Made by a program: the position numbers and the translations under genes. From Reichenbachiella versicolor (lineage in GTDB: Bacteria; Bacteroidota; Bacteroidia; Cytophagales; Cyclobacteriaceae): a DNA stretch of 64,000 nt. The notes under the pieces were generated by a model that had not been told where the DNA came from, ran no database searches, and saw only the letters and a list, made by a program, of their open reading frames with translations. Below are positions 1-64,000 of this stretch, piece by piece. The DNA is taken from NCBI RefSeq assembly GCF_003171675.1, contig NZ_QFZQ01000002.1:62001-126000 (forward strand). Reading direction: 5' to 3'. Each line of letters begins with the position of its first letter. Within the stretch, counting starts at the first letter, position 1.

Positions 1-983
1 GATGTTCCAAAAGTACTTTCCTGTATCGTAGGGATGGTTTCATAGTTATTGAATGCTGCAGCACCTAATAAGCTGATTTTAGTTTTACTTGATAATCTAT
101 GAACGAAATACGATTGAAAATCAGTAAATCGTGGAAAATATTCACCTTCTACCTCCAGAGTCCCTAAAAGATACCTAGAATTTTTGTGTCGTATTCCAGT
201 AGCATATGAAGTTGATTGATTTTTGGAACGACCTCCTACATAAATACTCCCTCCTAACATACTGGCATTAATAGAACCTTCAAAATCCGTTGGTTCCCTA
301 TATGTTACATTCAGCATAGAAGACAGCTTATCTCCATACCTTGCTCTCCAACCTCCTGGAGAAAATTCAATACCTCTAACCAAATCTGGATTAATAAAGG
401 AAAGTCCCTCTTGTCTACCTGCACTTACAATTTGAGGTCGATAGATTTTTATTCCATTTACATACACCAAATTTTCATCATAATTTCCTCCCCTTACTGA
501 ATAGGTACTTGATAATTCATTATTACTATAAACACCAGGAAGAGTGGCAAGAACATTATTAAAATCTCCAGTTGCAGTAGGAAGGTTTAAAACATTCTTT
601 GCCTCTAACTTGGTAATATGCTGATCACTAAGAATATCAATTGACTTTTCTTGAACTTTAACATCATCCAGAATACTGGTCTTCTCTAATAAAACTACTT
701 GTAAATCCTTGACGGTTGGCACACTTACTTCTCGATAAGTATCCTGAAATCTAACATGCGAAAAATTCAAATTATAGATCCCACTATCTAACAAAAAAAT
801 GAAGTGCCCATCGTTATCAGTCAAAGTACTTTTCTGAATCTGTGAGAGTTTAATAAGCACATTCTGAATCGGAGTTCCATCTTGTTCTAACACTACACCA
901 CTTAGCTTTTTTATGCTCTGTGCTGGCAAAGAAGAAACTGAACTAAAAACTAAGGTTAGTAGTAAGAATATGGTCTTTCTCAT
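1..983 (-). CDS. TonB-dependent outer-membrane receptor, N-terminal part (gene runs off the window)
   Basis: This is the 5' end of a minus-strand gene; the remaining coding sequence lies beyond base 1. The start is the ATG at 983-981. About 327 residues are visible. They begin with a signal peptide (MRKTIFLLLTLVFSS) and a carboxypeptidase-regulatory-like beta domain (about residues 24-110, with GVVLEQDGTPIQNVLI and TDNDGHF). A plug domain follows, with LPGVYS and SVRGGNYDENLVYVNG. The family imports bulky substrates or oligomers across the outer membrane using TonB energy, and the CarboxypepD_reg plus plug order is typical of Bacteroidota. It lies 41 bases downstream of the subtilisin gene on the same strand, so it is probably the last gene of the mnmA-lipoprotein-protease series. 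The substrate cannot be told from this part. Confidence 0.85.
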   Translation of the reverse strand, partial: MRKTIFLLLTLVFSSVSSLPAQSIKKLSGVVLEQDGTPIQNVLIKLSQIQKSTLTDNDGHFIFLLDSGIYNLNFSHVRFQDTYREVSVPTVKDLQVVLLEKTSILDDVKVQEKSIDILSDQHITKLEAKNVLNLPTATGDFNNVLATLPGVYSNNELSSTYSVRGGNYDENLVYVNGIKIYRPQIVSAGRQEGLSFINPDLVRGIEFSPGGWRARYGDKLSSMLNVTYREPTDFEGSINASMLGGSIYVGGRSKNQSTSYATGIRHKNSRYLLGTLEVEGEYFPRFTDFQSYFVHRLSSKTKISLLGAAAFNNYETIPTIQESTFGT

Positions 984-1024
984 CAACTGGAAAATATACT
1001 TAGCAATTTATGTCAATCCACATA

Positions 1025-2647
1025 TTAATACCTAAGCAGTTTTACATTTTTGACTATTCCTGCTTGATTGACTTGAAGTATATAAACTCCTTTCTCCTGT
1101 CCATTTACATTAATACTATAGACGTTTTCTTTCTTGTGGTTTTCTATTCTTATCCTATTAATCTCTTTACCTCTAGGATCAAATAGAACAAACTCTATTC
1201 TTTCCTGAGCATACTCCTTCTCTACCTTCACATTGATATTATTAGAATTAAAAGGATTGGGAAAAACAATCACCTCGTTGGTCATAACATCAAACATGGA
1301 AATTTCCTTATCTCCTACTCTTTCATAATGGGGAATTCCATATCCCGTTTTATTGTTCGGTTTTTCAAAGTCAGAACCAGAAGCTACAATAAGGTTACGA
1401 AGTTCAATATTGCTTAACTGAGGATATTTTTGCCATAAACTAGCTGCAAAGCCTGTAATCAATGGCGTTGAATAACTCGTTCCTGAACGCTTATCTACTC
1501 GGTTATTATCTAGATACAAAGTAACATTTCTACCCAAAGCCACTACATCAGGCTTAATTCTTTTGTCAATAGTAGGCCCGACTGAACTAAAAGAAGCGTA
1601 TTTTAAGTCCTCATTTACAGCCCCTACTACCAATACATCAGCAACATCAGATGGAAAAATGACATAAGGCCACTGCTTATTTCTTCCTTCATTACCGGCA
1701 CTATTAATGACTAATATCCCTCTATCGATAGCAAACTGTGCTGCTTTTGAAATAATAGTTGAATTACCATCCGTATCATCGTAATCGTAATCCATTGATT
1801 TATCATCAAATGTATTATAGCCTAGAGACGAACTAATAATATCTGCTCCTACACTATCTGCACGCTCTGCTGCTAACAACCAATTAATTTCCTCAATACG
1901 ATATTCAGATTCTGAATCTTCGGTCACATATAATGCAAAAGAAGCATCAGAAGCACTACCTGTTAAATGCTTATGTTTTGCTGCTATGCAACTCAATACA
2001 TTCGTGCCATGATCATCGTATGCGAAAGGATCTAATTCATTACGAACAAAATCTTTGGAATCGATTACTCGATTGTTTTCAAATAAGTGCTCAAACATCA
2101 CACTTTTATTCACTTGATTAAATCCTGCATCTAAAATTGCAATTAAAACTCCGAGTCCGGTATAACCATCTTCTATAATTTCATCCAGACCTAAACTCTC
2201 CAACTGAAAGGCCCCATCCTTTGAAGCGATAAGTGGTTGCTTAGAACTAAATGAAAATTCATAGTCACTAGGCCTTTCAGAAAGTCTATGACCACGAGCT
2301 ATTAATTCAAAAGATTTTACAAATTCGAGATCTATTTTTTCAACATCAGAATTATCAGCTTCAACGATAGCGGCATTCAGCCATCTACTAGTATATGTAG
2401 ATTTAATTCCAATTTCTGCCAATGCAGAAACGTAGCTCTCATTTACTGGAAGGTCATACTCATCAATAATTACACCTTGATCCAAACGTCTTTCAATAGA
2501 CCGCTGAGATAAATAATGTTCAGGTTCGCTAACATTGAATTTTGAATCGGCTTTATCTTGAAAATAAATAATATATCTATTGACTTCAGCAGAAACTGAA
2601 TTGGCTAGCACCAGAAAAATGATTAATATGACACTATTCTTTACCAT
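1025..2647 (-). CDS. S8 (subtilisin-like) serine peptidase with T9SS sorting domain
   Basis: This is a secreted protease of 540 residues from the ATG at 2647-2645; a TTG two codons upstream is less likely. It has a signal peptide (MVKNSVILIIFLVLANSVSA) and an inhibitor-like propeptide region to about residue 140. The S8 catalytic triad is visible: Asp173 in AILDAGFN, His213 in DDHGTNVLS and Ser391 in SGTSYSTPL, with oxyanion Asn319 in NSAGNEG. The last 80 residues (from about 460, VFPNPFNS to VKLLRY) form a type A T9SS C-terminal sorting domain, so the protein should cross the outer membrane through T9SS and be surface-attached or released. The start overlaps the end of the upstream lipoprotein gene by 14 bases. 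Protease activity is well supported; the target is unknown. Confidence 0.92.
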   Translation of the reverse strand: MVKNSVILIIFLVLANSVSAEVNRYIIYFQDKADSKFNVSEPEHYLSQRSIERRLDQGVIIDEYDLPVNESYVSALAEIGIKSTYTSRWLNAAIVEADNSDVEKIDLEFVKSFELIARGHRLSERPSDYEFSFSSKQPLIASKDGAFQLESLGLDEIIEDGYTGLGVLIAILDAGFNQVNKSVMFEHLFENNRVIDSKDFVRNELDPFAYDDHGTNVLSCIAAKHKHLTGSASDASFALYVTEDSESEYRIEEINWLLAAERADSVGADIISSSLGYNTFDDKSMDYDYDDTDGNSTIISKAAQFAIDRGILVINSAGNEGRNKQWPYVIFPSDVADVLVVGAVNEDLKYASFSSVGPTIDKRIKPDVVALGRNVTLYLDNNRVDKRSGTSYSTPLITGFAASLWQKYPQLSNIELRNLIVASGSDFEKPNNKTGYGIPHYERVGDKEISMFDVMTNEVIVFPNPFNSNNINVKVEKEYAQERIEFVLFDPRGKEINRIRIENHKKENVYSINVNGQEKGVYILQVNQAGIVKNVKLLRY

Positions 2648-3383
2648 ATTCAATCAATGTTTGTACCAGTCCCCTGCCATCTATAATCTTCTTATTTTCT
2701 GAACTTTGATCAAAAGTCCATGTACTCTCAATTTTAATTAACAACCCTACATCCGGCGCATAAACCTCTTCTCTATAATCTTTACCTAAGAAATCCTCTT
2801 CTTGATTTTTTTGAATTACCGTTCTTAAATCCTTATAAATAGACGTTTCAAAAAGTAATGTATCACTTAAACGGTTTGAATATTTATAATCTAGTTGGTT
2901 ATTTCCATTCAAACCATTTGCATCCCAACTTAAATTGTTCTCGATTGGAAAAACTAATTTTATCAACGGAATACCATTTTCTACTTGAACCACTCTTGAT
3001 CGGGTAACAGTAGAAGACCATATTGAATCCAACTTCCACCTCTCATTATTATTTACTCTTGAATACCTTTCAAGAGTGTATTTAATTTCATCAGTAGCAT
3101 TTCCAAAAGAATCTAAAACTCTTTGTGAATCAGCTACTACTTCCATCAAAAAGTATGCTTTGATATCAGGACCTGATAATTGATATGTAGTGTCTTGCAT
3201 ATCGTAAATACGATATGCCCCCAACTCCATTGGATAATAATTTTGCCCTATTCGAGTCACATCATCATCTAAACTTGAATTGCATGCTATTAGTGCAAAA
3301 ACCGATATGAAATACCAATATCTAAACAGCTTTAAGCTTGTTTTGATTGAAACTTGATTTAATCCATCCTCCTCCAACAACAT
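2634..3383 (-). CDS. Putative lipoprotein of unknown function overlapping mnmA
   Basis: I do not recognise this family. A hydrophobic stretch (FRYWYFISVFALIAC) ends in a lipobox with Cys at codon 3284-3282, so the mature protein should be a lipoprotein starting CNSSLDDD. The rest is about 215 residues of mixed beta type with no recognisable motif. The start is uncertain. Only ATG codons at 3395, 3386 and 3383 and TTGs at 3380 and 3377 precede the signal in frame, and all lie inside the 3' end of mnmA (stop at 3324-3322), giving an N-region longer than normal. I chose 3383. The downstream subtilisin start overlaps this gene's stop, which suggests translational coupling. Its neighbours suggest an envelope role, but that is inference. 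Confidence 0.72.
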   Translation of the reverse strand: MLLEEDGLNQVSIKTSLKLFRYWYFISVFALIACNSSLDDDVTRIGQNYYPMELGAYRIYDMQDTTYQLSGPDIKAYFLMEVVADSQRVLDSFGNATDEIKYTLERYSRVNNNERWKLDSIWSSTVTRSRVVQVENGIPLIKLVFPIENNLSWDANGLNGNNQLDYKYSNRLSDTLLFETSIYKDLRTVIQKNQEEDFLGKDYREEVYAPDVGLLIKIESTWTFDQSSENKKIIDGRGLVQTLIEYGKE

Positions 3384-4440
3384 CATTCCCTTCATAAAAT
3401 ACTGCCGCTTGTCCAGGAGCAATAGCTGAGACCCCATTTCCAAAAAACACTTTCATAGTACCTCCTACATGCTCAATTACTGCGGGATTACCAGGGTCAT
3501 TATATCTAACCTTAGTGATTGTATCCATACGTTCACTCAAAGATTCATATTTATTCATGATCAATTGATCTACGTACATTCCATCTCTTGACAGTTCGTC
3601 AAAAGTCCCTAATACAACCTGATTTTTATCCTTTATAATCTCCACTACATATGCCGGAAAACCTAAAGCTATTCCTAAGCCCTTTCTTTGTCCAACCGTA
3701 TAAAAAGGATACCCTTCATGAGTTCCTACCACAGTTCCATCCTCTAATACAAACTCTCCTCCTGCTACTTTTTCTTGTAAACCATCTACCCTTCTTTTCA
3801 AGAAACCTCTATAGTCATTATCAGGAACAAAACATATTTCATAAGATTCAGATTTATTTACCAATTCTTCGAAACCTCTTTCTAATGCCATCTCTCTGAT
3901 TCGATCTTTGGTCAATTCACCCAAAGGAAGTATAGTACGGCTCAAACTCTGCTGAGACACACCCCATAATGCATAGGACTGATCCTTATTTAGATCAACT
4001 CCTTTCGACAATACATATCTGCCATTTTCTTCTCTCACCTGAGCATAATGACCAGTAGCAATATAATCACAACCAAGCTTATCAGCTCGTCTCAATAGTG
4101 CATCCCATTTGATATGAGTATTGCATAACACACATGGGTTCGGAGTACGACCATCTAAATACTCATTTGTAAAATGATCAATAACATAATCACCAAACTC
4201 TTCTCTGATATCCAATATGTAATGAGGGAAACCAAGATTAACTGCAATGTTTCTTGCATCGTTAATAGAATCTAAGCTGCAGCAGCCCGTTTCTTTCTTT
4301 CCACCTCCTGAAGATGCATAGTCCCATGTTTTCATGGTCATGCCTATCACCTCATACCCTTGTTCATGAAGCATTACTGCTGCTACAGAACTATCAATGC
4401 CACCACTCATGGCTACTAATACTCTACCTTTCGTACTCAT
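3322..4440 (-). CDS. mnmA: tRNA-specific 2-thiouridylase MnmA
   Basis: MnmA activates U34 of the tRNAs for Lys, Glu and Gln with ATP and transfers sulfur to make 2-thiouridine in the cytoplasm. The 372-residue length is usual. The ATP-pyrophosphatase P-loop is at residues 10-20 (AMSGGIDSSVA). The two catalytic cysteines are Cys103 in NPCVLCN and Cys203 in YEICFVPD, and GYPFYTVGQRKGLGI marks the RNA-binding central region. The ATG at 4440 is the only good start. The gene is first in a minus-strand series leading into a lipoprotein, a protease and a TonB receptor. A weak hairpin (CCTGG/CCAGG, about 4456-4472) lies in the short upstream leader. Confidence 0.97.
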   Translation of the reverse strand: MSTKGRVLVAMSGGIDSSVAAVMLHEQGYEVIGMTMKTWDYASSGGGKKETGCCSLDSINDARNIAVNLGFPHYILDIREEFGDYVIDHFTNEYLDGRTPNPCVLCNTHIKWDALLRRADKLGCDYIATGHYAQVREENGRYVLSKGVDLNKDQSYALWGVSQQSLSRTILPLGELTKDRIREMALERGFEELVNKSESYEICFVPDNDYRGFLKRRVDGLQEKVAGGEFVLEDGTVVGTHEGYPFYTVGQRKGLGIALGFPAYVVEIIKDKNQVVLGTFDELSRDGMYVDQLIMNKYESLSERMDTITKVRYNDPGNPAVIEHVGGTMKVFFGNGVSAIAPGQAAVFYEGNDVVGGGWIKSSFNQNKLKAV

Positions 4441-4557
4441 TAATATGCATTATTGCCTGGTTCACAGCCAGGTGTTAACATCTATTGAAAACACAAAAAT
4501 AGGCGAAAGGATTGTAACTATTAGACATACTAAGCTAATTCACGTTAGTTTATATTC

Positions 4558-4782
4558 TTATTTTGACATATATCTCTGAAATGCATCATCAAATGACTGT
4601 TCATGACTTGCCATTCTTTCTATTATCCATGTAGCAGCAGATAGTAAGTCCAAGGCTTCGGAGTCATCAGCAACATTCAAATCAAATGGCATCTGCCCTT
4701 CTATTAACAAAGTTTCCTCTGCTTGTGAAATTTCATCAACAGTGTATTTTTCTACTAGATTTTGTAAAATTGATATATCCAT
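4558..4782 (-). CDS. Small acidic conserved protein (DUF6952-like)
   Basis: This is a 74-residue protein from the ATG at 4782 (MDISILQNLVEKYT); nine further in-frame codons upstream look like leader sequence. It is acidic and helical with no membrane segment. The layout (a helix with an EE pair and an LLIEGQ motif, an acidic linker, then AATWIIERMASHEQSFDDAFQRY) resembles the small Bacteroidota family I know as DUF6952, but this is from memory. The function is unknown. It sits 117 bases upstream of mnmA on the same strand and is divergent from the TrpF-like operon that starts at 4880, so promoters for both directions should lie between 4783 and 4879. Confidence 0.7.
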   Translation of the reverse strand: MDISILQNLVEKYTVDEISQAEETLLIEGQMPFDLNVADDSEALDLLSAATWIIERMASHEQSFDDAFQRYMSK

Positions 4783-4879
4783 ATGCTTTTTAGTTGAATA
4801 AAAATACAAGATTCTTATACTTCAAATTAGGCTCGTTTATCTTTGAATCCAATATTAAATAACAAATACGACACCCCTT

Positions 4880-5506
4880 ATGAATCTAAAAACTTTTGTC
4901 AAAGTCGGTAACATTTCTAATCTGAGTGACGCTAGATATTGCGCTGGTTTTGGTGTAAATCTATTAGGATTTAACATAGATAATTCTCAATCAGATGCAA
5001 TAAGCTTGGAAAAAGCGAATGAGATAATAGGCTGGGTGGCTGTAGAAGATATTATTTTAGAAGCTGGAGAATTGTCTTCGAAACAAATCTCGGAAATAAA
5101 AGAACAAAGCGGTATTAATTATTTTCAGGTTGACAACTTGTCTGTAGCGAATGAATTATCAGCCTTAGGCTATTCCATTGTTCTCAGAATAATGATACAT
5201 TCGGAAGAACAAATAACTAGACTCAACAGTACTCTTTTTGGTCTTTCTGAAAATGTTAAATTTCTGCTGATAGAATCACATGACGAGCTTTTCACTGAAA
5301 TACTTGAATCAAAAATAACCGAATTAGAAATTGACGTTCCAATTTTAAAAGGGTTCAATCTAGATGAAAAAAAATTAGATTCAGTTATTGATTCCAATAG
5401 TGCTTTCTCTGGGATAGCATTAAATGGATCAGAAGAGCACAAACCTGGTTTTAAAGATTATGATGAATTAGCTGATATTCTTGAATACCTTGAAGAAGAA
5501 AACTGA
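4880..5506 (+). CDS. TrpF-like (phosphoribosylanthranilate isomerase fold) protein lacking catalytic residues
   Basis: This 208-residue single-domain protein has the layout of a phosphoribosylanthranilate isomerase barrel. It has an N-terminal strand followed by SDARYCAGFGVNLLGF, matching the usual strand-1 and helix-1 region of TrpF. It has a C-terminal GIALNGSEEHKPGFKDYDEL, matching the usual SSGVE-PG-KD phosphate-binding region. In genuine TrpF the first strand ends in K-x-C-G, with Cys as general base; here the positions read VKVGN, so the Cys is missing. The catalytic Asp of the LLDT/LLDS region appears to be Glu in FLLIESHDE. It is probably not a working TrpF and may bind a phosphorylated ligand. 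It is the first gene of an operon, and its stop overlaps the next start by one base (TGATG). Confidence 0.7.
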   Translation: MNLKTFVKVGNISNLSDARYCAGFGVNLLGFNIDNSQSDAISLEKANEIIGWVAVEDIILEAGELSSKQISEIKEQSGINYFQVDNLSVANELSALGYSIVLRIMIHSEEQITRLNSTLFGLSENVKFLLIESHDELFTEILESKITELEIDVPILKGFNLDEKKLDSVIDSNSAFSGIALNGSEEHKPGFKDYDELADILEYLEEEN

Positions 5507-6036
5507 TGTCAATTATCAGCTCAATTATTGGTATAGAATACATTAAAGAAATAGATGATCATTTATTACAAGAAATCCTTAATGCTCCTGAATCGATTTC
5601 TGAATTAATTGATACTTTTCTATCAAGCGATAATAGAGTCTCTCAGAGATGTGCTCATTTGTTAAGTAAAGTATGTGATTTTTCACCTGATTATATTTCT
5701 TCTTACGTCCCAAGATTAATAAACGTTCTTGAACAACACCCATCTACGGGAGTAAAAAGAAACATTCTAAGAATCATTCAGTTTCAACAAGTTCCTCAAC
5801 GCTATCAAGGTGATTTAGTAAATCATTGTTTCCATTATCTATCATCTCAAGAACCGATTGCAATCAAAGTATTCTCAATGACTATAATAGCAAATCACTG
5901 CAAAGAACATCCAGAATTGGCGGTTGAACTTCGAATGGTCATTAATGATTTGATGGAAAAAAATTCGAGTGCTGGAATTCAATCACGAGGTAGAAAAACA
6001 CTCAAACAAATTGATCAGATGAATGCATCTATCTAA
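5506..6036 (+). CDS. HEAT-like helical repeat protein of unknown function
   Basis: This is a 176-residue, all-helical protein with no signal peptide. The ATG at 5506 overlaps the TGA of the preceding TrpF-like gene, so the two are translationally coupled. Repeats of about 38-40 residues with HEAT character can be seen: SSDNRVSQRCAHLLSKVC, SSYVPRLINVLEQHPS, GVKRNILRIIQF and EPIAIKVFSMTIIANHC. Such proteins are usually scaffolds or adaptors. Its partner is unknown; the TrpF-like protein and the kinase encoded next (66 bases downstream) are the obvious candidates. A second HEAT-like gene of almost the same length, at 59275-59817, has a similar architecture but no obvious close sequence match by eye. 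Confidence 0.65.
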   Translation: MSIISSIIGIEYIKEIDDHLLQEILNAPESISELIDTFLSSDNRVSQRCAHLLSKVCDFSPDYISSYVPRLINVLEQHPSTGVKRNILRIIQFQQVPQRYQGDLVNHCFHYLSSQEPIAIKVFSMTIIANHCKEHPELAVELRMVINDLMEKNSSAGIQSRGRKTLKQIDQMNASI

Positions 6037-6102
6037 GTAGTATCATTCATTCGAAGAATAATGACTACTTTTAACTAACACCTTTGAATTATTCCATTTT
6101 GA

Positions 6103-9100
6103 ATGTCTCAAATTAATCAAGGAAAACATAATGTATCTAGTGAGCTTGAAAGACTCAAAGTCAAATACAAAGAGCTCGAAAAAAAATACGATTTATTACT
6201 AGAAACCTCGGGAAGCTGCTTCTTTATTTTCGAGGGTGATGAAGTAGTTGAGTTCAGTCCAGCAGCTGAGGAAATATTTGTTTACGCTAGTGACTTTACT
6301 GAGAAAACTGTAAACGAACTAATGCCTATCTTCCAACCGAATGGTGAAAAAAGCGCTAATATTTGGAATAAGCACCTTAACTCTAATAATCCATCTTCTC
6401 CAATAACTATCTGTTTAGTTGATAAAGAAGGAGAAAGCATTCAGTGTACTGTTTGCATCAAAAAATTCAAGGAAAATCAATTTATAGCTAGCATTGATAG
6501 AGAGTTAGAAAGCCCAAAAAAAGATTTCAATCCCATTGATCAGGCACCGGTATATCTGAGAAATATTGATGAATTTGGAAAGATAACTTTCATGAATAAT
6601 CTCTGGGAGAAATTACTTGGTGGGAGTCTAGATTCTTTGAAATCAATTTGGTCCTCTAAAATCCTTGATGAAGACCGTGAACGCTATCTAAGTGGTTTAA
6701 ATTTCGCTTTTCAAAGCAAAAAGAAATATGAATATTCATTTAGGATACAGACCCCTAAAGGATATAGATGGTTATTAGATGCAGGAAGACCATTGTTTGC
6801 TGGTAAAAAATTCATTGGATTTAGCTGTGCTGCTCTTGATGTTACAGATAGAAAAAACCTCGAACTAGAAACTACCAGAGATGAAGCTATCACAGCATCT
6901 GAAATAAAAATTCAGGAATCTCTAAATGCTTCTGAAGTCATAGCTTTAACTACTGATACAGAAGGTAATATTCGATTTGTAAACAAACGACTTCTGTCGA
7001 TTTTAAGCATTAAACAAGCGGAAATTGCTGGAGACAACCTATTTGATCTATTTGTTCCAGAGTCTCCAAATATTACGCCTAGTAAATACAGTGAATTTGC
7101 GATTCAGGGTAAATTCGACGGTGCTATCACAGGAAAATTCTTCACAAAAGAAAAACAAGATATAAATGTAAGACTCAACGTTGTATTGCTAAAAGATGCA
7201 TACAATGAAGTATCAGGAGTTAATCTTATCGGAGAGAATATAACAGATCAGCAGAAAGTAAAGCGACAATTAGAAAGAACAAATGATCAACTCAAGGAGC
7301 TTTTCGATAATTCATATGATCTTATTACCATTTTTGATCAAGATGGAAACTTTCAATTTGTAAATACTGCATGGATTGAAAAGTTAGGGTATTCAGGTAA
7401 GATTCTTGAAATGAAGTTCAAAGATGTTGTATTATCAACTCAATGGGCTAGCACAGTCAAGAACCTAGAAAAGGTAATTAAAGGAGAAAGAATAGAAAGG
7501 TTTGAGACCGTTTTAATATCAGATAATGATAAAAAACTATCTGTATCAGGAAGAGTGAATTGTTCGTTTGACATGAACGGAAAGGCTGAATACAGAGCTA
7601 TTTTTTATGATATTACAGAACGTATTAGAGCAGAAAAAGCTCAGTACCTATATAACAGCATTGCAAATTTTGACTTTGAAGATTTAAAACTAAAACCTCT
7701 TTTTAGCTACTTATATGAACAACTAGATAATATTTTACCAATTAAAAACCTATTTATTGAAGTCGATGCATTTAGTTCCAGTATACGACTTCGAGAAGAG
7801 TTTTCTACTACTTCAAACACCATAGATCAAAAAAACCAAGATGCATTCAATAGACAGGTATCTAGATATACGAAAGAAGACAGTGTAGCTAAAATCCTAT
7901 ATGACGACGAAATAAAATCCGTATTCAACACAAAATACACACCTCCCATGGTTTATATGGGGGTTCCTATTATTATATCTGACCGTTCAGTCGGTAGTAT
8001 TTCAATATATTCATTTGACAAGAGGTCAGACTATGGACATAAAGACCTAGAGTTACTCTACTTTATATCTAATCAAATATCACTGGTCATTGAACGCTTG
8101 GTCAATGTTGAAAAAATAACTGATCAGGATGCGAGATTGAAAGCTATTTTTCAAAGCAGTAGCCACCAAATATGGTCAATTGATCAAGATCATATCCTGA
8201 CGTCATTTAATCACGAATATGCCCAAAGTATAGAAAATAAAACATCTAACTCCTACAATCTCCAACTAGGTTCAGAGGAACTTAACGCCAAAGAAACAAC
8301 TTGGGCAAAAAAATATGAACGGGCATTTCTAGGAGATTCTATAAACTTTCAACATCAGGACACCACATCAGATGGAGAAAAAGTATGGTCTGAAGTTTTT
8401 ATTAACCCCATCCAAAAAGGAGATGGAACAATTAATGAAGTTTCGGTTATAGCAAATGACATTACTGAAAAGAAAATATCTGAACTAGCTCTAGCGGAAA
8501 GTGAATATAAGTTTAGAGAGATATTTGAATCCATTCAAGATATCTACTTTAGATGCGATCTCGATGGCTACATAAACATGATAAGCCCTTCTGTTTCAGA
8601 ACTAGGCCTTGAAGTTTCTGAAATACTAAAGCATAGAATTACTGATTATTTCGTTTCGGAAAGGTCTACTTTAGATGTACTCAAGGAACTTCTTGCCAAT
8701 CAATCCATACAAAACTTAGAAGCCACGCTTAACAGTCATGAAAACCCGATAGACTTCTTATGTAATGTCAGATTACTCTATAGAAATAATATTGTTATTG
8801 GCATAGAGGGAGTAGCTCGTGACATTTCACAAATTAAAGAAACCAATAGGGCTTTATTACTAGCCAAGGAACAGGCAGAAAGATCATTAGAAATTAAAGA
8901 ACGATTCTTGGCCAATATGAGTCATGAAATTCGTACGCCGATGAATGGTATAATCGGAATGATTGACCTATTAGGAAGTACCAATCTCGATACTGAGCAA
9001 TTTGAATATGTTAAGACAATTAAAAAGTCTTCCGAGACATTGCTAGTTATTCTTAACGACATACTTGACCTATCTAAAATTGAGGCTGGTAAAATGGAAC

Positions 9101-10404
9101 TCAAGTTCGAGCCTGTGAGATTGGTAAGTACTTTTGAGAAACTCTACGACCTGTTTTCACAGCAAGCTCTTAATAATAATACTGCTCTTTATTACCATGT
9201 AGGAAAAAACATCCCAGACTTAGTATTGGCTGATGAAACCCGCCTATTACAAGTATTATCTAACCTTACAAGTAATGCAATCAAGTTCTCTGATGGAAAG
9301 GGTACCATTAATATTAGCGTCATGCTAATGGAGTCGCAGGGATCCAATTACCAATTCAAAGTTCAAGTGAAAGATGAAGGCATTGGAATACCTAAAGATC
9401 AAATTGATCGATTATTTATCAACTTTAATCAATTAGATAATTCTCGTACAAAATCATATGGTGGAACAGGATTAGGTTTAGCAATCTCGAAAGAAATAGT
9501 GCAATCTATGCGTGGTCATATCGGAGTAGTTTCAACACCTGGTTTAGGTAGCACATTCTGGTTTACTTTCATGGCCTCACAAGTGATAGACATTGATGCT
9601 CAAAAACCAAAAAAGGAAGATCTTTCGAAAATAAAGAAAGAATTTACAATTGGATCTCCCAACATTTTAGTGGTAGATGACAACAAGGTGAATAGAACAG
9701 TATCTTCACAGATACTTATGAAATCTGGATGTAATGTGGATTTAGCAGAAAGTGGAAAACAGGCTTTAGAAGCTGTAAAACAAAAAAAATATCACCTTAT
9801 CTTCATGGACATCCAGATGCCTGAAATGGATGGTATCGAAGCAACTAATAAAATCAAAGCCCTTAACCTAAAAGACTCTCCGCCTATAGTCGCTATGACC
9901 GCATATTCTATGGAAGACGATGAGGAACGTTTCTTGAAAGCTGGCTTGGACGACTATGTACCAAAACCAATTAAGGCTCAAACTATAATAAACAAGGTCA
10001 AAGACCATATCAACTTCGAGTTGAAAGATATCAAAACTACTCTAGATACAGAAGAAGATCTTCCACTGATAATCAATCAAAACACCCTCAATCAGCTTTC
10101 CAAGTTCGGAGGAATTGAATTAATAGAATCAGTACTTTCAGATTTTGAAGAAGAAGCCATAGAACTCTTGAATAATGCCATGAACTTCTACGAAGAAAAT
10201 AATTTGGAAGGTATCAGACAGGAATTGCATACTCTGAAAGGAAGTTCTGGTACTTTAGGAATTGAAATATTAGAAAACCGTGTAAAAAAACTTGAATTAC
10301 AACTAAAAACTTCCGACACAACCGATCTGAAACCACAACTTGACTCTATATTTGAGGCTTATTATCAATTTCAGGAAAACTACAAAAACATCATCCAGAA
10401 CTAG
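6103..10404 (+). CDS. Large soluble hybrid sensor histidine kinase (multi-PAS, GAF, HisKA, HATPase, receiver, HPt)
   Basis: This 1433-residue phosphorelay protein has no membrane segment, so it should sense a cytoplasmic signal. In order it has: a short coiled coil (about 8-27); PAS-like units at about 28-130, 145-250, 270-385 and 395-510; a GAF domain (about 520-680); two more PAS units (about 685-795 and 800-905); a HisKA domain with phospho-acceptor His941 in [11 protein letters not shown]; an HATPase domain (about 985-1160, with the G2-like motif [10 protein letters not shown]); a receiver with Asp1236 in FMDIQMP; and a C-terminal HPt with His1376 in [12 protein letters not shown]-type ends such as [12 protein letters not shown] support the PAS calls. 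All four phospho-transfer stations are present. The lone receiver encoded 74 bases downstream is a plausible final acceptor. The ligand is unknown. Confidence 0.95.
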
Positions 10405-10478
10405 TATTTTGTAGTTATCTTAGGATAGGAAACTAAGAATCTGCCTGTCATTTTTATATCTTATTACCGATTACTAGA

Positions 10479-10853
10479 ATGAAAAAAGTAATAATTGCTG
10501 AAGACAGTTCTGTCATCCAGAATCTAACAAAAAAAATACTTCAGGTACAAAGCTTTAATATTAGCTCAGTCAAGAATGGAGAAGATGTATTAAAGTTGCT
10601 CAATGGAGACCATTTCGATCTTATTCTTATGGATATAAATATGCCAAAAATGGACGGAATGGAATGTGCAAAGCAAATTAGAGCTTTGGCTGACCCTATC
10701 AAATCTAGTATCCCAATTTTAGCCATCACAGGCAATGCTAAGAATTATTCAATTGAGGATTTCAAAGAAGTAGGCATCAATGAATACATACCTAAGCCAT
10801 TAAATTTTGACTTATTAGTAGAGAAAGTAAAGAAATATACTGAGTCTGAATGA
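10479..10853 (+). CDS. Single-domain response regulator (CheY-like receiver)
   Basis: The 124 residues are a bare receiver with no output domain. The acidic pocket is Glu8-Asp9 (IIAEDSS), the phospho-acceptor is Asp52 (LILMDINMP), the switch Thr is Thr84 (LAITGNA) and the conserved Lys is Lys106 (YIPKPLNF). It probably takes phosphate from the HPt of the large hybrid kinase upstream and passes a protein-protein signal, or acts as a phosphate sink. Its last bases overlap the start of the next small gene (ATGA, 10850-10853), so the two are translationally coupled and the small protein could be its partner. Confidence 0.93.
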   Translation: MKKVIIAEDSSVIQNLTKKILQVQSFNISSVKNGEDVLKLLNGDHFDLILMDINMPKMDGMECAKQIRALADPIKSSIPILAITGNAKNYSIEDFKEVGINEYIPKPLNFDLLVEKVKKYTESE

Positions 10854-11122
10854 TAAAGTACACAAACCATTTTCTCAATAAGCTTGAAGACTTGTTTTCG
10901 GAATCAAATTACATTCTGAGATATGAAAAAGGCAATTTCAAATCTGGATACTGTGTGTTAAAAGATTCGAAAGTCGCTATAATCAATAAGTTCTACTCAT
11001 TGGATGGGAAAATCAACTGCCTTATGGAAATTTTAAAGGAGGTAGATATTGATACATCAAAATTCAGTGATAAGAATCAGCTGTTCTGGAAAGAAATTAC
11101 TCAATATCAATTAGAGCTTTGA
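10850..11122 (+). CDS. Small conserved-type protein of unknown function
   Basis: This is a 90-residue protein with no signal peptide, membrane segment or recognised domain. The sequence looks like one compact alpha/beta unit (YILRYEKGNFKSGYCVL, then KVAIINKFYSLDGKINCLMEIL). Coding is supported by overlaps at both ends: its ATG overlaps the stop of the receiver gene, and its TGA overlaps the TTG start of the metallo-hydrolase. I cannot assign a function. The tight coupling suggests it is made in step with the receiver or with the hydrolase. Confidence 0.7.
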   Translation: MIKYTNHFLNKLEDLFSESNYILRYEKGNFKSGYCVLKDSKVAIINKFYSLDGKINCLMEILKEVDIDTSKFSDKNQLFWKEITQYQLEL

Positions 11123-11880
11123 AGGTCACTTTTTTAGGAACAGGGACATCACAAGGAGTACCAGTTATAGGATGCAATTGTGAAGTATGCCAGAGTATTG
11201 ATTTTCGTGATAAGAGACTTAGGTCTTCCATTTTAATTGAAAAAGATGGCACAAATATCGTCGTAGATACTGGGCCAGATTTTCGCCAGCAAATGCTATC
11301 CAACAATGTCCAGCACCTTGATGCTGTTTTATATACTCATGAGCACAAAGATCATGTAGCTGGTATGGATGATATACGCAGTTTTAATTTTAAGCAGAAA
11401 AAAGACATGCCGATCTATGCTCAGTCAAGAGTAATAGATCGATTAAAAAAAGAATTCTCTTACGTTTTTGCAGAAAATAAGTACCCTGGTGTACCAGCCG
11501 TTGAGGTTCATGAAATTGATACAGACACCTTTACTGCAAACGGGGTTGAGATCAGCCCAATTCAAGTATGGCATTACAAACTACCTATTCTTGGATATAA
11601 AATTGACAATTTTGCATATCTCACGGATGTCAAAACAATAGATGATTCCGAAAAAGAAAAACTACAAAACCTAGACATTTTAGTTCTTAATGCTTTGCAG
11701 CATAAGGAACATATTTCACACCTTACTCTTCAAGAAGCCATTGATTTGGTGGGAGAATTACAACCTAAAAAAGCTCTATTCACTCATATTAGTCACAAAC
11801 TAGGTTTACATAGAGAAGTACAGAAAATACTCCCAGACCACATAGATCTGAGTTATGACGGTATGATAGTACATTGCTAA
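11119..11880 (+). CDS. MBL-fold metallo-hydrolase (PhnP-like)
   Basis: This is a 253-residue metallo-beta-lactamase-fold hydrolase. It opens with FLGTGTSQGVPVIGC and a CNCEVC metal-type motif, like the PhnP/lipoyltransferase-associated phosphodiesterase branch. The metal-binding motif is YTHEHKDHVAGMDDI (HxHxDH), followed by the conserved LTDVK and the C-terminal FTHISHKLG histidines. PhnP itself hydrolyses cyclic ribose phosphates; the substrate here cannot be specified. The start is a TTG at 11119 overlapping the upstream TGA. No in-frame ATG gives the conserved MKVTFLGTG opening, so the TTG is well supported. The stop overlaps the ATG of the NFACT gene by one base. Confidence 0.9.
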   Translation: MKVTFLGTGTSQGVPVIGCNCEVCQSIDFRDKRLRSSILIEKDGTNIVVDTGPDFRQQMLSNNVQHLDAVLYTHEHKDHVAGMDDIRSFNFKQKKDMPIYAQSRVIDRLKKEFSYVFAENKYPGVPAVEVHEIDTDTFTANGVEISPIQVWHYKLPILGYKIDNFAYLTDVKTIDDSEKEKLQNLDILVLNALQHKEHISHLTLQEAIDLVGELQPKKALFTHISHKLGLHREVQKILPDHIDLSYDGMIVHC

Positions 11881-13424
11881 TGCAGTTCAATTACTACTTT
11901 CTAAAACACCTCACTCCTATACTCTCGCAAGAAATCAAAGGAGGTAAAATTGCTCGTTGTTTTTCACAAAATAAAAATGAGCTAATAATTGAAATTCTTA
12001 GACCTACCAAAGAGCTATTCACAATCAAATTGATACTTGATGGTCAAGTATCAATACTAAGTTTTCCAGAAACATATGCTAGGGCAAGAAAAAATTCAGT
12101 AGATATTTTCCCCGAAATCTTAGAGTATGAAATTACATCTCTGACACAATTTTCGAACGAACGCTCCTTTGCGTTAAACCTTAAGAATGATTTTTCAATT
12201 TTATTTAAGCTTCATGGCAGACTTGCCAATGTGATACTTTTTAATAAAAAAAGTCCTTTTTCTTTATTCAAAAATAGTCTTACAAACGATAGTAATATCG
12301 AGCTCGATAATTTGAATAAAAATGTTATTCAGAATTTTGAAGAATTCAAATCTGTCGATGGCAACCTTAAATTAGCCTTTCCCACGTTTGATAATAACAT
12401 CATTCAGTACCTGAAAAACAGAGGGTATGAAAATGAATCTTTAGAAGAAAAATGGAAGTTAGTGGAGCACACGTTAGTAGAGCTAAACACTCCAAAATTC
12501 TATTTAACAAAGAATACGCCGAAGTTATTATTACTAACTCCTAAAGAAGAACACAGTAATTTTAGTAACCCAATAGATGCTTCAAATCAATACGCAAACA
12601 AGTTTCTTTCTACCTTCTATCTTGCAAGAGATAAGAATGCTATTTTAAATAAAGTTCGTTCTGACATTAAGAAAGCTAAGGGATACATTAAAAAGAGTCA
12701 ATCAAAGCTTTTAGAGATAAAGGAAAGAAGAAGCTATGAAGAGATTGCTAATATTCTCATGGCTAATCTTCATATAAAACAAGAAATTGGTTCGAAGACT
12801 ATTGACCTACTAGATTTCTACAACAATAAGGATATTAGGATTAAACTAAATGGTAAGCTAAGCCTTCAGGCAAACGCCGAATCATACTATCGCAAGGCTA
12901 AAAATCAAAAAATTGAAATCGACCAGCTCGTACAAAACATATCCAATAAAGAACAAAAACTATTTGACTTGCTAAAACAAGAAGAAGAAGTAAATAGCAT
13001 TTCAAACCATAAAGAACTTAGACCCTTTCTTATATCATCTAATAAACCACAGAAAGAAATCATCAACCTTCCATATACTTCACAGATCATAGAAGGATAT
13101 GAAGTAAGAATTGGAAAAAATGCCAAAGCCAATGATGAACTGACTTTAAAAATGTCTCAAAAAAATGATCTTTGGTTACATGCTCGAGATGTAGCAGGCT
13201 CACATGTCGTCATAAAAAGCAAAAACCTAGATTCCTATCCAAACTCCGTCATTGAAAAGGCAGCACAACTAGCCGCATGGCATTCTAAACGTAAACACGA
13301 TACCTTATGCCCTGTAATCTACACCTTAAAAAAATATGTGACTAAAGCAAAAGGAGCTCCTGCTGGTGCAGTCAGAGTTCACCAGGAAAAAGTGGTGATG
13401 GTAGAACCTAAAAGAGAGTTATAA
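11880..13424 (+). CDS. NFACT-family protein (RqcH/Rqc2-type ribosome quality control factor)
   Basis: This 514-residue protein has an NFACT-N-like region (about 1-170, with the HGRLANVILF strand), a helical and coiled-coil middle (about 245-380) and an NFACT-R (DUF814) domain near 405-500 (GYEVRIGKNAKANDEL, LWLHARDVAGSHVVIKS). In RqcH such proteins bind split 60S or 50S subunits and recruit tRNA-Ala to add C-terminal tails to stalled peptides. The D-R pair that RqcH uses in NFACT-N seems to be E-R here (FSNERSF), which may be usual for this phylum. I took the ATG at 11880, which overlaps the previous stop, rather than an in-frame TTG at 11874. The gene is convergent with the V4R gene, with only two bases between the stops. 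Confidence 0.88.
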   Translation: MQFNYYFLKHLTPILSQEIKGGKIARCFSQNKNELIIEILRPTKELFTIKLILDGQVSILSFPETYARARKNSVDIFPEILEYEITSLTQFSNERSFALNLKNDFSILFKLHGRLANVILFNKKSPFSLFKNSLTNDSNIELDNLNKNVIQNFEEFKSVDGNLKLAFPTFDNNIIQYLKNRGYENESLEEKWKLVEHTLVELNTPKFYLTKNTPKLLLLTPKEEHSNFSNPIDASNQYANKFLSTFYLARDKNAILNKVRSDIKKAKGYIKKSQSKLLEIKERRSYEEIANILMANLHIKQEIGSKTIDLLDFYNNKDIRIKLNGKLSLQANAESYYRKAKNQKIEIDQLVQNISNKEQKLFDLLKQEEEVNSISNHKELRPFLISSNKPQKEIINLPYTSQIIEGYEVRIGKNAKANDELTLKMSQKNDLWLHARDVAGSHVVIKSKNLDSYPNSVIEKAAQLAAWHSKRKHDTLCPVIYTLKKYVTKAKGAPAGAVRVHQEKVVMVEPKREL

Positions 13425-13426
13425 AA

Positions 13427-14659
13427 TTAATAATCGTTAGTAGCATTAATCAAGTCAAGATCATGACCAGTCATCCTTGATTGCTTCTCTGTGTATTGAA
13501 AATCATTATCCTTGGAATACTTGTCAACATAATTTAGATCTACATCTCCATCTGTCGCAAAGCCTTTAGTCATTAAGTTGCCAATTGCCGAAACGACACC
13601 TCCTTGATAGTAACCTATAGCAGCTTTCGTATTTCCCACTAATTTTAGATATGCATTGGTTATAGGTGAATTATAGATTTTAATTTCTACATTCTTTGAG
13701 TCATTACCTTGTAGATCCCAATGACCTAACCCAAAAGCAGTCTGAAGATCAACAACATTCTTCAAATGACTCTGACCCCCTAATTCTGGTCTCACAGCCA
13801 TTAACTCTGACCATTTTTCAGAATTCATAACCTTTCCTGCAGTAAAGTAAAGATTATCCTGAGCAGTCTTAAAAATAGCCTCCTTGGCTTTCTTAAATCC
13901 AGCTCCACCTATTTTTTTATTAGACAGCATTAATAGCTTAATACTCACTAGAGCGAAATAATTCACATAATGCCTAGTTAAAGTCGTATCAAACTCATGA
14001 ATCAAGCCATCATCAGACTTTCTACCATCCAAATTCAAATCTTCAATTGCGTGTAAAACTGGATTAACCTTTAGTTCATTAAACTCAGCAGTATTTTCTT
14101 TCCCAAAAGAAGGAGAAGCATTTATCTTCCTCTTTAGCCCTCGATAAATCTCAAATTTACACTCACTATCCCCTTTACTAATACAACTCAATTGAATACC
14201 CGTAAACACACCTGGTTGTGTATCAAAAATAGCCTCTACAGCTCCGGCCAAAAAACCTAATGTGAAATAACTCACACCTGATTCATGCTCTGTGCGTTTG
14301 CCAAAATGTTTTAACCATGCTTGGGCATAATGCTCATTTTCAGCAATGATGTAGCCACCTTTAGCTTGAATAGGTTGGAGATCTATTTTTCCAAAACCAC
14401 AACTCTGAAAATAATTTTCAACAGCTCTCTTTCGATCATCAATATCACCTTTTGACATTGATTTGAAATATTTCGAAAGTTGAGAATAAACTACCTCTTG
14501 GGCAGAGGTTACCAAAATATTGTTTAGATCTAAGTGATTTCTAAACTCTTCTACAGCTTTTTGGAAATAAACATTGAAGTACTCACTTTGATAGAATAAT
14601 GGCTCCTCGTGAAATTCGTACACATTTTTATCTGATAGATATGAACCGATTTTCTTCAT
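13427..14659 (-). CDS. V4R-domain protein, probably two tandem V4R-like units
   Basis: This is a 410-residue cytoplasmic protein from the ATG at 14659; a TTG nine bases further out is less likely. Residues about 70-170 form a 4-vinyl-reductase (V4R) small-molecule-binding domain, with ENYFQSCGFGKIDL, SYFTLGFLAGAVEAIF and the closing QLSCISKGDSECKFEIY cysteine motif. Residues about 225-385 look like a second, degenerate copy (NLYFTAGKVMNSEKWSEL, then NAYLKLVGNTKAAIGYYQGG) without the Cys motif. V4R domains bind hydrocarbons or tetrapyrrole precursors and often regulate partners. No DNA-binding or catalytic domain is visible, so the role is unknown. It stands alone between the NFACT gene and the sanA-like gene. 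Confidence 0.75.
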   Translation of the reverse strand: MKKIGSYLSDKNVYEFHEEPLFYQSEYFNVYFQKAVEEFRNHLDLNNILVTSAQEVVYSQLSKYFKSMSKGDIDDRKRAVENYFQSCGFGKIDLQPIQAKGGYIIAENEHYAQAWLKHFGKRTEHESGVSYFTLGFLAGAVEAIFDTQPGVFTGIQLSCISKGDSECKFEIYRGLKRKINASPSFGKENTAEFNELKVNPVLHAIEDLNLDGRKSDDGLIHEFDTTLTRHYVNYFALVSIKLLMLSNKKIGGAGFKKAKEAIFKTAQDNLYFTAGKVMNSEKWSELMAVRPELGGQSHLKNVVDLQTAFGLGHWDLQGNDSKNVEIKIYNSPITNAYLKLVGNTKAAIGYYQGGVVSAIGNLMTKGFATDGDVDLNYVDKYSKDNDFQYTEKQSRMTGHDLDLINATNDY

Positions 14660-14784
14660 ATGAGTCAATAGGGATTTAAGGCGTTCAAATTAGCCTGTAT
14701 CTGTTAATGATACAAACCAACGCGAATATATCGATAGATGGTAATTTTGGAAAGCTCTGCAATCAAAGATTCCTGCAACAATAT

Positions 14785-15372
14785 TTAAAGCGTTATATAC
14801 AAGTCAATTATAGCCTTGGGTCTTGCCACTACTTCACGAAGAATTGCAGGGGAATGTTCTATCCAACTTGGTGAATCTGCCACGAAGCAAACAGCATCTA
14901 CTCCCAACTTTTCGGCTATGAACAGAGCACGATAGGCATGATACTTTTGAGTCACCAATACGCACTGATCTATCTTATAGACATTTTTTAACCTTGAAAT
15001 TGAATGAATAGTCCGATTACCAAAATCATCTAATATTATTTTTTCTTCACTAACTCCCTTCTGCAAAAGCGCCTGTTTCATCGCTTTGGCCTCATTATAA
15101 TAAATAGAGTCTTTAGATCCACTGACAATTAACTTCTCAACTTTACCTGATGCTAATAACTGATATGCAGCATCTATTCTTTTTTCAAAAAATGGATTCC
15201 CCCCTCCTTCCTTAAGGTATTGACTAGTGCCAAATACTAGACCTGCTTCAGCTCCTAATAGTTCACGAGTATCTTCCACTATATGATCAGAGGTAGAAGA
15301 TATAATCCAATAATTAGAAGCCAATAATATGGCTAACAAGGAAAAAAAAGCTAAGTAAAAAAGTCTCTTCAT
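14785..15372 (-). CDS. SanA/YdcF-family (DUF218) membrane-anchored protein
   Basis: The 195 residues start with one membrane anchor (LFYLAFFSLLAILLASNYW, about 3-22), followed by a DUF218 domain. The usual motifs are present: AGLVFGTSQYLK with PFFEKRIDAAYQL, KLIVSGSKDS, ILDDFGNRTIHS and LVTQKYHAYRALFIAEKLG. E. coli SanA and ElyC proteins of this fold affect envelope permeability, peptidoglycan precursor handling and vancomycin sensitivity; the chemistry is not settled. The ATG overlaps the stop of the trmH-like gene by one base, so it is the last gene of the parE-parC-trmH series. Confidence 0.88.
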   Translation of the reverse strand: MKRLFYLAFFSLLAILLASNYWIISSTSDHIVEDTRELLGAEAGLVFGTSQYLKEGGGNPFFEKRIDAAYQLLASGKVEKLIVSGSKDSIYYNEAKAMKQALLQKGVSEEKIILDDFGNRTIHSISRLKNVYKIDQCVLVTQKYHAYRALFIAEKLGVDAVCFVADSPSWIEHSPAILREVVARPKAIIDLYITL

Positions 15373-16067
15373 TAGTAGGTTGTCATACCTGACAGCTTTT
15401 CAAATCGTTTGACATGGATATCGATATTAGGCACCACCTTTTTCATCCATTCCATCTTCAGTTCAAACAATTCTGACTTTGAGAGCTGCCAGTTTTTATT
15501 GACACGAATTTGATGATTGTAATGCTCTAAAACAATAGCAGCGCTTACTGAAATATTAAAACTTTCTGTAAACCCTCTCATTGGAATTTTGATCAGCTGA
15601 TCAGCATGATCTCGAGCATAATCAGATATTCCATTCTCTTCTGAGCCAAATACTATAGCCGTCTTGTCATTTAACTCTACTTCTCTGTAGTCAACAGCAT
15701 CATGTGGAGAAGTAGCAAGAATTTGATAACCTTTAGATTTCAACTCCTTATAACACGTTTCAGTATTATTTACACCACTTTTCATCAGATGGTGATGAAT
15801 AGAAAGCCATTTACCAGAGCCTCTAAGAACATATGGATTTAGGTTGAAAGCATTGTCCTGTTCTATTACGTGCACATCTTGCAACCCAAAGCACTCTGCG
15901 GTACGCATTACCGCACTTGCATTGTGAGGTTTAAAAATATCCTCTAACACTGGAGTCAAACATCGAGTGCGCTGAGACAATATCTCATCAAATTTATTCA
16001 GTTTGTTAGGCGTAACGAACTCTAATAGATAGTCATAAAGCGCCTTGTCGTATTTCAGATTATCCAA
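15372..16067 (-). CDS. trmH: SpoU-family tRNA/rRNA 2'-O-methyltransferase, TrmH-like
   Basis: This 231-residue SPOUT methyltransferase uses AdoMet to methylate a ribose 2'-OH. The three SpoU motifs are visible: NASAVMRTAECFG (motif 1, catalytic Arg), IVFGSEENGIS (motif 2) and IPMRGFTESFNISVSAAI (motif 3). The basic C-terminal tail and overall layout fit TrmH (Gm18 in tRNA) better than RlmB. The start is a TTG at 16067 inside the end of parC (8-base overlap), which gives the natural opening MDNLKYDKALYDYLLEF. The stop overlaps the sanA-like ATG. The substrate assignment is by resemblance only. Confidence 0.88.
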   Translation of the reverse strand: MDNLKYDKALYDYLLEFVTPNKLNKFDEILSQRTRCLTPVLEDIFKPHNASAVMRTAECFGLQDVHVIEQDNAFNLNPYVLRGSGKWLSIHHHLMKSGVNNTETCYKELKSKGYQILATSPHDAVDYREVELNDKTAIVFGSEENGISDYARDHADQLIKIPMRGFTESFNISVSAAIVLEHYNHQIRVNKNWQLSKSELFELKMEWMKKVVPNIDIHVKRFEKLSGMTTY

Positions 16068-18765
16068 AGAGCCCTAATTGATCTTTATCATCATCATCTT
16101 TTTTCTTATCATCTGATAAGTCAATTGACGATCCTACATCATACCCTTCCTTACTTGATTGATCCTCTGATTCTACTTCTTTCTGAATCTGATCTTTGAT
16201 ATCATCTGTATCTGTAGAAGTTTTTTCTTCCTCAATCGGTTCTTGAACAATGTCTTTAACAGACATGATATTCTGAAGTGGGAATTTGTTGCCGATTGCT
16301 CTCCAACCCTTTTTATCAATAATCTCAGACAAATCCATCTCTCGAACACTCTTAGTCCTTTCGCCCTTTTTCTTGTAGCTAATTTCTACAATTGGCTTAC
16401 CTTGAGTAGTTACATGAACCAATTTTGATCCTTTAGAATCATTGATATAGGAATAGTTCTTCCCTACCACCATGGCTTCTACTGTAAATCTCTTTACATA
16501 TACAATCTTAGAGTCTCCATCTAGATGAAGTGCCGATACTATTCCTTCAGAATCAAACTTTTCGATTTTAAGAATCTGTGCCTGATTATAATGATTTGAC
16601 AATTCAAATGAAGTCAGCTCATAACTTCCATCCTTAAAGAAAACAATGATCTTATCTTCCGCTTTGAAATTACCAAGTAGTACACCTCGTTCATCCCTAT
16701 TCAATCTACCAATAGTAGCATCATACCAAATATCAGTGCCTGGAAGCGTAGATACTCCTTCAGCTTTTAATTGCACTTTTCTTACAGGGTGCTTGGTCAA
16801 TATATTACCTCCAGCTCCACGACCTTTAACTTCTAGATCAGCAAAGTCAAAATCAAATACTTTCTTCCTAGCAGTAGCTCCGGCTGTCAAGTACACTGTC
16901 ACTAATTCAGCCTCACCATTTGGATTTGCAGTGAAGTAATGAACTTTAGACTTCTTGTTTCCAGTTTTAGTCTTAGTGAGAGGATATTCTTTATCTCTGG
17001 TGACAGCAGTGACATTAAAACGCTTCACGTAACTATTTCCAGTCCCACCATCTACATAGGCCATGTTATACACCATTCGCTCGTCTCCTTTCTTAAAGAC
17101 TCCTGCATATATCACATCTTTACCTACGAATACTTTGTCTTGAATTTTTGTCACCAAACACTTACCGTCCTTTCGAAAAACGATGATATCGTCAATATCC
17201 GAACAGTCACAGACAAAGTCGTCCTTCTTCAAAGCTGTCCCGATGAACCCATCTTTATAATTAGCATAAAGCTTAGTATTGTTCGCCGCAACTGCTGTTA
17301 CAGTAATATTTTCGATAGATGATATTACCGTCTTACGCTCTTTTCCTTTACCGTATTTATCTAATAAGTTTTGGTAATAATCAACCGTAAAATCTATAAT
17401 ATTAGCAAGGTTATGCTCTACCTGAGCTAAATCTTCTTGCAACCTGCGCATCAACTCATCCGCTTTGAAAGAGTCAAATTTTGAGATACGCTTGATTTTA
17501 ATTTCAGTAAGCTTGATGATGTCTTCTTGCGTGATTTCTCGATAGAAGTCAGGCTTATAAGGGTCTAGTCCTTTGTCAATTGTCTCTAAAACAGCTTCCC
17601 AAGTCTCACATTCTTCTATATCACGATAGATTCTATTTTCAATAAAGATTTTTTCAAGAGAAGAGAACAAAATCTTCTCCATCAACTCTCCTTTCTTGAT
17701 CTCAAGCTCTTGAGTCAGCAAACTTACCGTTTGGTCAGTGTTGTGTCTTAAGATTTCATGAACATCAAGAAAAACAGGCTTTTCGTCGATAATAACACAG
17801 GCATTAGGAGAAATTGACACCTGACAATCTGTAAATGCATAGAGAGCATCAATGGTAATATCAGGAGATACTCCGTTAGCTAATTCCACCAATATTTCTA
17901 CATCAGCCGCAGTGTTATCTATTACCTTTTTGATTTTGATCTTACCCTTATCATTGGCCTTGATAATGGATTCTATTAGACCAGTGGTGGTGGTACCATA
18001 TGGGATGTCTTTGATGACTAGGTTCTTTTTGTCGTACTCCTCGATTTTTGCACGAACTTTTACTTTACCACCTCTCAGACCTTTGTTATATTCTTCTACA
18101 TCGATGATTCCTCCAGTAAGGAAGTCAGGATACAACTTGAAACTTTTACCTCTAAGATGCTTTATGGACGCATCAATTAATTCGCAGAAATTGTGAGGAA
18201 GTATTTTAGTAGATAGGCCAACAGCTATACCTTCCACTCCTTGAGCAAGTAGTAAAGGAAATTTTACCGGTAGAGTGATAGGTTCTTTTTTACGACCATC
18301 ATACGATAGTTGCCAGTTAGTCGTTTGAGGATTGTAAAGTACATCTAATGCAAACTTGGATGGCCTTGCTTCAATATACCTAGATGCCGCCGCTCGGTCA
18401 CCGGTACGGATATCTCCCCAGTTACCTTGCATGTCTATTAGCAATTCTTTTTGACCAAGGTTGACCATCGCATCACCAATCGACATATCACCGTGTGGAT
18501 GATAAGACATCGTACTACCGATGATATTGGCTACTTTGTTGTATCGACCATCGTCCATTTCCTTCATGGCATGGAGGATACGGCGCTGTACAGGCTTTAG
18601 TCCATCATTGATTGCTGGTACGGCACGTTCAAGAATCACATAGGATGCATAATCCAAGAACCAGTTTTCATACATTCCAGAAACTGCAATGACATCCTGT
18701 ATCTTTTCGTCTTCGTATTGACCGTGTTGTTCGTCTTCGTTGAGGTTATTCTCGTTTTCTGCCAT
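16060..18765 (-). CDS. parC: DNA topoisomerase IV subunit A (ParC)
   Basis: This is the 901-residue catalytic cleavage subunit of the type IIA topoisomerase that unlinks daughter chromosomes; it works as A2B2 with ParE. The winged-helix and tower region is at about 30-490, with catalytic Tyr130 in AAASRYIEARPSKFA and the HPHGD turn at 89-93. The C-terminal part (about 520-830) is a degenerate beta-propeller for DNA wrapping, followed by an Asp/Glu/Lys-rich tail. The residue matching E. coli GyrA Ser83 is Met94; the partner acidic residue is kept (Asp98). The protein ends in DQLGLFG, which contains a sliding-clamp-like pentapeptide (QLGLF). It lies one base downstream of parE and overlaps trmH. 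Confidence 0.95.
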   Translation of the reverse strand: MAENENNLNEDEQHGQYEDEKIQDVIAVSGMYENWFLDYASYVILERAVPAINDGLKPVQRRILHAMKEMDDGRYNKVANIIGSTMSYHPHGDMSIGDAMVNLGQKELLIDMQGNWGDIRTGDRAAASRYIEARPSKFALDVLYNPQTTNWQLSYDGRKKEPITLPVKFPLLLAQGVEGIAVGLSTKILPHNFCELIDASIKHLRGKSFKLYPDFLTGGIIDVEEYNKGLRGGKVKVRAKIEEYDKKNLVIKDIPYGTTTTGLIESIIKANDKGKIKIKKVIDNTAADVEILVELANGVSPDITIDALYAFTDCQVSISPNACVIIDEKPVFLDVHEILRHNTDQTVSLLTQELEIKKGELMEKILFSSLEKIFIENRIYRDIEECETWEAVLETIDKGLDPYKPDFYREITQEDIIKLTEIKIKRISKFDSFKADELMRRLQEDLAQVEHNLANIIDFTVDYYQNLLDKYGKGKERKTVISSIENITVTAVAANNTKLYANYKDGFIGTALKKDDFVCDCSDIDDIIVFRKDGKCLVTKIQDKVFVGKDVIYAGVFKKGDERMVYNMAYVDGGTGNSYVKRFNVTAVTRDKEYPLTKTKTGNKKSKVHYFTANPNGEAELVTVYLTAGATARKKVFDFDFADLEVKGRGAGGNILTKHPVRKVQLKAEGVSTLPGTDIWYDATIGRLNRDERGVLLGNFKAEDKIIVFFKDGSYELTSFELSNHYNQAQILKIEKFDSEGIVSALHLDGDSKIVYVKRFTVEAMVVGKNYSYINDSKGSKLVHVTTQGKPIVEISYKKKGERTKSVREMDLSEIIDKKGWRAIGNKFPLQNIMSVKDIVQEPIEEEKTSTDTDDIKDQIQKEVESEDQSSKEGYDVGSSIDLSDDKKKDDDDKDQLGLFG

Positions 18766-18766
18766 C

Positions 18767-20626
18767 TTATACTTCTTCCTCTACTAGGTCTTTTTCTACT
18801 CTCAATTTATCAATAATGAAATTCTGTCTATCAGGTGTATTCTTACCCATATAGAATTTTAACAAGTCTTCAATATCAGTCTGCTTTTGAAGAATTACTG
18901 GTTCTAGCCTGATATCTTCACCTATAAACTCACCAAATTCCTGTGGTGAAATCTCTCCAAGCCCTTTGAATCGAGTGATCTCTGGTTTATTACCAAGCTT
19001 AGTAATAGCAGCCTGACGCTCTTCATCACTGTAGCAGTATATGGTTTCTTTCTTGTTTCTAACTCTGAATAAAGGAGTTTCTAAAATAAAAACGTGTCCA
19101 TTTTTCACTAATTCTGGGAAGAACTGTAAAAAGTAGGTCAACAATAGCAACCTAATGTGCATACCATCCACATCAGCATCTGTTGCTATAACTATCTTTC
19201 TATACCTAAGACCTTCTAATCCGTCTTCAATGTTCAAGGCATGCTGAAGGAGGTTAAACTCTTCGTTCTCATATACTACCTTTTTTGTGTGACCGTAGCA
19301 ATTGAATGGCTTACCTCTTAGACTAAATACAGCTTGAGTCTGAACATCTCTAGACTTAGTAATAGATCCACTTGCTGAGTCTCCCTCGGTAATAAAAAGC
19401 ATAGTCTCACCTTTCTTCTCTTCATCACCTCTCTTGTCATCAAAATGTACTCTACAGTCTCTTAATTTCTTATTGTGCAGGTTCGCTTTCTTGGCTCTAT
19501 CATTTGCCAGTTTTTTAATCCCAGCTATTTCCTTACGCTCACGCTCTGATTGGATGATTCGCTTTTGAAGAGCTTCAGCTACGTCACTGTGTTTATGGAG
19601 ATAATCATCTAATGCTTTCTTTACAAAGTCATTGACGAAAGTCCTCATAGTTACACCATCAGGTGCAACATTAAGCGATCCTAGTTTTGTCTTGGTTTGA
19701 GATTCGAATACTGGTTCTTGCACCCTCACAGCAATTGCCCCAACAATACTTGCTCGGACATCTGCCGCATCGTAGTTTTTACCATAGAAGTCTCGAATGG
19801 TCTTCACCACCGCCTCACGCATGGCTGCTAAATGCGTCCCTCCTTGTGTAGTGTTCTGTCCATTCACAAAAGAATAATACTCTTCTCCATATTGGTTAGA
19901 GTGAGTCAGTGCCATCTCTATGTCTTCACCTTTTATGTGAATGATAGGGTACCTTAAGTTTTCTACATTGGTTTTTCTAGACAATAGGTCTAAAAGTCCA
20001 TTTTCACTGTGGTACTTCTGTCCATTGAAATTGATGGTGAGTCCAGCATTTAGATAAGCATAGTTCCAGATTTGGTTGTCAAGGTATTCTGGAATAAAAT
20101 GAAAATTCTTAAATACAGTATTGTCTGGCTCAAAGGCGAAAAATGTTCCGTTTCTTTCTGTAGTGGCTGCTACTTTATGATCGTTGACTAGGTTACCTGA
20201 ATTGAACTCAGCTACCTTAGTCTCACCTTCTCTGAACGATTGTACTTTAAAATAAGTAGAAAGAGCATTTACTGCTTTGGTACCTACTCCATTTAGTCCT
20301 ACTGATTTTTGAAAAGCTCCTGAATCGTATTTACCCCCCGTATTGATCTTGGATACGCAGTCCACGACTTTACCAAGTGGAATTCCTCTACCATAATCCC
20401 TCACTTCTACACGGTGATCTGATACTTTGATACTGATGGTCTTACCATGTCCCATCATATGCTCATCGATACTGTTGTCAACGATCTCTTTCACTAGGAC
20501 ATAGATACCATCATCCTGTGCTGATCCATCACCCAACTTACCAATGTACATCCCCGGACGTAGTCTGATATGCTCTTTCCAGTCAAGGGATTTAATACTA
20601 TCCTCGGTATATTCTACTGCAGCCAT
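18767..20626 (-). CDS. parE: DNA topoisomerase IV subunit B (ParE)
   Basis: This is the 619-residue ATPase subunit of topoisomerase IV. The GHKL ATP site is shown by [22 protein letters not shown] and [16 protein letters not shown] near residues 45-120, then a transducer domain. The TOPRIM domain has Glu414 in [12 protein letters not shown] and Asp483/485/487 in [11 protein letters not shown]. The short length, lacking the extra insertion of many GyrB proteins, and linkage to parC with a one-base gap support ParE rather than GyrB. The start is the ATG at 20626. The 195 bases upstream hold its promoter and a weak hairpin belonging to the next gene. Confidence 0.95.
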
Positions 20627-20787
20627 TTATAAGAATCGAACGAATTAAAACTCTGTAAAATCAAGTTGTATTGAAGCAAGTTTGCTTTCAACAAAGACTC
20701 GAATTTAACAGAAATAGGACTAAAAAAAGAAGTAGAATAGCCAGTCTAGGTTGGGTTAGCTGATGTGTATTTTAGACTATTACTTTA

Positions 20788-20808
20788 AGGTAGTTTCACT
20801 AACTACCT
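20788..20808 (-). terminator. Weak hairpin after the membrane-protein gene
   Basis: There is an 8-bp perfect stem AGGTAGTT/AACTACCT with a five-base loop, 15 bases after the stop of the membrane-protein gene. It lacks a clear U-run on either strand, so intrinsic termination here is uncertain. Confidence 0.35.
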
Positions 20809-20822
20809 GTTTAACTGCACTT

Positions 20823-21284
20823 TTACTTTGATATAAATTTCAAGTAGAAAAAGTAAAAAACCCATCCAATCAAAATTATCGGACATAAGTAAACTAAGGC
20901 TACATAATGGTCTGGATTGACATCTCTACTGTTGTATAGGCCTATGTAAAAGGATGAAAAGATATAGATCACATTGAATACCAATGACAATCCAGTCCAC
21001 CAATGATAGATCTTTTGCTCTTTCGACAATTGATCGTATGACTCCATCGAAATCTCACTCTTTGGCAAAATCATATGTTGATAAGCTCTGATCAAGCCAT
21101 TGGTCAAGATGAATAATGCAAAGTATGCGTAGAAGAAATACGACTTGTTTATAGAATATGAGGCCGAGCCATTATCATCATACATGACTCCTATGTCTGT
21201 GGGTAATAAGGCATACACATAAAGGATAGTGGCTAGGAAGATGGGAACAGATGCCCAGTATTTGAATTTGATAATCTTAATCAT
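20823..21284 (-). CDS. Integral membrane protein of unknown function (four helices)
   Basis: From the ATG at 21284 the protein has 153 residues and about four transmembrane helices: ASVPIFLATILYVYALL, FYAYFALFILTNGLI, LSLVFNVIYIFSSFYIGL and YLCPIILIGWVFYFFYL. A loop between the first two (PTDIGVMYDDNGSASYSI) faces outward or inward undecided. A longer reading from an ATG at 21356 would add 24 residues with no obvious role. Family unknown to me. It is divergent from the haem-binding protein gene at 21420, with which it may share a promoter region. An imperfect terminator-like hairpin (AGGTAGTT/AACTACCT, 20788-20808) follows the stop. Confidence 0.7.
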   Translation of the reverse strand: MIKIIKFKYWASVPIFLATILYVYALLPTDIGVMYDDNGSASYSINKSYFFYAYFALFILTNGLIRAYQHMILPKSEISMESYDQLSKEQKIYHWWTGLSLVFNVIYIFSSFYIGLYNSRDVNPDHYVALVYLCPIILIGWVFYFFYLKFISK

Positions 21285-21419
21285 AACTGAAAATTGTGCG
21301 GCAAATCTAGTTAATAGAAAATGGAACATTGACACAGCTGTTCTGATTTGTTGCATGCATTCGTCGTGGAATTATCATAGTAATAGTAGTTTTGATTTTT
21401 ACTTCAATCAAAATACAAA

Positions 21420-21875
21420 ATGATGAAAAAAATAGGGCTAGCTCTTATTGCTGTACTTGTTATAATCCAGTTTTTCGGAATTGATAAAGAAACTCCTATG
21501 TCTGACCCTAAATCAGACTTTATTGCTATCCATACCCCTCCAACTTCTGTGGCAAACATGCTAAAAACTTCATGCTATGATTGTCACTCCTACGAAACAA
21601 AATACCCTTGGTACACTAATGTGGCTCCTTTGTCTTGGTGGATTGGTCACCATATCGAAGAAGGTCGAGAGGAATTGAACCTATCTGAATGGAGTAAATA
21701 CCCACAAGCGAAAGCATTGCATAAACTGGAAGAGATGTATGAAGAAGTGGAGCATGATGAGATGCCTCTAAGTTCTTATCTATGGGTGCATAGTGAGGCT
21801 GCTCTTACTGATGAACAAAAAGAAGAAATGGTCGCTTGGATCAAATCGATTCCCAGTGTAGAGGATGAGCATTAA
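21420..21875 (+). CDS. Membrane-anchored haem-binding domain protein (c-type, CxxCH)
   Basis: The 151 residues start with one N-terminal membrane segment (IGLALIAVLVIIQFFG), then a periplasmic haem-binding domain. The CYDCH motif (Cys52, Cys55, His56) is a covalent haem c site and is embedded in the family pattern SCYDCHSYETKYPWYTNVAPLSWWIGHHI, cited here only for its position (about 51-79). The following ELNLSEWSKYP and the C-terminal EEMVAWIKS are also typical of this small Bacteroidota haem-binding family. A role in electron transfer is likely, but the partner is unknown. Tandem ATGs at 21420 and 21423 are equally possible starts. Confidence 0.88.
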   Translation: MMKKIGLALIAVLVIIQFFGIDKETPMSDPKSDFIAIHTPPTSVANMLKTSCYDCHSYETKYPWYTNVAPLSWWIGHHIEEGREELNLSEWSKYPQAKALHKLEEMYEEVEHDEMPLSSYLWVHSEAALTDEQKEEMVAWIKSIPSVEDEH

Positions 21876-22277
21876 CCCGAAAGATTCGGGATCCAATTAA
21901 TGAAGCTCCCCGACCCAAGGGTACGGGGTATCTTTGGGATTTTATTTCTACTCGACCCAAGGGTCGGGGAATTAAACCCAAAGGGCTATCGCCCTGCGAT
22001 TAAAAGCATTATCTAATTGATTGTCAAATAGGTTTGACGTTTGAAGTACACCAAGAAACTGGCGATAAATTTAACTGGTCATTCGATATATAAAATATTA
22101 TATATCAATCTCTTGTGCTTCATAATAAACATTACTGGTGAATTATGCGGGTTAAGAAATAAGCTATAGCCCTGCGATTCTAAAACCCTGAAGGTAATTA
22201 CACAAAATAGTACGTTTGAACAGCCCTGTAATAGGTTTTAACAGGTCTCTCAAACGTATTTTCTTTAAGAAAAAGCT
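21876..22277. repeat. Intergenic region with hairpins and a dispersed repeat (copies 1 and partial)
   Basis: No gene was seen. CCCGAA/TTCGGG (21887-21901 region) forms a small hairpin just after the haem-protein stop. Bases 21899-22005 are one copy of a dispersed element of about 107 bp that contains two GC-rich hairpins (CCCCG...CGGGG; CGACCC/GGGTCG) and ends in TATCGCCCTGCGATTAAAA. A truncated copy of its right end is at about 22150-22186. The other copies are at 49576-49682 and, inverted, at 27075-27130. Confidence 0.75.
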
Positions 22278-22853
22278 TTAGTCCTTTTTTGTGCCAAATA
22301 TCACTTTCAATATCAATAGTGAATATGGAGTGATGGCTGCTCCGGTGATAAACCAAGCCCAAAATGGTGAGATAACTTTGAGCAAGTTGGAAGATATTAG
22401 TGCGTGAAGGACTATTTCTCCTGTGAATGCCAAGGCATATAATAGACTCCTAACTCCTCCATTGAGCTTTCTATTATCTTCTTGAGCCGGATAGGTAAAA
22501 TACTGATTGACAAAGTATGAAAAAATCAGGTTGAGCGTTTGAGATGAGACTGATGCAGCTATTGGGTTGAAATGGTGCAATACTATCAAGTATATATTTC
22601 TATTGAACAATGCACAGACCATGATCGCAATCCCAAAGCGTATCACTAAATGCATATTCAATGGGGCTGATAACAAAACAGCATTGGTCGCCACTGTTCC
22701 AAACAATAGCATGTAAAACACCCAATCATTGATAGCTTGTTCATTGACTGACATGAAGTACAGCAGACTGAATAGAATGGGGACTATACTAAGAAAACCT
22801 AGTGATCGATAGCAGGGTCGATTAACAGCGTCTAGGACGAATAATTGTCTCAT
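22278..22853 (-). CDS. Multi-pass membrane protein of unknown function
   Basis: From the ATG at 22853 the protein has 191 residues with about five or six hydrophobic segments (for example LGFLSIVPILFSLLYFM, VFYMLLFGTVATNAVLL, FGIAIMVCALF, LLYALAFTGEIVLHAL, PFWAWFITGAAITPYSLL). The stretch LNLIFSYFVNQYFTYP faintly recalls the N-R-[YF] signature of GtrA-like flippase subunits, but this is too weak to name it. It stands alone and nothing in its context gives a role. A 36-base longer reading frame exists upstream but adds a hydrophilic start of no clear value. Confidence 0.6.
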   Translation of the reverse strand: MRQLFVLDAVNRPCYRSLGFLSIVPILFSLLYFMSVNEQAINDWVFYMLLFGTVATNAVLLSAPLNMHLVIRFGIAIMVCALFNRNIYLIVLHHFNPIAASVSSQTLNLIFSYFVNQYFTYPAQEDNRKLNGGVRSLLYALAFTGEIVLHALISSNLLKVISPFWAWFITGAAITPYSLLILKVIFGTKKD

Positions 22854-23061
22854 GAGTGCAAAGTTATGAGTATCAATGAGCACTATCAACCTACTCTCAA
22901 TATTATTCTCAAACTGCCTAAGACTTAATCTTCTGTTTCAAGTTTCGTTATTTAATCATCATATAAATTTTAAATTCTCAGGATCTACCATTCCATCCCC
23001 TTAGTATCATCTAATTTTCAAAGCGTAAAGCAAAATTTATTTATCTCTCTGTCTAGAAATT

Positions 23062-24357
23062 TCAATCTTTCTTCTTCCTCTTTGGGTCCTTCTTCTTCTT
23101 TGGGGCCTTCTTAGAATAGTCCTCACTTTTTATACTATTTAATACTTTACCATATTTTCGAAATTCTTGCTTAACCATTCTTGAATATTTTTTATCATTC
23201 TCTTTCTTCCTCTCAAGAGTATAATTTTCTATTTGAGACTCACTTACCGGTACTAGTTTAATGAACCTTGTAATATGTCTATCCTTCCTCTTTTCATACC
23301 AAACGGGATAAAAAACACTTGGAGATTTTATCTTCGTTCCATCTAAGTATCTAAATGTCTCTAACAAATCGTAAACTTTACCATTCTTCACAAAGACTCT
23401 TATGCTTGGTAAACCTGCTTTTTTAGCTGATAACTTAAAAGGTGTACTTGAACCAAAATACCCCTCTCCATCATCCCGATAGCCTGCACCAAAAATCCCT
23501 GTATGAATAGATGAAATACCATCAGGAAAAAATAGTTTCCCTACCTTACCCAGATTTCCAATTGAAGTTGCTTTAGGCTTTGACCCTATGGTAAAAGCTT
23601 CGAAGAATTCTCGAAGGTTGGTCATGATATCACCATTCTTTAGCTTATACCTTGCATAGGCATACTTATCTTCAGGTCTTTTATCAATTCTTCTGTCCTC
23701 AATCTCTTCCTCCTCTTCGTACTTTTTTTTCTTCTTTGTTTCCTCAGGGACTACTGGTGGGATGTACTTACGTGTCAAATAATTATTCAAATACCTTAAC
23801 AACTGGTCTATGTCATATGAAAACTGATGAGTATATCCTCTCTCAAGTGGATGTCTGGAAAGAAAATCATATAATTCTGTTCTTAAACTTTGCAATGAAA
23901 GAGACCATCGAGGGTCATCTGGTTGAGAACCTATCTTGCGCTCAAGTCCACTTAAGTAAGTAAACAAATCATTTTCTCTAGGATGCTTAGATCTCTTTGG
24001 AGTCCTTACTCCGTTATATTTAGAAAAAGAAAGATGAGCTTCTTGTAATTTCTTGAGCAGACCGATTTCTAAGTTTTTATCCTCCTTTAAATTATAATTA
24101 GACAATGCTCTTGTCAGCTCAAGAATCATGGAAGGAATAGGATCATCCTTGAGAGGCTTGATGTAAGGAAATTTATTCTCAGTCTCTATATCGCTTCGAT
24201 TGTTGCTATGAGTAGAGTCAAGGTTTCGAAACTGTTCTTGGGCCCAAGGACTTTTCTGTAAATGAGACCAACTGTTTATGAGTTCATCATTATCATCGAA
24301 GAAGTCATCATCAGTATCAAGGTCATTTAGGCGTTGTATTTGATTAGGTATATCCAT
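23062..24357 (-). CDS. Highly charged two-part protein of unknown function, divergent from the eCIS-like ATPase
   Basis: This 431-residue protein is not recognised. It has an acidic N-terminal part (residues 1-200, with DTDDDFFDDNDE at 14-25 and helical stretches), then a charged linker that switches from polylysine to polyglutamate (KKKKKY, EEEEE; 208-219). A compact C-terminal domain follows (about 230-385; SIHTGIFGAGYRDDGEGYFG, then IRVFVKNGKVYDLLETFRYLDG and VFYPVWYEKRKDRHITRFIKL), ending in a strongly basic tail (KKAPKKKKDPKRKKKD). There is no signal peptide or membrane segment. It is transcribed away from the AAA+ ATPase gene across a 236-base shared intergenic region. An effector or adaptor of a contractile injection system is one possibility, but this is inference from the neighbour only. 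Confidence 0.75.
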   Translation of the reverse strand: MDIPNQIQRLNDLDTDDDFFDDNDELINSWSHLQKSPWAQEQFRNLDSTHSNNRSDIETENKFPYIKPLKDDPIPSMILELTRALSNYNLKEDKNLEIGLLKKLQEAHLSFSKYNGVRTPKRSKHPRENDLFTYLSGLERKIGSQPDDPRWSLSLQSLRTELYDFLSRHPLERGYTHQFSYDIDQLLRYLNNYLTRKYIPPVVPEETKKKKKYEEEEEIEDRRIDKRPEDKYAYARYKLKNGDIMTNLREFFEAFTIGSKPKATSIGNLGKVGKLFFPDGISSIHTGIFGAGYRDDGEGYFGSSTPFKLSAKKAGLPSIRVFVKNGKVYDLLETFRYLDGTKIKSPSVFYPVWYEKRKDRHITRFIKLVPVSESQIENYTLERKKENDKKYSRMVKQEFRKYGKVLNSIKSEDYSKKAPKKKKDPKRKKKD

Positions 24358-24593
24358 TGTTTTTCAAAGAAATAAAGTTGCCCTCAATAAATCACACGAA
24401 AGTTTCAAGAACAACAAATGAGTTTATATTCTAAAGTATTACAATAAAAGCAAGAAGAGAGCTTTACTGATAACCTATTCTTTGAAAGATCAAAAAAATA
24501 CCAAATTAGGGGACTATATTTTCAATAACAAATTCACTTTTTTTGAGGTCATCTATTATCTGTTATTATCCAAACACTGCTGCTTTATCTCCT

Positions 24594-26636
24594 ATGAATT
24601 ACGAAAATAACCTTGACAAACACGACTTAAAACATGAGGTCTTTTCTGACCGAGAACAGGAAAGTTACCATGATACCAAATTGGACATCATCCGAAATTA
24701 TTTTGGACTCATGGTCATGAATCCAGACGAAGCTCCCAGCATTCACCACCGGGCGATCTATCGTGAGATTAACTGGTTGCTACAGATTATAGGATATAGA
24801 TTCCGGAACTTTAATAGCCAAGAAGACTTTGAGGTCTTTCAAGGAGAAATGGATTTTCAATATAGCATGATTCAGATACCCAATCTTGACGAAGCTAGTC
24901 ATTATGGTTCATGGGTTATTGAGCATCAACTTTCTTCACAAGACAGGCTCTTCATGTCTGTTGTGATGGCGATGAGCCTTAATGATGCTTTATTCTTTGC
25001 ATTGCTTGAGTTACTCAAACTTCCCATCATATCAGTCTATGTCGGTGGACTAACTCAAAACAACGGACGTAGATTCCTACCTACGGTACAAACAATTTTA
25101 TATCTATTAGCGGGTACTGATTTAAAAAAACAAGCGGAATATCAACTCTATTTCCGGTCAAAGGCTATTCTAATCCAAAAAAGTGGCATACAGCTGAAAA
25201 GCAGTCAGTCGATGCGTACGGGGTATGACGATATCATAGACGAATGGAAAAATCTATTGGTATCTCTTGACCCTGTGGTGTGGCAGTACTTCCTAGGAGC
25301 CGACATGCCTCAGCCAGAGGAAAACAAACAGCTACCTCTGACGCTACTGGAGACCTCTTTGAGTTTGGACGAATTGGTCTTGAAGGACAGTGTGATGAAA
25401 CAATTGCAACCGATCATCGCATTTGCCCGAAATGGCCGAAATTTCTTTGAAGATCCTAATATCAGCGCTGGCTTCAAAAAAGGTTTTATTGTCCTGCTAC
25501 ATGGAGAGCCTGGTACAGGTAAAACATTGATCGCCTCCACCATCGGCAAATATGTAGGACTTAAAACCTATCAGTTGGAAGTCGCTCAAGTCATTTCTAA
25601 ATATATCGGCGAGACGTCTCAAAATATGAGTAAAGTCTTTGATGAGTTGGAGCGTACCATTAATTGGCTACAGGGAGAACCCAGCATTTTATTCGTTGAT
25701 GAGGCGGATGCCATCATGGGCAAGCGGTCAGAAGTAAAAGATAGTAAAGATCGATATGCCAATCTGGACGTATCCTTTTTGCTTCAAAGACTCGAGAAGT
25801 TTCCAGGGGTAGTAATCCTTGCTACTAACTTTCATCAAAACCTTGATGACGCATTTAAGCGTAGAATTCAAAATCAAATCTACATTCCTCAGCCTGAGGC
25901 TCCTGAACGAACTCAGCTCTGGACCAATTATTTGCCTAATCACCTCTATTACCCTTCAGAAAACTTCGCGACTCACATGGGCGAAAAGTTTGCTCTGACG
26001 GGAGCACAGATCAACAATATCCTGAAACAAGCTTCTATTATTGCATTTTCTGAGGGTGCGTACACATTGGAATTTATTCAACATATAGAGCCAGCTATCA
26101 AATCTGAATATATCAAAATGGGTAAAGTGTATCATAGACCACAGGAAATACATTATGAATACGCCTTTGATCATGGTGAATCAGAAATAGAGTCAGACCA
26201 GACAGAAAAAACTGTCAATATCAATGCAACTAAAAACAATGACCACATAGACATAGATAGCGAACTCTCTCCAATACCAAATCCCTCTTCTAATCAGCGC
26301 ATCGGTACACCTGGAAGACCCCAAAAACTGGTCAAAAGAAACAGAAGGACAGAACGAACTTCGATCATAGCCTCTAACAGGACTTTGAGCGTTAAAAGTG
26401 CTATTCATATCTGGCAGAGCAGTCTGCCAGAAGGCTATAGTTATGCTAGACGTGATTTAGCTTCTAATCTTGCCAAATTTTATGCCCTTACCCAATCACA
26501 AATCGTCTGGGTGGTAGAACGAGCTGTAAATCATGCAAAAGTTGAAGATACTTGTGTTTTGGATCAGAACAGTTCTATCAATCTAGCTCTAGAGGAAATG
26601 CGACAGCAACTGGGAAAAGTGAATTTATTGCGATAG
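24594..26636 (+). CDS. AAA+ ATPase of extracellular contractile injection system (Afp15-like) type
   Basis: The protein has 680 residues from the ATG at 24594 (an in-frame TTG at 24543 would add 17). The N-terminal region (about 1-240) with RRFLPTVQTILYLLAGTDL resembles the domain preceding the ATPase in eCIS ATPases such as Afp15. The AAA core has Walker A GEPGTGKT (304-311), Walker B ILFVDEAD (Asp369-Glu370), a sensor-1 Asn in LATNFHQNLD and Arg residues in DAFKRRI. The AAA lid (443-512) is repeated as a second lid-like segment at 607-676 after a charged linker. In eCIS the ATPase is needed for particle assembly or cargo loading. No sheath, tube or baseplate gene is in this window, so it is an orphan here. 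Confidence 0.82.
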   Translation: MNYENNLDKHDLKHEVFSDREQESYHDTKLDIIRNYFGLMVMNPDEAPSIHHRAIYREINWLLQIIGYRFRNFNSQEDFEVFQGEMDFQYSMIQIPNLDEASHYGSWVIEHQLSSQDRLFMSVVMAMSLNDALFFALLELLKLPIISVYVGGLTQNNGRRFLPTVQTILYLLAGTDLKKQAEYQLYFRSKAILIQKSGIQLKSSQSMRTGYDDIIDEWKNLLVSLDPVVWQYFLGADMPQPEENKQLPLTLLETSLSLDELVLKDSVMKQLQPIIAFARNGRNFFEDPNISAGFKKGFIVLLHGEPGTGKTLIASTIGKYVGLKTYQLEVAQVISKYIGETSQNMSKVFDELERTINWLQGEPSILFVDEADAIMGKRSEVKDSKDRYANLDVSFLLQRLEKFPGVVILATNFHQNLDDAFKRRIQNQIYIPQPEAPERTQLWTNYLPNHLYYPSENFATHMGEKFALTGAQINNILKQASIIAFSEGAYTLEFIQHIEPAIKSEYIKMGKVYHRPQEIHYEYAFDHGESEIESDQTEKTVNINATKNNDHIDIDSELSPIPNPSSNQRIGTPGRPQKLVKRNRRTERTSIIASNRTLSVKSAIHIWQSSLPEGYSYARRDLASNLAKFYALTQSQIVWVVERAVNHAKVEDTCVLDQNSSINLALEEMRQQLGKVNLLR

Positions 26637-27172
26637 TCATAATAAGTTTCTTTAAACCCAATTTCAATTCATTCTAATAGGTCAATTTCTAGAACGAGGG
26701 TACCTCAGAGGTACCCCCTAGTACCTCAAAATTCATCAAGGGTACCTCTGAGGTACCCTATTCCACCTTGGAGCTCCGTCGATGTATGTAAAAGCTTACT
26801 CAATGGAGCTCTGAGGTAGAAGTTTCTATGTTTTAGCTCCAAGCTTGGAGCTTTTAGCTCGACGTTTCGACCTCTGAGGTTAATCTATTGATCTTTTTGC
26901 TAGATGATTGCATGTTAGAGGTGGACGCTTGTATGTTTAAGATGGACGTTTGTACCTTTTAGCTTTGCGCTTGCACCTCTGAGGTCCATCATTGAACCTT
27001 TTTGCTGCATCATATAACGTTATTTTAGATAACTATGACCTGGCTCATACTATATTCAATAAATATCTCATATATTTAATCCTAGGGCGATAGGCTAATG
27101 GGTTTAGTCTCCCGACCCTTGGGTCAAAGAGCCTTACTGATATTCTTCAATTTCAAAAAATAAACCATCCCT
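26637..27172. repeat. Array of about 15 units with exact 21-bp period, plus palindromes and an inverted repeat copy
   Basis: This 536-base gap holds no convincing gene. From about 26688 to 27023 the sequence falls into units of exactly 21 bp that can be laid out without gaps. Each has the form AGST-N10-ASCT (S = G or C, with drift to ATGT, ATCT and TGCT) plus a 3-base spacer, often CTG or TTT. Starts are at 26709, 26730, 26751 and so on to 27003. The half-sites make each unit, and each junction, a pseudo-palindrome. Perfect examples are the 19-mers at 26698-26716 and 26740-26758 and the 18-mer AGCTCCAAGCTTGGAGCT at 26835-26852. Stops interrupt every frame checked. Bases 27075-27130 are an inverted partial copy of the dispersed element at 21899. 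Confidence 0.85.
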
Positions 27173-27715
27173 ATGAATGACCAAATTCACATCTGTACTT
27201 ATCACTCCCCTGTTGGCGAATTAATTATTGGTATCTATGACAATCAGGTTTGTTTGTGTGACTGGAAGTATCGCAATATGAGGGCTTCTGTTGATCAACG
27301 AATCGGTTCTAGTTTGAAAGCTCACTATATTGAGAATCTTCACCCTCTGGCAGAGGTAGTCATGAACCAACTGAACGAATATTTTAATAAATCTCGAAAG
27401 GTATTTGAATTACCTCTTCTCATGGTCGGCACAGAGTTCCAGCGGAGTGTTTGGGATATGCTGATTTCCATTCCTTATGGACAAACTCATTCATACTTGC
27501 AGCTCAGCCAACGTCTTGGCGATCCTAAAGCGATAAGGGCTGTGGCATCTGCCAACGGTGCTAATGCTCTTTCTATCATAGTTCCATGCCACAGAATAAT
27601 AGGAAGCAATGGTGATCTGACTGGCTACGCAGGGGGTTTGTCTGCTAAGCAAAAACTTCTCGAGATGGAAGGCGCTATTTTGCCCAATATGCAGGTGGAA
27701 TTGTTTGAAATGTAG
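27173..27715 (+). CDS. ogt: Methylated-DNA--protein-cysteine methyltransferase
   Basis: The 180-residue suicide repair protein moves the methyl group of O6-methylguanine (or O4-methylthymine) to its own cysteine. The active site is Cys139 in IVPCHRIIGSNG. The helix-turn-helix region (VWDMLISIPYGQTHSYLQL, with the Arg finger near AIRAVASANGANALS) and the closing GYAGGLSAKQKLLEME are all standard. The N-terminal ribonuclease-like subdomain is present (HSPVGELIIGIYDNQVCLCDW), and no Ada regulatory domain is fused. The ATG at 27173 fits the family start. It is convergent with mgsA and shares a terminator with it. Confidence 0.96.
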   Translation: MNDQIHICTYHSPVGELIIGIYDNQVCLCDWKYRNMRASVDQRIGSSLKAHYIENLHPLAEVVMNQLNEYFNKSRKVFELPLLMVGTEFQRSVWDMLISIPYGQTHSYLQLSQRLGDPKAIRAVASANGANALSIIVPCHRIIGSNGDLTGYAGGLSAKQKLLEMEGAILPNMQVELFEM

Positions 27716-27761
27716 TGTAGAAAATTATCTCCATCAGTATATCGTCTAATGATAAAACAAA

Positions 27762-27782
27762 AAAGAGGCTCAAGGCCTCTTT
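27762..27782. terminator. Bidirectional terminator between ogt and mgsA
   Basis: There is a perfect 8-bp stem AAAGAGGC/GCCTCTTT with a five-base loop, flanked by A-rich sequence on the left and T-rich sequence on the right (TTTCTTATTTTTG). It can terminate ogt on the plus strand and mgsA on the minus strand, whose stop lies just beside it. Confidence 0.85.
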
Positions 27783-27783
27783 C

Positions 27784-28158
27784 TTATTTTTGTTTTCTAT
27801 TAGCGTATCCTTCTAGGAGTAATTGAGCACCGGCAGGATTAGTCGTCAATGGTATATTATGAACATCACACAATCTCATCAGCATCTGAATATCTGGCTC
27901 ATGTGGATGCTTACCTTGTGGATCTCTGAAAAAGAAAACCAAATCGATTTTCTTTTCAGCTACCAAAGTAGCTATCTGCGCATCCCCTCCCATTGGTCCA
28001 GACAAAAACTTGTGAACTGTAAGCCCCGCTTTCTCGGCATGTGAACCTGTAGTTCCTGTTGCGACGATATCTGCTTCTTTCAAAAACTCCTTGTTTTGCA
28101 ACAAGAAGGCTACCATCTCTGCTTTTTTCCCATCGTGGGCTATTACTGCTAATTTCAT
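27784..28158 (-). CDS. mgsA: Methylglyoxal synthase
   Basis: The 124-residue enzyme converts dihydroxyacetone phosphate into methylglyoxal and phosphate, a bypass that relieves sugar-phosphate stress. It is a single MGS domain: IAHDGKK at residues 6-12, the phosphate-binding IVATGTTGSH (31-40), GPMGGDAQIA with catalytic-type Asp59, FFFRDPQGKHPHEPDI with Asp79 and the family His, and NIPLTTNPAGA. The short length compared with E. coli (152) is usual in this phylum. It lies 32 bases downstream of pgi on the same strand, so glycolytic flux genes may be co-transcribed. Confidence 0.95.
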   Translation of the reverse strand: MKLAVIAHDGKKAEMVAFLLQNKEFLKEADIVATGTTGSHAEKAGLTVHKFLSGPMGGDAQIATLVAEKKIDLVFFFRDPQGKHPHEPDIQMLMRLCDVHNIPLTTNPAGAQLLLEGYANRKQK

Positions 28159-28190
28159 ATACTATTCGTTTACCAATACAATGTAATGGA

Positions 28191-29840
28191 TTATTTCCAC
28201 GCTTTGTACTGATTGATCAATCCATTGGTAGATGCATCGTGAGAAGTCACATCATCAGTCCCTTCTAGCTCTGGCAAAATCTGACCTGCTAGCTGCTTTC
28301 CTAACTCTACTCCCCATTGATCAAAACTGAATACATTCCATATGATACCTTGAACGAAAATTTTGTGTTCGTACATCGCTATCAAAGCACCTAAGTTGAA
28401 TGGTGTTATTTTTTTGATTAATAATGAGTTCGTAGGCTGATTTCCTTCAAACACTTTAAATGGTAGAATAGCATTAATATCTTCTTCTTCCATTCCTGTC
28501 TTCAATAGTTCATTGATGACCGTATCTTCTACTTTTCCTTTCATCAATGCCTCTGTCTGAGCAAAGAAATTAGCTAGAAGCTTAGGGTGATGATCACCTA
28601 CTGGGTTCAAGCTCTGTGCTGGAGCTATGAAGTCTGAAGAAATCAATTTTGTCCCTTGGTGAATCAACTGATAGAAAGCATGCTGTCCATTAGTCCCTGG
28701 CTCTCCCCAGATCACTTGACCTGTTTGGATCGCTACCGGATTACCGTTTCTGTCAATAAACTTACCATTTGACTCCATGTCTCCTTGCTGTAGGTAACTT
28801 GCAAATCGGTGAAGGTATTGATCATAAGGAAGTACGGCATGTGACTCAGCTCCAAAGAAGTTGTTGTACCATACTCCTAGCATCGCTAGAATCACCGGCA
28901 GGTTATCTTTAAACTCAGTATTTCTGAAGTGAAGATCCATCTCTTCTGCTCCTTTCAACAATTCTTTGAAGTTGTCAAACCCAATAGCCAAAGCTATAGA
29001 TGTACCGATAGACGACCACAATGAATATCTTCCTCCTACCCAATCCCAGAACTCGAACATGTTGGCTGTATCGATCCCGAAATCACTTACTTTTTCTTTG
29101 TTGGTAGATAGTGCGATGAAGTGCTTGGCTATTGCCGATTCATCTTTAGCTGCCTCTAGGAACCATGATTTCGCTGAGTTAGCATTGGTCATCGTCTCTT
29201 GAGTAGTGAATGTTTTAGAAGCTACTATGAAAAGCGTCTCTTCTGGGTTCACTTTCTGAAGTACTTGGTGAATGTGTGATCCATCTACGTTAGATACGAA
29301 GTGAATATCTACTCCTTCTTTTTGATATGGCTTCAATGCTTCAGTAACCATATATGGTCCTAAATCAGATCCTCCGATACCAATATTGATTACTGTCGAA
29401 AGCTTCTTACCTGTATACCCTAATAGCTCTCCTCCGTGAAACTTAGTACAAAAAGCTTCAATCTTGTCAAGCTGCTCTTTGACCAATGGTCTTACATCCT
29501 GACCATCTACTTCTAGAGGTTCAGTACTTGTGCTTCTCAAAGCAGTATGAAGAACGGCTCTATTTTCAGTTTCGTTGATCTTCTCTCCTGTAAACATCGC
29601 TTCGATGGCTTCTTTCAACTCGCACTCTTCTGCAAGCTGGATCAACAAAGACTTAGTTTTGTCAGAGATAATATTTTTAGAGTAGTCGAGTAAAAACTCT
29701 TTCCAAACTATTGAGAACTTACTGTATCGATCTGCGTCCTTTTCGAACATATCGATCATTGGTTCTTTTGAGATCGCTTCGTAGTGTTTCTCTAGTTCTG
29801 GCCAGGCTTTAGTTTGAGAGGGGTCAATTTTAGGAATCAT
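28191..29840 (-). CDS. pgi: Glucose-6-phosphate isomerase
   Basis: This is a 549-residue cytoplasmic enzyme interconverting glucose-6-phosphate and fructose-6-phosphate. It has the two SIS domains with the usual signatures: [41 protein letters not shown], the [19 protein letters not shown] catalytic Glu/His loop and the C-terminal [13 protein letters not shown] with the catalytic Lys. The length equals that of the E. coli type. The start ATG at 29840 has no competing upstream start. It is followed closely by mgsA. Confidence 0.97.
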
Positions 29841-30533
29841 CGTGATTGTAATTCGTAATTAAGGATTTTAGCTCATATCCATAGGACTTCTATGCCATGA
29901 GCGCGCTAAATTATCGAAGAATATCTAGAATAAACATAGCTCATGAATTATCTATTCTTTATTCCTGAATGAGGGAAATCATAATTTGAGATCAAATTAT
30001 AGATCCACTACTTATACATCTTAACGTGAGGAAATATCTATGAGCGATTAGAGTAGCCTTTTGGCAAGTAATACTGATCTAGAGTTGTCGTCTTCGCGAT
30101 GTGTGAAACTCTTGGTTCAATTACTTTTCAGGTCGTCTTCGCGAGGCACGAAGCGATCTGTTTGGGTGAGGTATTGCTTCGCTTTGACAGATTATTACTT
30201 CATAATGACGATGATTTTTGAGAAGCAATCACTTCTTTTTTTGTCATCTTGACAAGAAGGAGAATCTATGAGCGGATATAGTAGCCTTATGGAATAGTAC
30301 AGATTCTTACTATCGTAGAAGGACTTAAGAATAATGAATTGCTGTGCGTCCCTTAATTCGAAAGTTTTTCCCTTCAAGTCACTTCCGACGCTATCGCTAA
30401 CCCCATACCACAGAGTAATGAACAGGTAAGTTTACACCTGAATAAATGGGATAAACCCATATAGACACAACCTCACCACCTTTTGGGCAGTGATGATTGC
30501 ATAATTTGAATCAAGTCCACTCTATAAAGTCTC
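29841..30533. repeat. Intergenic region with REP-like and other short dispersed repeats
   Basis: No gene was seen in these 693 bases; the reading frames present are repeat-derived. Two copies of a unit with ATCTATGAGCG...TAGTAGCC or GAGTAGCC character lie at 30036-30060 and 30264-30289. A GTCGTCTTCGCGA unit occurs at about 30087 and 30132. The second is followed by GGCACGAAGCGATCTG and, further right, its inverted partner (CAGATTATTACTTCAT) at about 30188-30203. Related units are at 35275-35390 and 35617-35740. Confidence 0.7.
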
Positions 30534-31676
30534 ATGCAAAAATCTTACTTACACAATCTCACTTCTCTCAGAGGAATAGCAGCCATATTAGTAGCTACAC
30601 TTCATTTTCACTTCTTCCTTGGAGGAATTCTACCTGCAAAAAATTCAGCTATCGTAGATAAGTTCTATCTAATGGTAGACTTGTTCTTTATCTTAAGTGG
30701 ATTTATCATGTGTTACGTCTACGAGGATAAGTTCAAAGAAGAAGTATTGAACAGAGACTACAAAAGATTCTTGACAGCTAGACTAGCACGTATATACCCT
30801 TTGCACCTACTTTCCTTGACTGGAGAGTTGTTAATCTTTGTATTTCTTACCTTCTCAGGTCTTTTTCAAACCTTACACCCTACAGCTAAACATCTTTATC
30901 GATTAGAAACTATTCCTATTCAACTCACATTCCTACAAACAATCGGTATATACAATTTTGATACTTGGAATGCACCCGCTTGGAGTTTAAGTGCTGAATG
31001 GTGGGCTTATGTCTTATTTCCTTTTATGTTTCTTTTAACAACCAAACTTGGGTATCAAAAATGGTTTCTAGCAGCTGGTATTGCTATAGCCGGTTGGGTA
31101 ACAATAGAATTCGTTTTAGCACCAATGGAACCGTTTATGAATAAGCCTCCCAATCCAGCACACAAAACTTTGGATGTGAATTGGCACTATGGCACATTAA
31201 GAGGAATCGTAGGTTTTATTGGTGGAATGTCTTTGTGGCAGTTATTCAGGTTATCAAAACTCAAAAGCTGGTTTGGTAATGGTTGGGCTCTACTAATCAT
31301 TGCTTTGGGGTGTGCCCTATCTATGCATTTCAAGTGGTATGATTCTCTGACAGTAGTATTAATAGGCTTACTTATTTTGTCATCAGCCTATGGCAGTCAG
31401 TCGATCGATAAGTTTTATTCTTTTGGAGCATTAGTAAAATTAGGGAAGTGGTCCTTTTCTATTTACATGTGGCATATGATCTTAATTCATCTAGTCAAGC
31501 TTTATTTCCACATAGAAAAAGGAACACCAGTCTGGAGGCCTTTGCAAAGTGACAATTATTATAAGGCCAACATCATGTTGTTGACATTTCTATTAATAAC
31601 GAGTTTGATTGGTTACTTATCTTACAAATTTATTGAAGTCCCAACCCGGCAGTGGATTAGAAGAAAATGGTCTTAA
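30534..31676 (+). CDS. Acyltransferase 3 family membrane protein (OafA/YrhL-like)
   Basis: The 380-residue protein has about ten membrane helices and the start LTSLRGIAAILVATLHFHF, typical of the family, including the catalytic-type His. VDLFFILSGFIMCYVY, WNAPAWSLSAEWWAYVLFP and the closing KFIEVPTRQWIRRK are the other standard landmarks. Such enzymes O-acylate (often O-acetylate) extracytoplasmic sugars, peptidoglycan or secondary metabolites, using a cytoplasmic acyl donor. No glycan synthesis genes are adjacent, so the acceptor is unknown. The gene stands alone after a repeat-rich intergenic region. Confidence 0.9.
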   Translation: MQKSYLHNLTSLRGIAAILVATLHFHFFLGGILPAKNSAIVDKFYLMVDLFFILSGFIMCYVYEDKFKEEVLNRDYKRFLTARLARIYPLHLLSLTGELLIFVFLTFSGLFQTLHPTAKHLYRLETIPIQLTFLQTIGIYNFDTWNAPAWSLSAEWWAYVLFPFMFLLTTKLGYQKWFLAAGIAIAGWVTIEFVLAPMEPFMNKPPNPAHKTLDVNWHYGTLRGIVGFIGGMSLWQLFRLSKLKSWFGNGWALLIIALGCALSMHFKWYDSLTVVLIGLLILSSAYGSQSIDKFYSFGALVKLGKWSFSIYMWHMILIHLVKLYFHIEKGTPVWRPLQSDNYYKANIMLLTFLLITSLIGYLSYKFIEVPTRQWIRRKWS

Positions 31677-31759
31677 AAAATCTTAAGCCTTTAGGAATAA
31701 TCTACGGATCGAAAAGAATAGTACTGGTATAATTCAGCGAGATACTATATCAGTCAAAT

Positions 31760-31780
31760 AAACCTATTAATGATAGGTTT
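31760..31780. terminator. Hairpin between convergent genes
   Basis: There is a perfect 8-bp stem AAACCTAT/ATAGGTTT with a five-base loop, between the acyltransferase gene and the minus-strand gene ending at 31832. U-rich flanks are modest (better on the minus strand), so it is a likely but unproven shared terminator. Confidence 0.5.
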
Positions 31781-31831
31781 GTTGAAATAGTCACACGTTA
31801 CGCTATCGCTAAACGCGCGCCATTTTGAGCT

Positions 31832-32359
31832 TTAGCCTTTTTGATGATCCTCTGTATATCCCCAAGTGATTTCAGATTTCCACTTGCCATTCCTTATGAA
31901 GCTTTTTATAATTTGCTCACCGTCATAAGGTGTCCAATAGTGGGTTTCATTAAACTGTTCGTAGTTTGAATAAAGTTCAGAGGAATGCTTTATTAATCTA
32001 TTGATTACCAACCCAGTACGATCTAAGTTAATTTCTGGTTCGTTGATAAGATCATTGAATTCAACAAAATCGTCTACTTCTACTCCGACTAAAGCAAACC
32101 TGAAATCAGGAGCAGATTTCAGTATATCATACAATTTTAAACCTAGTTCAGACATTTCAATACATTGTTCCTTTGTATCAATTCCAGTTGTTGATGTCCC
32201 ATTTGGAGTTATTGCACACCCATCTGTTGCTGTGAAAGATTGTAATTGATATTCTTTTCCATTCCAATTAATTGATCCATGATTCAAAAAACACTGTTCA
32301 ATCACTCTTGTCTGTTCAAGGTTTCCTGTCTCTATATATATGGAGAAAATTAGTGCCAT
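31832..32359 (-). CDS. Hypothetical protein
   Basis: This 175-residue soluble protein is not recognised. It is acidic and looks alpha/beta, with motifs such as IYIETGNLEQTRVIEQCF near the N-terminus and DFRFALVGVEVDDFVEF in the middle, and a Trp-rich C-terminal part (HYWTPYDG, KWKSEITWGY). There is no signal peptide or membrane segment. The start ATG at 32359 is clean. The small size, acidity and isolated position in an accessory zone would fit an immunity-type or orphan protein, but nothing in the sequence proves this. Confidence 0.6.
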   Translation of the reverse strand: MALIFSIYIETGNLEQTRVIEQCFLNHGSINWNGKEYQLQSFTATDGCAITPNGTSTTGIDTKEQCIEMSELGLKLYDILKSAPDFRFALVGVEVDDFVEFNDLINEPEINLDRTGLVINRLIKHSSELYSNYEQFNETHYWTPYDGEQIIKSFIRNGKWKSEITWGYTEDHQKG

Positions 32360-32431
32360 TAGAAAGCATTTAATGCTAGTCCTTTATAGCGAATTATTAA
32401 TAGTGTAAGCATGACTTTCTTTATAAGAGGA

Positions 32432-32878
32432 CTATATGTTTAGTCTATAAACCTTTTCTAGCTCATTAAAGAGCTCATTTATATTTAAAATGAAGTTACT
32501 CTTTAATGTAATTATTTCCTTGATATCGTTGTTTAATGAGGTTATATAAACATGATCAAATCGTTGTTCTCCTATATGAAGAGCGCGTTCTAATAGACTA
32601 TTCTTTTCCTTAAACTCGACGTACTGTACATGGTTTAAATCTACCGTTTGATTTCTTTTAAACAAGCTATAGTATTTGATTCGTAATTCTGTACCTGAAA
32701 TATGAATCCAATACATGTTTCGGTTTATCATGGAGGCTAATATGAACATTATGAATCCATAAAATAGAGATGGAAGAAACTCTAACCCTTTAAAGTCAAG
32801 ATAAATAACGAATAGTACAGGTATCAACAATATGGTATTTACTAATATTGACGTTCTGCTATTAAACTTTTTTATCAT
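32432..32878 (-). CDS. Small membrane protein with a possible PH-like domain
   Basis: The 148 residues start with two adjacent membrane helices (TSILVNTILLIPVLFVIYL and LPSLFYGFIMFILASMI). A cytoplasmic-looking beta-rich part follows: WIHISGTELRIKYYSLFKRNQTVDLNHVQYVEFKEK, cited for its position (about 56-91), then DHVYITSLNNDIKEIITL. Two helices followed by this strand pattern resemble bacterial PH-like membrane proteins, but I cannot confirm the family. It has no operon partner. Confidence 0.6.
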   Translation of the reverse strand: MIKKFNSRTSILVNTILLIPVLFVIYLDFKGLEFLPSLFYGFIMFILASMINRNMYWIHISGTELRIKYYSLFKRNQTVDLNHVQYVEFKEKNSLLERALHIGEQRFDHVYITSLNNDIKEIITLKSNFILNINELFNELEKVYRLNI

Positions 32879-32995
32879 GTTTTGTATATCGATCAGCTAA
32901 GGTGACTGCGTTTATCGCTTTTGAGTAGAAATAAACTATCTGTTACTTCTTTAAAGATCTTCCAAACAGTCACCTTATTATCTGTTATATTCTTG

Positions 32996-33826
32996 TTAAT
33001 TATTCTTAAGCTGAAGTATTTCATGTTCAGCTTTCTCTAGTCGTTCTAAAAGTTCAATTTGATACAGAGTTAGTTCTTCGATCTTCTTCAAAAGCCTCAT
33101 GTTCATATCTCCAATATCAATCCCATTTTCACTGATTTCAGAAGCTGAAGGAATTTCTGGAAGATGTTTATTCTTTTTAATGTATTTTTTTGTCTCACTA
33201 AGAGTTCGGAGCTCATAATCTTGTTCGAATACGTAATCTGGCACACTTATATCTGACAGAACTTTTATTTCAGTTGCTCTTATTTGACCTTCCACAGAAA
33301 GCTTGGATTGAGGATTTGTTGTACCAATACCAATATTACCGCTTGCATTAATGTAAAGTCTTGTATTAGGGTGGCTTCTATCGTTTGAGCCTGTCTGCAA
33401 AGCAATACTATGACCATGAAATAGTGTCAATCTTTTATATTGTCCATCGTCACCAGTTATCCCTCCTGCAAAACCTAATTTTTCGGGAAACAGAATCTTA
33501 TTATATTCAGAATCAAATTGGAAATTACCGACGACATGTAGTTTTTCAGAAGGCCGGGTGGTTCCAAGTCCAATGTTACCACTTGCATTAATGTAAAGTC
33601 TTGTATTAGGGTGGCTTCTATCGTTTGAGCCTGTCTGCAAAGCAATACTATGACCATGAAACAATGTTAACCTTTTATATTGCCCGTCATCACCGGTTAT
33701 CCCTCCTCCATATCCAAGATTGATTGGCCATAATAATTTATTGTATTCACTGGTAAAAACCTTGTCTTGACCAAAAGTCTGAGTAATAATACTGATGAAA
33801 ATTGCTGCTAAAAATATCTTTTTCAT
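32996..33826 (-). CDS. Secreted tail-fibre-like protein with a tandem internal repeat and coiled-coil C-terminus
   Basis: The 276-residue protein has a signal peptide (MKKIFLAAIFISIITQTFG). Two tandem 80-residue repeats follow (about 26-105 and 106-185), each reading SEYNK-LGF/LGYxGGITGDDGQYKR, then LTLFHGHSIALQTGSNDRS and LYINASGNIG-GTT. The C-terminal part (PDYVFEQDYELRTLSE, HLPEIPSASEI, NMRLLKKIEELTLYQIELLE) is a pattern I know from many secreted Bacteroidota fibre-like proteins, where it ends in a trimer-type coiled coil. A structural surface fibre is the best guess. At DNA level the two repeats share an 80-bp identical run (33342-33421 and 33582-33661). Confidence 0.75.
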   Translation of the reverse strand: MKKIFLAAIFISIITQTFGQDKVFTSEYNKLLWPINLGYGGGITGDDGQYKRLTLFHGHSIALQTGSNDRSHPNTRLYINASGNIGLGTTRPSEKLHVVGNFQFDSEYNKILFPEKLGFAGGITGDDGQYKRLTLFHGHSIALQTGSNDRSHPNTRLYINASGNIGIGTTNPQSKLSVEGQIRATEIKVLSDISVPDYVFEQDYELRTLSETKKYIKKNKHLPEIPSASEISENGIDIGDMNMRLLKKIEELTLYQIELLERLEKAEHEILQLKNN

Positions 33827-34300
33827 TTTGTTGAATTATGAATTTGGGAGAAACTGAACATAACATTTTAGTAACATAGTGTGAGTTATACGCACTATTT
33901 TTTTTGCAAATCTAAGGGATTTTTGATCTGTAAGGAACTCGAATTAACTGCGTGGGTATAAATTTCGGTAGTTCGATTCGAACTGTGTCCCAATAAAATT
34001 GGGTACAAAGTAAATCCGTTCCCGATTCCCTACTGGAATAAGCATGAAACTCTTATCCTAGTCACTAATCTAGTCGATCTCCAAACAACCATATCCAACC
34101 AAATAATCAACTGTACTCATACACTGAATCTCGCGGCGCCATTGGAAATAGGTGAGCTAATTTGTCGGATGCCCCCCATTGAACCGACTGACTTACATCA
34201 CTTGCACTGACCGAGTAGAATGGCACTATTTACAGAATGCCGATTGGTAGATAGAGTTCACGATTAGATCGATCCACTCTAGCTAAACATAAGCTATCAT
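33827..34300. other. Intergenic region, no gene found
   Basis: No coding frame, tRNA or known repeat was recognised in these 474 bases. The only structure noticed is a 15-base dyad AGTTCGATTCGAACT at 33970-33984. It looks like a tRNA T-arm in part, but no acceptor, D or anticodon arm can be drawn around it. Confidence 0.5.
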
Positions 34301-34753
34301 CTATATGTTAGATGACTTTTTTACATTTCTCTGTTTGTTGCACCAGTTGATTATATTAAAAGATACTTCCCACAATACCATTGATGACCAAACACTAAAA
34401 ATAAAATAGTGCAATAACCTTCGGTCAGAACTATAACTGTTAAAGTTAAGATGAGTTTTAACCGATTCGTTCACATCTATTTTTAGCAATAACAATACAA
34501 TCCATAAGAGTAAAACGATTGAAATGTTTACGTATTGAATTGTTTTCTTAGGTTTTAATATGGCCAATCCAATATCAATGGGATATTTTAAAATTACAAT
34601 GACTAATAAAGCACTTGTCGAAAAAAGAAGTAGACGATTCCCGGTTGGTTCAATTAGATCAATTAATAGAATGCTTACAAGGACAGACGCTATATATTTT
34701 AATATGGCCTTGATGTATATTCTAAATCTGTTTGATAGAGTTAAAGTGCTCAT
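34301..34753 (-). CDS. Small multi-pass membrane protein of unknown function
   Basis: From the ATG at 34753 the protein has 150 residues; a GTG 36 bases upstream is the alternative start. About four membrane helices are visible: ILKYIASVLVSILLIDLI, LLLFSTSALLVIVILKYP, VNISIVLLLWIVLLLLKI and YFIFSVWSSMVLWEVSFNII. There is no recognised motif and no partner. It lies in the low-conservation zone between the fibre-like gene and a motif-array region, so it may be strain-specific. Confidence 0.55.
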   Translation of the reverse strand: MSTLTLSNRFRIYIKAILKYIASVLVSILLIDLIEPTGNRLLLFSTSALLVIVILKYPIDIGLAILKPKKTIQYVNISIVLLLWIVLLLLKIDVNESVKTHLNFNSYSSDRRLLHYFIFSVWSSMVLWEVSFNIINWCNKQRNVKKSSNI

Positions 34754-35915
34754 TGGTCTATAACGTAGAGAATAGATAAAATATGCCACTTATTCACAAT
34801 ATATCAATTTTAAAACTATTTACTAATTCCCTTGAAAATAGGCTATCAAAAACAACAGCTCTCAAAAGAAATATGAATTTCGTCGAGCAAATACTAGCCC
34901 GTCCTGTTCAAAAAAATATGCTTAAAAGAGATTCTAAAAAAAATATGCGAGGTGAACGGTAAAAGAATTAACGCGAAAAGTTTTCTAAAAAAAATATGCG
35001 TGACTTAAAAATAAACTATGCATATATGCGTAACCACCTTGTGCATAAAAATATGCGCAACCACTCTACGCATAAAAATATGCACGACCCCTTTACGCAT
35101 ATATGCGTGGTAGTCTACTGACAATATGCGTAAGTAAAAAAAATCAATCATGCATAATTTTTTGCTGACGAAAAAAATATGCACAGTCGAAGAAACATTT
35201 CACGCATAATCCAATTCTGTATTAGTTCTAGTTTTTGTGATTCAATTGGAAGTTTAAAACAACTGCTAATCAAATCGTCTTCGCGAGCGCAGCGTGGCGA
35301 TCTATTCAGGTGAGGTATTGTATCGCTTTAGCAGATTACTTCGTCATACCTCCTCGCAATAGACGTTGTCTTTATAAGTTCAAGTATAGAAAGATCTATA
35401 GACCAATAGACTCCTACTCGCTACAGAATAAAAATACAACCACCGCAACATTCGTCATCCCAAAAAACAATGATGCGAAAGCAAGAATTGGTTATTTGGG
35501 ATCTCTCAGTTAATGTACAAATAGCCAATCACCATAACGGACAGATAGATCCCTGATAGCTTTTCTTCACTCTCGTCAGAAAACCTTCTGGGATGACGAT
35601 TATTCGTGCTCAGTGGTGACAGATTACTTCGTCGTGCCTCCTCGCAATAGACGTTGTTTTTAAGTTCAAGTATAGTAAAATACCCTTCAATGAATAATAG
35701 TCTTCGCGAGCGGAGTGCAGCGATCTATTCAGATGAGGAGTACTTCTACCGTTTAAAAAATAGACCTAAAACATTGAGATTAAATGTTAAATACATTTTG
35801 ACCTAGTCAGATGAAACCAATGGACTATCAAGACGTGATTAAAATATCTTGAAAGATTGGTGGGTTACGAATGTATTCGCTAATTATACCGCTTGAATTA
35901 TCAATTAATAAATAC
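34754..35915. repeat. Long intergenic region with an ATATGC motif array and REP-like elements
   Basis: No real gene was found in 1162 bases. From about 34911 to 35208 there are about ten copies of A-run-ATATGC(G/A), at 34916, 34943, 34994, 35024, 35051, 35078, 35101, 35124 and 35177, with inverted GCATA half-sites. Two identical GCATAAAAATATGC palindromes lie 27 bp apart (35043-35056 and 35070-35083), and ACGCATATATGCGT (35095-35108) is perfect. Further right are REP-like units: TCGTCTTCGCGAGCG...GCGATCTATTCAG at 35275-35390 and again around 35700, CAGATTACTTCGTC(A/G)T...CCTCCTCGCAATAGACG at 35332-35366 and 35618-35653, and a CGTCATCCC...GGGATGACG pair at about 35453-35600. Confidence 0.75.
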
Positions 35916-38195
35916 ATGGCTAAGATTAGAAAAAAGGACGCTCTAGACTTTCACGAATTCCCTACTCCTGGAAAGATAGAGGTCAGACCATCAAAATCAT
36001 TAGGTACACAACATGACCTAGCTTTGGCTTACTCACCTGGGGTAGCTGAACCGTGTTTGGAAATCGCTGAAAACAAAGAAGATGTATATAGATATACGTC
36101 TAAAGGAAACCTGATCGGCGTCATATCAAATGGTACTGCTGTCCTCGGACTTGGTAACATCGGCCCTGAAGCATCTAAACCTGTGATGGAAGGTAAAGGT
36201 GTTTTATTCAAGAAATTTGCTGGTATCGATGTATTCGATATTGAGATAGATGAGTCAGACCCTGATAAGTTTATAGAAATAGTAAAATCGCTAGAGCCGA
36301 CTTTTGGAGGTATTAATCTAGAAGACATCAAAGCCCCTGAGAGTTTCAAAATTGAAACTGAGCTGATCAAGAAAATGAACATCCCGGTCATGCATGATGA
36401 TCAGCATGGTACAGCTATCATTTCCAGTGCTGCTCTGCTGAATGCCTTGATCGTAGTCGATAAGAAGATTGATGAAATCAAAATCGTAGTTAATGGTGCG
36501 GGTGGAGCTGCAATGGCTTGTACAGACCTATATGTCAAAATGGGTGCTAAAAAGGAGAATATCCTGATGCTCGACAGTAAAGGAGTCATTAAGAAAAGCC
36601 GTACGAATCTAGATGAAATGAAGGCTAGATACGCTGTTGATACAGAACTGACCACGCTATCCGAAGCGATCAAAGGTGCGGACATGTTCCTTGGACTATC
36701 TATGGGTAATGTCATGACAGCTGATGATTTACTATCTATGGCTGACCACCCTATCGTTTTCGCTCTCGCTAACCCAAATCCTGAAATCGAATACAACTTA
36801 GCGATGTCTACTAGAGAGGATGTAGTGATGGCAACGGGTAGATCTGATCATCCTAACCAAGTCAATAATGTTCTTGGATTCCCTTATATATTCAGAGGGG
36901 CACTTGACGTACGTGCTACAGGCATCAATGAAGAAATGAAGTTGGCGGCAGTCTATGCTTTAGCTGAGCTTGCTAAGCAGCCTGTTCCAGATGCGGTTAC
37001 TAAAGCCTATCATAAGGAGACAATCAAATTTGGTAAGGACTATTTGATTCCTAAGCCTCTCGACCCAAGGCTGATCGCTACTATATCTTCTGCAGTGGCT
37101 AAAGCTGCTATTGACTCTGGTGTGGCTCGTACAGAGATCACCAACTGGGAAGAATATAAAATCAAGCTAGAAGAGATGCTTGGTATGGGACAGCGTATTG
37201 TGACCAGATTGGCGACTAGAGCTAAGAAAGACCTACAGAGAGTTGTATTCTCAGAGGGAGATAGATTATCGGTGCTCAAGGCCGCTCAGCTACTGATCGA
37301 TGAAGGAGTAGCTATTCCTATTCTTCTCGGAAATGAGACGAAGATCAAAGCTTTGATGGAAGAATATGAATTAGACTTTGACTGTGAAATCATCGACACC
37401 TATGTAGTGAGAGATCAGCGGATGGAATATGCCAAGAAGTTGTTCGAAAAGCGCCAGCGTAAAGGAATGACTCAGCGAGAAGCAGACAGAGTCATGATCG
37501 ACAGAAACTACTTCGCCGCAATGATGGTGGAATTAGGAGACGCAGATGCTATGATTTCAGGTCTTTCCAATGACTACCCTAATACTATCCGCCCTGCGCT
37601 ACAGATCATCGGTACGGAACCAGGTCTACATCGCGTAGCGGGTATGTATATCATTCGAAACCAAAAAGGAACGTTTTTCCTTGCAGACACTACAGTCAAT
37701 GTAGATCCTAATGAAGAAGAATTATTAGACATCATTGATTTGACAGCCAAGACGGTTAAGTTTTTTGATTTTGAACCTAGAATGGCGGTACTGTCCTATT
37801 CTACTTTTGGTTCGTCTAAGGGAAGAACGCCTGAGAAAACGGCAAAGGCGGTAGCTATGGCGAAAGAAAAATGGCCAGACTTGATCATCGATGGAGAAGT
37901 TCAAGCCAATGTCGCTCTTGATCCAGAATTGATGGCTAAAGAATATCCTTTTAGTAGCTTGAATGGTAAATCTGTCAACACGCTAATATTCCCTAACCTG
38001 TCTGCGGGTAATATAGCTTACAAACTGTTGATGGAAATAGGGTCTAGTGATGCGATCGGTCCAATATTGATGGGAATGAACAAGCCAGTACATGTTTTAC
38101 AAAAAGGCAGTACTGTACGTCAAATCTTCAACATGGCAACCATTGCTGCCGTAGATGCGATAGAAAGTAAAGCCAGAAGGGCTCAGCAAGACTAA
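35916..38195 (+). CDS. maeB: NADP-dependent malic enzyme with C-terminal phosphotransacetylase-like domain
   Basis: The 759-residue enzyme oxidatively decarboxylates malate to pyruvate, giving NADPH. The malic N-terminal domain (about 1-160) has AYSPGVAEPC and GVISNGTAVLGLGNIGP. The NAD(P)-binding domain (about 160-420) has MHDDQHGTAIISSAAL and VVNGAGGAAMACTDLY. The C-terminal third (about 430-759) resembles phosphotransacetylase (VFSEGDRLSVLKAAQLL, SGLSNDYPNTIRPALQIIG, NVALDPELMAKEYPF) and in such fusions is thought to be regulatory, sensing acetyl-CoA. I chose the ATG at 35916 (MAKIRKKDAL) over an upstream one at 35871. A strong terminator follows. Confidence 0.95.
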   Translation: MAKIRKKDALDFHEFPTPGKIEVRPSKSLGTQHDLALAYSPGVAEPCLEIAENKEDVYRYTSKGNLIGVISNGTAVLGLGNIGPEASKPVMEGKGVLFKKFAGIDVFDIEIDESDPDKFIEIVKSLEPTFGGINLEDIKAPESFKIETELIKKMNIPVMHDDQHGTAIISSAALLNALIVVDKKIDEIKIVVNGAGGAAMACTDLYVKMGAKKENILMLDSKGVIKKSRTNLDEMKARYAVDTELTTLSEAIKGADMFLGLSMGNVMTADDLLSMADHPIVFALANPNPEIEYNLAMSTREDVVMATGRSDHPNQVNNVLGFPYIFRGALDVRATGINEEMKLAAVYALAELAKQPVPDAVTKAYHKETIKFGKDYLIPKPLDPRLIATISSAVAKAAIDSGVARTEITNWEEYKIKLEEMLGMGQRIVTRLATRAKKDLQRVVFSEGDRLSVLKAAQLLIDEGVAIPILLGNETKIKALMEEYELDFDCEIIDTYVVRDQRMEYAKKLFEKRQRKGMTQREADRVMIDRNYFAAMMVELGDADAMISGLSNDYPNTIRPALQIIGTEPGLHRVAGMYIIRNQKGTFFLADTTVNVDPNEEELLDIIDLTAKTVKFFDFEPRMAVLSYSTFGSSKGRTPEKTAKAVAMAKEKWPDLIIDGEVQANVALDPELMAKEYPFSSLNGKSVNTLIFPNLSAGNIAYKLLMEIGSSDAIGPILMGMNKPVHVLQKGSTVRQIFNMATIAAVDAIESKARRAQQD

Positions 38196-38219
38196 GACCG
38201 CGCTGGTCTACGAATTTGT

Positions 38220-38268
38220 ATCGGTTAGCTACATTGTAATAAACACTCATGTAGCTAACCGATTTTTT
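38220..38268. terminator. Strong bidirectional terminator between maeB and the oxidoreductase gene
   Basis: There is a perfect 15-bp stem ATCGGTTAGCTACAT/ATGTAGCTAACCGAT with a 14-base loop, followed by six T residues on the plus strand. The opposite side is also moderately T-rich for minus-strand transcription. It sits just before the stop codon of the minus-strand oxidoreductase gene. Confidence 0.88.
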
Positions 38269-38276
38269 ATATTCAT

Positions 38277-39248
38277 TTATTTCTTACGCTTGATGGCCAT
38301 GAAAAGAGTGTCCATCACTTCTTGAAAATGCAAACTGGCATCATGTGGCATTCTAGATACTTGAGTTTGCCCCGCTAAAAATGCTTCGTTGAAAGCATTA
38401 ATCTCATGCATGAATCCAATCGATGGATGCTCATCTATAAACCCATCTACTTGCTTGTCCAGCTTGTAAAGTCTAGATTTTTTGGCTGCCCAAAAATCAT
38501 CAACTTCTACCCTACCTTTTTCACCTATGATTGCTAATCTATTGGGAAGCATGCAATCAAAGTCTAAGTGAAAGTGACAATTAACTTCACCATATCTTAA
38601 TATTCCATAGACATTGGTCTCCACTCCTGTATCGGCAAATTTGGCTGTTGCCTCCAAAGACCTGATTTGCTCAGAAGTAAATAAAGCAGACATCGCAATG
38701 TTATAGATCCCCAAGTCATGAATACTTCCTCCAGCTAAATCTGGATTATACAATCTGTTCTTAGGGTCTTTATCCATCAAATGCCCAAAATCAGACTTAA
38801 CATGAAGCACTTTTCCTATTTTCCCTTCTTCTACCCAAGTCTTGGCTTGCTGAATGGCTGGTAAAAAGTAAGTCCACATACCTTCCATGATCAACTTGTT
38901 TTCTTCCTTAGCAATGGAAAAAAGCTCTTCTGCTTGTTTTTTGGATATGGTAATAGGTTTTTCGGATAATACAGCCTTGCCTGCTTTCAGTGCGTTTTTA
39001 GCTTGATCAAAATGAAAATTGTGTGGAGTCGCTATATAAATAGCGTCAATATCTGGGTCTTTGTACAACTCTTGATAAGCTCCATATACTTTTTCTATTC
39101 CATATTCTTTAGCGAAAGTCTCTGCTCTTTTCTTTTTGGAAGAAGCTACAGCGACCACCTCTCCGCTCTCTACATATTGAAAATCACTTACAAACTGTCT
39201 AGCTATGTGCCCTGGGCCAAGAACACCCCATCTTACTTTTTGATTCAT
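38277..39248 (-). CDS. Gfo/Idh/MocA-family NAD(P)-dependent oxidoreductase
   Basis: This is a 323-residue enzyme from the ATG at 39248 (MNQKVRWGVLGPGHIARQF); 27 upstream in-frame codons look untranslated. The Rossmann domain (about 5-125) has GPGHIA, VAVASS, YIATPHNFHFDQAK and the catalytic-type EKPITIS motif (Lys). The C-terminal alpha/beta domain holds GGSIHDLGIYNI with the usual Asp/His pair. The family oxidises or reduces sugars, inositols or dihydrodiols; the substrate cannot be read from sequence. It stands alone between two plus-strand genes. Confidence 0.92.
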   Translation of the reverse strand: MNQKVRWGVLGPGHIARQFVSDFQYVESGEVVAVASSKKKRAETFAKEYGIEKVYGAYQELYKDPDIDAIYIATPHNFHFDQAKNALKAGKAVLSEKPITISKKQAEELFSIAKEENKLIMEGMWTYFLPAIQQAKTWVEEGKIGKVLHVKSDFGHLMDKDPKNRLYNPDLAGGSIHDLGIYNIAMSALFTSEQIRSLEATAKFADTGVETNVYGILRYGEVNCHFHLDFDCMLPNRLAIIGEKGRVEVDDFWAAKKSRLYKLDKQVDGFIDEHPSIGFMHEINAFNEAFLAGQTQVSRMPHDASLHFQEVMDTLFMAIKRKK

Positions 39249-39429
39249 GACTGCAACTTTGTCAAAGTTGACAACATAGACAAACATATTTCTGCTAAGG
39301 TGACTGGCTGTGGATAATTCCAAACTCAACCTCTACTTTAGCAAATCGTTTCGTATTAATTTTAAGGTTTGATATTGTTGTCCTCTTTCGAGAAACAGCA
39401 TCCTTTCGATAAGTATAAACACACCGCAG

Positions 39430-42400
39430 ATGTACTTAATTTTTGATACTGAGACTACAGGTTTACCCAAAGATTGGAACGCTCCACTTACGGACTTTGA
39501 CAATTGGCCCCGACTAGTTCAGCTTGCATGGCAGCTTCATGCCAATGATGGTTCGCTCATTGATGCTCAAAACTATATCATCAAGCCAGAAGGGTACAAC
39601 ATCCCGTACAATGCCGAAAAAGTACACGGTATATCTACTGAGAGAGCCAACAAAGAAGGTCACGACCTAAATGAAGTATTAAGCATTTTCTCTGAGGACC
39701 TCAAGAAAACTCAAGCGGTCATAGGTCACAACGTGGAGTTTGACCTCAATATCGTAGGGTGCGAATACCTAAGAAAGGAAAGAAAAAACGATCTAGAGGA
39801 TGTAGACAGTATAGATACTAAGGACGAAGCGACTGATTTTGTAGCGATTCCTGGTCGTGGCGGCAAGTTCAAGTGGCCTACCTTGACAGAGCTTCACATG
39901 AAGCTATTCGGAGTAGGATTTGAAGATGCTCACGATGCAGCCTATGACGTAGACGCTACTACCAAATGTTTCTTTGGACTGATTACCGAAGGAGTCATCG
40001 CTCCGTTGGACGATACCCCTAAGGAGAGTATTGTTTATGAGCCGCCGAAACTAGATGCCGCTAACTTTGCCGTAGCACAAAAGGATAAAGAAGCATCTGG
40101 ACCAGCCAAAGCTACAGCGGCAGACCTAGAAGCCATGAAGGATATGGACTTTGTTCACCTTCATGTTCATTCACAATTCTCAGTATTGCAAGCTGTATCC
40201 GAAGTAGACTCCATCGTCAATGCTGCGAAGGATCAAGGAATGCCGGCCATAGCACTTACGGATCATGGTAACATGATGGCCACCTTTCATTTCGTAAGAG
40301 CTGCCCTCAAAGCCGAAATCAAACCTATCGTAGGTTGTGAATTCAATGTCTGTAAGGATCACTTAGATAAGTCCAAGCAAGACAATGGTTTTCAACAAGT
40401 TTTGATTGCCAAAAACAAGCATGGTTATCACAACATTGCCAAAATGGCTTCGATAGCTTTCGTCGATGGTCAGTATTATGTACCACGTATCAGTAAGTCA
40501 ATCATCGAACAATATAGTGAAGATGTCATAGCTACTACAGGTGGTCTATGGGCGGAAATTCCTTTCGCTATTCTTAACTATGGAGAGGATCATGCAGAAG
40601 AAGCATTCCTATGGTACAAAAACCTATTTGGCGATGACTTCTACATTGAGCTATTGAGACATGGAATCGAAGAAGAAGATATCGTAAACAAGACGCTACT
40701 CAAGTTCGCCGAAAAGCACAATGTCAAATACTTCGCATCGAACAATACCTACTATACGGATAAGAAGCAGGCGAATGCCCACGACATTTTGATGTGTGTA
40801 AAAGACAGTGAACAACAGTCTAAGCCTAAAAAATACATCGGTAGACGTGGACGTGAGTTTAGATACGGATTTCCTAATGACGAATTCTACATCAAGTCAC
40901 CTGATGAGATGAAGAAATTGTTTGCAGACCTACCTGATGCGATCAAAACTACTTCGGAGATTACTGACAAAATAGAAGCTTTCGAACTAGAAAGAGACAT
41001 TCTTCTTCCTGCTTTCGATATTCCTGAAGAGTTTCAAGATGAACGTGACAAAGACGACCCTAAATTGAAACTGGGTGAAAACAACTTACTCCGACACTTG
41101 ACCTATGAAGGGGCTAAAAAGAGATATGATGAGATCACACCTGAGATTGAGGAACGTCTAGACTTCGAATTGGATGTAATCCGTAATACTGGTTACCCAG
41201 GTTACTTCTTGATTGTACAAGACTTCTGTCAAGCCGCTCGTGACATGGGAGTATCGGTAGGTCCGGGCCGTGGATCAGCTGCTGGTTCTGCGGTAGCTTA
41301 TTGTATCGGGATTACCAATGTTGACCCTATTCATTATGATCTACTTTTTGAGAGATTCTTGAATCCAGAAAGGGTATCCATGCCCGATATTGATATTGAC
41401 TTTGACGATGAAGGCCGTGAAAGAGTCATCAAGTATGTAATCGATAAATATGGTGCCAATCAGGTGGCTCAAATCATCACATACGGTACTATGGCTGCAA
41501 AGTCTGCCATTAGAGATACTGCTAGAGTACTGGATCTTAACCTTGGAGATGCTGATAGACTAGCCAAACTCGTCCCCGACATCAAGTTGAAGAAGCTATT
41601 TGGTTTGGATGACAAGGCACTGGCGGATAAACTAGGAAATGCGGATGCTATCCAGATGGCAACTGAACTCAAAGCGATTTCAAAGCAATCTACCGAGGAA
41701 GCTAAAGTACTCAATCAAGCTAGAGTACTTGAAGGGTCTGTCAGGAACACGGGTATTCACGCTTGTGGTGTGATCATTACCCCAGATGACATTACGAAGT
41801 TCGTACCCGTAGCACTGTCAAAAGACTCTACCGCTGAGAACAAAAAATACTGTACTCAATTCGACAACTCGGTCGTAGAAGATGCAGGTCTACTCAAAAT
41901 GGACTTCTTGGGGCTAAAGACGCTTACGCTGATCAAAGACGCTTGTCGCTTGGTCAAACAAAGGCACGATATAGATCTGGAGCCTGATGAGTTTCCGATA
42001 GATGATGTTCCGACATACGAACTATTCCAGCGCGGTGAGACGGTAGGTATATTCCAGTACGAATCCCCTGGTATGCAGAAATACATGAAGGAGCTGAAGC
42101 CTACTGTATTTGCCGATTTGATTGCCATGAACGCACTCTATCGTCCGGGGCCTATTGAATACATTCCTTCGTTCATTAGGCGTAAGCATGGTGAAGAACC
42201 TATTCAGTATGACTTGGATGACATGCAAGAATACTTAGAGGAGACCTATGGTATCACGGTCTATCAGGAGCAGGTAATGAGACTCTCTCAAAAGCTAGCT
42301 GACTTCACCAAAGGTGAGGCCGATGTCTTGCGTAAGGCTATGGGTAAGAAGCAAATGGCTGTACTGGAAAAAATGAAGCCTAAGTTCATTGAACAAGCTT

Positions 42401-43713
42401 CAGCTAAGGGACACGATGCCAAGGTATTAGAAAAAGTTTGGAAAGACTGGGAAGCTTTTGCCTCCTATGCTTTTAACAAATCTCACTCTACTTGTTATGC
42501 CTGGGTAGCTTATCAGACAGCCTACCTCAAAGCCAACTACCCTGCTGAATACATGGCGGCTGTGCTTTCCAACAACATGAATGACATCACTCAGGTAACT
42601 TTCTTCATGGAGGAGTGCCAGCGAATGGGGTTAGACGTATTGGGCCCAGATGTCAATGAGTCGATCATGAAGTTTAACGTAAACGACGATGGACAAATCC
42701 GATTTGGTCTAGCAGCGATGAAAGGTGCGGGTGATGCTGCTGTCACTGCATTGATCGAAGAAAGAACTGAAAATGGTCAATTCAAAGATATTTTTGAACT
42801 AGCCAAACGTGTAGACCTTCGAAAAGTCAATAAGAAAACACTTGAAGTAATGGCTCAAGCTGGTGCTTTCGATTGTTTTGAAGAATACCATAGACGTCAA
42901 TTCCTGATTGGGGAAAATGGTGAGGCGAACTTAATCGAAAAGGTAGTTAAGTACGCTCAGCGCATGGAGGCTGAAGAAGCTAGTGCACAGGCTTCTCTTT
43001 TTGGTGGAGATACTGGGGTTGCTGTCCCTACCCCAACTGTTCCGAACATCGAACCGTTTACTAATCTTGAACAGCTGAAGCTAGAGAAGGAAATTGTTGG
43101 TCTTTATATTTCTGGACACCCTCTTGATCAATTCAAATTTGAGATAGAGTCATTCTGCAATGCTACGATAGCCGACTTGGGCAATCTCGATGAGTTAGAA
43201 AAGAAAGGCAATAACATTCGCATTGGAGGAATGGTGACGGCAATCGCTCATAGACAAACTAAGAATGGAAAACCCTTTGGTACGCTTGAAATTCAAGATT
43301 ACATGGGAACTCATACGTTTTTCTTGTTCTCCGATGACTACTTGAAGTTTAAAGAATTCTTTGAGGTAGGTTGGTTTGTGTATTTACAAGGCGGCGTTAA
43401 GCTAAAATGGCAAGGACCTGAAAAGGAATTTAAAATCCAGACCATTTCATTATTAGATGAAGTCAGGGATGCAAAAACAAAAGGTATCAACCTCAACATT
43501 CCTCTTCAGTCTGTCACTGAAGATTTCATCCAAGAATTGGATAGTATTATCAAAGAATTCAATGGAAGTAGTGAATTAAAAATCAACATCATGGATAATG
43601 AAGGGGGCAATCAGGTCAATCTATTGGCAAGAAAAGCGAAGATTTCGCCTTCGAATGAATTCATGAAAAAACTGGATGAAATGCCTCAAATAACATACAA
43701 TGTATTACAGTAA
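39430..43713 (+). CDS. dnaE: DNA polymerase III alpha subunit with fused N-terminal proofreading exonuclease
   Basis: This is the 1427-residue replicative polymerase. Residues 1-190 are a DEDDh exonuclease (Asp6/Glu8 in FDTETTG, Asp105 in HNVEFDL, His168 and Asp173 in EDAHDAAYD), so epsilon activity is in the same chain. The PHP domain starts near 240 (HLHVHSQFS, with LTDHGN). The C-family polymerase core has GPGRGSAAGS and catalytic Asp653/655/657 in MPDIDIDFDD. Tandem HhH and an OB fold (about 1230-1320) follow. QASLF at 1187-1191 fits the sliding-clamp-binding consensus, close to the usual internal clamp site of DnaE. The ATG at 39430 begins right at the first exonuclease strand. Confidence 0.96.
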   Translation: MYLIFDTETTGLPKDWNAPLTDFDNWPRLVQLAWQLHANDGSLIDAQNYIIKPEGYNIPYNAEKVHGISTERANKEGHDLNEVLSIFSEDLKKTQAVIGHNVEFDLNIVGCEYLRKERKNDLEDVDSIDTKDEATDFVAIPGRGGKFKWPTLTELHMKLFGVGFEDAHDAAYDVDATTKCFFGLITEGVIAPLDDTPKESIVYEPPKLDAANFAVAQKDKEASGPAKATAADLEAMKDMDFVHLHVHSQFSVLQAVSEVDSIVNAAKDQGMPAIALTDHGNMMATFHFVRAALKAEIKPIVGCEFNVCKDHLDKSKQDNGFQQVLIAKNKHGYHNIAKMASIAFVDGQYYVPRISKSIIEQYSEDVIATTGGLWAEIPFAILNYGEDHAEEAFLWYKNLFGDDFYIELLRHGIEEEDIVNKTLLKFAEKHNVKYFASNNTYYTDKKQANAHDILMCVKDSEQQSKPKKYIGRRGREFRYGFPNDEFYIKSPDEMKKLFADLPDAIKTTSEITDKIEAFELERDILLPAFDIPEEFQDERDKDDPKLKLGENNLLRHLTYEGAKKRYDEITPEIEERLDFELDVIRNTGYPGYFLIVQDFCQAARDMGVSVGPGRGSAAGSAVAYCIGITNVDPIHYDLLFERFLNPERVSMPDIDIDFDDEGRERVIKYVIDKYGANQVAQIITYGTMAAKSAIRDTARVLDLNLGDADRLAKLVPDIKLKKLFGLDDKALADKLGNADAIQMATELKAISKQSTEEAKVLNQARVLEGSVRNTGIHACGVIITPDDITKFVPVALSKDSTAENKKYCTQFDNSVVEDAGLLKMDFLGLKTLTLIKDACRLVKQRHDIDLEPDEFPIDDVPTYELFQRGETVGIFQYESPGMQKYMKELKPTVFADLIAMNALYRPGPIEYIPSFIRRKHGEEPIQYDLDDMQEYLEETYGITVYQEQVMRLSQKLADFTKGEADVLRKAMGKKQMAVLEKMKPKFIEQASAKGHDAKVLEKVWKDWEAFASYAFNKSHSTCYAWVAYQTAYLKANYPAEYMAAVLSNNMNDITQVTFFMEECQRMGLDVLGPDVNESIMKFNVNDDGQIRFGLAAMKGAGDAAVTALIEERTENGQFKDIFELAKRVDLRKVNKKTLEVMAQAGAFDCFEEYHRRQFLIGENGEANLIEKVVKYAQRMEAEEASAQASLFGGDTGVAVPTPTVPNIEPFTNLEQLKLEKEIVGLYISGHPLDQFKFEIESFCNATIADLGNLDELEKKGNNIRIGGMVTAIAHRQTKNGKPFGTLEIQDYMGTHTFFLFSDDYLKFKEFFEVGWFVYLQGGVKLKWQGPEKEFKIQTISLLDEVRDAKTKGINLNIPLQSVTEDFIQELDSIIKEFNGSSELKINIMDNEGGNQVNLLARKAKISPSNEFMKKLDEMPQITYNVLQ

Positions 43714-43825
43714 TTTCGTTCTATAATTCCACTTTGGTTATTAAGAGTCTATAAGATATTTACATATATCACTGCTATTGAAGGACATAAAGCTGGATTT
43801 AGATGTATCTCAATCGAACTCTTTT

Positions 43826-43833
43826 TAACTTTG
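43826..43833 (+). promoter_or_regulatory. Possible Bacteroidota -7 promoter element
   Basis: TAACTTTG fits the TAnnTTTG -7 consensus of the primary sigma factor of this phylum and lies 25 bases before the M48 protease start. A clear TTTG -33 box at the right distance is not seen, so this is weak. Confidence 0.25.
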
Positions 43834-43857
43834 AAATACAACCTTTAACAATATGAT

Positions 43858-44679
43858 ATGAAAATTATTAAGTCTTTATTATTCACTCTTGTTCTATCAA
43901 CCATTAGTATTGGGTTATTTACTAGCTGTGAGGACGGTGTAGTATTATTCTCAATAGAAGACGATAAGCAATTAGGAGCTCAAACTGCTGCTCAAATTGC
44001 TAGTGACCCAGAGCAGTTTCCTATCCTACCTAGACAGGGTAATGAGGCGGCTTACTCTTACCTTCAGAATATGACTGATCAAATTCTAAATTCTGGAGAG
44101 GTGAAATACAGAAATGAATTTGTATGGAAACTTCATATCATTGACCAAGATGTATTGAATGCTTTCGCTACGCCTGGTGGATATATTTATGTCTATACGG
44201 GGCTAATTAAATATCTCAATACTGTAGATGATTTGGCTGGAGTAATGGGACATGAAATTGCACACTCAGATAATAGACATAGTAGCAAAGCACTTCAAAG
44301 ACAATATGGAGTTCAAATTCTATTGAGCATCTTATTAGGTAACGATCCCGGAACTCTAGCCCAAATAGCAGGGTCCTTAGCAGGAACAATAGACGGGTTG
44401 AAATTCTCTCAAAAAAATGAGGCCGATGCTGATGATCAATCGGTTATCTATCTCTCTTCAACAGACTACGCTTGTAATGGTGCTGCTACTTTCTTTGAGC
44501 AACTATTAGCAGATGGATCAGTTAGTAGTGGGCCTAGTTTTCTAAGCACCCACCCGTCACCAGATAACAGAGTAGCTGATATCAATTCTAAAGCTACAGA
44601 TATTGGCTGTAGCGTCAGTCAAAGCAATGACAATACAGACAATATGACTTATGCCGAATTTCAAGCTTTGTTTGATTGA
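43858..44679 (+). CDS. M48-family metalloprotease lipoprotein
   Basis: The 273-residue periplasmic zinc protease carries a lipoprotein signal (LSTISIGLFTSC, lipid Cys24). The catalytic motif is His132-Glu133-xx-His136 in GHEIAHSDNRH, with the third ligand Glu188 in NEADADDQS. The preceding NAFATPGGYIYVYTGLI is the standard M48 substrate-cleft strand. Relatives such as LoiP and BepA act on outer-membrane protein quality control, which is a fair guess here. The C-terminus (YAEFQALFD) recurs as an isolated remnant 5 kb away at about 49702. Confidence 0.93.
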   Translation: MKIIKSLLFTLVLSTISIGLFTSCEDGVVLFSIEDDKQLGAQTAAQIASDPEQFPILPRQGNEAAYSYLQNMTDQILNSGEVKYRNEFVWKLHIIDQDVLNAFATPGGYIYVYTGLIKYLNTVDDLAGVMGHEIAHSDNRHSSKALQRQYGVQILLSILLGNDPGTLAQIAGSLAGTIDGLKFSQKNEADADDQSVIYLSSTDYACNGAATFFEQLLADGSVSSGPSFLSTHPSPDNRVADINSKATDIGCSVSQSNDNTDNMTYAEFQALFD

Positions 44680-45033
44680 TCTATGTATACAATGATCTGG
44701 TGACTTCGTACCCATTTAAAAATGCAATTAATAAAGATCCATTTGGATACTCAAACATGTAACCTTATAGGTCAATTTTATGAATTGAAAAACCTATTCC
44801 AAGTTCAAACAACTTCAAATCAGTCGTTTTACTAAGCTTTGATCAATCACCTCAGCAGGTGCTACGCATCTTTCTAAAAACTACCTGATTTATTGTTGTT
44901 TAATCTCTTATTACAAATTTTCAATTCATAAACGGGATTTGACATATTCCAATACCCTTATTGGAATCAGTATGTTTTTTCTAAATAGAAAAAACATACT
45001 GATTGATAACTCTTTATCAAAAAAGAATAGAGT
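44680..45033. other. Intergenic region with two nested hairpins
   Basis: No gene was seen. Two adjacent hairpins lie at the right end: ATTCCAATA/TATTGGAAT (44946-44967) and the perfect 17-bp stem ATCAGTATGTTTTTTCT/AGAAAAAACATACTGAT (44966-45003, loop AAAT). The second sits 31 bases after the stop of the DUF5060 gene on the minus strand. It probably terminates that transcript, and may also terminate the M48 gene from the other side. Confidence 0.6.
44966..45003. terminator. Long perfect hairpin, probable bidirectional terminator
   Basis: A 17-bp uninterrupted stem with a 4-base loop. The stem itself contains a run of six T on one arm and of A on the other. It lies between the converging M48 protease and DUF5060 genes. 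Confidence 0.65.
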
Positions 45034-48000
45034 TTATTGTTTAATAACGCGAACCACCTTTACCTGATTTGAGCCAGTAAATCGCAAGAAATAAACTCCT
45101 GCGTTAACCGAAGTATGAATACTTATTTTTGATTTATCAACAATATCTGTAGTCTCTAAAATAGCCCCATTGACATCCAATAACTGTACTTCTTTGAAGG
45201 CATGACTTGATGACAATGAAATATTCAAATCATTTTTGAAAGAATTAGGGAATACTTGAATTGTACTTTGAGAAGATTCAAAAACATCTGAATCAATTAA
45301 TCTTGAGGATGACGATGATTCAGTAGGTGATTCAGGAGTATTATTGTTCAATGCCGTAGTTCTTTTACTAGTTTGAAACAAGAACAATCTATCTATAATA
45401 TGATCAGGCGAACGACCAGCTACCTCTATAGAGTAATAGCCGGGAGTATCAAAATCTGCCCATATACTCATACCATTGGTACCGTGGTGCTCTCCAAAGC
45501 ATTCGTTAACGAAAGCATCCTTCTGAACCCATACTTTCATATACTCACCTGTACAATCTACTTTTGTAGATCCTGATTTACCATAGAACTCGCTACCGTT
45601 GATTTTCAACCATGAATCATTGCTTGAATCAAAGGTAGTGGAACTAAACCCGTACCCAGTTCTCCAGATAAACTGATAAGTACCTGGTGTATTGATCTTG
45701 ACGGCATAAGTGAGCTTTTCATTTTCATTAAGGGTATTCGGATTTCCACGCCATCCTCCATCGTACTGAATAAAACCAGTACCTAATGGGTTATTACCTC
45801 TTGAATTCTGAAATGACCATATTTTACCCGTCAAGTTTACTGACTCTGCCTCAATGACCAAATATCCGTCATTCTCCACGAATACGGGTGATCCATTACC
45901 TCCAACTTCTTCTTGAAATGAAATCCAGTTCAAATTGACAGCCCCAGTAACAAATTCTAATCTGATTTCATGAGAACCTGCAGGTATCGTCACACCTTTA
46001 ATAGTAACCGTCTGGAAGTTTCCCCAATCACCTGTATTTGGAACATTTACAGTAGCAATCTTATTACCATCTAAAAGTATGTCTATATCATTTCCAGCTG
46101 ATTGACTCGCCACTCGTGCTTTTAAGTCATAAATACCTGCAGTGGCGTCTACTGTATATTCTAACCATTCTCCAGACTGAGTCCACCCCACAGAAATTCC
46201 TCCATCACGCTGCTCAAGATCAACTCCTTCTGAAACTCTATAGGCACCACCCTGATTAGTTTGACCATTGTCATGATAAGCTACCCCTTCACCTCCAAGG
46301 TCAAAATTTTCAGACTCAATTACACCTGGAATTGAACTAGCTGAACCCAAGTATGGTGTCTGAGTTGGGTTATTACTTGAGGCAATAGATGTTCTTATAG
46401 TAAGAACTGGCTTTAAAAAAGAATTTGAGTTTTCGTCTGAAGCAAATGAAACATCTCCTCCTGAGATCTGAGAAACTACTAAGGTCAAAACTCCTCCTGT
46501 CTGTATAGCTGATTGATCCAAGACCCAACTATAAGTATTTCCTATACCATAACTGGTGTTCAATGCACCCAATTGTGTAATGCCATTAGGTGCATTAGAA
46601 GAAGAAAGATTTGTTTCTGTCCAATTGTTTGAATCGCCTTTTCCAACAATTATGGTACCGTTACCGGCATCATTACTAACCGATAGTTTTAATTCTGCAA
46701 TAGTAACTTCTCCAGTAAGGCCACTTAGATCGAATTTTAAGTAACTAACTCTTCTACCATTCTCAACACGCAAATCTCCAGTATTGTATCGTGTACCGTT
46801 TTGTAAATAAGCATCTTCAATTGAGTTCAGGTCAACCGTCACACCAGTTGCAGCGGTAACAGTAACGACACTACTGGCTGAGAATCCTCCATCGCTTGTT
46901 GTCACTGAAATAGTAGCCATCCCAGCAGATACACCTGTGACTACCCCTTGGGTATTTACCGTAGCAACTGATGTATTACTACTACTCCAAGTCACTGATT
47001 GTATAGACGCATTGGATGGTAATATTGAAGCGCTCAATTGCGAAGTCATATATTCTTCTATTTGTACAGAAGATGGAGTTAACGTTACACCTGTCACATC
47101 CACTTTTGGTCCTCCATTACCGCTATGTAAAAAATTAACATTCCGTATGAGAGCTACCCAATCATTGCCATTAGGCGCTGAACCAATAGACGTATTATTA
47201 CCTCCAGAAATATTGGTTGTACTTCCATCAACCAAGTTTCCTCCAGTACGTGGATTGTACCATTTTACGGTATATGAACCAGAAGCTAAATCTACTGTAG
47301 TAGATCCACCATTTCTTAAGTAGACAACATATACATCCCCTTCTTTATAAAATCCATAAGCATTATTTGCAGATACAATACCATCATCACATTTCATTTC
47401 CCAAAAAGGGATGTACAGATTGAAAAATCTAAGCGCATGAGCGGCATACTCCCAGCTGTCATTTCTAGTACGGAAATTTTCACAATCCAAATCATCACAA
47501 GGCAAGGAATATCCGAAATAATACTCTACTCCAGCTCCTCCTGCCATCAAATTCCCCCAAAGAGTTTGCTTTCGGATGTCATGCTTGTTAGGAGTACCCG
47601 TATGACTGTCTGGAGGCACTCCAGTATTAGCTCCTCCTTGTTCGTCATTAGCTACGACCCAAGCTTTACCAGCGTCAGCTGATTTTTTAACCCAGTCTTT
47701 GGTCACATTATGAACATGATTCCAATGCGTCTGTATTGAAACACCAGTAATTTCAGAGTTACTTCCTAACAATGGCGTGTATATCTTATTGTATGAGCTA
47801 GGAGCCGTATGCAAAACAATATGGTTATCATACGGATCTGTATCTCTAAAATACTGTGCCATTTGTATCCGTTGTTGATCATTTTGATCACCATTTTTAG
47901 GAAAGTCACCATTTTCCTCTCCCAAGTTCCAATTAAGAGCCAAATGATGACCAAACCTAGCAATCAATTCTCTGTAATACACTTTGCGCTCTCTACCAAC

Positions 48001-48924
48001 TGCCCCACCATCAAGAAGTGTTTCATTTTCAGTCTCCTGTGTCTTGAAGTGTAGATACATTCCCTTTCTTTGACCATGGTTAAAAACTATTTCCCATTGA
48101 TCAAGCTTCGAGCAATCAAATTGTAAAAAGTTATTTTTACTCACATAAGGGTAAACATTGCCATCATCTCCTTGAATATTCATAGTCAAAAAAGAAAAAA
48201 CATTCATACCTTTTGACGAGAGATAATTAATTGCTCCTATGATTCCATGCCCTTTTGATGCTTTCCATTCTGGATCTCCAGAATTCCAATCTCCTGTATG
48301 TAAAGACCAAGATTTTCTTCTACCTCCATTGTTAGATGTGTTATCAAAATCATCATACGCTAAGAAATTCTCTGGAGCATCTGAGCCGGCTTTAAGAAAC
48401 CATTCACCATTTTCAGAGAATTGCAAATGATGCTCATCCACATATTTCAACCTACCCTTTCCTCTCAAGTCCAAACCCGTTTTATCTGTATCAGTCACAA
48501 TAAATGATCCCGTAACGTTATCTTGACCATTGACAGCGGATCCGGCAGCTATGTTACTTTTAATGGCGACATCAGTACCACTTCTGAATCTAATTTTATA
48601 ATTCCATTGTCCTGTGGTAGGAGGCGTAAAGTGTATTCTCCATACGTCTCCTTGGGTAGCACCTGTTTCAGCAGCATTTCCATCTGCAGCAAAATACCCT
48701 GGTACCTCATAAGATATATTACCTTGAGTGAAAACTCCTGTTAATTTATAATCCAGAAAAGGATTAGGTATACCGGTTTCTGAAGCTTGCACACCTACAA
48801 TGTCCAAAGTGACTTTGTGCCACTTCTTCTTCTCTCCGTTGACAGAAATAGCTGCCCAAGAAGACAGATTACTAATAAGTATACTCATTAGCAAACAATA
48901 CAAAATTTTAAAATTGTTAATCAT
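45034..48924 (-). CDS. Secreted modular glycoside-hydrolase-like protein (DUF5060, Big_2, CBM-like modules, T9SS sorting domain)
   Basis: The protein has 1296 residues from the ATG at 48924, with a signal peptide (about 1-25). Modules in order: DUF5060-like beta domain (about 28-145); TIM-barrel-like catalytic part (about 160-510) with candidate acid/base Glu336 or Glu337 in NWNLGEENG and nucleophile Glu428 in VVANDEQGG; a small beta domain often called collagen-binding-like (about 520-595); Big_2 domain (about 610-690); a CBM96-like unit (about 700-845, SYLKFDLSGL); a CBM6-like unit (about 865-1005, GWTQSGEWLEYTV); a further carbohydrate-binding-like unit (about 1015-1185, YLVIEAESVNL); and a T9SS sorting domain (about 1220-1296, QVFPNSFKNDLNI). 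It probably attacks an algal or other complex polysaccharide. No SusCD pair or other CAZyme is adjacent. Confidence 0.85.
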   Translation of the reverse strand: MINNFKILYCLLMSILISNLSSWAAISVNGEKKKWHKVTLDIVGVQASETGIPNPFLDYKLTGVFTQGNISYEVPGYFAADGNAAETGATQGDVWRIHFTPPTTGQWNYKIRFRSGTDVAIKSNIAAGSAVNGQDNVTGSFIVTDTDKTGLDLRGKGRLKYVDEHHLQFSENGEWFLKAGSDAPENFLAYDDFDNTSNNGGRRKSWSLHTGDWNSGDPEWKASKGHGIIGAINYLSSKGMNVFSFLTMNIQGDDGNVYPYVSKNNFLQFDCSKLDQWEIVFNHGQRKGMYLHFKTQETENETLLDGGAVGRERKVYYRELIARFGHHLALNWNLGEENGDFPKNGDQNDQQRIQMAQYFRDTDPYDNHIVLHTAPSSYNKIYTPLLGSNSEITGVSIQTHWNHVHNVTKDWVKKSADAGKAWVVANDEQGGANTGVPPDSHTGTPNKHDIRKQTLWGNLMAGGAGVEYYFGYSLPCDDLDCENFRTRNDSWEYAAHALRFFNLYIPFWEMKCDDGIVSANNAYGFYKEGDVYVVYLRNGGSTTVDLASGSYTVKWYNPRTGGNLVDGSTTNISGGNNTSIGSAPNGNDWVALIRNVNFLHSGNGGPKVDVTGVTLTPSSVQIEEYMTSQLSASILPSNASIQSVTWSSSNTSVATVNTQGVVTGVSAGMATISVTTSDGGFSASSVVTVTAATGVTVDLNSIEDAYLQNGTRYNTGDLRVENGRRVSYLKFDLSGLTGEVTIAELKLSVSNDAGNGTIIVGKGDSNNWTETNLSSSNAPNGITQLGALNTSYGIGNTYSWVLDQSAIQTGGVLTLVVSQISGGDVSFASDENSNSFLKPVLTIRTSIASSNNPTQTPYLGSASSIPGVIESENFDLGGEGVAYHDNGQTNQGGAYRVSEGVDLEQRDGGISVGWTQSGEWLEYTVDATAGIYDLKARVASQSAGNDIDILLDGNKIATVNVPNTGDWGNFQTVTIKGVTIPAGSHEIRLEFVTGAVNLNWISFQEEVGGNGSPVFVENDGYLVIEAESVNLTGKIWSFQNSRGNNPLGTGFIQYDGGWRGNPNTLNENEKLTYAVKINTPGTYQFIWRTGYGFSSTTFDSSNDSWLKINGSEFYGKSGSTKVDCTGEYMKVWVQKDAFVNECFGEHHGTNGMSIWADFDTPGYYSIEVAGRSPDHIIDRLFLFQTSKRTTALNNNTPESPTESSSSSRLIDSDVFESSQSTIQVFPNSFKNDLNISLSSSHAFKEVQLLDVNGAILETTDIVDKSKISIHTSVNAGVYFLRFTGSNQVKVVRVIKQ

Positions 48925-48998
48925 AATAAAAATATTTAAGTTAAAAAATTGGTTATCCGAGCACATCAAGAGCCTTTATTTCCATTAATTCACTCATT

Positions 48999-49022
48999 TA
49001 TATCTTGCTAGCATTAGATATA
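48999..49022. promoter_or_regulatory. Possible operator upstream of the DUF5060 gene
   Basis: TATATCT and AGATATA frame a central TGCTAGCA palindrome, about 75-98 bases before the DUF5060 start. A symmetric site in this position could bind a regulator, but no regulator gene is adjacent. Confidence 0.3.
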
Positions 49023-49698
49023 ACATTGCAATTCCATTTTCTTAAAAATTTGATATCTGCACTATTGGAATTACAATGACGGTTTGTTCTCAATTAAAAC
49101 AAGGGTTATTAATTACTCCTTTCCTAAGGTCATTTTCTTACTGACTTCTGTAATAACTAAATACGGAAGTAAATCACGTACAGAGACATTGTACTTGCTT
49201 CTTTAAGTACTTTTAAAACCAAAAGAATACTATTCATACAAGGAATCAATTGTAATCATCTAAGAATAGAATTGTTCATACGAATTGCATTATAATATGC
49301 ATTCCTATTCATAAATATGGTATAGAGTAGGTAAGCTTGCCCTTAAAGCTTTTCACCTAATTATTACCCATATCGAAAAAGCGAAAGTCTATATTTACAA
49401 TAAAAATTGTACGGAGTCTGAGTGGTGACTATTTTTTTGAATAAATAGCAAAATAATTTCTTCTTATACATAGCGGTTGATTGGTTGGTAAATACATCAA
49501 TAATATAAGTCTATAATAATTTAAACATTTTTTTAGCCTAATACTAACATAAAGGGGAGGGAATTTTTGGTCGAAAATGAAGCTCCCCAATCCAAAGGTT
49601 CGGGATATTTTAAGATTTTATTTCTACTCGACTCAAGGGGTCGGGAAATTAAGCCCAAAGGGTTATCGCCCTGCGATTAAAAACTAAGATCATAGAAA

Positions 49699-49740
49699 CT
49701 TAATTTGGCTTATGCCGAATTTCACGCCTTGTTTGATTAG
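49699..49740 (+). pseudogene. Remnant of the C-terminus of an M48-type protease paralogue
   Basis: The stretch encodes YAEFHALFD and a TAG stop. It aligns without gaps to the last 39 bases of the M48 protease gene (44641-44679, YAEFQALFD), with 32 of 39 bases identical by my count. The differences sit largely at codon positions that change residues conservatively. Nothing upstream of it resembles the rest of that gene. Confidence 0.6.
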
Positions 49741-49843
49741 AAGTTCGAGTAATAAGGAATTTAAAACAAATTCCCCTTTTAAAACAAATTCCCCTATCCT
49801 AACGGTTCACTTTATTTTACATCAATTAAGGAAATATTATTCA

Positions 49844-49880
49844 AAAAAGGGGTGTGATGAAATTCATCACACCCCTTTTT
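49844..49880 (-). terminator. Strong terminator of fabD
   Basis: An 18-bp arm beginning AAAAAGGGGTGTGATGAA pairs with its exact complement after one central base. It ends in five T on the plus side and, read on the minus strand, in five or six U. It lies 22 bases after the fabD stop. Confidence 0.85.
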
Positions 49881-49901
49881 CATATCGAATAGTTACTATT
49901 A

Positions 49902-50771
49902 CTAGATAGCACTTACTTCAGCCTCTCTGTGAATTTTCTTCACTAAACCTTGAAGCACTTTGCCTGGGCCACACTCTATGAATGAAACGGCTCCATCAGC
50001 TACCATAGCTTGCACTGACTGAGTCCATCTTACTGGAGCAGTCAACTGCGAAACTAAATTGGCTTTAATTTCAGCTACATCACTATGAGGCTTAGCATCA
50101 AAATTTTGATAAACTGGACATATTGGGTTTGAGAAAGTAGTTGCTTCTATAGCAGCTGCCAATTCCTCTCTAGCAGGTTCCATCAATGGTGAGTGGAATG
50201 CTCCACCAACAGGAAGAGGTAAAGCTCTTTTTGCTCCTGCTTCTTTGAATTTTTCACAAGCTACCTCGATACCGTCCTTAGCACCAGAAATCACCAATTG
50301 ACCTGGACAGTTGTAGTTAGCAGGAATTACACCTTCTATACTTTCACAGATCTCCTCCACTTTAGCATCTTCTAAACCAAGAATAGCAGCCATACCACCT
50401 GGGTTTAGCTCACATGCTTTCTGCATTGCTGTTGCTCTTTGTGATACTAATTTCAATGCATCTTCAAAAATCAAAGTACCATTGGCAACTAAAGCAGAAA
50501 ACTCCCCTAGAGAGTGTCCTGCTACCATATCAGGCTTGAAGTTTTCGCTTACCAAAGCAGACACTGCTGAATGAATGAAGACTGCAGGTTGAGTCACTTT
50601 TGTCTCTTTCAACTCATCAGCCGAACCTTCGAACATGATCTTTGTAATATCAAACCCTAAGATATCATTAGCACTATCAAATAGTTCTTTAGCTTTAGCT
50701 GAATTATCATATAAGTCTTTCCCCATGCCCGTAAACTGAGCTCCTTGACCTGGGAATACGTATGCTGTCAT
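49902..50771 (-). CDS. fabD: Malonyl-CoA:ACP transacylase
   Basis: The 289-residue enzyme loads malonyl units onto acyl carrier protein for fatty-acid synthesis. It has YVFPGQGAQFTGMG at residues 4-17, the nucleophile Ser87 in VAGHSLGEFSA, a conserved Arg in SQRATAMQKA, a catalytic His in GGAFHSPLMEPA and QLTAPVRWTQSV near the C-terminus. I chose the ATG at 50771 (MTAYVFPGQG); a longer frame from 50831 adds 20 residues that do not fit the family. It is monocistronic, followed by a strong terminator. Confidence 0.97.
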   Translation of the reverse strand: MTAYVFPGQGAQFTGMGKDLYDNSAKAKELFDSANDILGFDITKIMFEGSADELKETKVTQPAVFIHSAVSALVSENFKPDMVAGHSLGEFSALVANGTLIFEDALKLVSQRATAMQKACELNPGGMAAILGLEDAKVEEICESIEGVIPANYNCPGQLVISGAKDGIEVACEKFKEAGAKRALPLPVGGAFHSPLMEPAREELAAAIEATTFSNPICPVYQNFDAKPHSDVAEIKANLVSQLTAPVRWTQSVQAMVADGAVSFIECGPGKVLQGLVKKIHREAEVSAI

Positions 50772-50892
50772 AGTCGTAAATGTGAATGTTATCGTTGATA
50801 GCTGGCAATCAATCCATCTGTCAACACTCAATTAATTTGTGCGCAAACTTACAGCAAATGAGCTATTCTAAAAACCTGAGTTAATATTTCAC

Positions 50893-51750
50893 CTATTTGG
50901 CACAACAACCCTGACCACTGTTTTTGAATTCTTTGATAGTCATGCCATAAGCACTCTTGAATGATTTAGATAAATGACTGCTATCTGTAAAATTGAGCTG
51001 ATATGCTATTTCTTTGAGTGTAAGATCTGTGTGCAATACTTTCGTCTCCACTAATTTAAGTTTCGATTTCATTATATACTCTCCCAAACTCATATCGGCT
51101 TGTTTCTTGAAATACTCTGAAAAGTAAGTTGGTGAAATCCCAAACTTATCAGACAAATACGGAACCCTCAATTTATCTGTATCACTAATATTAGTATTGA
51201 TAAACCTGAGTATCTCTCCGAATCGACTATCAGACTCATTAGCCTGTTCTACATATTGATGTTCTATGCTCCTAGCTAATATATTTAATATAGAGACCAT
51301 GCCTCCTGTGATGATCGACTTTGAATAAGTATCTCCTACCAAATATTCTTGATGAATAGATTTGATAGTCTGAATGATAAAATCGCGCTCTCTCTCAGTT
51401 CCAATAATATCTCCTGGCACTTTATTGTAATTGGCTAATATGTAAGCCATTCTATCAAACCATTGCTTATAATCTGCCTCGTCCTGATTATTCAAAAAGT
51501 AATGATCTGTGAATCGAATAAAATAAAACCTAGACTTCTCTCTAATATTAAACCAGTGACAATCTAGTGGAGGCAATAAAAAGATGTTCCCCGACCGATA
51601 CTCAAATTGATGGTAATTTATACACTGAAAACCGACTCCTTGATCAACATAAACTATTTCAAAGAAATTATTCTTCTTGGGACGTTTTTGCCATTGATCA
51701 AAATCTTCTACATGAATCTCAAAAATATGTTGTGCATCCTCTACGATCAT
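50893..51750 (-). CDS. AraC-family transcriptional regulator
   Basis: From the ATG at 51750 the regulator has 285 residues. The N-terminal half is a cupin-like sensing domain ([32 protein letters not shown]). The C-terminal 100 residues are the double helix-turn-helix: [19 protein letters not shown] and [22 protein letters not shown] with GMTIKEFK. It is divergent from the nitroreductase gene, with 182 bases between the starts, so it probably controls that gene. The inducer is unknown; nitro- or quinone-type compounds would fit its neighbour. Confidence 0.92.
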
Positions 51751-51932
51751 AATAGTATGATTATTGGTTCTTCGGTGCAAAGAATAGTGATTAAGCGTTA
51801 AAAAACGAATATCAAATTTTTAATTAGATCTCAATTCCAACCATTATACTATTCTTTCCAGTTTTCATACATTAACCCCTACGGTTCAATAGATGATTTT
51901 TGCCCTGTAATCTTAAAAACAAATAACAAACA

Positions 51933-52589
51933 ATGGATATAGTAGAAATTCTAAATAGAAGATATTCGACAAAGGAATTTGACCCAAATAAAAAGATATC
52001 TCAAGAAGATTTTAATCAAATCAAGTCACTACTACGTCTTAGCCCGTCAAGCACCAACATCCAACCATGGCATTTTATCATAGCAGATTCTGATGCTGGT
52101 AAAGAACGTATCACAAAAGGTACACAAGGCTTTTATCAGTTCAATAGTGAAAAAATTTTAAACGCATCTCATGTGATAGTTTTCTGCTCAAGAACAAGCG
52201 CTGATGATGATTACATGCAACATTTGCTTGATAAAGAAGATAAAGATGGTAGATACCCGAATGAAGAGGTTAAACAGATGGTTTACGGTGCAAGAAACAT
52301 TTTCGCAGATATGCATCGATATGATTTCAAGGATCTACAACATTGGATGGAAAAACAAGTGTATCTGAACATTGGCAATCTTCTACTAGGAGTGGCTACA
52401 CTTGGAATCGATGCTTTACCAATGGAGGGAGTAGACTTAAAAGCGTTAGATGAAGAATTTGAACTTCGTCAAAAAGGGTTTACTGCTGTTGCTGTTGTCG
52501 CCTTGGGTTATCAAGGTGAAAATGACTTTAATGCTAAGACGCCAAAGTCTAGGCTGTCAGAAGAAGAGATAATTACTGTATTAGACTAA
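51933..52589 (+). CDS. NAD(P)H-dependent flavin nitroreductase (NfsB-like)
   Basis: The 218-residue FMN enzyme of the nitroreductase fold reduces nitro compounds or quinones by two-electron steps. It opens MDIVEILNRRYSTKEFDP and has the FMN-contact LRLSPSSTNIQPWHFI. The dimer helix with EKQVYLNIGNLLLGVATLGIDALPMEG and the terminal VVALGYQGENDFN are as in NfsB (217 residues). It is transcribed divergently from an AraC regulator and ends in a clear hairpin terminator. Confidence 0.93.
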   Translation: MDIVEILNRRYSTKEFDPNKKISQEDFNQIKSLLRLSPSSTNIQPWHFIIADSDAGKERITKGTQGFYQFNSEKILNASHVIVFCSRTSADDDYMQHLLDKEDKDGRYPNEEVKQMVYGARNIFADMHRYDFKDLQHWMEKQVYLNIGNLLLGVATLGIDALPMEGVDLKALDEEFELRQKGFTAVAVVALGYQGENDFNAKTPKSRLSEEEIITVLD

Positions 52590-52688
52590 TAGAAAACATC
52601 ATCAACCCAAGATTTGGGAGATAAACTTAAAAGGTGATTCCTACTTCAAAGATGTTAGTTCCACTAACAATTGATAATTGTTCAAATA

Positions 52689-52716
52689 GACTCCGGTGCA
52701 TGCTGGAGTCTTTTTT
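52689..52716. terminator. Terminator after the nitroreductase gene
   Basis: A GACTCC/GGAGTC stem, with further partial pairing inside (GGTGCATGCT), is followed by six T residues. It lies 99 bases after the nitroreductase stop and touches the end of the convergent kinase gene, so it could serve both. Confidence 0.8.
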
Positions 52717-54016
52717 ATGCTTTGGGAAAAATAACCTCAAATACAGCCCCTCCCTCTTTACTATTTCTAATATTTAAAGTTCCGATATTTTTGTGAATCA
52801 ATTCTTGACAGAAACTCAACCCTACTCCTGAGCCTTTCTCACCTTCTGTTCCTGCACTAGATTCCATCAACTTACGGTCTAAAATCGAAACTACTTTATC
52901 TTCATCTATTCCAGAGCCTGTGTCTTTGACTGATACTTTTACACTAGAACTATTTGAAGCCACGTTTAATTCTATCTGACCTCCTTTAGGAGTGAATTTA
53001 ATAGCATTATGTAATACGTTTCGAATGATAATAATAAAGTGATTTTTATCAACGTATGCCTTCAACTCTTTTTCGCTAATGTGAATGACTTCAACTTCTT
53101 TTGAATGAATTAAATCCTGAAATAGAATCATAATCTGATCAATTTCTCGATCCACTGACACTTTTTCCTTATTGATACTAGTTTTGCCCAATTGTGACTG
53201 AGCCCAACCAAGGAGGTTATTCATTGTCTCTTGAACAACACTAATTCTAGTCCTGATGGTTTTAATGTATTCGAAATAGGTCTCCTTATCAAAGGACTTC
53301 ATTATATCCGGATCCAATAAACTAGAAACCAGTGTAATCGGAGATCTTAGATCATGAGCTACAATTGAAAACATCCTAGCCTTTGATTTATTAGATTCGG
53401 TCAAAGCATACTCCTTCTCTTTCAATTGTTTATTGAGAAGCTCTGAATTTTCTAATGCATTCATTAACTGCGTTTTGAAATGAATGATAAAATAGAATAT
53501 TCCAAAATACATGATTACCAAAATAGCTATCAACTTATAGTAATCATCCAATTCAACTTCAATACCACTGTTTATACGTAGATAATTGAGAAAAGCTAAG
53601 GTGAAAAAATTGAGTACAAATGAAATGTTTAACCCTATGCCATTTAATAGTATTATGATAGCAACAGAACCTGGTATTAGAAAGTTTTCAATTTCATTGG
53701 CTCGCCCTTGTGAAATTGCGTGTATCGCACCTATAACTACTCCCAAATGGTAACCAAATAGGAAAAGGTATACTGCCAAATCATATCTCTCATTGTGATT
53801 AAGAAATAAAACAGGTAATAATATTAAAATCAACACACCAAGATCGATAATGATACCTTGATAGTTGCCAATAATAGTATTCATTACTATCAAACCAACA
53901 TCAAGGAATACACTCAATACTACTAGCCTGTTGACGATTTGCAACTTGCAAAGCTCATAGGTGGTCAGTGACTCCTTTATCCCTAGGGAATAGAGTCTAT
54001 TTATCACATAAATCAT
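52715..54016 (-). CDS. Membrane sensor histidine kinase
   Basis: The 433-residue kinase has a multi-helix membrane sensor (about six helices between residues 30 and 180) with no extracytoplasmic domain of any size. A short coiled coil follows (185-212). The HisKA domain has phospho-acceptor His221 in FSIVAHDLRSPITL, then an HATPase domain (about 315-433; Asn in NVLHNAIKFTP, DTGSGI, GSGVGLSFCQEL). The membrane-embedded sensor resembles the 7TM-type kinases of this phylum. No response regulator gene is adjacent, so it is an orphan kinase. Confidence 0.92.
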   Translation of the reverse strand: MIYVINRLYSLGIKESLTTYELCKLQIVNRLVVLSVFLDVGLIVMNTIIGNYQGIIIDLGVLILILLPVLFLNHNERYDLAVYLFLFGYHLGVVIGAIHAISQGRANEIENFLIPGSVAIIILLNGIGLNISFVLNFFTLAFLNYLRINSGIEVELDDYYKLIAILVIMYFGIFYFIIHFKTQLMNALENSELLNKQLKEKEYALTESNKSKARMFSIVAHDLRSPITLVSSLLDPDIMKSFDKETYFEYIKTIRTRISVVQETMNNLLGWAQSQLGKTSINKEKVSVDREIDQIMILFQDLIHSKEVEVIHISEKELKAYVDKNHFIIIIRNVLHNAIKFTPKGGQIELNVASNSSSVKVSVKDTGSGIDEDKVVSILDRKLMESSAGTEGEKGSGVGLSFCQELIHKNIGTLNIRNSKEGGAVFEVIFPKA

Positions 54017-54160
54017 CTAATCGATTGAATTTCTAAAAATCAGTAATTACATAGAACCGACGGGGAGATTCTATAGAAATTAGCCAAAATTCATCAATAA
54101 TAAACCATTGAACGCAAGTTATTTAGGCAAACCAAGCTTTAAAATTCAATCTTGGTCAAA

Positions 54161-55633
54161 TCATGTACCACAAAATGTCTTGTAATTCATATCATAACCA
54201 GCAGGCACAAGATCTAATTCATGAACGATCTTATCTGATTGATCATTGTATGGATTCGTCAATCTATTTAGCAAAGTTTCAAACGAGGATAAATCTCCTT
54301 GATTGGCTTTATCTAATGCTTGTTCTACCAAATGGTTTCTTGGAATAATCATTGGGTTTGCTCGATCCATTAGCTGCAGACCTTCCTGTCGATTTTGCTT
54401 TCTATCTACAGCTTGGCTCCATCTCATGTACCATTCATTAAACGCCTCGTCTTTAAGTAATTTTTCCGCCAATGAATCAAACCTCAACGAAATAAAGAAA
54501 TTAGTATAATCCAAACTATGTTTTTCCATCAGATCAAATAAATCATCGACCAGAGCCTTGTCTTTAGATTCATCAACATGGACAATACCTAACTTCTTAT
54601 ACATAGCTACATCTCGTCTTACATTGTACATTGATGGAAATTCATCTATTAAAGCTTGTGCTTGTTCGATAGCTTTGTCTTTATCTTCATCTATTAATGG
54701 TAAAAGAGCTGATGCTAACATCCCAAGATTCCATTGAGCAATTGGTGGTTGATTGGCATAGGCATAGCGTCCTGTTCGATCAATAGAACTAAACACTGTC
54801 GATGGTGAATAAGTGTTCATAAATGCACATGGTCCATAATCAATAGTTTCCCCAGCTATAGACATATTATCCGTATTCATTACACCATGTATAAAACCAA
54901 CTCTCATCCAATCAACGATCAGATTTGCTTGTCTTTCCATAACGGATTTCAAGAAATCTATTGCTTTAGATTTTGAATCAACTAGCTCTGGATAATGACG
55001 CTGAACCGCATAATCCAACAAAGGTTGTGGTTGCTTGGCTATAAAACTCGCATATTCAAAAGTTCCTACTCGAATATGACTTTTAGCTATTCTAGTTAAT
55101 ACTGCTCCAGATTCGACTTCCTCTCTGTAAACTGGTAACCCTGTTTTAGTCACTGCCAAACTTCTAGTGGATGAAATACCTAAGTGATGCATAGCTTCAC
55201 TAATCAAATATTCACGTAACATTGATTTTAGAGTAGCACGCCCATCTCCTCTTCTTGAGTAAGGAGTCTGACCAGAACCTTTGAGTTGAATATCATACCT
55301 TTCATTTGATTCAGTGACCTTCTCGCCTAGCAAGACAGCTCTTCCATCTCCTAACATCGTAAAGTTACCAAACTGATGTCCTGCATAAGCTTGCGCTATT
55401 GGAGTACTATTAGGTACTACTCCACTTCCTGAAAGAACTTCTTGGATTTCAATCTTACTTTCGTTCAAACTAGGCAAACCTAGATCCTTGGCTAACTCAT
55501 TATTGTATAATAATATTTCAGGATTAGTTGCTGGTGCTGGAGCTTGTTTCTGATAAAAGTCTTTAGGAAGCTGTTCCAGATACGTATTATCGAGTTTCCA
55601 CATATTTTCTTGATTATTCTCCATCATACGCAT
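54161..55633 (-). CDS. selO: SelO-family pseudokinase AMPylase (YdiU/UPF0061)
   Basis: This 490-residue protein belongs to a pseudokinase family that transfers AMP from ATP to protein hydroxyls, acting on redox proteins in E. coli. AYAGHQFGNFTMLGDGRAVLLGE, GSGQTPYSRRGDGRATLKSML and SEAMHHLGISSTRSLAV are the N-lobe signatures. GVMNTDNMSIAGETIDYGPCAFM holds the metal-binding Asn/Asp, and the protein ends KTFCGT with the usual Cys. Possible starts are ATGs at 55633, 55627, 55624 and 55603; the first overlaps the DUF2237 gene by 20 bases, so the two are likely co-translated. The family has a role in oxidative stress, which fits the DyP peroxidase upstream. Confidence 0.93.
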   Translation of the reverse strand: MRMMENNQENMWKLDNTYLEQLPKDFYQKQAPAPATNPEILLYNNELAKDLGLPSLNESKIEIQEVLSGSGVVPNSTPIAQAYAGHQFGNFTMLGDGRAVLLGEKVTESNERYDIQLKGSGQTPYSRRGDGRATLKSMLREYLISEAMHHLGISSTRSLAVTKTGLPVYREEVESGAVLTRIAKSHIRVGTFEYASFIAKQPQPLLDYAVQRHYPELVDSKSKAIDFLKSVMERQANLIVDWMRVGFIHGVMNTDNMSIAGETIDYGPCAFMNTYSPSTVFSSIDRTGRYAYANQPPIAQWNLGMLASALLPLIDEDKDKAIEQAQALIDEFPSMYNVRRDVAMYKKLGIVHVDESKDKALVDDLFDLMEKHSLDYTNFFISLRFDSLAEKLLKDEAFNEWYMRWSQAVDRKQNRQEGLQLMDRANPMIIPRNHLVEQALDKANQGDLSSFETLLNRLTNPYNDQSDKIVHELDLVPAGYDMNYKTFCGT

Positions 55634-55979
55634 GTTCTATCAACATAGATATGTCTACATAGTCCAATGCTTCTTCAGCACAAGCTGTAAGAATCACTGG
55701 TGGAGCCACTTCATGATCATATGCTTCTTTCCAACGTAAAACATTGAGACACCATTTATCTCCTGATTTCAGCCCAGGAAACATCATCTCAGGCCTAGGA
55801 CTTACTAGATCATTACCTCTACTGACACTAAAAAAAAGGAATTCTGTTGTCATTACGGCACATACTGTATGCTGTCCAGCATCTTGTTCATTCGTACGAC
55901 AATAACCATCTCTATAAAACCCTGTAAGGGGATCAGAGCAAAATGCTACTAATGGCTCTCCAAAAACATTCAAATCCAT
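55614..55979 (-). CDS. DUF2237-family protein
   Basis: This 121-residue protein starts at the ATG at 55979 (MDLNVFGEPLVAFCSDPLTG); a TTG nine bases out is unlikely. The pattern GFYRDGYCRTNEQDAGQHTVCAVMT, LVSPRPEMMFPGLKSGDKWC and APPVILTACAEEALDYV is that of DUF2237, a small conserved family of unknown function with several conserved Cys residues. It precedes and overlaps selO. Confidence 0.9.
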   Translation of the reverse strand: MDLNVFGEPLVAFCSDPLTGFYRDGYCRTNEQDAGQHTVCAVMTTEFLFFSVSRGNDLVSPRPEMMFPGLKSGDKWCLNVLRWKEAYDHEVAPPVILTACAEEALDYVDISMLIEHAYDGE

Positions 55980-56143
55980 GACTGACAAAACTAGGCCTTA
56001 GCTTTGACATATATTATAAAGAACTTTAAAAGAGAACTTCAGGCAATGGCATCAATCCAGTTTTTAATGGAATCTTTTTTTACGAAACCATTTTGATTAT
56101 TTATTAGAAATTAACTTAAACTCTGTTAATTATCACTCCAAGA

Positions 56144-57676
56144 TTAAAGGTGAAGTTTAGACAAATACTTTATAGCCTTAATTCCAGGCATAAAAAAATA
56201 GGCTCCCCCTTTTACATCTACGAATTTTTCAAGTCTTCTTACTCTAGTCCTTAGAAGATCTCCAGGTGCCGTAAAATCTCCAAAGACTCCATTATTCTTT
56301 TCAGCATCACTCACTTCTCCCAATAATGGATCTGCTTCACTGTATAATTCAGAAAACTTAGGATTGTTGACCCAGGTGTGTTGAATAAACTCAAACTGAC
56401 GACCTATATTGGCATTGAAACACAGAAAATGAAGTCCTACTTTTCTATTTCCTGTATTGCCATCTTTGAGCATTAAGTCTGGCTCCATTGTTGGATTACC
56501 ATTATTATCTAAACTAGGTTCACCATATGCTCGTCCACGACGTATTATCCGATGTTTATTAGCATCTACCATAGCATTTTTAGCTTCCTTGTCATTGAAA
56601 TGTTTCCTTTGCAATGGTGAATTCCTTGGATTGGTTCTTCTTACATGAGATGCCATGGGACACTTATCGCCCTCTTTATCATCTGGATAATATCCAAAGT
56701 TATCTTTGTCTTTGAGTGTCGGATCGTCTTGGTCTGGTGACAATGTAATAGGACAACCACTTCTCCATCTACCTATCATTTTAGCTGCAAGTTTCTCGCT
56801 TACAGATTTATCAATTTCTCCGGATTCCAACTTTGAATGATCATATACATAATTCCAAAACTTGCCTACATGCTGCTCTAACTGACGAAAAACCAAATAG
56901 CTTCCATTTTTTCCAAAATCCTTAGCACCAGTTTCATCAATATCAAGAATATCATCTGTATCTGTTTCTTTTTTTACCTTCGGACTGTTAGGGAATTTTT
57001 GATAAGCATTAGGATAACCCAATACAAATTCTCCTGCTGCTATTATATTGTTATATGAACCTCCTTCCTGTAAAACGGAAGTTGATATATTTTTTCCCAA
57101 ATCAGTCTTGTGCTTATCTAACAAACCAGCTACCCTAGGCTGCCCTATACCATCCCTAAAACCAAAATGCTCTTTGCGATCGGGTAAAAAATGAGTCTCT
57201 AGTCTCTTGATCTGAGACACTCCACCAGAGGCAAACTGTCCTGCTTCGTCACTATATAATTCCTCCAATAAAGTCTGATTTCCAGCATATAACAATAATA
57301 ACACATGTATTGAGTCATTTGTAGGACCTCCCCATTCCCAATGTTTGGGATCACTAGTATTAAGATCGCCAAGAATGTTTTTGCGATGGTCTGTCACCAT
57401 ACCATCTTCAAACTCAATTGAGAATTTCTTCTCCCTATCATAGGCCTTTTCTATACCTAGTCGGTTAAGTCCTAATTGTGTAAAAGCTACATTGATACAT
57501 TTATCAGTTGATGAGGGTTTATTTTCACCATTGTTGATACGATTAGCCAGATTTGCGAGCCATTTTTTAGTTTTTGACGAGTTATCAATTTTTAATAAAA
57601 CGTAACAAGCCGCTTCTAGAGTACCGTAACCTCGTCTTATGATTCCTTGTATATCATTGATTTCTAACTGTATCAT
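56144..57676 (-). CDS. DyP-type peroxidase family protein
   Basis: This is a 510-residue haem peroxidase of the dye-decolourising type. It has the first ferredoxin-like half (NDIQGIIRRGYGTLEAACYV) and the diagnostic GxxDG motif in EHFGFRDGIGQPRVAG (near residue 170-185, distal Asp). The second half includes the proximal His of CPMASHVRRTNPRNS, and the distal Arg is followed by FLCFNANIGRQFEFIQ. It has no signal or Tat peptide, so it should be cytoplasmic unless packaged or carried by a partner. It lies 31 bases downstream of an unknown gene with duplicated domains, and upstream of DUF2237 and selO. Confidence 0.93.
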   Translation of the reverse strand: MIQLEINDIQGIIRRGYGTLEAACYVLLKIDNSSKTKKWLANLANRINNGENKPSSTDKCINVAFTQLGLNRLGIEKAYDREKKFSIEFEDGMVTDHRKNILGDLNTSDPKHWEWGGPTNDSIHVLLLLYAGNQTLLEELYSDEAGQFASGGVSQIKRLETHFLPDRKEHFGFRDGIGQPRVAGLLDKHKTDLGKNISTSVLQEGGSYNNIIAAGEFVLGYPNAYQKFPNSPKVKKETDTDDILDIDETGAKDFGKNGSYLVFRQLEQHVGKFWNYVYDHSKLESGEIDKSVSEKLAAKMIGRWRSGCPITLSPDQDDPTLKDKDNFGYYPDDKEGDKCPMASHVRRTNPRNSPLQRKHFNDKEAKNAMVDANKHRIIRRGRAYGEPSLDNNGNPTMEPDLMLKDGNTGNRKVGLHFLCFNANIGRQFEFIQHTWVNNPKFSELYSEADPLLGEVSDAEKNNGVFGDFTAPGDLLRTRVRRLEKFVDVKGGAYFFMPGIKAIKYLSKLHL

Positions 57677-57707
57677 AGCAGTAATGGTTTTAATTGGTAG
57701 TTTGCAC

Positions 57708-59000
57708 TTAGAATAGTTTTAACCATTCTGTAGCTTCTTGTTTTGACATTCGTCCAGCAGCAAGACCTTCTCTTATTTGCTTATTCTGAATGATGTTTTT
57801 GACTGTTAAATTACTATAAGCGGTATACCATACATCAGTGGTCACTTGCTGGGCTCTTGCCCAGCATTTAAACCTTTCTTCATCTTTAGATCCCCCCCAT
57901 AATAGCCACCTTGTCCTTGGATATAAAACAGTATTACTCCAAACTCCTGTCAACCCTTTGGATGCCTTATCAATAAAATCACCAAGATAACTTTCCCAGC
58001 TACTTCCATAGTTGCTCATAAACATGAGTGCTCTCCCTTCATCCACTATGACCCATCTAGCGAAATGAATGGTTGGAATTCCTCCCAATTCTCCTTTGGT
58101 AAAAACATACCTTGCAAGTGTCTCTATACCAGCAAAAACTGTTTTTAATAAAAAACGCCTTCTAAAACCTTTCTTAATATCTACTAATAGAGACATCTCG
58201 TTTTGCACTACCTTATCTTCTCTCGCTGTATGATCTTTGGCTCTTTGATCATAACGTGTATAAGGATATATCTTGTCTGTCTTCTCTTTTCTCCTGATCA
58301 TTAGCCAAAAAACCAATGCTAATGGCAGCCTTACAATCATTTCTATTCCTGACTTCCAACCTGTTCTTCTAAATAGTTTCCAGCCTATAGGAACTCTATC
58401 AGGGCTTTCAATAGACCAATTAAATTCAGAGCTACTTCTCACTTGATCTTTAATATCTTCTCGGATTAATTGAGGATCATTGACGTCCGACCAGCCTTTT
58501 GTATTGCTATTTTGATCAATAAAGTCTTGAATAAACTCTCTTAGTTTTCCTTCCTTTTGTATCCGAGCTACGGACATACCTTGGGCACCCACATGAAAGG
58601 CTCCATAAGTAGCTCGAATCTTCTTTAAAAAACGAAATCTATCTTTCTTAGACGGCGAATTGGGGTATTCATAACAATGAAAAAAAATCTGATCCATCCC
58701 ATCTGATGCCACTTCTACTATTTCATGAAGATGATCGTTCTCACTACCGTCATAGTTGGTAGAAAACATTAAAAAAGGTTCATTTAAGTTCCTAAAAGTA
58801 GCTTCTTCAGTAAAGGATTTGTCTACTATTACAAAACGAGCAAAATGTATGGATCGAATATCACGGAAAGGGAAAATTGCTTTTTCGTTATTTTCAAAAG
58901 TTTGATCTAGATCCTTTAGAATACCTCTAAGTTCTTCAATGCTACCAGGTCTAATTTTCGCTAGCATAGATAATGCTCCTTGACTGACAAAGTCATTCAT
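57708..59000 (-). CDS. Unknown protein with two copies of a DyP-associated domain and a central membrane segment
   Basis: The protein has 430 residues from the ATG at 59000; a TTG at 59063 would add 21. It contains two copies of a domain of about 105 residues. Copy A (about 51-160) opens SIHFARFVIVD and has FLMFSTNYDGSEND; copy B (about 310-420) opens TIHFARWVIVD and has LMFMSNYGSSWESYLGDFID. Each continues with an aromatic strand ending in YP and a segment with RFKCWARAQ in B or RFRFLKKIRA in A. Between them is a hydrophobic stretch (IEMIVRLPLALVFWLMI, about 219-235) flanked by basic residues. I do not know the family. Position and the beta-alpha-beta look suggest a ferredoxin-fold, possibly haem-related, membrane-attached partner of the DyP peroxidase. 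Confidence 0.75.
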   Translation of the reverse strand: MNDFVSQGALSMLAKIRPGSIEELRGILKDLDQTFENNEKAIFPFRDIRSIHFARFVIVDKSFTEEATFRNLNEPFLMFSTNYDGSENDHLHEIVEVASDGMDQIFFHCYEYPNSPSKKDRFRFLKKIRATYGAFHVGAQGMSVARIQKEGKLREFIQDFIDQNSNTKGWSDVNDPQLIREDIKDQVRSSSEFNWSIESPDRVPIGWKLFRRTGWKSGIEMIVRLPLALVFWLMIRRKEKTDKIYPYTRYDQRAKDHTAREDKVVQNEMSLLVDIKKGFRRRFLLKTVFAGIETLARYVFTKGELGGIPTIHFARWVIVDEGRALMFMSNYGSSWESYLGDFIDKASKGLTGVWSNTVLYPRTRWLLWGGSKDEERFKCWARAQQVTTDVWYTAYSNLTVKNIIQNKQIREGLAAGRMSKQEATEWLKLF

Positions 59001-59274
59001 ATGCTTGGTGATAAGATGGTTGTAACTCACAAATCGAGAAGTTCTTTTACCATAATTTATCAATCAAAGACGTTATATACAAATTGAAACACACATAACT
59101 ATCTAGTAGTTAAGATTTTCAATCTTACAATTAGGCCAATACTATATAAACTAACTTACACTCTTGAAACGTTGCTATAACCCTAGACAAGTTCAATTCA
59201 TTTGAACAGCGAATCACGTAATATTTTCAAAAAAACTATCAAATGAGAGAATGTAACCTTCTTTCAAATCAAGG

Positions 59275-59817
59275 TTATTCAATCAAATTTTGATTCTTTA
59301 AAAATTTAGTCAGGTCATCGATAATCTCTTGTACCTCTATAGATTTTAGCTGATACAATTCATCTTGTTTGACATTATGTGAATAATGATCCCAGTTCTT
59401 TTTAAGCTTTTTCAATACTCTAGGCGTGATGTCAAACTCCCCAAAGTCTAACAATTCTTTTGCTAGCATAGAGCTTTTATATGATCCAGATAAATAGATT
59501 TTGAATATATCAACGTACGACTTGCTGATATCAAATCCCTCAAGCATACCTGTAAGATCTCCCGCTATATTTTTATTCTCTTTCCAGTGGATAGCTTTTA
59601 ACAAAGCTGGTAGGGCAACTGCATTATCGCTAATACCACTTAACGTTTTTGATGCTAAATATCGAGTATTTTCACTGGTATGACTAAGAAGAGTTATCAA
59701 AGATTGTACTACATTCTCATCCGCTGATTTCACTAATTGCTCCACAGCAAAAGAGGAAGAATCGGACAATTCTCCCTCTAGTATTTTAAGATATTTTTCT
59801 GGATTTATTTCAGACAC
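59275..59817 (-). CDS. HEAT-like repeat protein coupled to the OmpA-family gene
   Basis: This is a 180-residue helical protein. The start is a GTG at 59817 immediately after the TAA of the OmpA-family gene, giving MSEINPEKYLKILEGELSD; no ATG fits better. Repeats include SLITLLSHTSENTRYLASKTLSG and ALPALLKAIHWKENKNIAGDL (cited by position, about 41-90), typical of HEAT. There is no signal peptide, so it should be cytoplasmic although its partner gene encodes an envelope protein. The role is unknown. Confidence 0.72.
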   Translation of the reverse strand: MSEINPEKYLKILEGELSDSSSFAVEQLVKSADENVVQSLITLLSHTSENTRYLASKTLSGISDNAVALPALLKAIHWKENKNIAGDLTGMLEGFDISKSYVDIFKIYLSGSYKSSMLAKELLDFGEFDITPRVLKKLKKNWDHYSHNVKQDELYQLKSIEVQEIIDDLTKFLKNQNLIE

Positions 59818-61851
59818 TTATTGTTGTTTTCTTTCATAGAATATCTCAGCTCTTCTATTCTTAGCATGAGCTGTTTCACTATCATCGTGATGCATTAGAT
59901 CAGTCTCTCCCATACCTTCAACTGCAACATCATGATGTTTCACACCTAAGCGGTGTAGATATTTTGCTACCGCATGTGCTCTTTTCAATGAAAGCTTCTT
60001 GTTGTAAGTATGACTTCCTCTTGTGTCAGTATGTCCTTTTATTGCTACTCTATATTCACCGCCTTCAAGTATACTTGAATATAGCTGCTTGAGCATATGT
60101 TCTCCTGACTCGCTTAAAGAATGACTATTAAAATCAAAAAATAATGATGATTGCCCTGACTTATCTGTCCTAGCCAAGTATGCTATGTGTTTTTCTTCAT
60201 AGAAATTTTTCAAACTATCTGACCAGTGACCTACTTTGTCATGAGAAATAGACACTACAAAAGACTGAGGATCAAACTCATTGTGCATTTCCATATGAAT
60301 TAATGTTGGCTCTTCACCATCTTCAAGATTGGCATTAGCAGTAGGAGCTCCTACTACATGTGGTACATGAAAGTTGTACACATGATCATCCTTTTCTCTG
60401 AAAAATACATCTACATAATATTTTTCTTGATGAAGCTTTTTACCATCCTTATTGAAGGTCATAACCATGTTTTCATTGACAGGAACGAACATTTCATAGT
60501 GTCCGTTTTCATCTGAATAAGTCCTAAAATAGAACTGATCATACTCAATCTCTATCTGACAATCAGGGATTGGTTCCTTAGTCTTATCATTTAGTACAAG
60601 TCCTTCAATTTTAAATTCGTTAAACATCATGACTCTGTATAAATCTAGAGAACCATAACCTCCTTTCCTTGTAGAAGAAATATAGGCTACTTTACCATGA
60701 ATAGAGAAATATATATCCTCAGAAACAGTATTTATTGGAAAGTCTAAATTTTCAGGTTTAGACCACTTTTTAGTCGTCTTGTCATAGGTTGATTTAAAAA
60801 CATCAAAGCCTCCTAAACTATGATGACCTCTTGAACTAAAATATAAAGTACTGTCTTCTGCTAAAAAAGGAGCATCTTCATCAAATTCAGTATTAAGCTC
60901 ATCCATTGGTATAGCCTTTCCCCAAGTACCGTCAGTCTGCTTATAAGATACAAATAAATCTAGATCCCGTCCATGAGACCTGAAGTCAGATGCAAAAATG
61001 ATAAAAGACTCATCATCAGCTATAAAACAATGTGTATCAACTCCGTCTTCTCCATGAATATCAATTAGTTCATCTTCTTCCCATGCCCCATTTTCTAAAT
61101 GAGATTTGAAAAGTCTACCGTTATGAAATGTTATTAACTTCTTTCCATCATCATACACTTGAACCGTGGCATCATGTCTCTTTTCGTGACGTGTATGAAA
61201 TTCAAAAGGATCAGCTACATGCCATGCATTCAAACTGTCGATAGATGTATCGTGAATGGTTTCAAATGCCATTCCATCATGTGCAGTATATTCACTAGAG
61301 TCGTTTCGTGTGGTATAGAGTAACTCTCCAGTTCCATGAAACATTACTGCAGCATACTCTCTATACTTTGTGTTTACCTCAGGTCCAAAGTTTTGAATTA
61401 CATATCCTTTGTAGTCTCTATAGTGTTGTTTAGCGTAGTCGATTCTTCTTTTCATATCGTCTACATGATATGCAGCTGTATCTTTTATAAGCATTAGCTC
61501 CTTGTATGCTTCATCAAATTCTTCCAAAAAATAGTGTGACACAGCAAGCAGAAAGTCTAAATCTTCATTTCTCTCATCAGTCAATAAAATAACATCCTTA
61601 GCTGCGTGAGGAGCATGAAGTTCAAGATGTACTTGAGCTTGAATAGCTATAAGGTCCAAATCTCGATACCCTGAATCTAATAGCACTTGAAATTGCTTTT
61701 CTGCCTGAATGAAGTTCCCGCTATTGAAAAGTCTTACTCCTTTTTTGAAGGACTTATTTGATAAAGCTGAATCTTGTTTTTTTTCTGCAAATGATAATTC
61801 CGTGCCCAATAGGCACATTAAAATCAGGATAGTAGTTAGTAGGGTTTTCAT
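59818..61851 (-). CDS. OmpA-family envelope protein with TPR, PD40-like propeller and carboxypeptidase-regulatory domain
   Basis: From the ATG at 61851 the protein has 677 residues. A signal peptide (MKTLLTTILILMCLLGTELSFA) is followed by TPR-like helices (about 30-130), a PD40/WD40-like propeller (about 170-400, with SFIIFASDFRSHGRD and STLYFSSRGHHSLGGFDVF), a carboxypeptidase-regulatory-like domain (about 410-490) and a C-terminal OmpA peptidoglycan-binding domain (about 560-677; IKGHTDTRGSHTYNKKLSLKRA). This order is that of the T9SS protein PorE and its many paralogues; which one cannot be settled here. The chain is unusually rich in His. It is followed directly by the HEAT gene. Confidence 0.88.
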   Translation of the reverse strand: MKTLLTTILILMCLLGTELSFAEKKQDSALSNKSFKKGVRLFNSGNFIQAEKQFQVLLDSGYRDLDLIAIQAQVHLELHAPHAAKDVILLTDERNEDLDFLLAVSHYFLEEFDEAYKELMLIKDTAAYHVDDMKRRIDYAKQHYRDYKGYVIQNFGPEVNTKYREYAAVMFHGTGELLYTTRNDSSEYTAHDGMAFETIHDTSIDSLNAWHVADPFEFHTRHEKRHDATVQVYDDGKKLITFHNGRLFKSHLENGAWEEDELIDIHGEDGVDTHCFIADDESFIIFASDFRSHGRDLDLFVSYKQTDGTWGKAIPMDELNTEFDEDAPFLAEDSTLYFSSRGHHSLGGFDVFKSTYDKTTKKWSKPENLDFPINTVSEDIYFSIHGKVAYISSTRKGGYGSLDLYRVMMFNEFKIEGLVLNDKTKEPIPDCQIEIEYDQFYFRTYSDENGHYEMFVPVNENMVMTFNKDGKKLHQEKYYVDVFFREKDDHVYNFHVPHVVGAPTANANLEDGEEPTLIHMEMHNEFDPQSFVVSISHDKVGHWSDSLKNFYEEKHIAYLARTDKSGQSSLFFDFNSHSLSESGEHMLKQLYSSILEGGEYRVAIKGHTDTRGSHTYNKKLSLKRAHAVAKYLHRLGVKHHDVAVEGMGETDLMHHDDSETAHAKNRRAEIFYERKQQ

Positions 61852-61969
61852 TTTTAATAATACGGGATATAAGTGAATCAAATACGAAAGTATCTCATTT
61901 TATTGTAATTCATAGAATACTATGAAAATCAAATTATTAAACCGTTTCACACCAATCCGACCCAATCAT

Positions 61970-63811
61970 CTATGCTATCATATAGTCTGTTGGTTTTTTT
62001 CCAAATCGTTTCTGAAAACTTGAATTGAAATGGGTCACATTATTGATCCCAACACACTTAGCTACCTCTGAAGGGTTTTGCATGTTTTTTTCCTTTATAA
62101 GCTTCAAGGCCAGTTGAAGTCGGATCTCTTTAATGTGTTCAAATGGTGTAGTGTTGGTTAATTTTTTGATCATTCTATAGTACTTTCTTTCACTGACAGA
62201 AATTCGGTCAGCCAAAAAAGTTACGGACAGATGCTGATCGTCAATATTTTTTAAAATCACTTGCTCTACTTTCTTCAATAGTGATTTTTCAATATCATCT
62301 AATGTCTCTTGATTGTTAATAAATAATGCATCTGGGTTGCCATTATTCCATAAATCCTTCTTCTCAAGAAGATTATCTATTCTAGTTAGTAATTCATTAG
62401 GATTGAATGGTTTACATAAAAAATCGTTCACTCCTCTCAGAAGTACTTTTTCCTTATCTTCATCAGAGGTTCTTGCTGACAATACCAGTGCTGGAATTCT
62501 CTTTAGCTTTTCATCTTCTTTTAGGTTTTCTAATAGTTCAAAGCCATCCAACCAAGGCATCATAAGATCAGTAATCAATAAATCAACTCTTTCTTTTCTC
62601 AATATTTTCAAAGCCTGTATTCCATTACCAGCTAGTAATACATCATGTCTTAGTCCTACTATATCTTTGATATGATCTCGAACCTCTGGATGATCCTCTA
62701 CTATGAGTACAGTTCTTCTCTCTTCATTATTGGCAACTTCTATTTTATCTAGATTGACTACTATATCATCTGCAACGGGCTTATCATCTACATCTAGATA
62801 TAGATTGCTCTTTTCAGAACTATAGCTGAGCTGTTCGATATGATATATATGTTTCTCTTCTACGTTGTAGGCTATTCTTAAAAAAGACACGAAAGTCGAT
62901 CCTTGTCCTAGTTTACTGTAAGCCTCTACATTTCCTCCATGCTGTTCTATTATTTCTTTTACCACAGCTAAGCCAATTCCAAATCCTTCTCTAGCTAAAT
63001 AAGACCGGTCTGGGGACTGATAATATCTTTCGAATATATAGGGAATTTTATCTGGTGATATCCCTTCACCTGTATCTGTTATTGAAATCATCAACTGATA
63101 ATCCACCTGAGTCAGTATCAATTCTATCTTATCTCCATTAACTGTATGTTTCAGTGCATTAGTAAGAAGGTTAAAAAGTACTTTTTCTATCAAATATGGA
63201 TCTGCATGAATAATAGGTGGATCAAAAGATTCATTGGTATAGGTCAACACAACCCCTTTATTTTTCGCTACATCAGTGAACATATCAGTGAATAAACTCA
63301 AGAGTTCTTCCACATTAATATACTTTTTATTCAGCACTAGCTTTCCATCTTCCAATTTAGCCAACTCATTGATCTCATTAGTCATGTGAAGAATTCTCTC
63401 TGTATTTATTTGTGCAATTTTCAATTGTCGTTCAGCCTTAGAATTGAGAAATACTTCATCATTTGATAGTAAATAGTGTAAAGAGCCAGTGATTAAAGTC
63501 ATTGGACTCCTTAGATCATGAGAAATATTGGCTAAAAACCTCGACTTGGCATTATTAATAGCTTTTAGTTTATCAGCCTGTTCTCTATTAACTACTGAAC
63601 GTCGAAATATCATTCCACAAAGCCCAATAATTACCAAAATAAGAAAAAGAATAAACCAGAATTGAGTGTTAATAACCATCTGTTGATCATCACTCGACAC
63701 TACTGGCTGAGCTGTAAGTATCTGAGATGCTAAAAGTAATAGACTAACTACTAAAAATAGATTCCAAGATGAAAGCACGATGGCCTTTAAGGCTAAGACA
63801 ATCTTTTTCAT
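61970..63811 (-). CDS. Hybrid two-component regulator (histidine kinase, receiver, AraC-type DNA-binding domain)
   Basis: This 613-residue single-chain signalling protein has two N-terminal membrane helices (about 13-34 and 50-68) with only a small periplasmic loop. The HisKA domain has His98 in FLANISHDLRSPMTL, the HATPase domain spans about 200-315 (NLLTNALKHT, DTGEGIS, GFGIGLAVVKEI), the receiver has Asp415 in LLITDLMMPWLDG, and the C-terminal AraC helix-turn-helix is at about 510-613. It resembles hybrid two-component systems of Bacteroidota but lacks the large beta-propeller sensor used for glycan sensing. The signal is unknown. It lies upstream of the OmpA/HEAT pair on the same strand (118-base gap) and may regulate it. 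Confidence 0.93.
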   Translation of the reverse strand: MKKIVLALKAIVLSSWNLFLVVSLLLLASQILTAQPVVSSDDQQMVINTQFWFILFLILVIIGLCGMIFRRSVVNREQADKLKAINNAKSRFLANISHDLRSPMTLITGSLHYLLSNDEVFLNSKAERQLKIAQINTERILHMTNEINELAKLEDGKLVLNKKYINVEELLSLFTDMFTDVAKNKGVVLTYTNESFDPPIIHADPYLIEKVLFNLLTNALKHTVNGDKIELILTQVDYQLMISITDTGEGISPDKIPYIFERYYQSPDRSYLAREGFGIGLAVVKEIIEQHGGNVEAYSKLGQGSTFVSFLRIAYNVEEKHIYHIEQLSYSSEKSNLYLDVDDKPVADDIVVNLDKIEVANNEERRTVLIVEDHPEVRDHIKDIVGLRHDVLLAGNGIQALKILRKERVDLLITDLMMPWLDGFELLENLKEDEKLKRIPALVLSARTSDEDKEKVLLRGVNDFLCKPFNPNELLTRIDNLLEKKDLWNNGNPDALFINNQETLDDIEKSLLKKVEQVILKNIDDQHLSVTFLADRISVSERKYYRMIKKLTNTTPFEHIKEIRLQLALKLIKEKNMQNPSEVAKCVGINNVTHFNSSFQKRFGKKPTDYMIA

Positions 63812-64000
63812 TTAATCAAATTCAACAGAACTAACGAGGGGCTCTGTGCTAATTTAATAAATGAAAAGGACAGATTTAGAAGAGTTAGCAGCAATATGTT
63901 ATCAACTTTAACATTGCGTAATGGTAATTGCCAATATTTAAGACTTTGACCTACAGCCTATTGGATTTCTTAAAACAGATATAAGAATATTACCATCCTA

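Follow-up and report, generated by a model that had tools for sequence, protein, structure and literature searches.

The window, a stretch of 64,000 nucleotides from Reichenbachiella versicolor, carries an AAA ATPase gene followed by an O6-methylguanine-DNA methyltransferase gene, and between them lies a 336-bp array that can be written without a gap as lines of 21 bp (Table 1). A preliminary description had reported about 15 units starting at 26688, in consecutive 21-bp lines with neither insertion nor deletion. The strict phase was borne out, over 16 lines, but the first line (26688) matched the consensus in its second half only. The same description had proposed comparing the autocorrelation at lag 21 with shuffled controls: identity at this lag was 0.530, against 0.258 ± 0.024 in 2000 dinucleotide shuffles (maximum 0.362), and since none of the 2000 reached 0.530 a chance repeat was ruled out. 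Lags 42, 63, 84 and 105 were likewise high (0.49-0.56) and the remaining multiples of 7 were slightly raised (0.34-0.40). When the 64 kb were scanned in 336-bp pieces at a step of 21, the top twelve lag-21 scores all overlapped the array. The sole other place above 0.45 among the positions listed, at ~32088-32200 (0.46-0.49), lies inside a 175-aa ORF (31832-32359) and probably reflects chance in coding DNA.

Table 1 Features of the window and of the related arrays in the same genome
Feature	Position	Strand	Remarks
AAA ATPase, upstream neighbour	24543..26636	+	ends 51 bp before the array; outside the module
Array, 16 lines of 21 bp	26688..27023	+	end palindromes first, then units AGSTN10ASCTNNN, as in the family consensus
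First end palindrome GGGTACCTCAGAGGTACCC	26698..26716	.	conserved end mark of the array class; relatives in 65 loci
Junction palindrome ACCTCWGAGGT (spacer centre)	26702..26712	.	further copies at 26744-26754, 26870-26880 and 26975-26985
Second end palindrome GGGTACCTCTGAGGTACCC	26740..26758	.	42 bp after the first
Unit with perfect 18-bp palindrome AGCTCCAAGCTTGGAGCT	26835..26852	.	unit-centre dyad; from the sequence
O6-methylguanine-DNA methyltransferase, downstream neighbour	27173..27715	+	outside the module
Array 2 of the same genome	contig C20 near 305,740-306,085 (L002 1491-1826)		DNA/profile search
Array 3 of the same genome	contig C13 near 780,030-780,304 (L010)	opposite orientation	DNA/profile search
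Linked gene at array 3	L010 2037-2513		immediately before the array

A pseudo-dyad had been claimed at each unit and each junction. Among 42 dyad phases scored, the two with the highest Watson-Crick fractions (0.55 and 0.47) were separated by exactly 10.5 bp, one at the unit centre and the other at the 3-bp spacer; the next two phases scored 0.37 and 0.36, and the 40 phases other than the top two averaged 0.23. The array thus shows both traits of the class described below, a 21-bp period and a dyad centre each 10.5 bp. Its left end is marked by two perfect 19-bp palindromes (GGGTACCTCWGAGGTACCC), at 26698-26716 and 26740-26758, and the end palindrome of the class, GGGTACYTCNGARGTACCC, is found at both. 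A one-off variant of the junction palindrome occurs at 26807-26817. Judged by eye, several arrays of the class have inverted-repeat-like sequences at either end; the window array lacks one at its right end. The window array is confirmed as a real, strictly 21-bp-phased run of near-palindromes.

All six reading frames contain stops (5-8 per frame, longest open stretch 52 aa), so the 21-bp phase is not a reading-frame effect, and a coding frame or decayed gene was rejected for the window array. For the class as a whole, a decayed gene or coding repeat is almost certainly the wrong explanation: 21 is divisible by three and in some arrays more than one frame is open, but the frames differ between arrays, both strands are equally structured and the window array is stopped in all six. 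The preliminary description had set its claims against two outcomes, a missing lag-21 excess and a decayed coding gene; the excess is present and no sign of such decay was seen. CRISPR, which it had discounted, was ruled out, as the units diverge throughout and a repeat search found no constant repeat. A simple heptamer (STRR-like) repeat does not describe the array either, because identity at lag 21 greatly exceeds that at lag 7 in the window and is also the higher of the two in most of the 65 loci surveyed below.

The preliminary description had placed the array behind an eCIS-like ATPase. The closer homologues of this AAA ATPase in the genus are just 31-40% identical, and seven loci of homologues in the genus show no such array, their lag-21 identity (0.37-0.44) being close to that at other lags. 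The ATPase was therefore rejected as a partner of the array; the link looks incidental and the gene appears to be merely a neighbour. The methyltransferase was rejected as well, four orthologues (56-62% identity) being without a lag-21 array (≤0.40), and none of the queried window neighbour genes was found within ~1.5 kb of these four. Other repeats in the window are a ~50-aa segment (GGITGDDGQYKRLTLFHGHSIALQTGSNDRSHPNTRLYINASGNIG...) that occurs twice in a 276-aa protein (32996-33826, minus strand), a short tandem repeat of 27 bp x 2.9 (35024-35101) and a perfect 18 bp x 2 tandem repeat (49760-49795).

Relatives of the array across Bacteroidota

DNA and profile searches of the R. versicolor genome, the latter a step that the preliminary description had proposed, found two arrays beside that of the window, three in total. 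Each starts with a GGTACC-type palindrome and keeps the 21-bp phase. The dyads of array 3 (0.43 and 0.39, 10.5 bp apart) are weaker than those of the window array; at array 2, a single dyad centre is prominent (0.49) and three centres share second place at 0.40. Within the bacterial family of the host, model R2, a profile built from 25 four-unit pieces, matched 47 of 295 genomes and 24 of 84 genera (E≤1e-4). Some of these matches are plain 7-bp arrays or due to chance. Run score 80 was reached by 23 of 47 loci arranged in units (7 initial and 40 later ones, with the three of R. versicolor among them), one of the 23, L104, being a 7-bp array. Strict arrays comprised about 10-36 units of 21 bp. 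An R1 match in G013 was by eye ordinary coding DNA, and the R2 matches L100, L102, L104, L111, L112 and L114 were discarded as 7-bp arrays or chance. The plain 7-bp arrays of this bacterial family (AGCTTCT, AGCTTGG and AGCTTTT; L102, L104, L112, L114) have a unit of which 21 is three times the length. Marinoscillum furvescens carries a second, very regular 21-bp array of CTTCCGTCCGTTGGTTGGAGT type (L121 3328-3680, G014:C27; lag-21 identity 0.88) about 3.4 kb from its first (L053), which by eye starts with homologous end units.

The end palindrome extended the survey beyond this bacterial family. The palindrome GGGGTACYTCNGARGTACCCC was found in 65 stretches of a genome contig collection of 84,980 species, which possibly does not include the R. 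versicolor genome. By name, sixty of these loci are from Bacteroidota (Aquiflexum, Cognataquiflexum, Algoriphagus, Maribellus, Sunxiuqinia, Carboxylicivirga, Hymenobacter and others), and the remaining five are labelled as two MAGs of Spirochaetaceae, one each of Caldithrix and Micrococcus, and Dyella flava. Lag-21 identity within 400 bp of the palindrome reached 0.46 in 53 of the 65 and 0.5 in 51, whereas 195 control places taken from these loci yielded 4 and 0, respectively (maximum 0.49); those below 0.46 included Dyella (0.33), Micrococcus (0.38) and Caldithrix (0.44). No genome held more than six end-palindrome loci. The window array therefore belongs to a family of arrays spread over Bacteroidota and is not specific to its locus. 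The spurious heptad-like frames of other Bacteroidota, which the preliminary description had suspected to be related, are the same array class.

Could such arrays be functionless satellites, made by slippage of 7-bp or 21-bp repeats? The profile that detects the 21-bp arrays also picks up plain 7-bp ones (AGCTTTT type), and the mild rise at multiples of 7 in the window array points the same way. However, the 21-bp phase is strict and free of indels across 10-36 diverged units, the end palindromes are conserved, and lag 7 exceeds the best of lags 5-30 (multiples of 7 excluded) in only 9 of the 65 loci. Together with the dyad covariation and the side-specific gene link described below, this makes neutral slippage very unlikely.

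A protein gene before the arrays and gene-less copies

Nine array loci, array 3 of R. versicolor among them, carry a gene of one protein family directly before the array, encoding proteins of ~156 aa that are 43-83% identical. A profile of these nine members detected the gene in 31 of the 112 loci fetched by array or palindrome, a count that includes the nine seeds and takes the overlapping L093 and L166 twice (one of nine overlapping locus pairs among the fetched loci); some of the 112 have no good array. The 3' end of the gene faced the array in all 31. The end palindrome lay at the side far from the gene in L170, L177, L187 and L190, and beside the gene in L164, L172, L174, L179, L185, L200 and L206. 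No family gene was found in the other 81 loci within the limited flanks examined, and one genome (G005) has arrays and no copy of the gene.

Searches by protein alone gave the same polarity. The gene was detected in 14 of 59 relatives and, phylum-wide, in 31 of 395 genomes and 22 of 171 genera, fragments included in both cases. At 28 loci picked by protein alone, each the best match of one of 28 phylum-wide genomes, lag-21 identity of at least 0.5 within 1.5 kb was found downstream in 17 and upstream in 2, one of which (L269) scores higher at lag 16; the best of 12 other lags reached 0.5 downstream in 9 and upstream in 2. Eleven loci did not reach 0.5 downstream at lag 21. Ten of the strongest 11 (L269-L279) did, with L271 higher at another lag and L272 nearly equal. 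Among 11 loci from the 59 relatives, the count was 7 downstream and 0 upstream; four of these (L254, L255, L256, L259) were already known by their array, L257 is a 7-bp repeat, and four fragmentary matches (L265-L268) lie outside the counts. In seven multi-copy genomes, 15 of 19 gene copies had lag-21 identity of at least 0.5 downstream and 2 upstream, with L297 doubtful (A-rich, lag 20 higher) and some overlap with the 28-locus set; the letters of 14 arrays compared from these genomes differ. In one of them (G655) two gene copies, L297 and L299, share 1.44 kb at 91% identity, from ~320 bp before to ~555 bp after the gene. This stretch is a duplicated gene unit, and the match stops near the start of the L297 repeat.

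A second conserved neighbour of the gene, widely shared among the loci examined, was not found: the two largest recurrent neighbour groups shown were spurious frames that belong to the arrays or run antisense to the gene, and others occurred in 3-4 loci only. An AbiGi-type antitoxin gene adjoins the array at L088 (4195-4965, minus strand), and a large gene common to L087, L124 and L211, restriction-modification-like by eye, lies beyond the array; these are possibly defence-rich sites.

Searches of Pfam, NCBIfam, PHROGs, PADLOC and PDB sequences with the family protein were without useful matches. Nine members searched against Pfam gave none at E≤0.001 (the best, CDC14 at 0.0022, being at chance level); of four searched against PADLOC, three had none and the fourth a single match at chance level (E 0.02). 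AlphaFold2 modelling of 18 members (mean pLDDT 89, pTM 0.68) predicted an all-helical protein with five helices, one of 55 residues, and Foldseek returned no relative (best E 4.4 in PDB and 0.77 in BFVD). Residues invariant in the 18 members include R42, P46, K47, F55, P71, D82, D105, G111, Y122, P134 and F147, and each of the 18 sequences is slightly acidic.

The sole copy of the gene in R. versicolor lies beside array 3 (C13:779,536), ~690 kb from the window array on the same contig, and the family HMM had no match in the 64-kb window at E≤1. The window array is a gene-less copy of a gene-linked array class. Neither its nature as a dispersed element with copies at unrelated loci nor the tie of the class to the 3' side of one protein family had been foreseen in the preliminary description. 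The module, a helical protein gene with a downstream 21-bp dyad array and gene-less copies elsewhere, is very probably real.

Copying of arrays was seen most directly in Maribellus. One 13-unit array occurs, unit for unit, at two sites of one genome, L190 and L189 (91% over 248 bp), and the same 13 units recur in another genome at L208 (90% over 258 bp to L190). The flanks of the three look unrelated; the L190 copy is gene-linked and the L189 copy gene-less. Arrays are thus copied to other places without the gene. At the L189 site, M. luteus has the orthologous array, with 95% identity across the site, and M. sediminis has just ~97 bp between aligned flanks, too little for an array. In Maribellus sp. 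YY47 the same site (L317 ~1286-1500, reverse complement) holds an unrelated 21-bp-phased sequence (lag 21 0.46, next lag 0.29; dyads weak, 0.38), which would have arisen by replacement or by independent gain. Array 2 of R. versicolor lies between a methyltransferase gene and a DinB gene, a convergent pair adjacent in four of seven genus mates. DinB lies ~7, 15, 88 and 373 bp past the end of the methyltransferase match in these mates versus ~770 bp in R. versicolor, and the 373-bp gap (G005) holds a 21-bp array of different letters with dyads 10.5 bp apart. Arrays lay between convergent genes in 9 of 23 cases versus 33 of 115 background pairs, no clear enrichment.

Discrete copies at unrelated loci could mark a selfish, MITE- or REPIN-like mobile element, moved with the aid of the linked protein, whose gene-less copies would be passengers of no benefit to the cell. 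The wide gap between the convergent genes at array 2 as against the gaps of ~7, 15 and 88 bp in three genus mates, the patchy distribution of the gene and the ends of several arrays, which by eye begin GGGGTACTTC-like and end GAAGTACCCC-like, are consistent with this. We nevertheless consider it rather unlikely: copy number is low (three found in R. versicolor, at most six palindrome loci per genome), no known transposase family was matched by the protein, and one orthologous site carries mutually unrelated 21-bp-phased sequences in related species, for which simple insertion does not account. Those sequences (Maribellus CM-23/M. luteus versus YY47), a mostly constant geometry with free letters, and paralogous genes of one genome with arrays of different letters would suit a protein that makes the DNA itself. 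Snap-back copying of a one-turn hairpin would then yield alternating half-units (h, h') of any sequence, at times rewritten wholesale. Yet no polymerase or nuclease domain was found in the protein, the dyads of the YY47 sequence are weak, and other recombination could swap arrays as well, so that we rate such synthesis as highly improbable.

Dyad geometry and possible modes of action

Dyad geometry was compared over the 38 of 65 palindrome arrays that passed a unit rule (558 units); the other 27 were dropped for contig-end cuts, fewer than 6 units or a step identity under threshold. Watson-Crick pairs made up a fraction of 0.455 at the unit centre, 0.476 at the spacer centre and 0.16-0.30 at 28 other centres. 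After column-wise shuffling of letters within each array, pairing remained above expectation at both (z 3.4 at the unit centre and 7.8 at the spacer centre; cells of related arrays are not independent). The covariation excess includes positions 19/21, with one base between (z 7.4), and the adjacent positions 9/10 (z 3.9), and cannot therefore come from stem-loops alone. Covariation through the dyad centres fits a two-fold symmetric constraint on duplex DNA, as would be expected of DNA seen by a symmetric partner. On the contrary side, a control centre (S=26) also shows covariation (z 4.0), though its pairing is just 0.28, individual pairs inside both dyads fall below expectation (5/14, z -2.7; 10/30, z -3.0), and array-internal copying could leave equal traces. 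Within-unit covariation by itself was weak (z 0.5 over 118 units, 1.7 over 346 units).

Letters were AGCCG...CGGCT in a Hymenobacter array, TGAATTAATTCA in a Bacteroidales MAG and AAGGTACCCGGGTACCTTCGG, ACTTGAACCAGTTCAGTTCCG and TTTGGATGTTGGTTACGGAAT in other lineages. Letters vary by lineage and paralogue; the period and the dyads mostly persist. The earlier suggestion of selection on spacing rather than on letters agrees with this persistence across Bacteroidota, through which the letters change completely. In gene-linked arrays, the two best dyads were separated by exactly half a period in 13 of 16 chosen arrays, 9 of 14 from multi-copy genomes and 34 of 48 (overlapping sets; the chance for one array is ~1 in 41), and in the remaining 14 of the 48 they did not. 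The period of 21 bp is not absolute: a gene-linked array behind a distant family member (L280, G514) has a 22-bp period, and with its dyads 11 bp apart the half-period rule holds there too.

The reading that we favour, at a probability of roughly 0.45, is that the array acts as double-stranded DNA, a putative platform for a symmetric protein assembly that would sit once per helical turn, with all dyads on one face of B-DNA. Most simply the linked protein would itself form the assembly, a role for which its predicted 55-residue helix would be suited. The assembly would read one-turn symmetry and a lineage-specific half-site, because of which protein and array letters would drift together while the spacing stays. 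Gene-less copies would be extra sites served in trans, spreading as REP sequences do with a RAYT gene, and the window array would be such a site, served from the gene ~690 kb away on the same contig. Against this mechanism, the slightly acidic protein is not a typical DNA binder and has no Foldseek relative. Omega/parS heptad arrays and plasmid iterons are likewise regularly spaced DNA arrays coated by proteins, but the letters of their sites are kept, whereas those of the present arrays vary, and no ribbon-helix-helix or Rep domain was found in the family protein.

Evidence on strand asymmetry is mixed. The linked gene reads the consensus strand of the array in 3 of 10 cases and the opposite strand in 7 (four of the ten arrays have run scores below 80, and orientation is weak in low-scoring arrays), so no strand is fixed. 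On the two strands predicted folding was similarly stronger than in dinucleotide shuffles (mean z -4.4 and -4.6, 22 arrays) and than in column shuffles (mean z -1.8 and -2.0). These results bear on the possibility that the array is transcribed with the gene and works as a chain of short hairpins, closing the mRNA at its 3' end or forming a separate RNA, to which the protein would bind, in partial likeness to the ToxI repeats that serve ToxN. In type III toxin-antitoxin systems such as ToxIN, a small protein gene lies beside tandem repeats that precede it and act as RNA; one small gene beside a repeat array is the likeness, but the present arrays follow the gene and fold equally on both strands. 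The strong folding, the gene 3' end turned towards the array in 31 of 31 loci, a preceding gene (mostly not the linked one) on the strand of the array in 18 of 23 and, as a mild sign, a share of G.T pairs at the dyads of the gene strand that exceeded the control in 24 of 34 arrays (z 3.5, from cells that are not independent) would agree with an RNA. An RNA role is nonetheless unlikely in our judgement: the folding gain is equal on both strands, the gene-strand advantage did not go beyond shuffles (15 of 34 arrays), the gene reads the consensus strand in so few cases, covariation occurs at positions impossible in a stem, several arrays lie by eye beyond terminator-like hairpins, and Rfam 15 gave no match at gathering score in 20 loci (128,978 bases). 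We read the array as acting as DNA first, an RNA role being less likely.

Palindromic repeats beside a small gene recall the REPtron, REP/BIME with TnpAREP (RAYT; PMC8266576), which combines a small low-copy gene with adjoining palindromic repeats and gene-less intergenic copies. Dispersed gene-less palindromic copies occur here in R. versicolor (one gene, three arrays) and in Maribellus. In contrast, the family protein falls outside the Y1/HUH transposases by Pfam (Y1_Tnp) and is predicted to be all-helical, and the arrays are strict 21-bp runs with a dyad each 10.5 bp, few in copies and 3' of the gene. The module is somewhat like REP/RAYT but not a member, since an HUH protein is absent. The BrickBuilt MITE of Porphyromonas gingivalis has 23-nt repeats, a leader and tail and ends GAGACCTTTGCA; its authors report no BLASTn match outside P. 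gingivalis, and the sections of the article consulted mention no linked protein gene (PMC4596501). According to these sections it shares with the present arrays an origin in Bacteroidota, an intergenic position, short tandem repeats of fixed length in an inverted-repeat element and the lack of an internal transposase (PMC4596501). TAACTGA heptamer repeats, on the evidence of the portion of PMC4679880 used here, occur in Beggiatoaceae, Cyanobacteria and five Bacteroidetes, with long arrays in some Bacteroidetes, and in the main genome studied lie mostly just before start codons. They too are tandem and intergenic, but consist of a fixed 7-mer and not of 21-bp units. A search of titles and abstracts, with most subscription papers outside its reach, found no publication on 21-bp dyad arrays or this protein family.

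Since many arrays of the family directly follow a gene for a small helical protein that is so far undescribed, the window array may be part of an unrecognised protein-plus-DNA-array system. A wider proposal, which we hold to be doubtful, is that geometry and not sequence is the conserved signal of a phylum-wide system, in which the helical protein would recognise or help to write DNA of one-turn inverted half-units and arrays would be rewritten or swapped between species and copied about the genome. If the interpretation given here is right, a recurrent intergenic DNA of Bacteroidota that yields spurious heptad-like frames would be half of a conserved two-part system with an undescribed protein. 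It would also pose a directly testable question, namely what makes use of DNA that carries a dyad at every helical turn in an otherwise nearly unconstrained sequence; candidate answers are a new scaffold, for the nucleoid or for regulation, a mobile palindrome system of a new kind that dispenses with an HUH enzyme, or a mechanism that produces repeated DNA.
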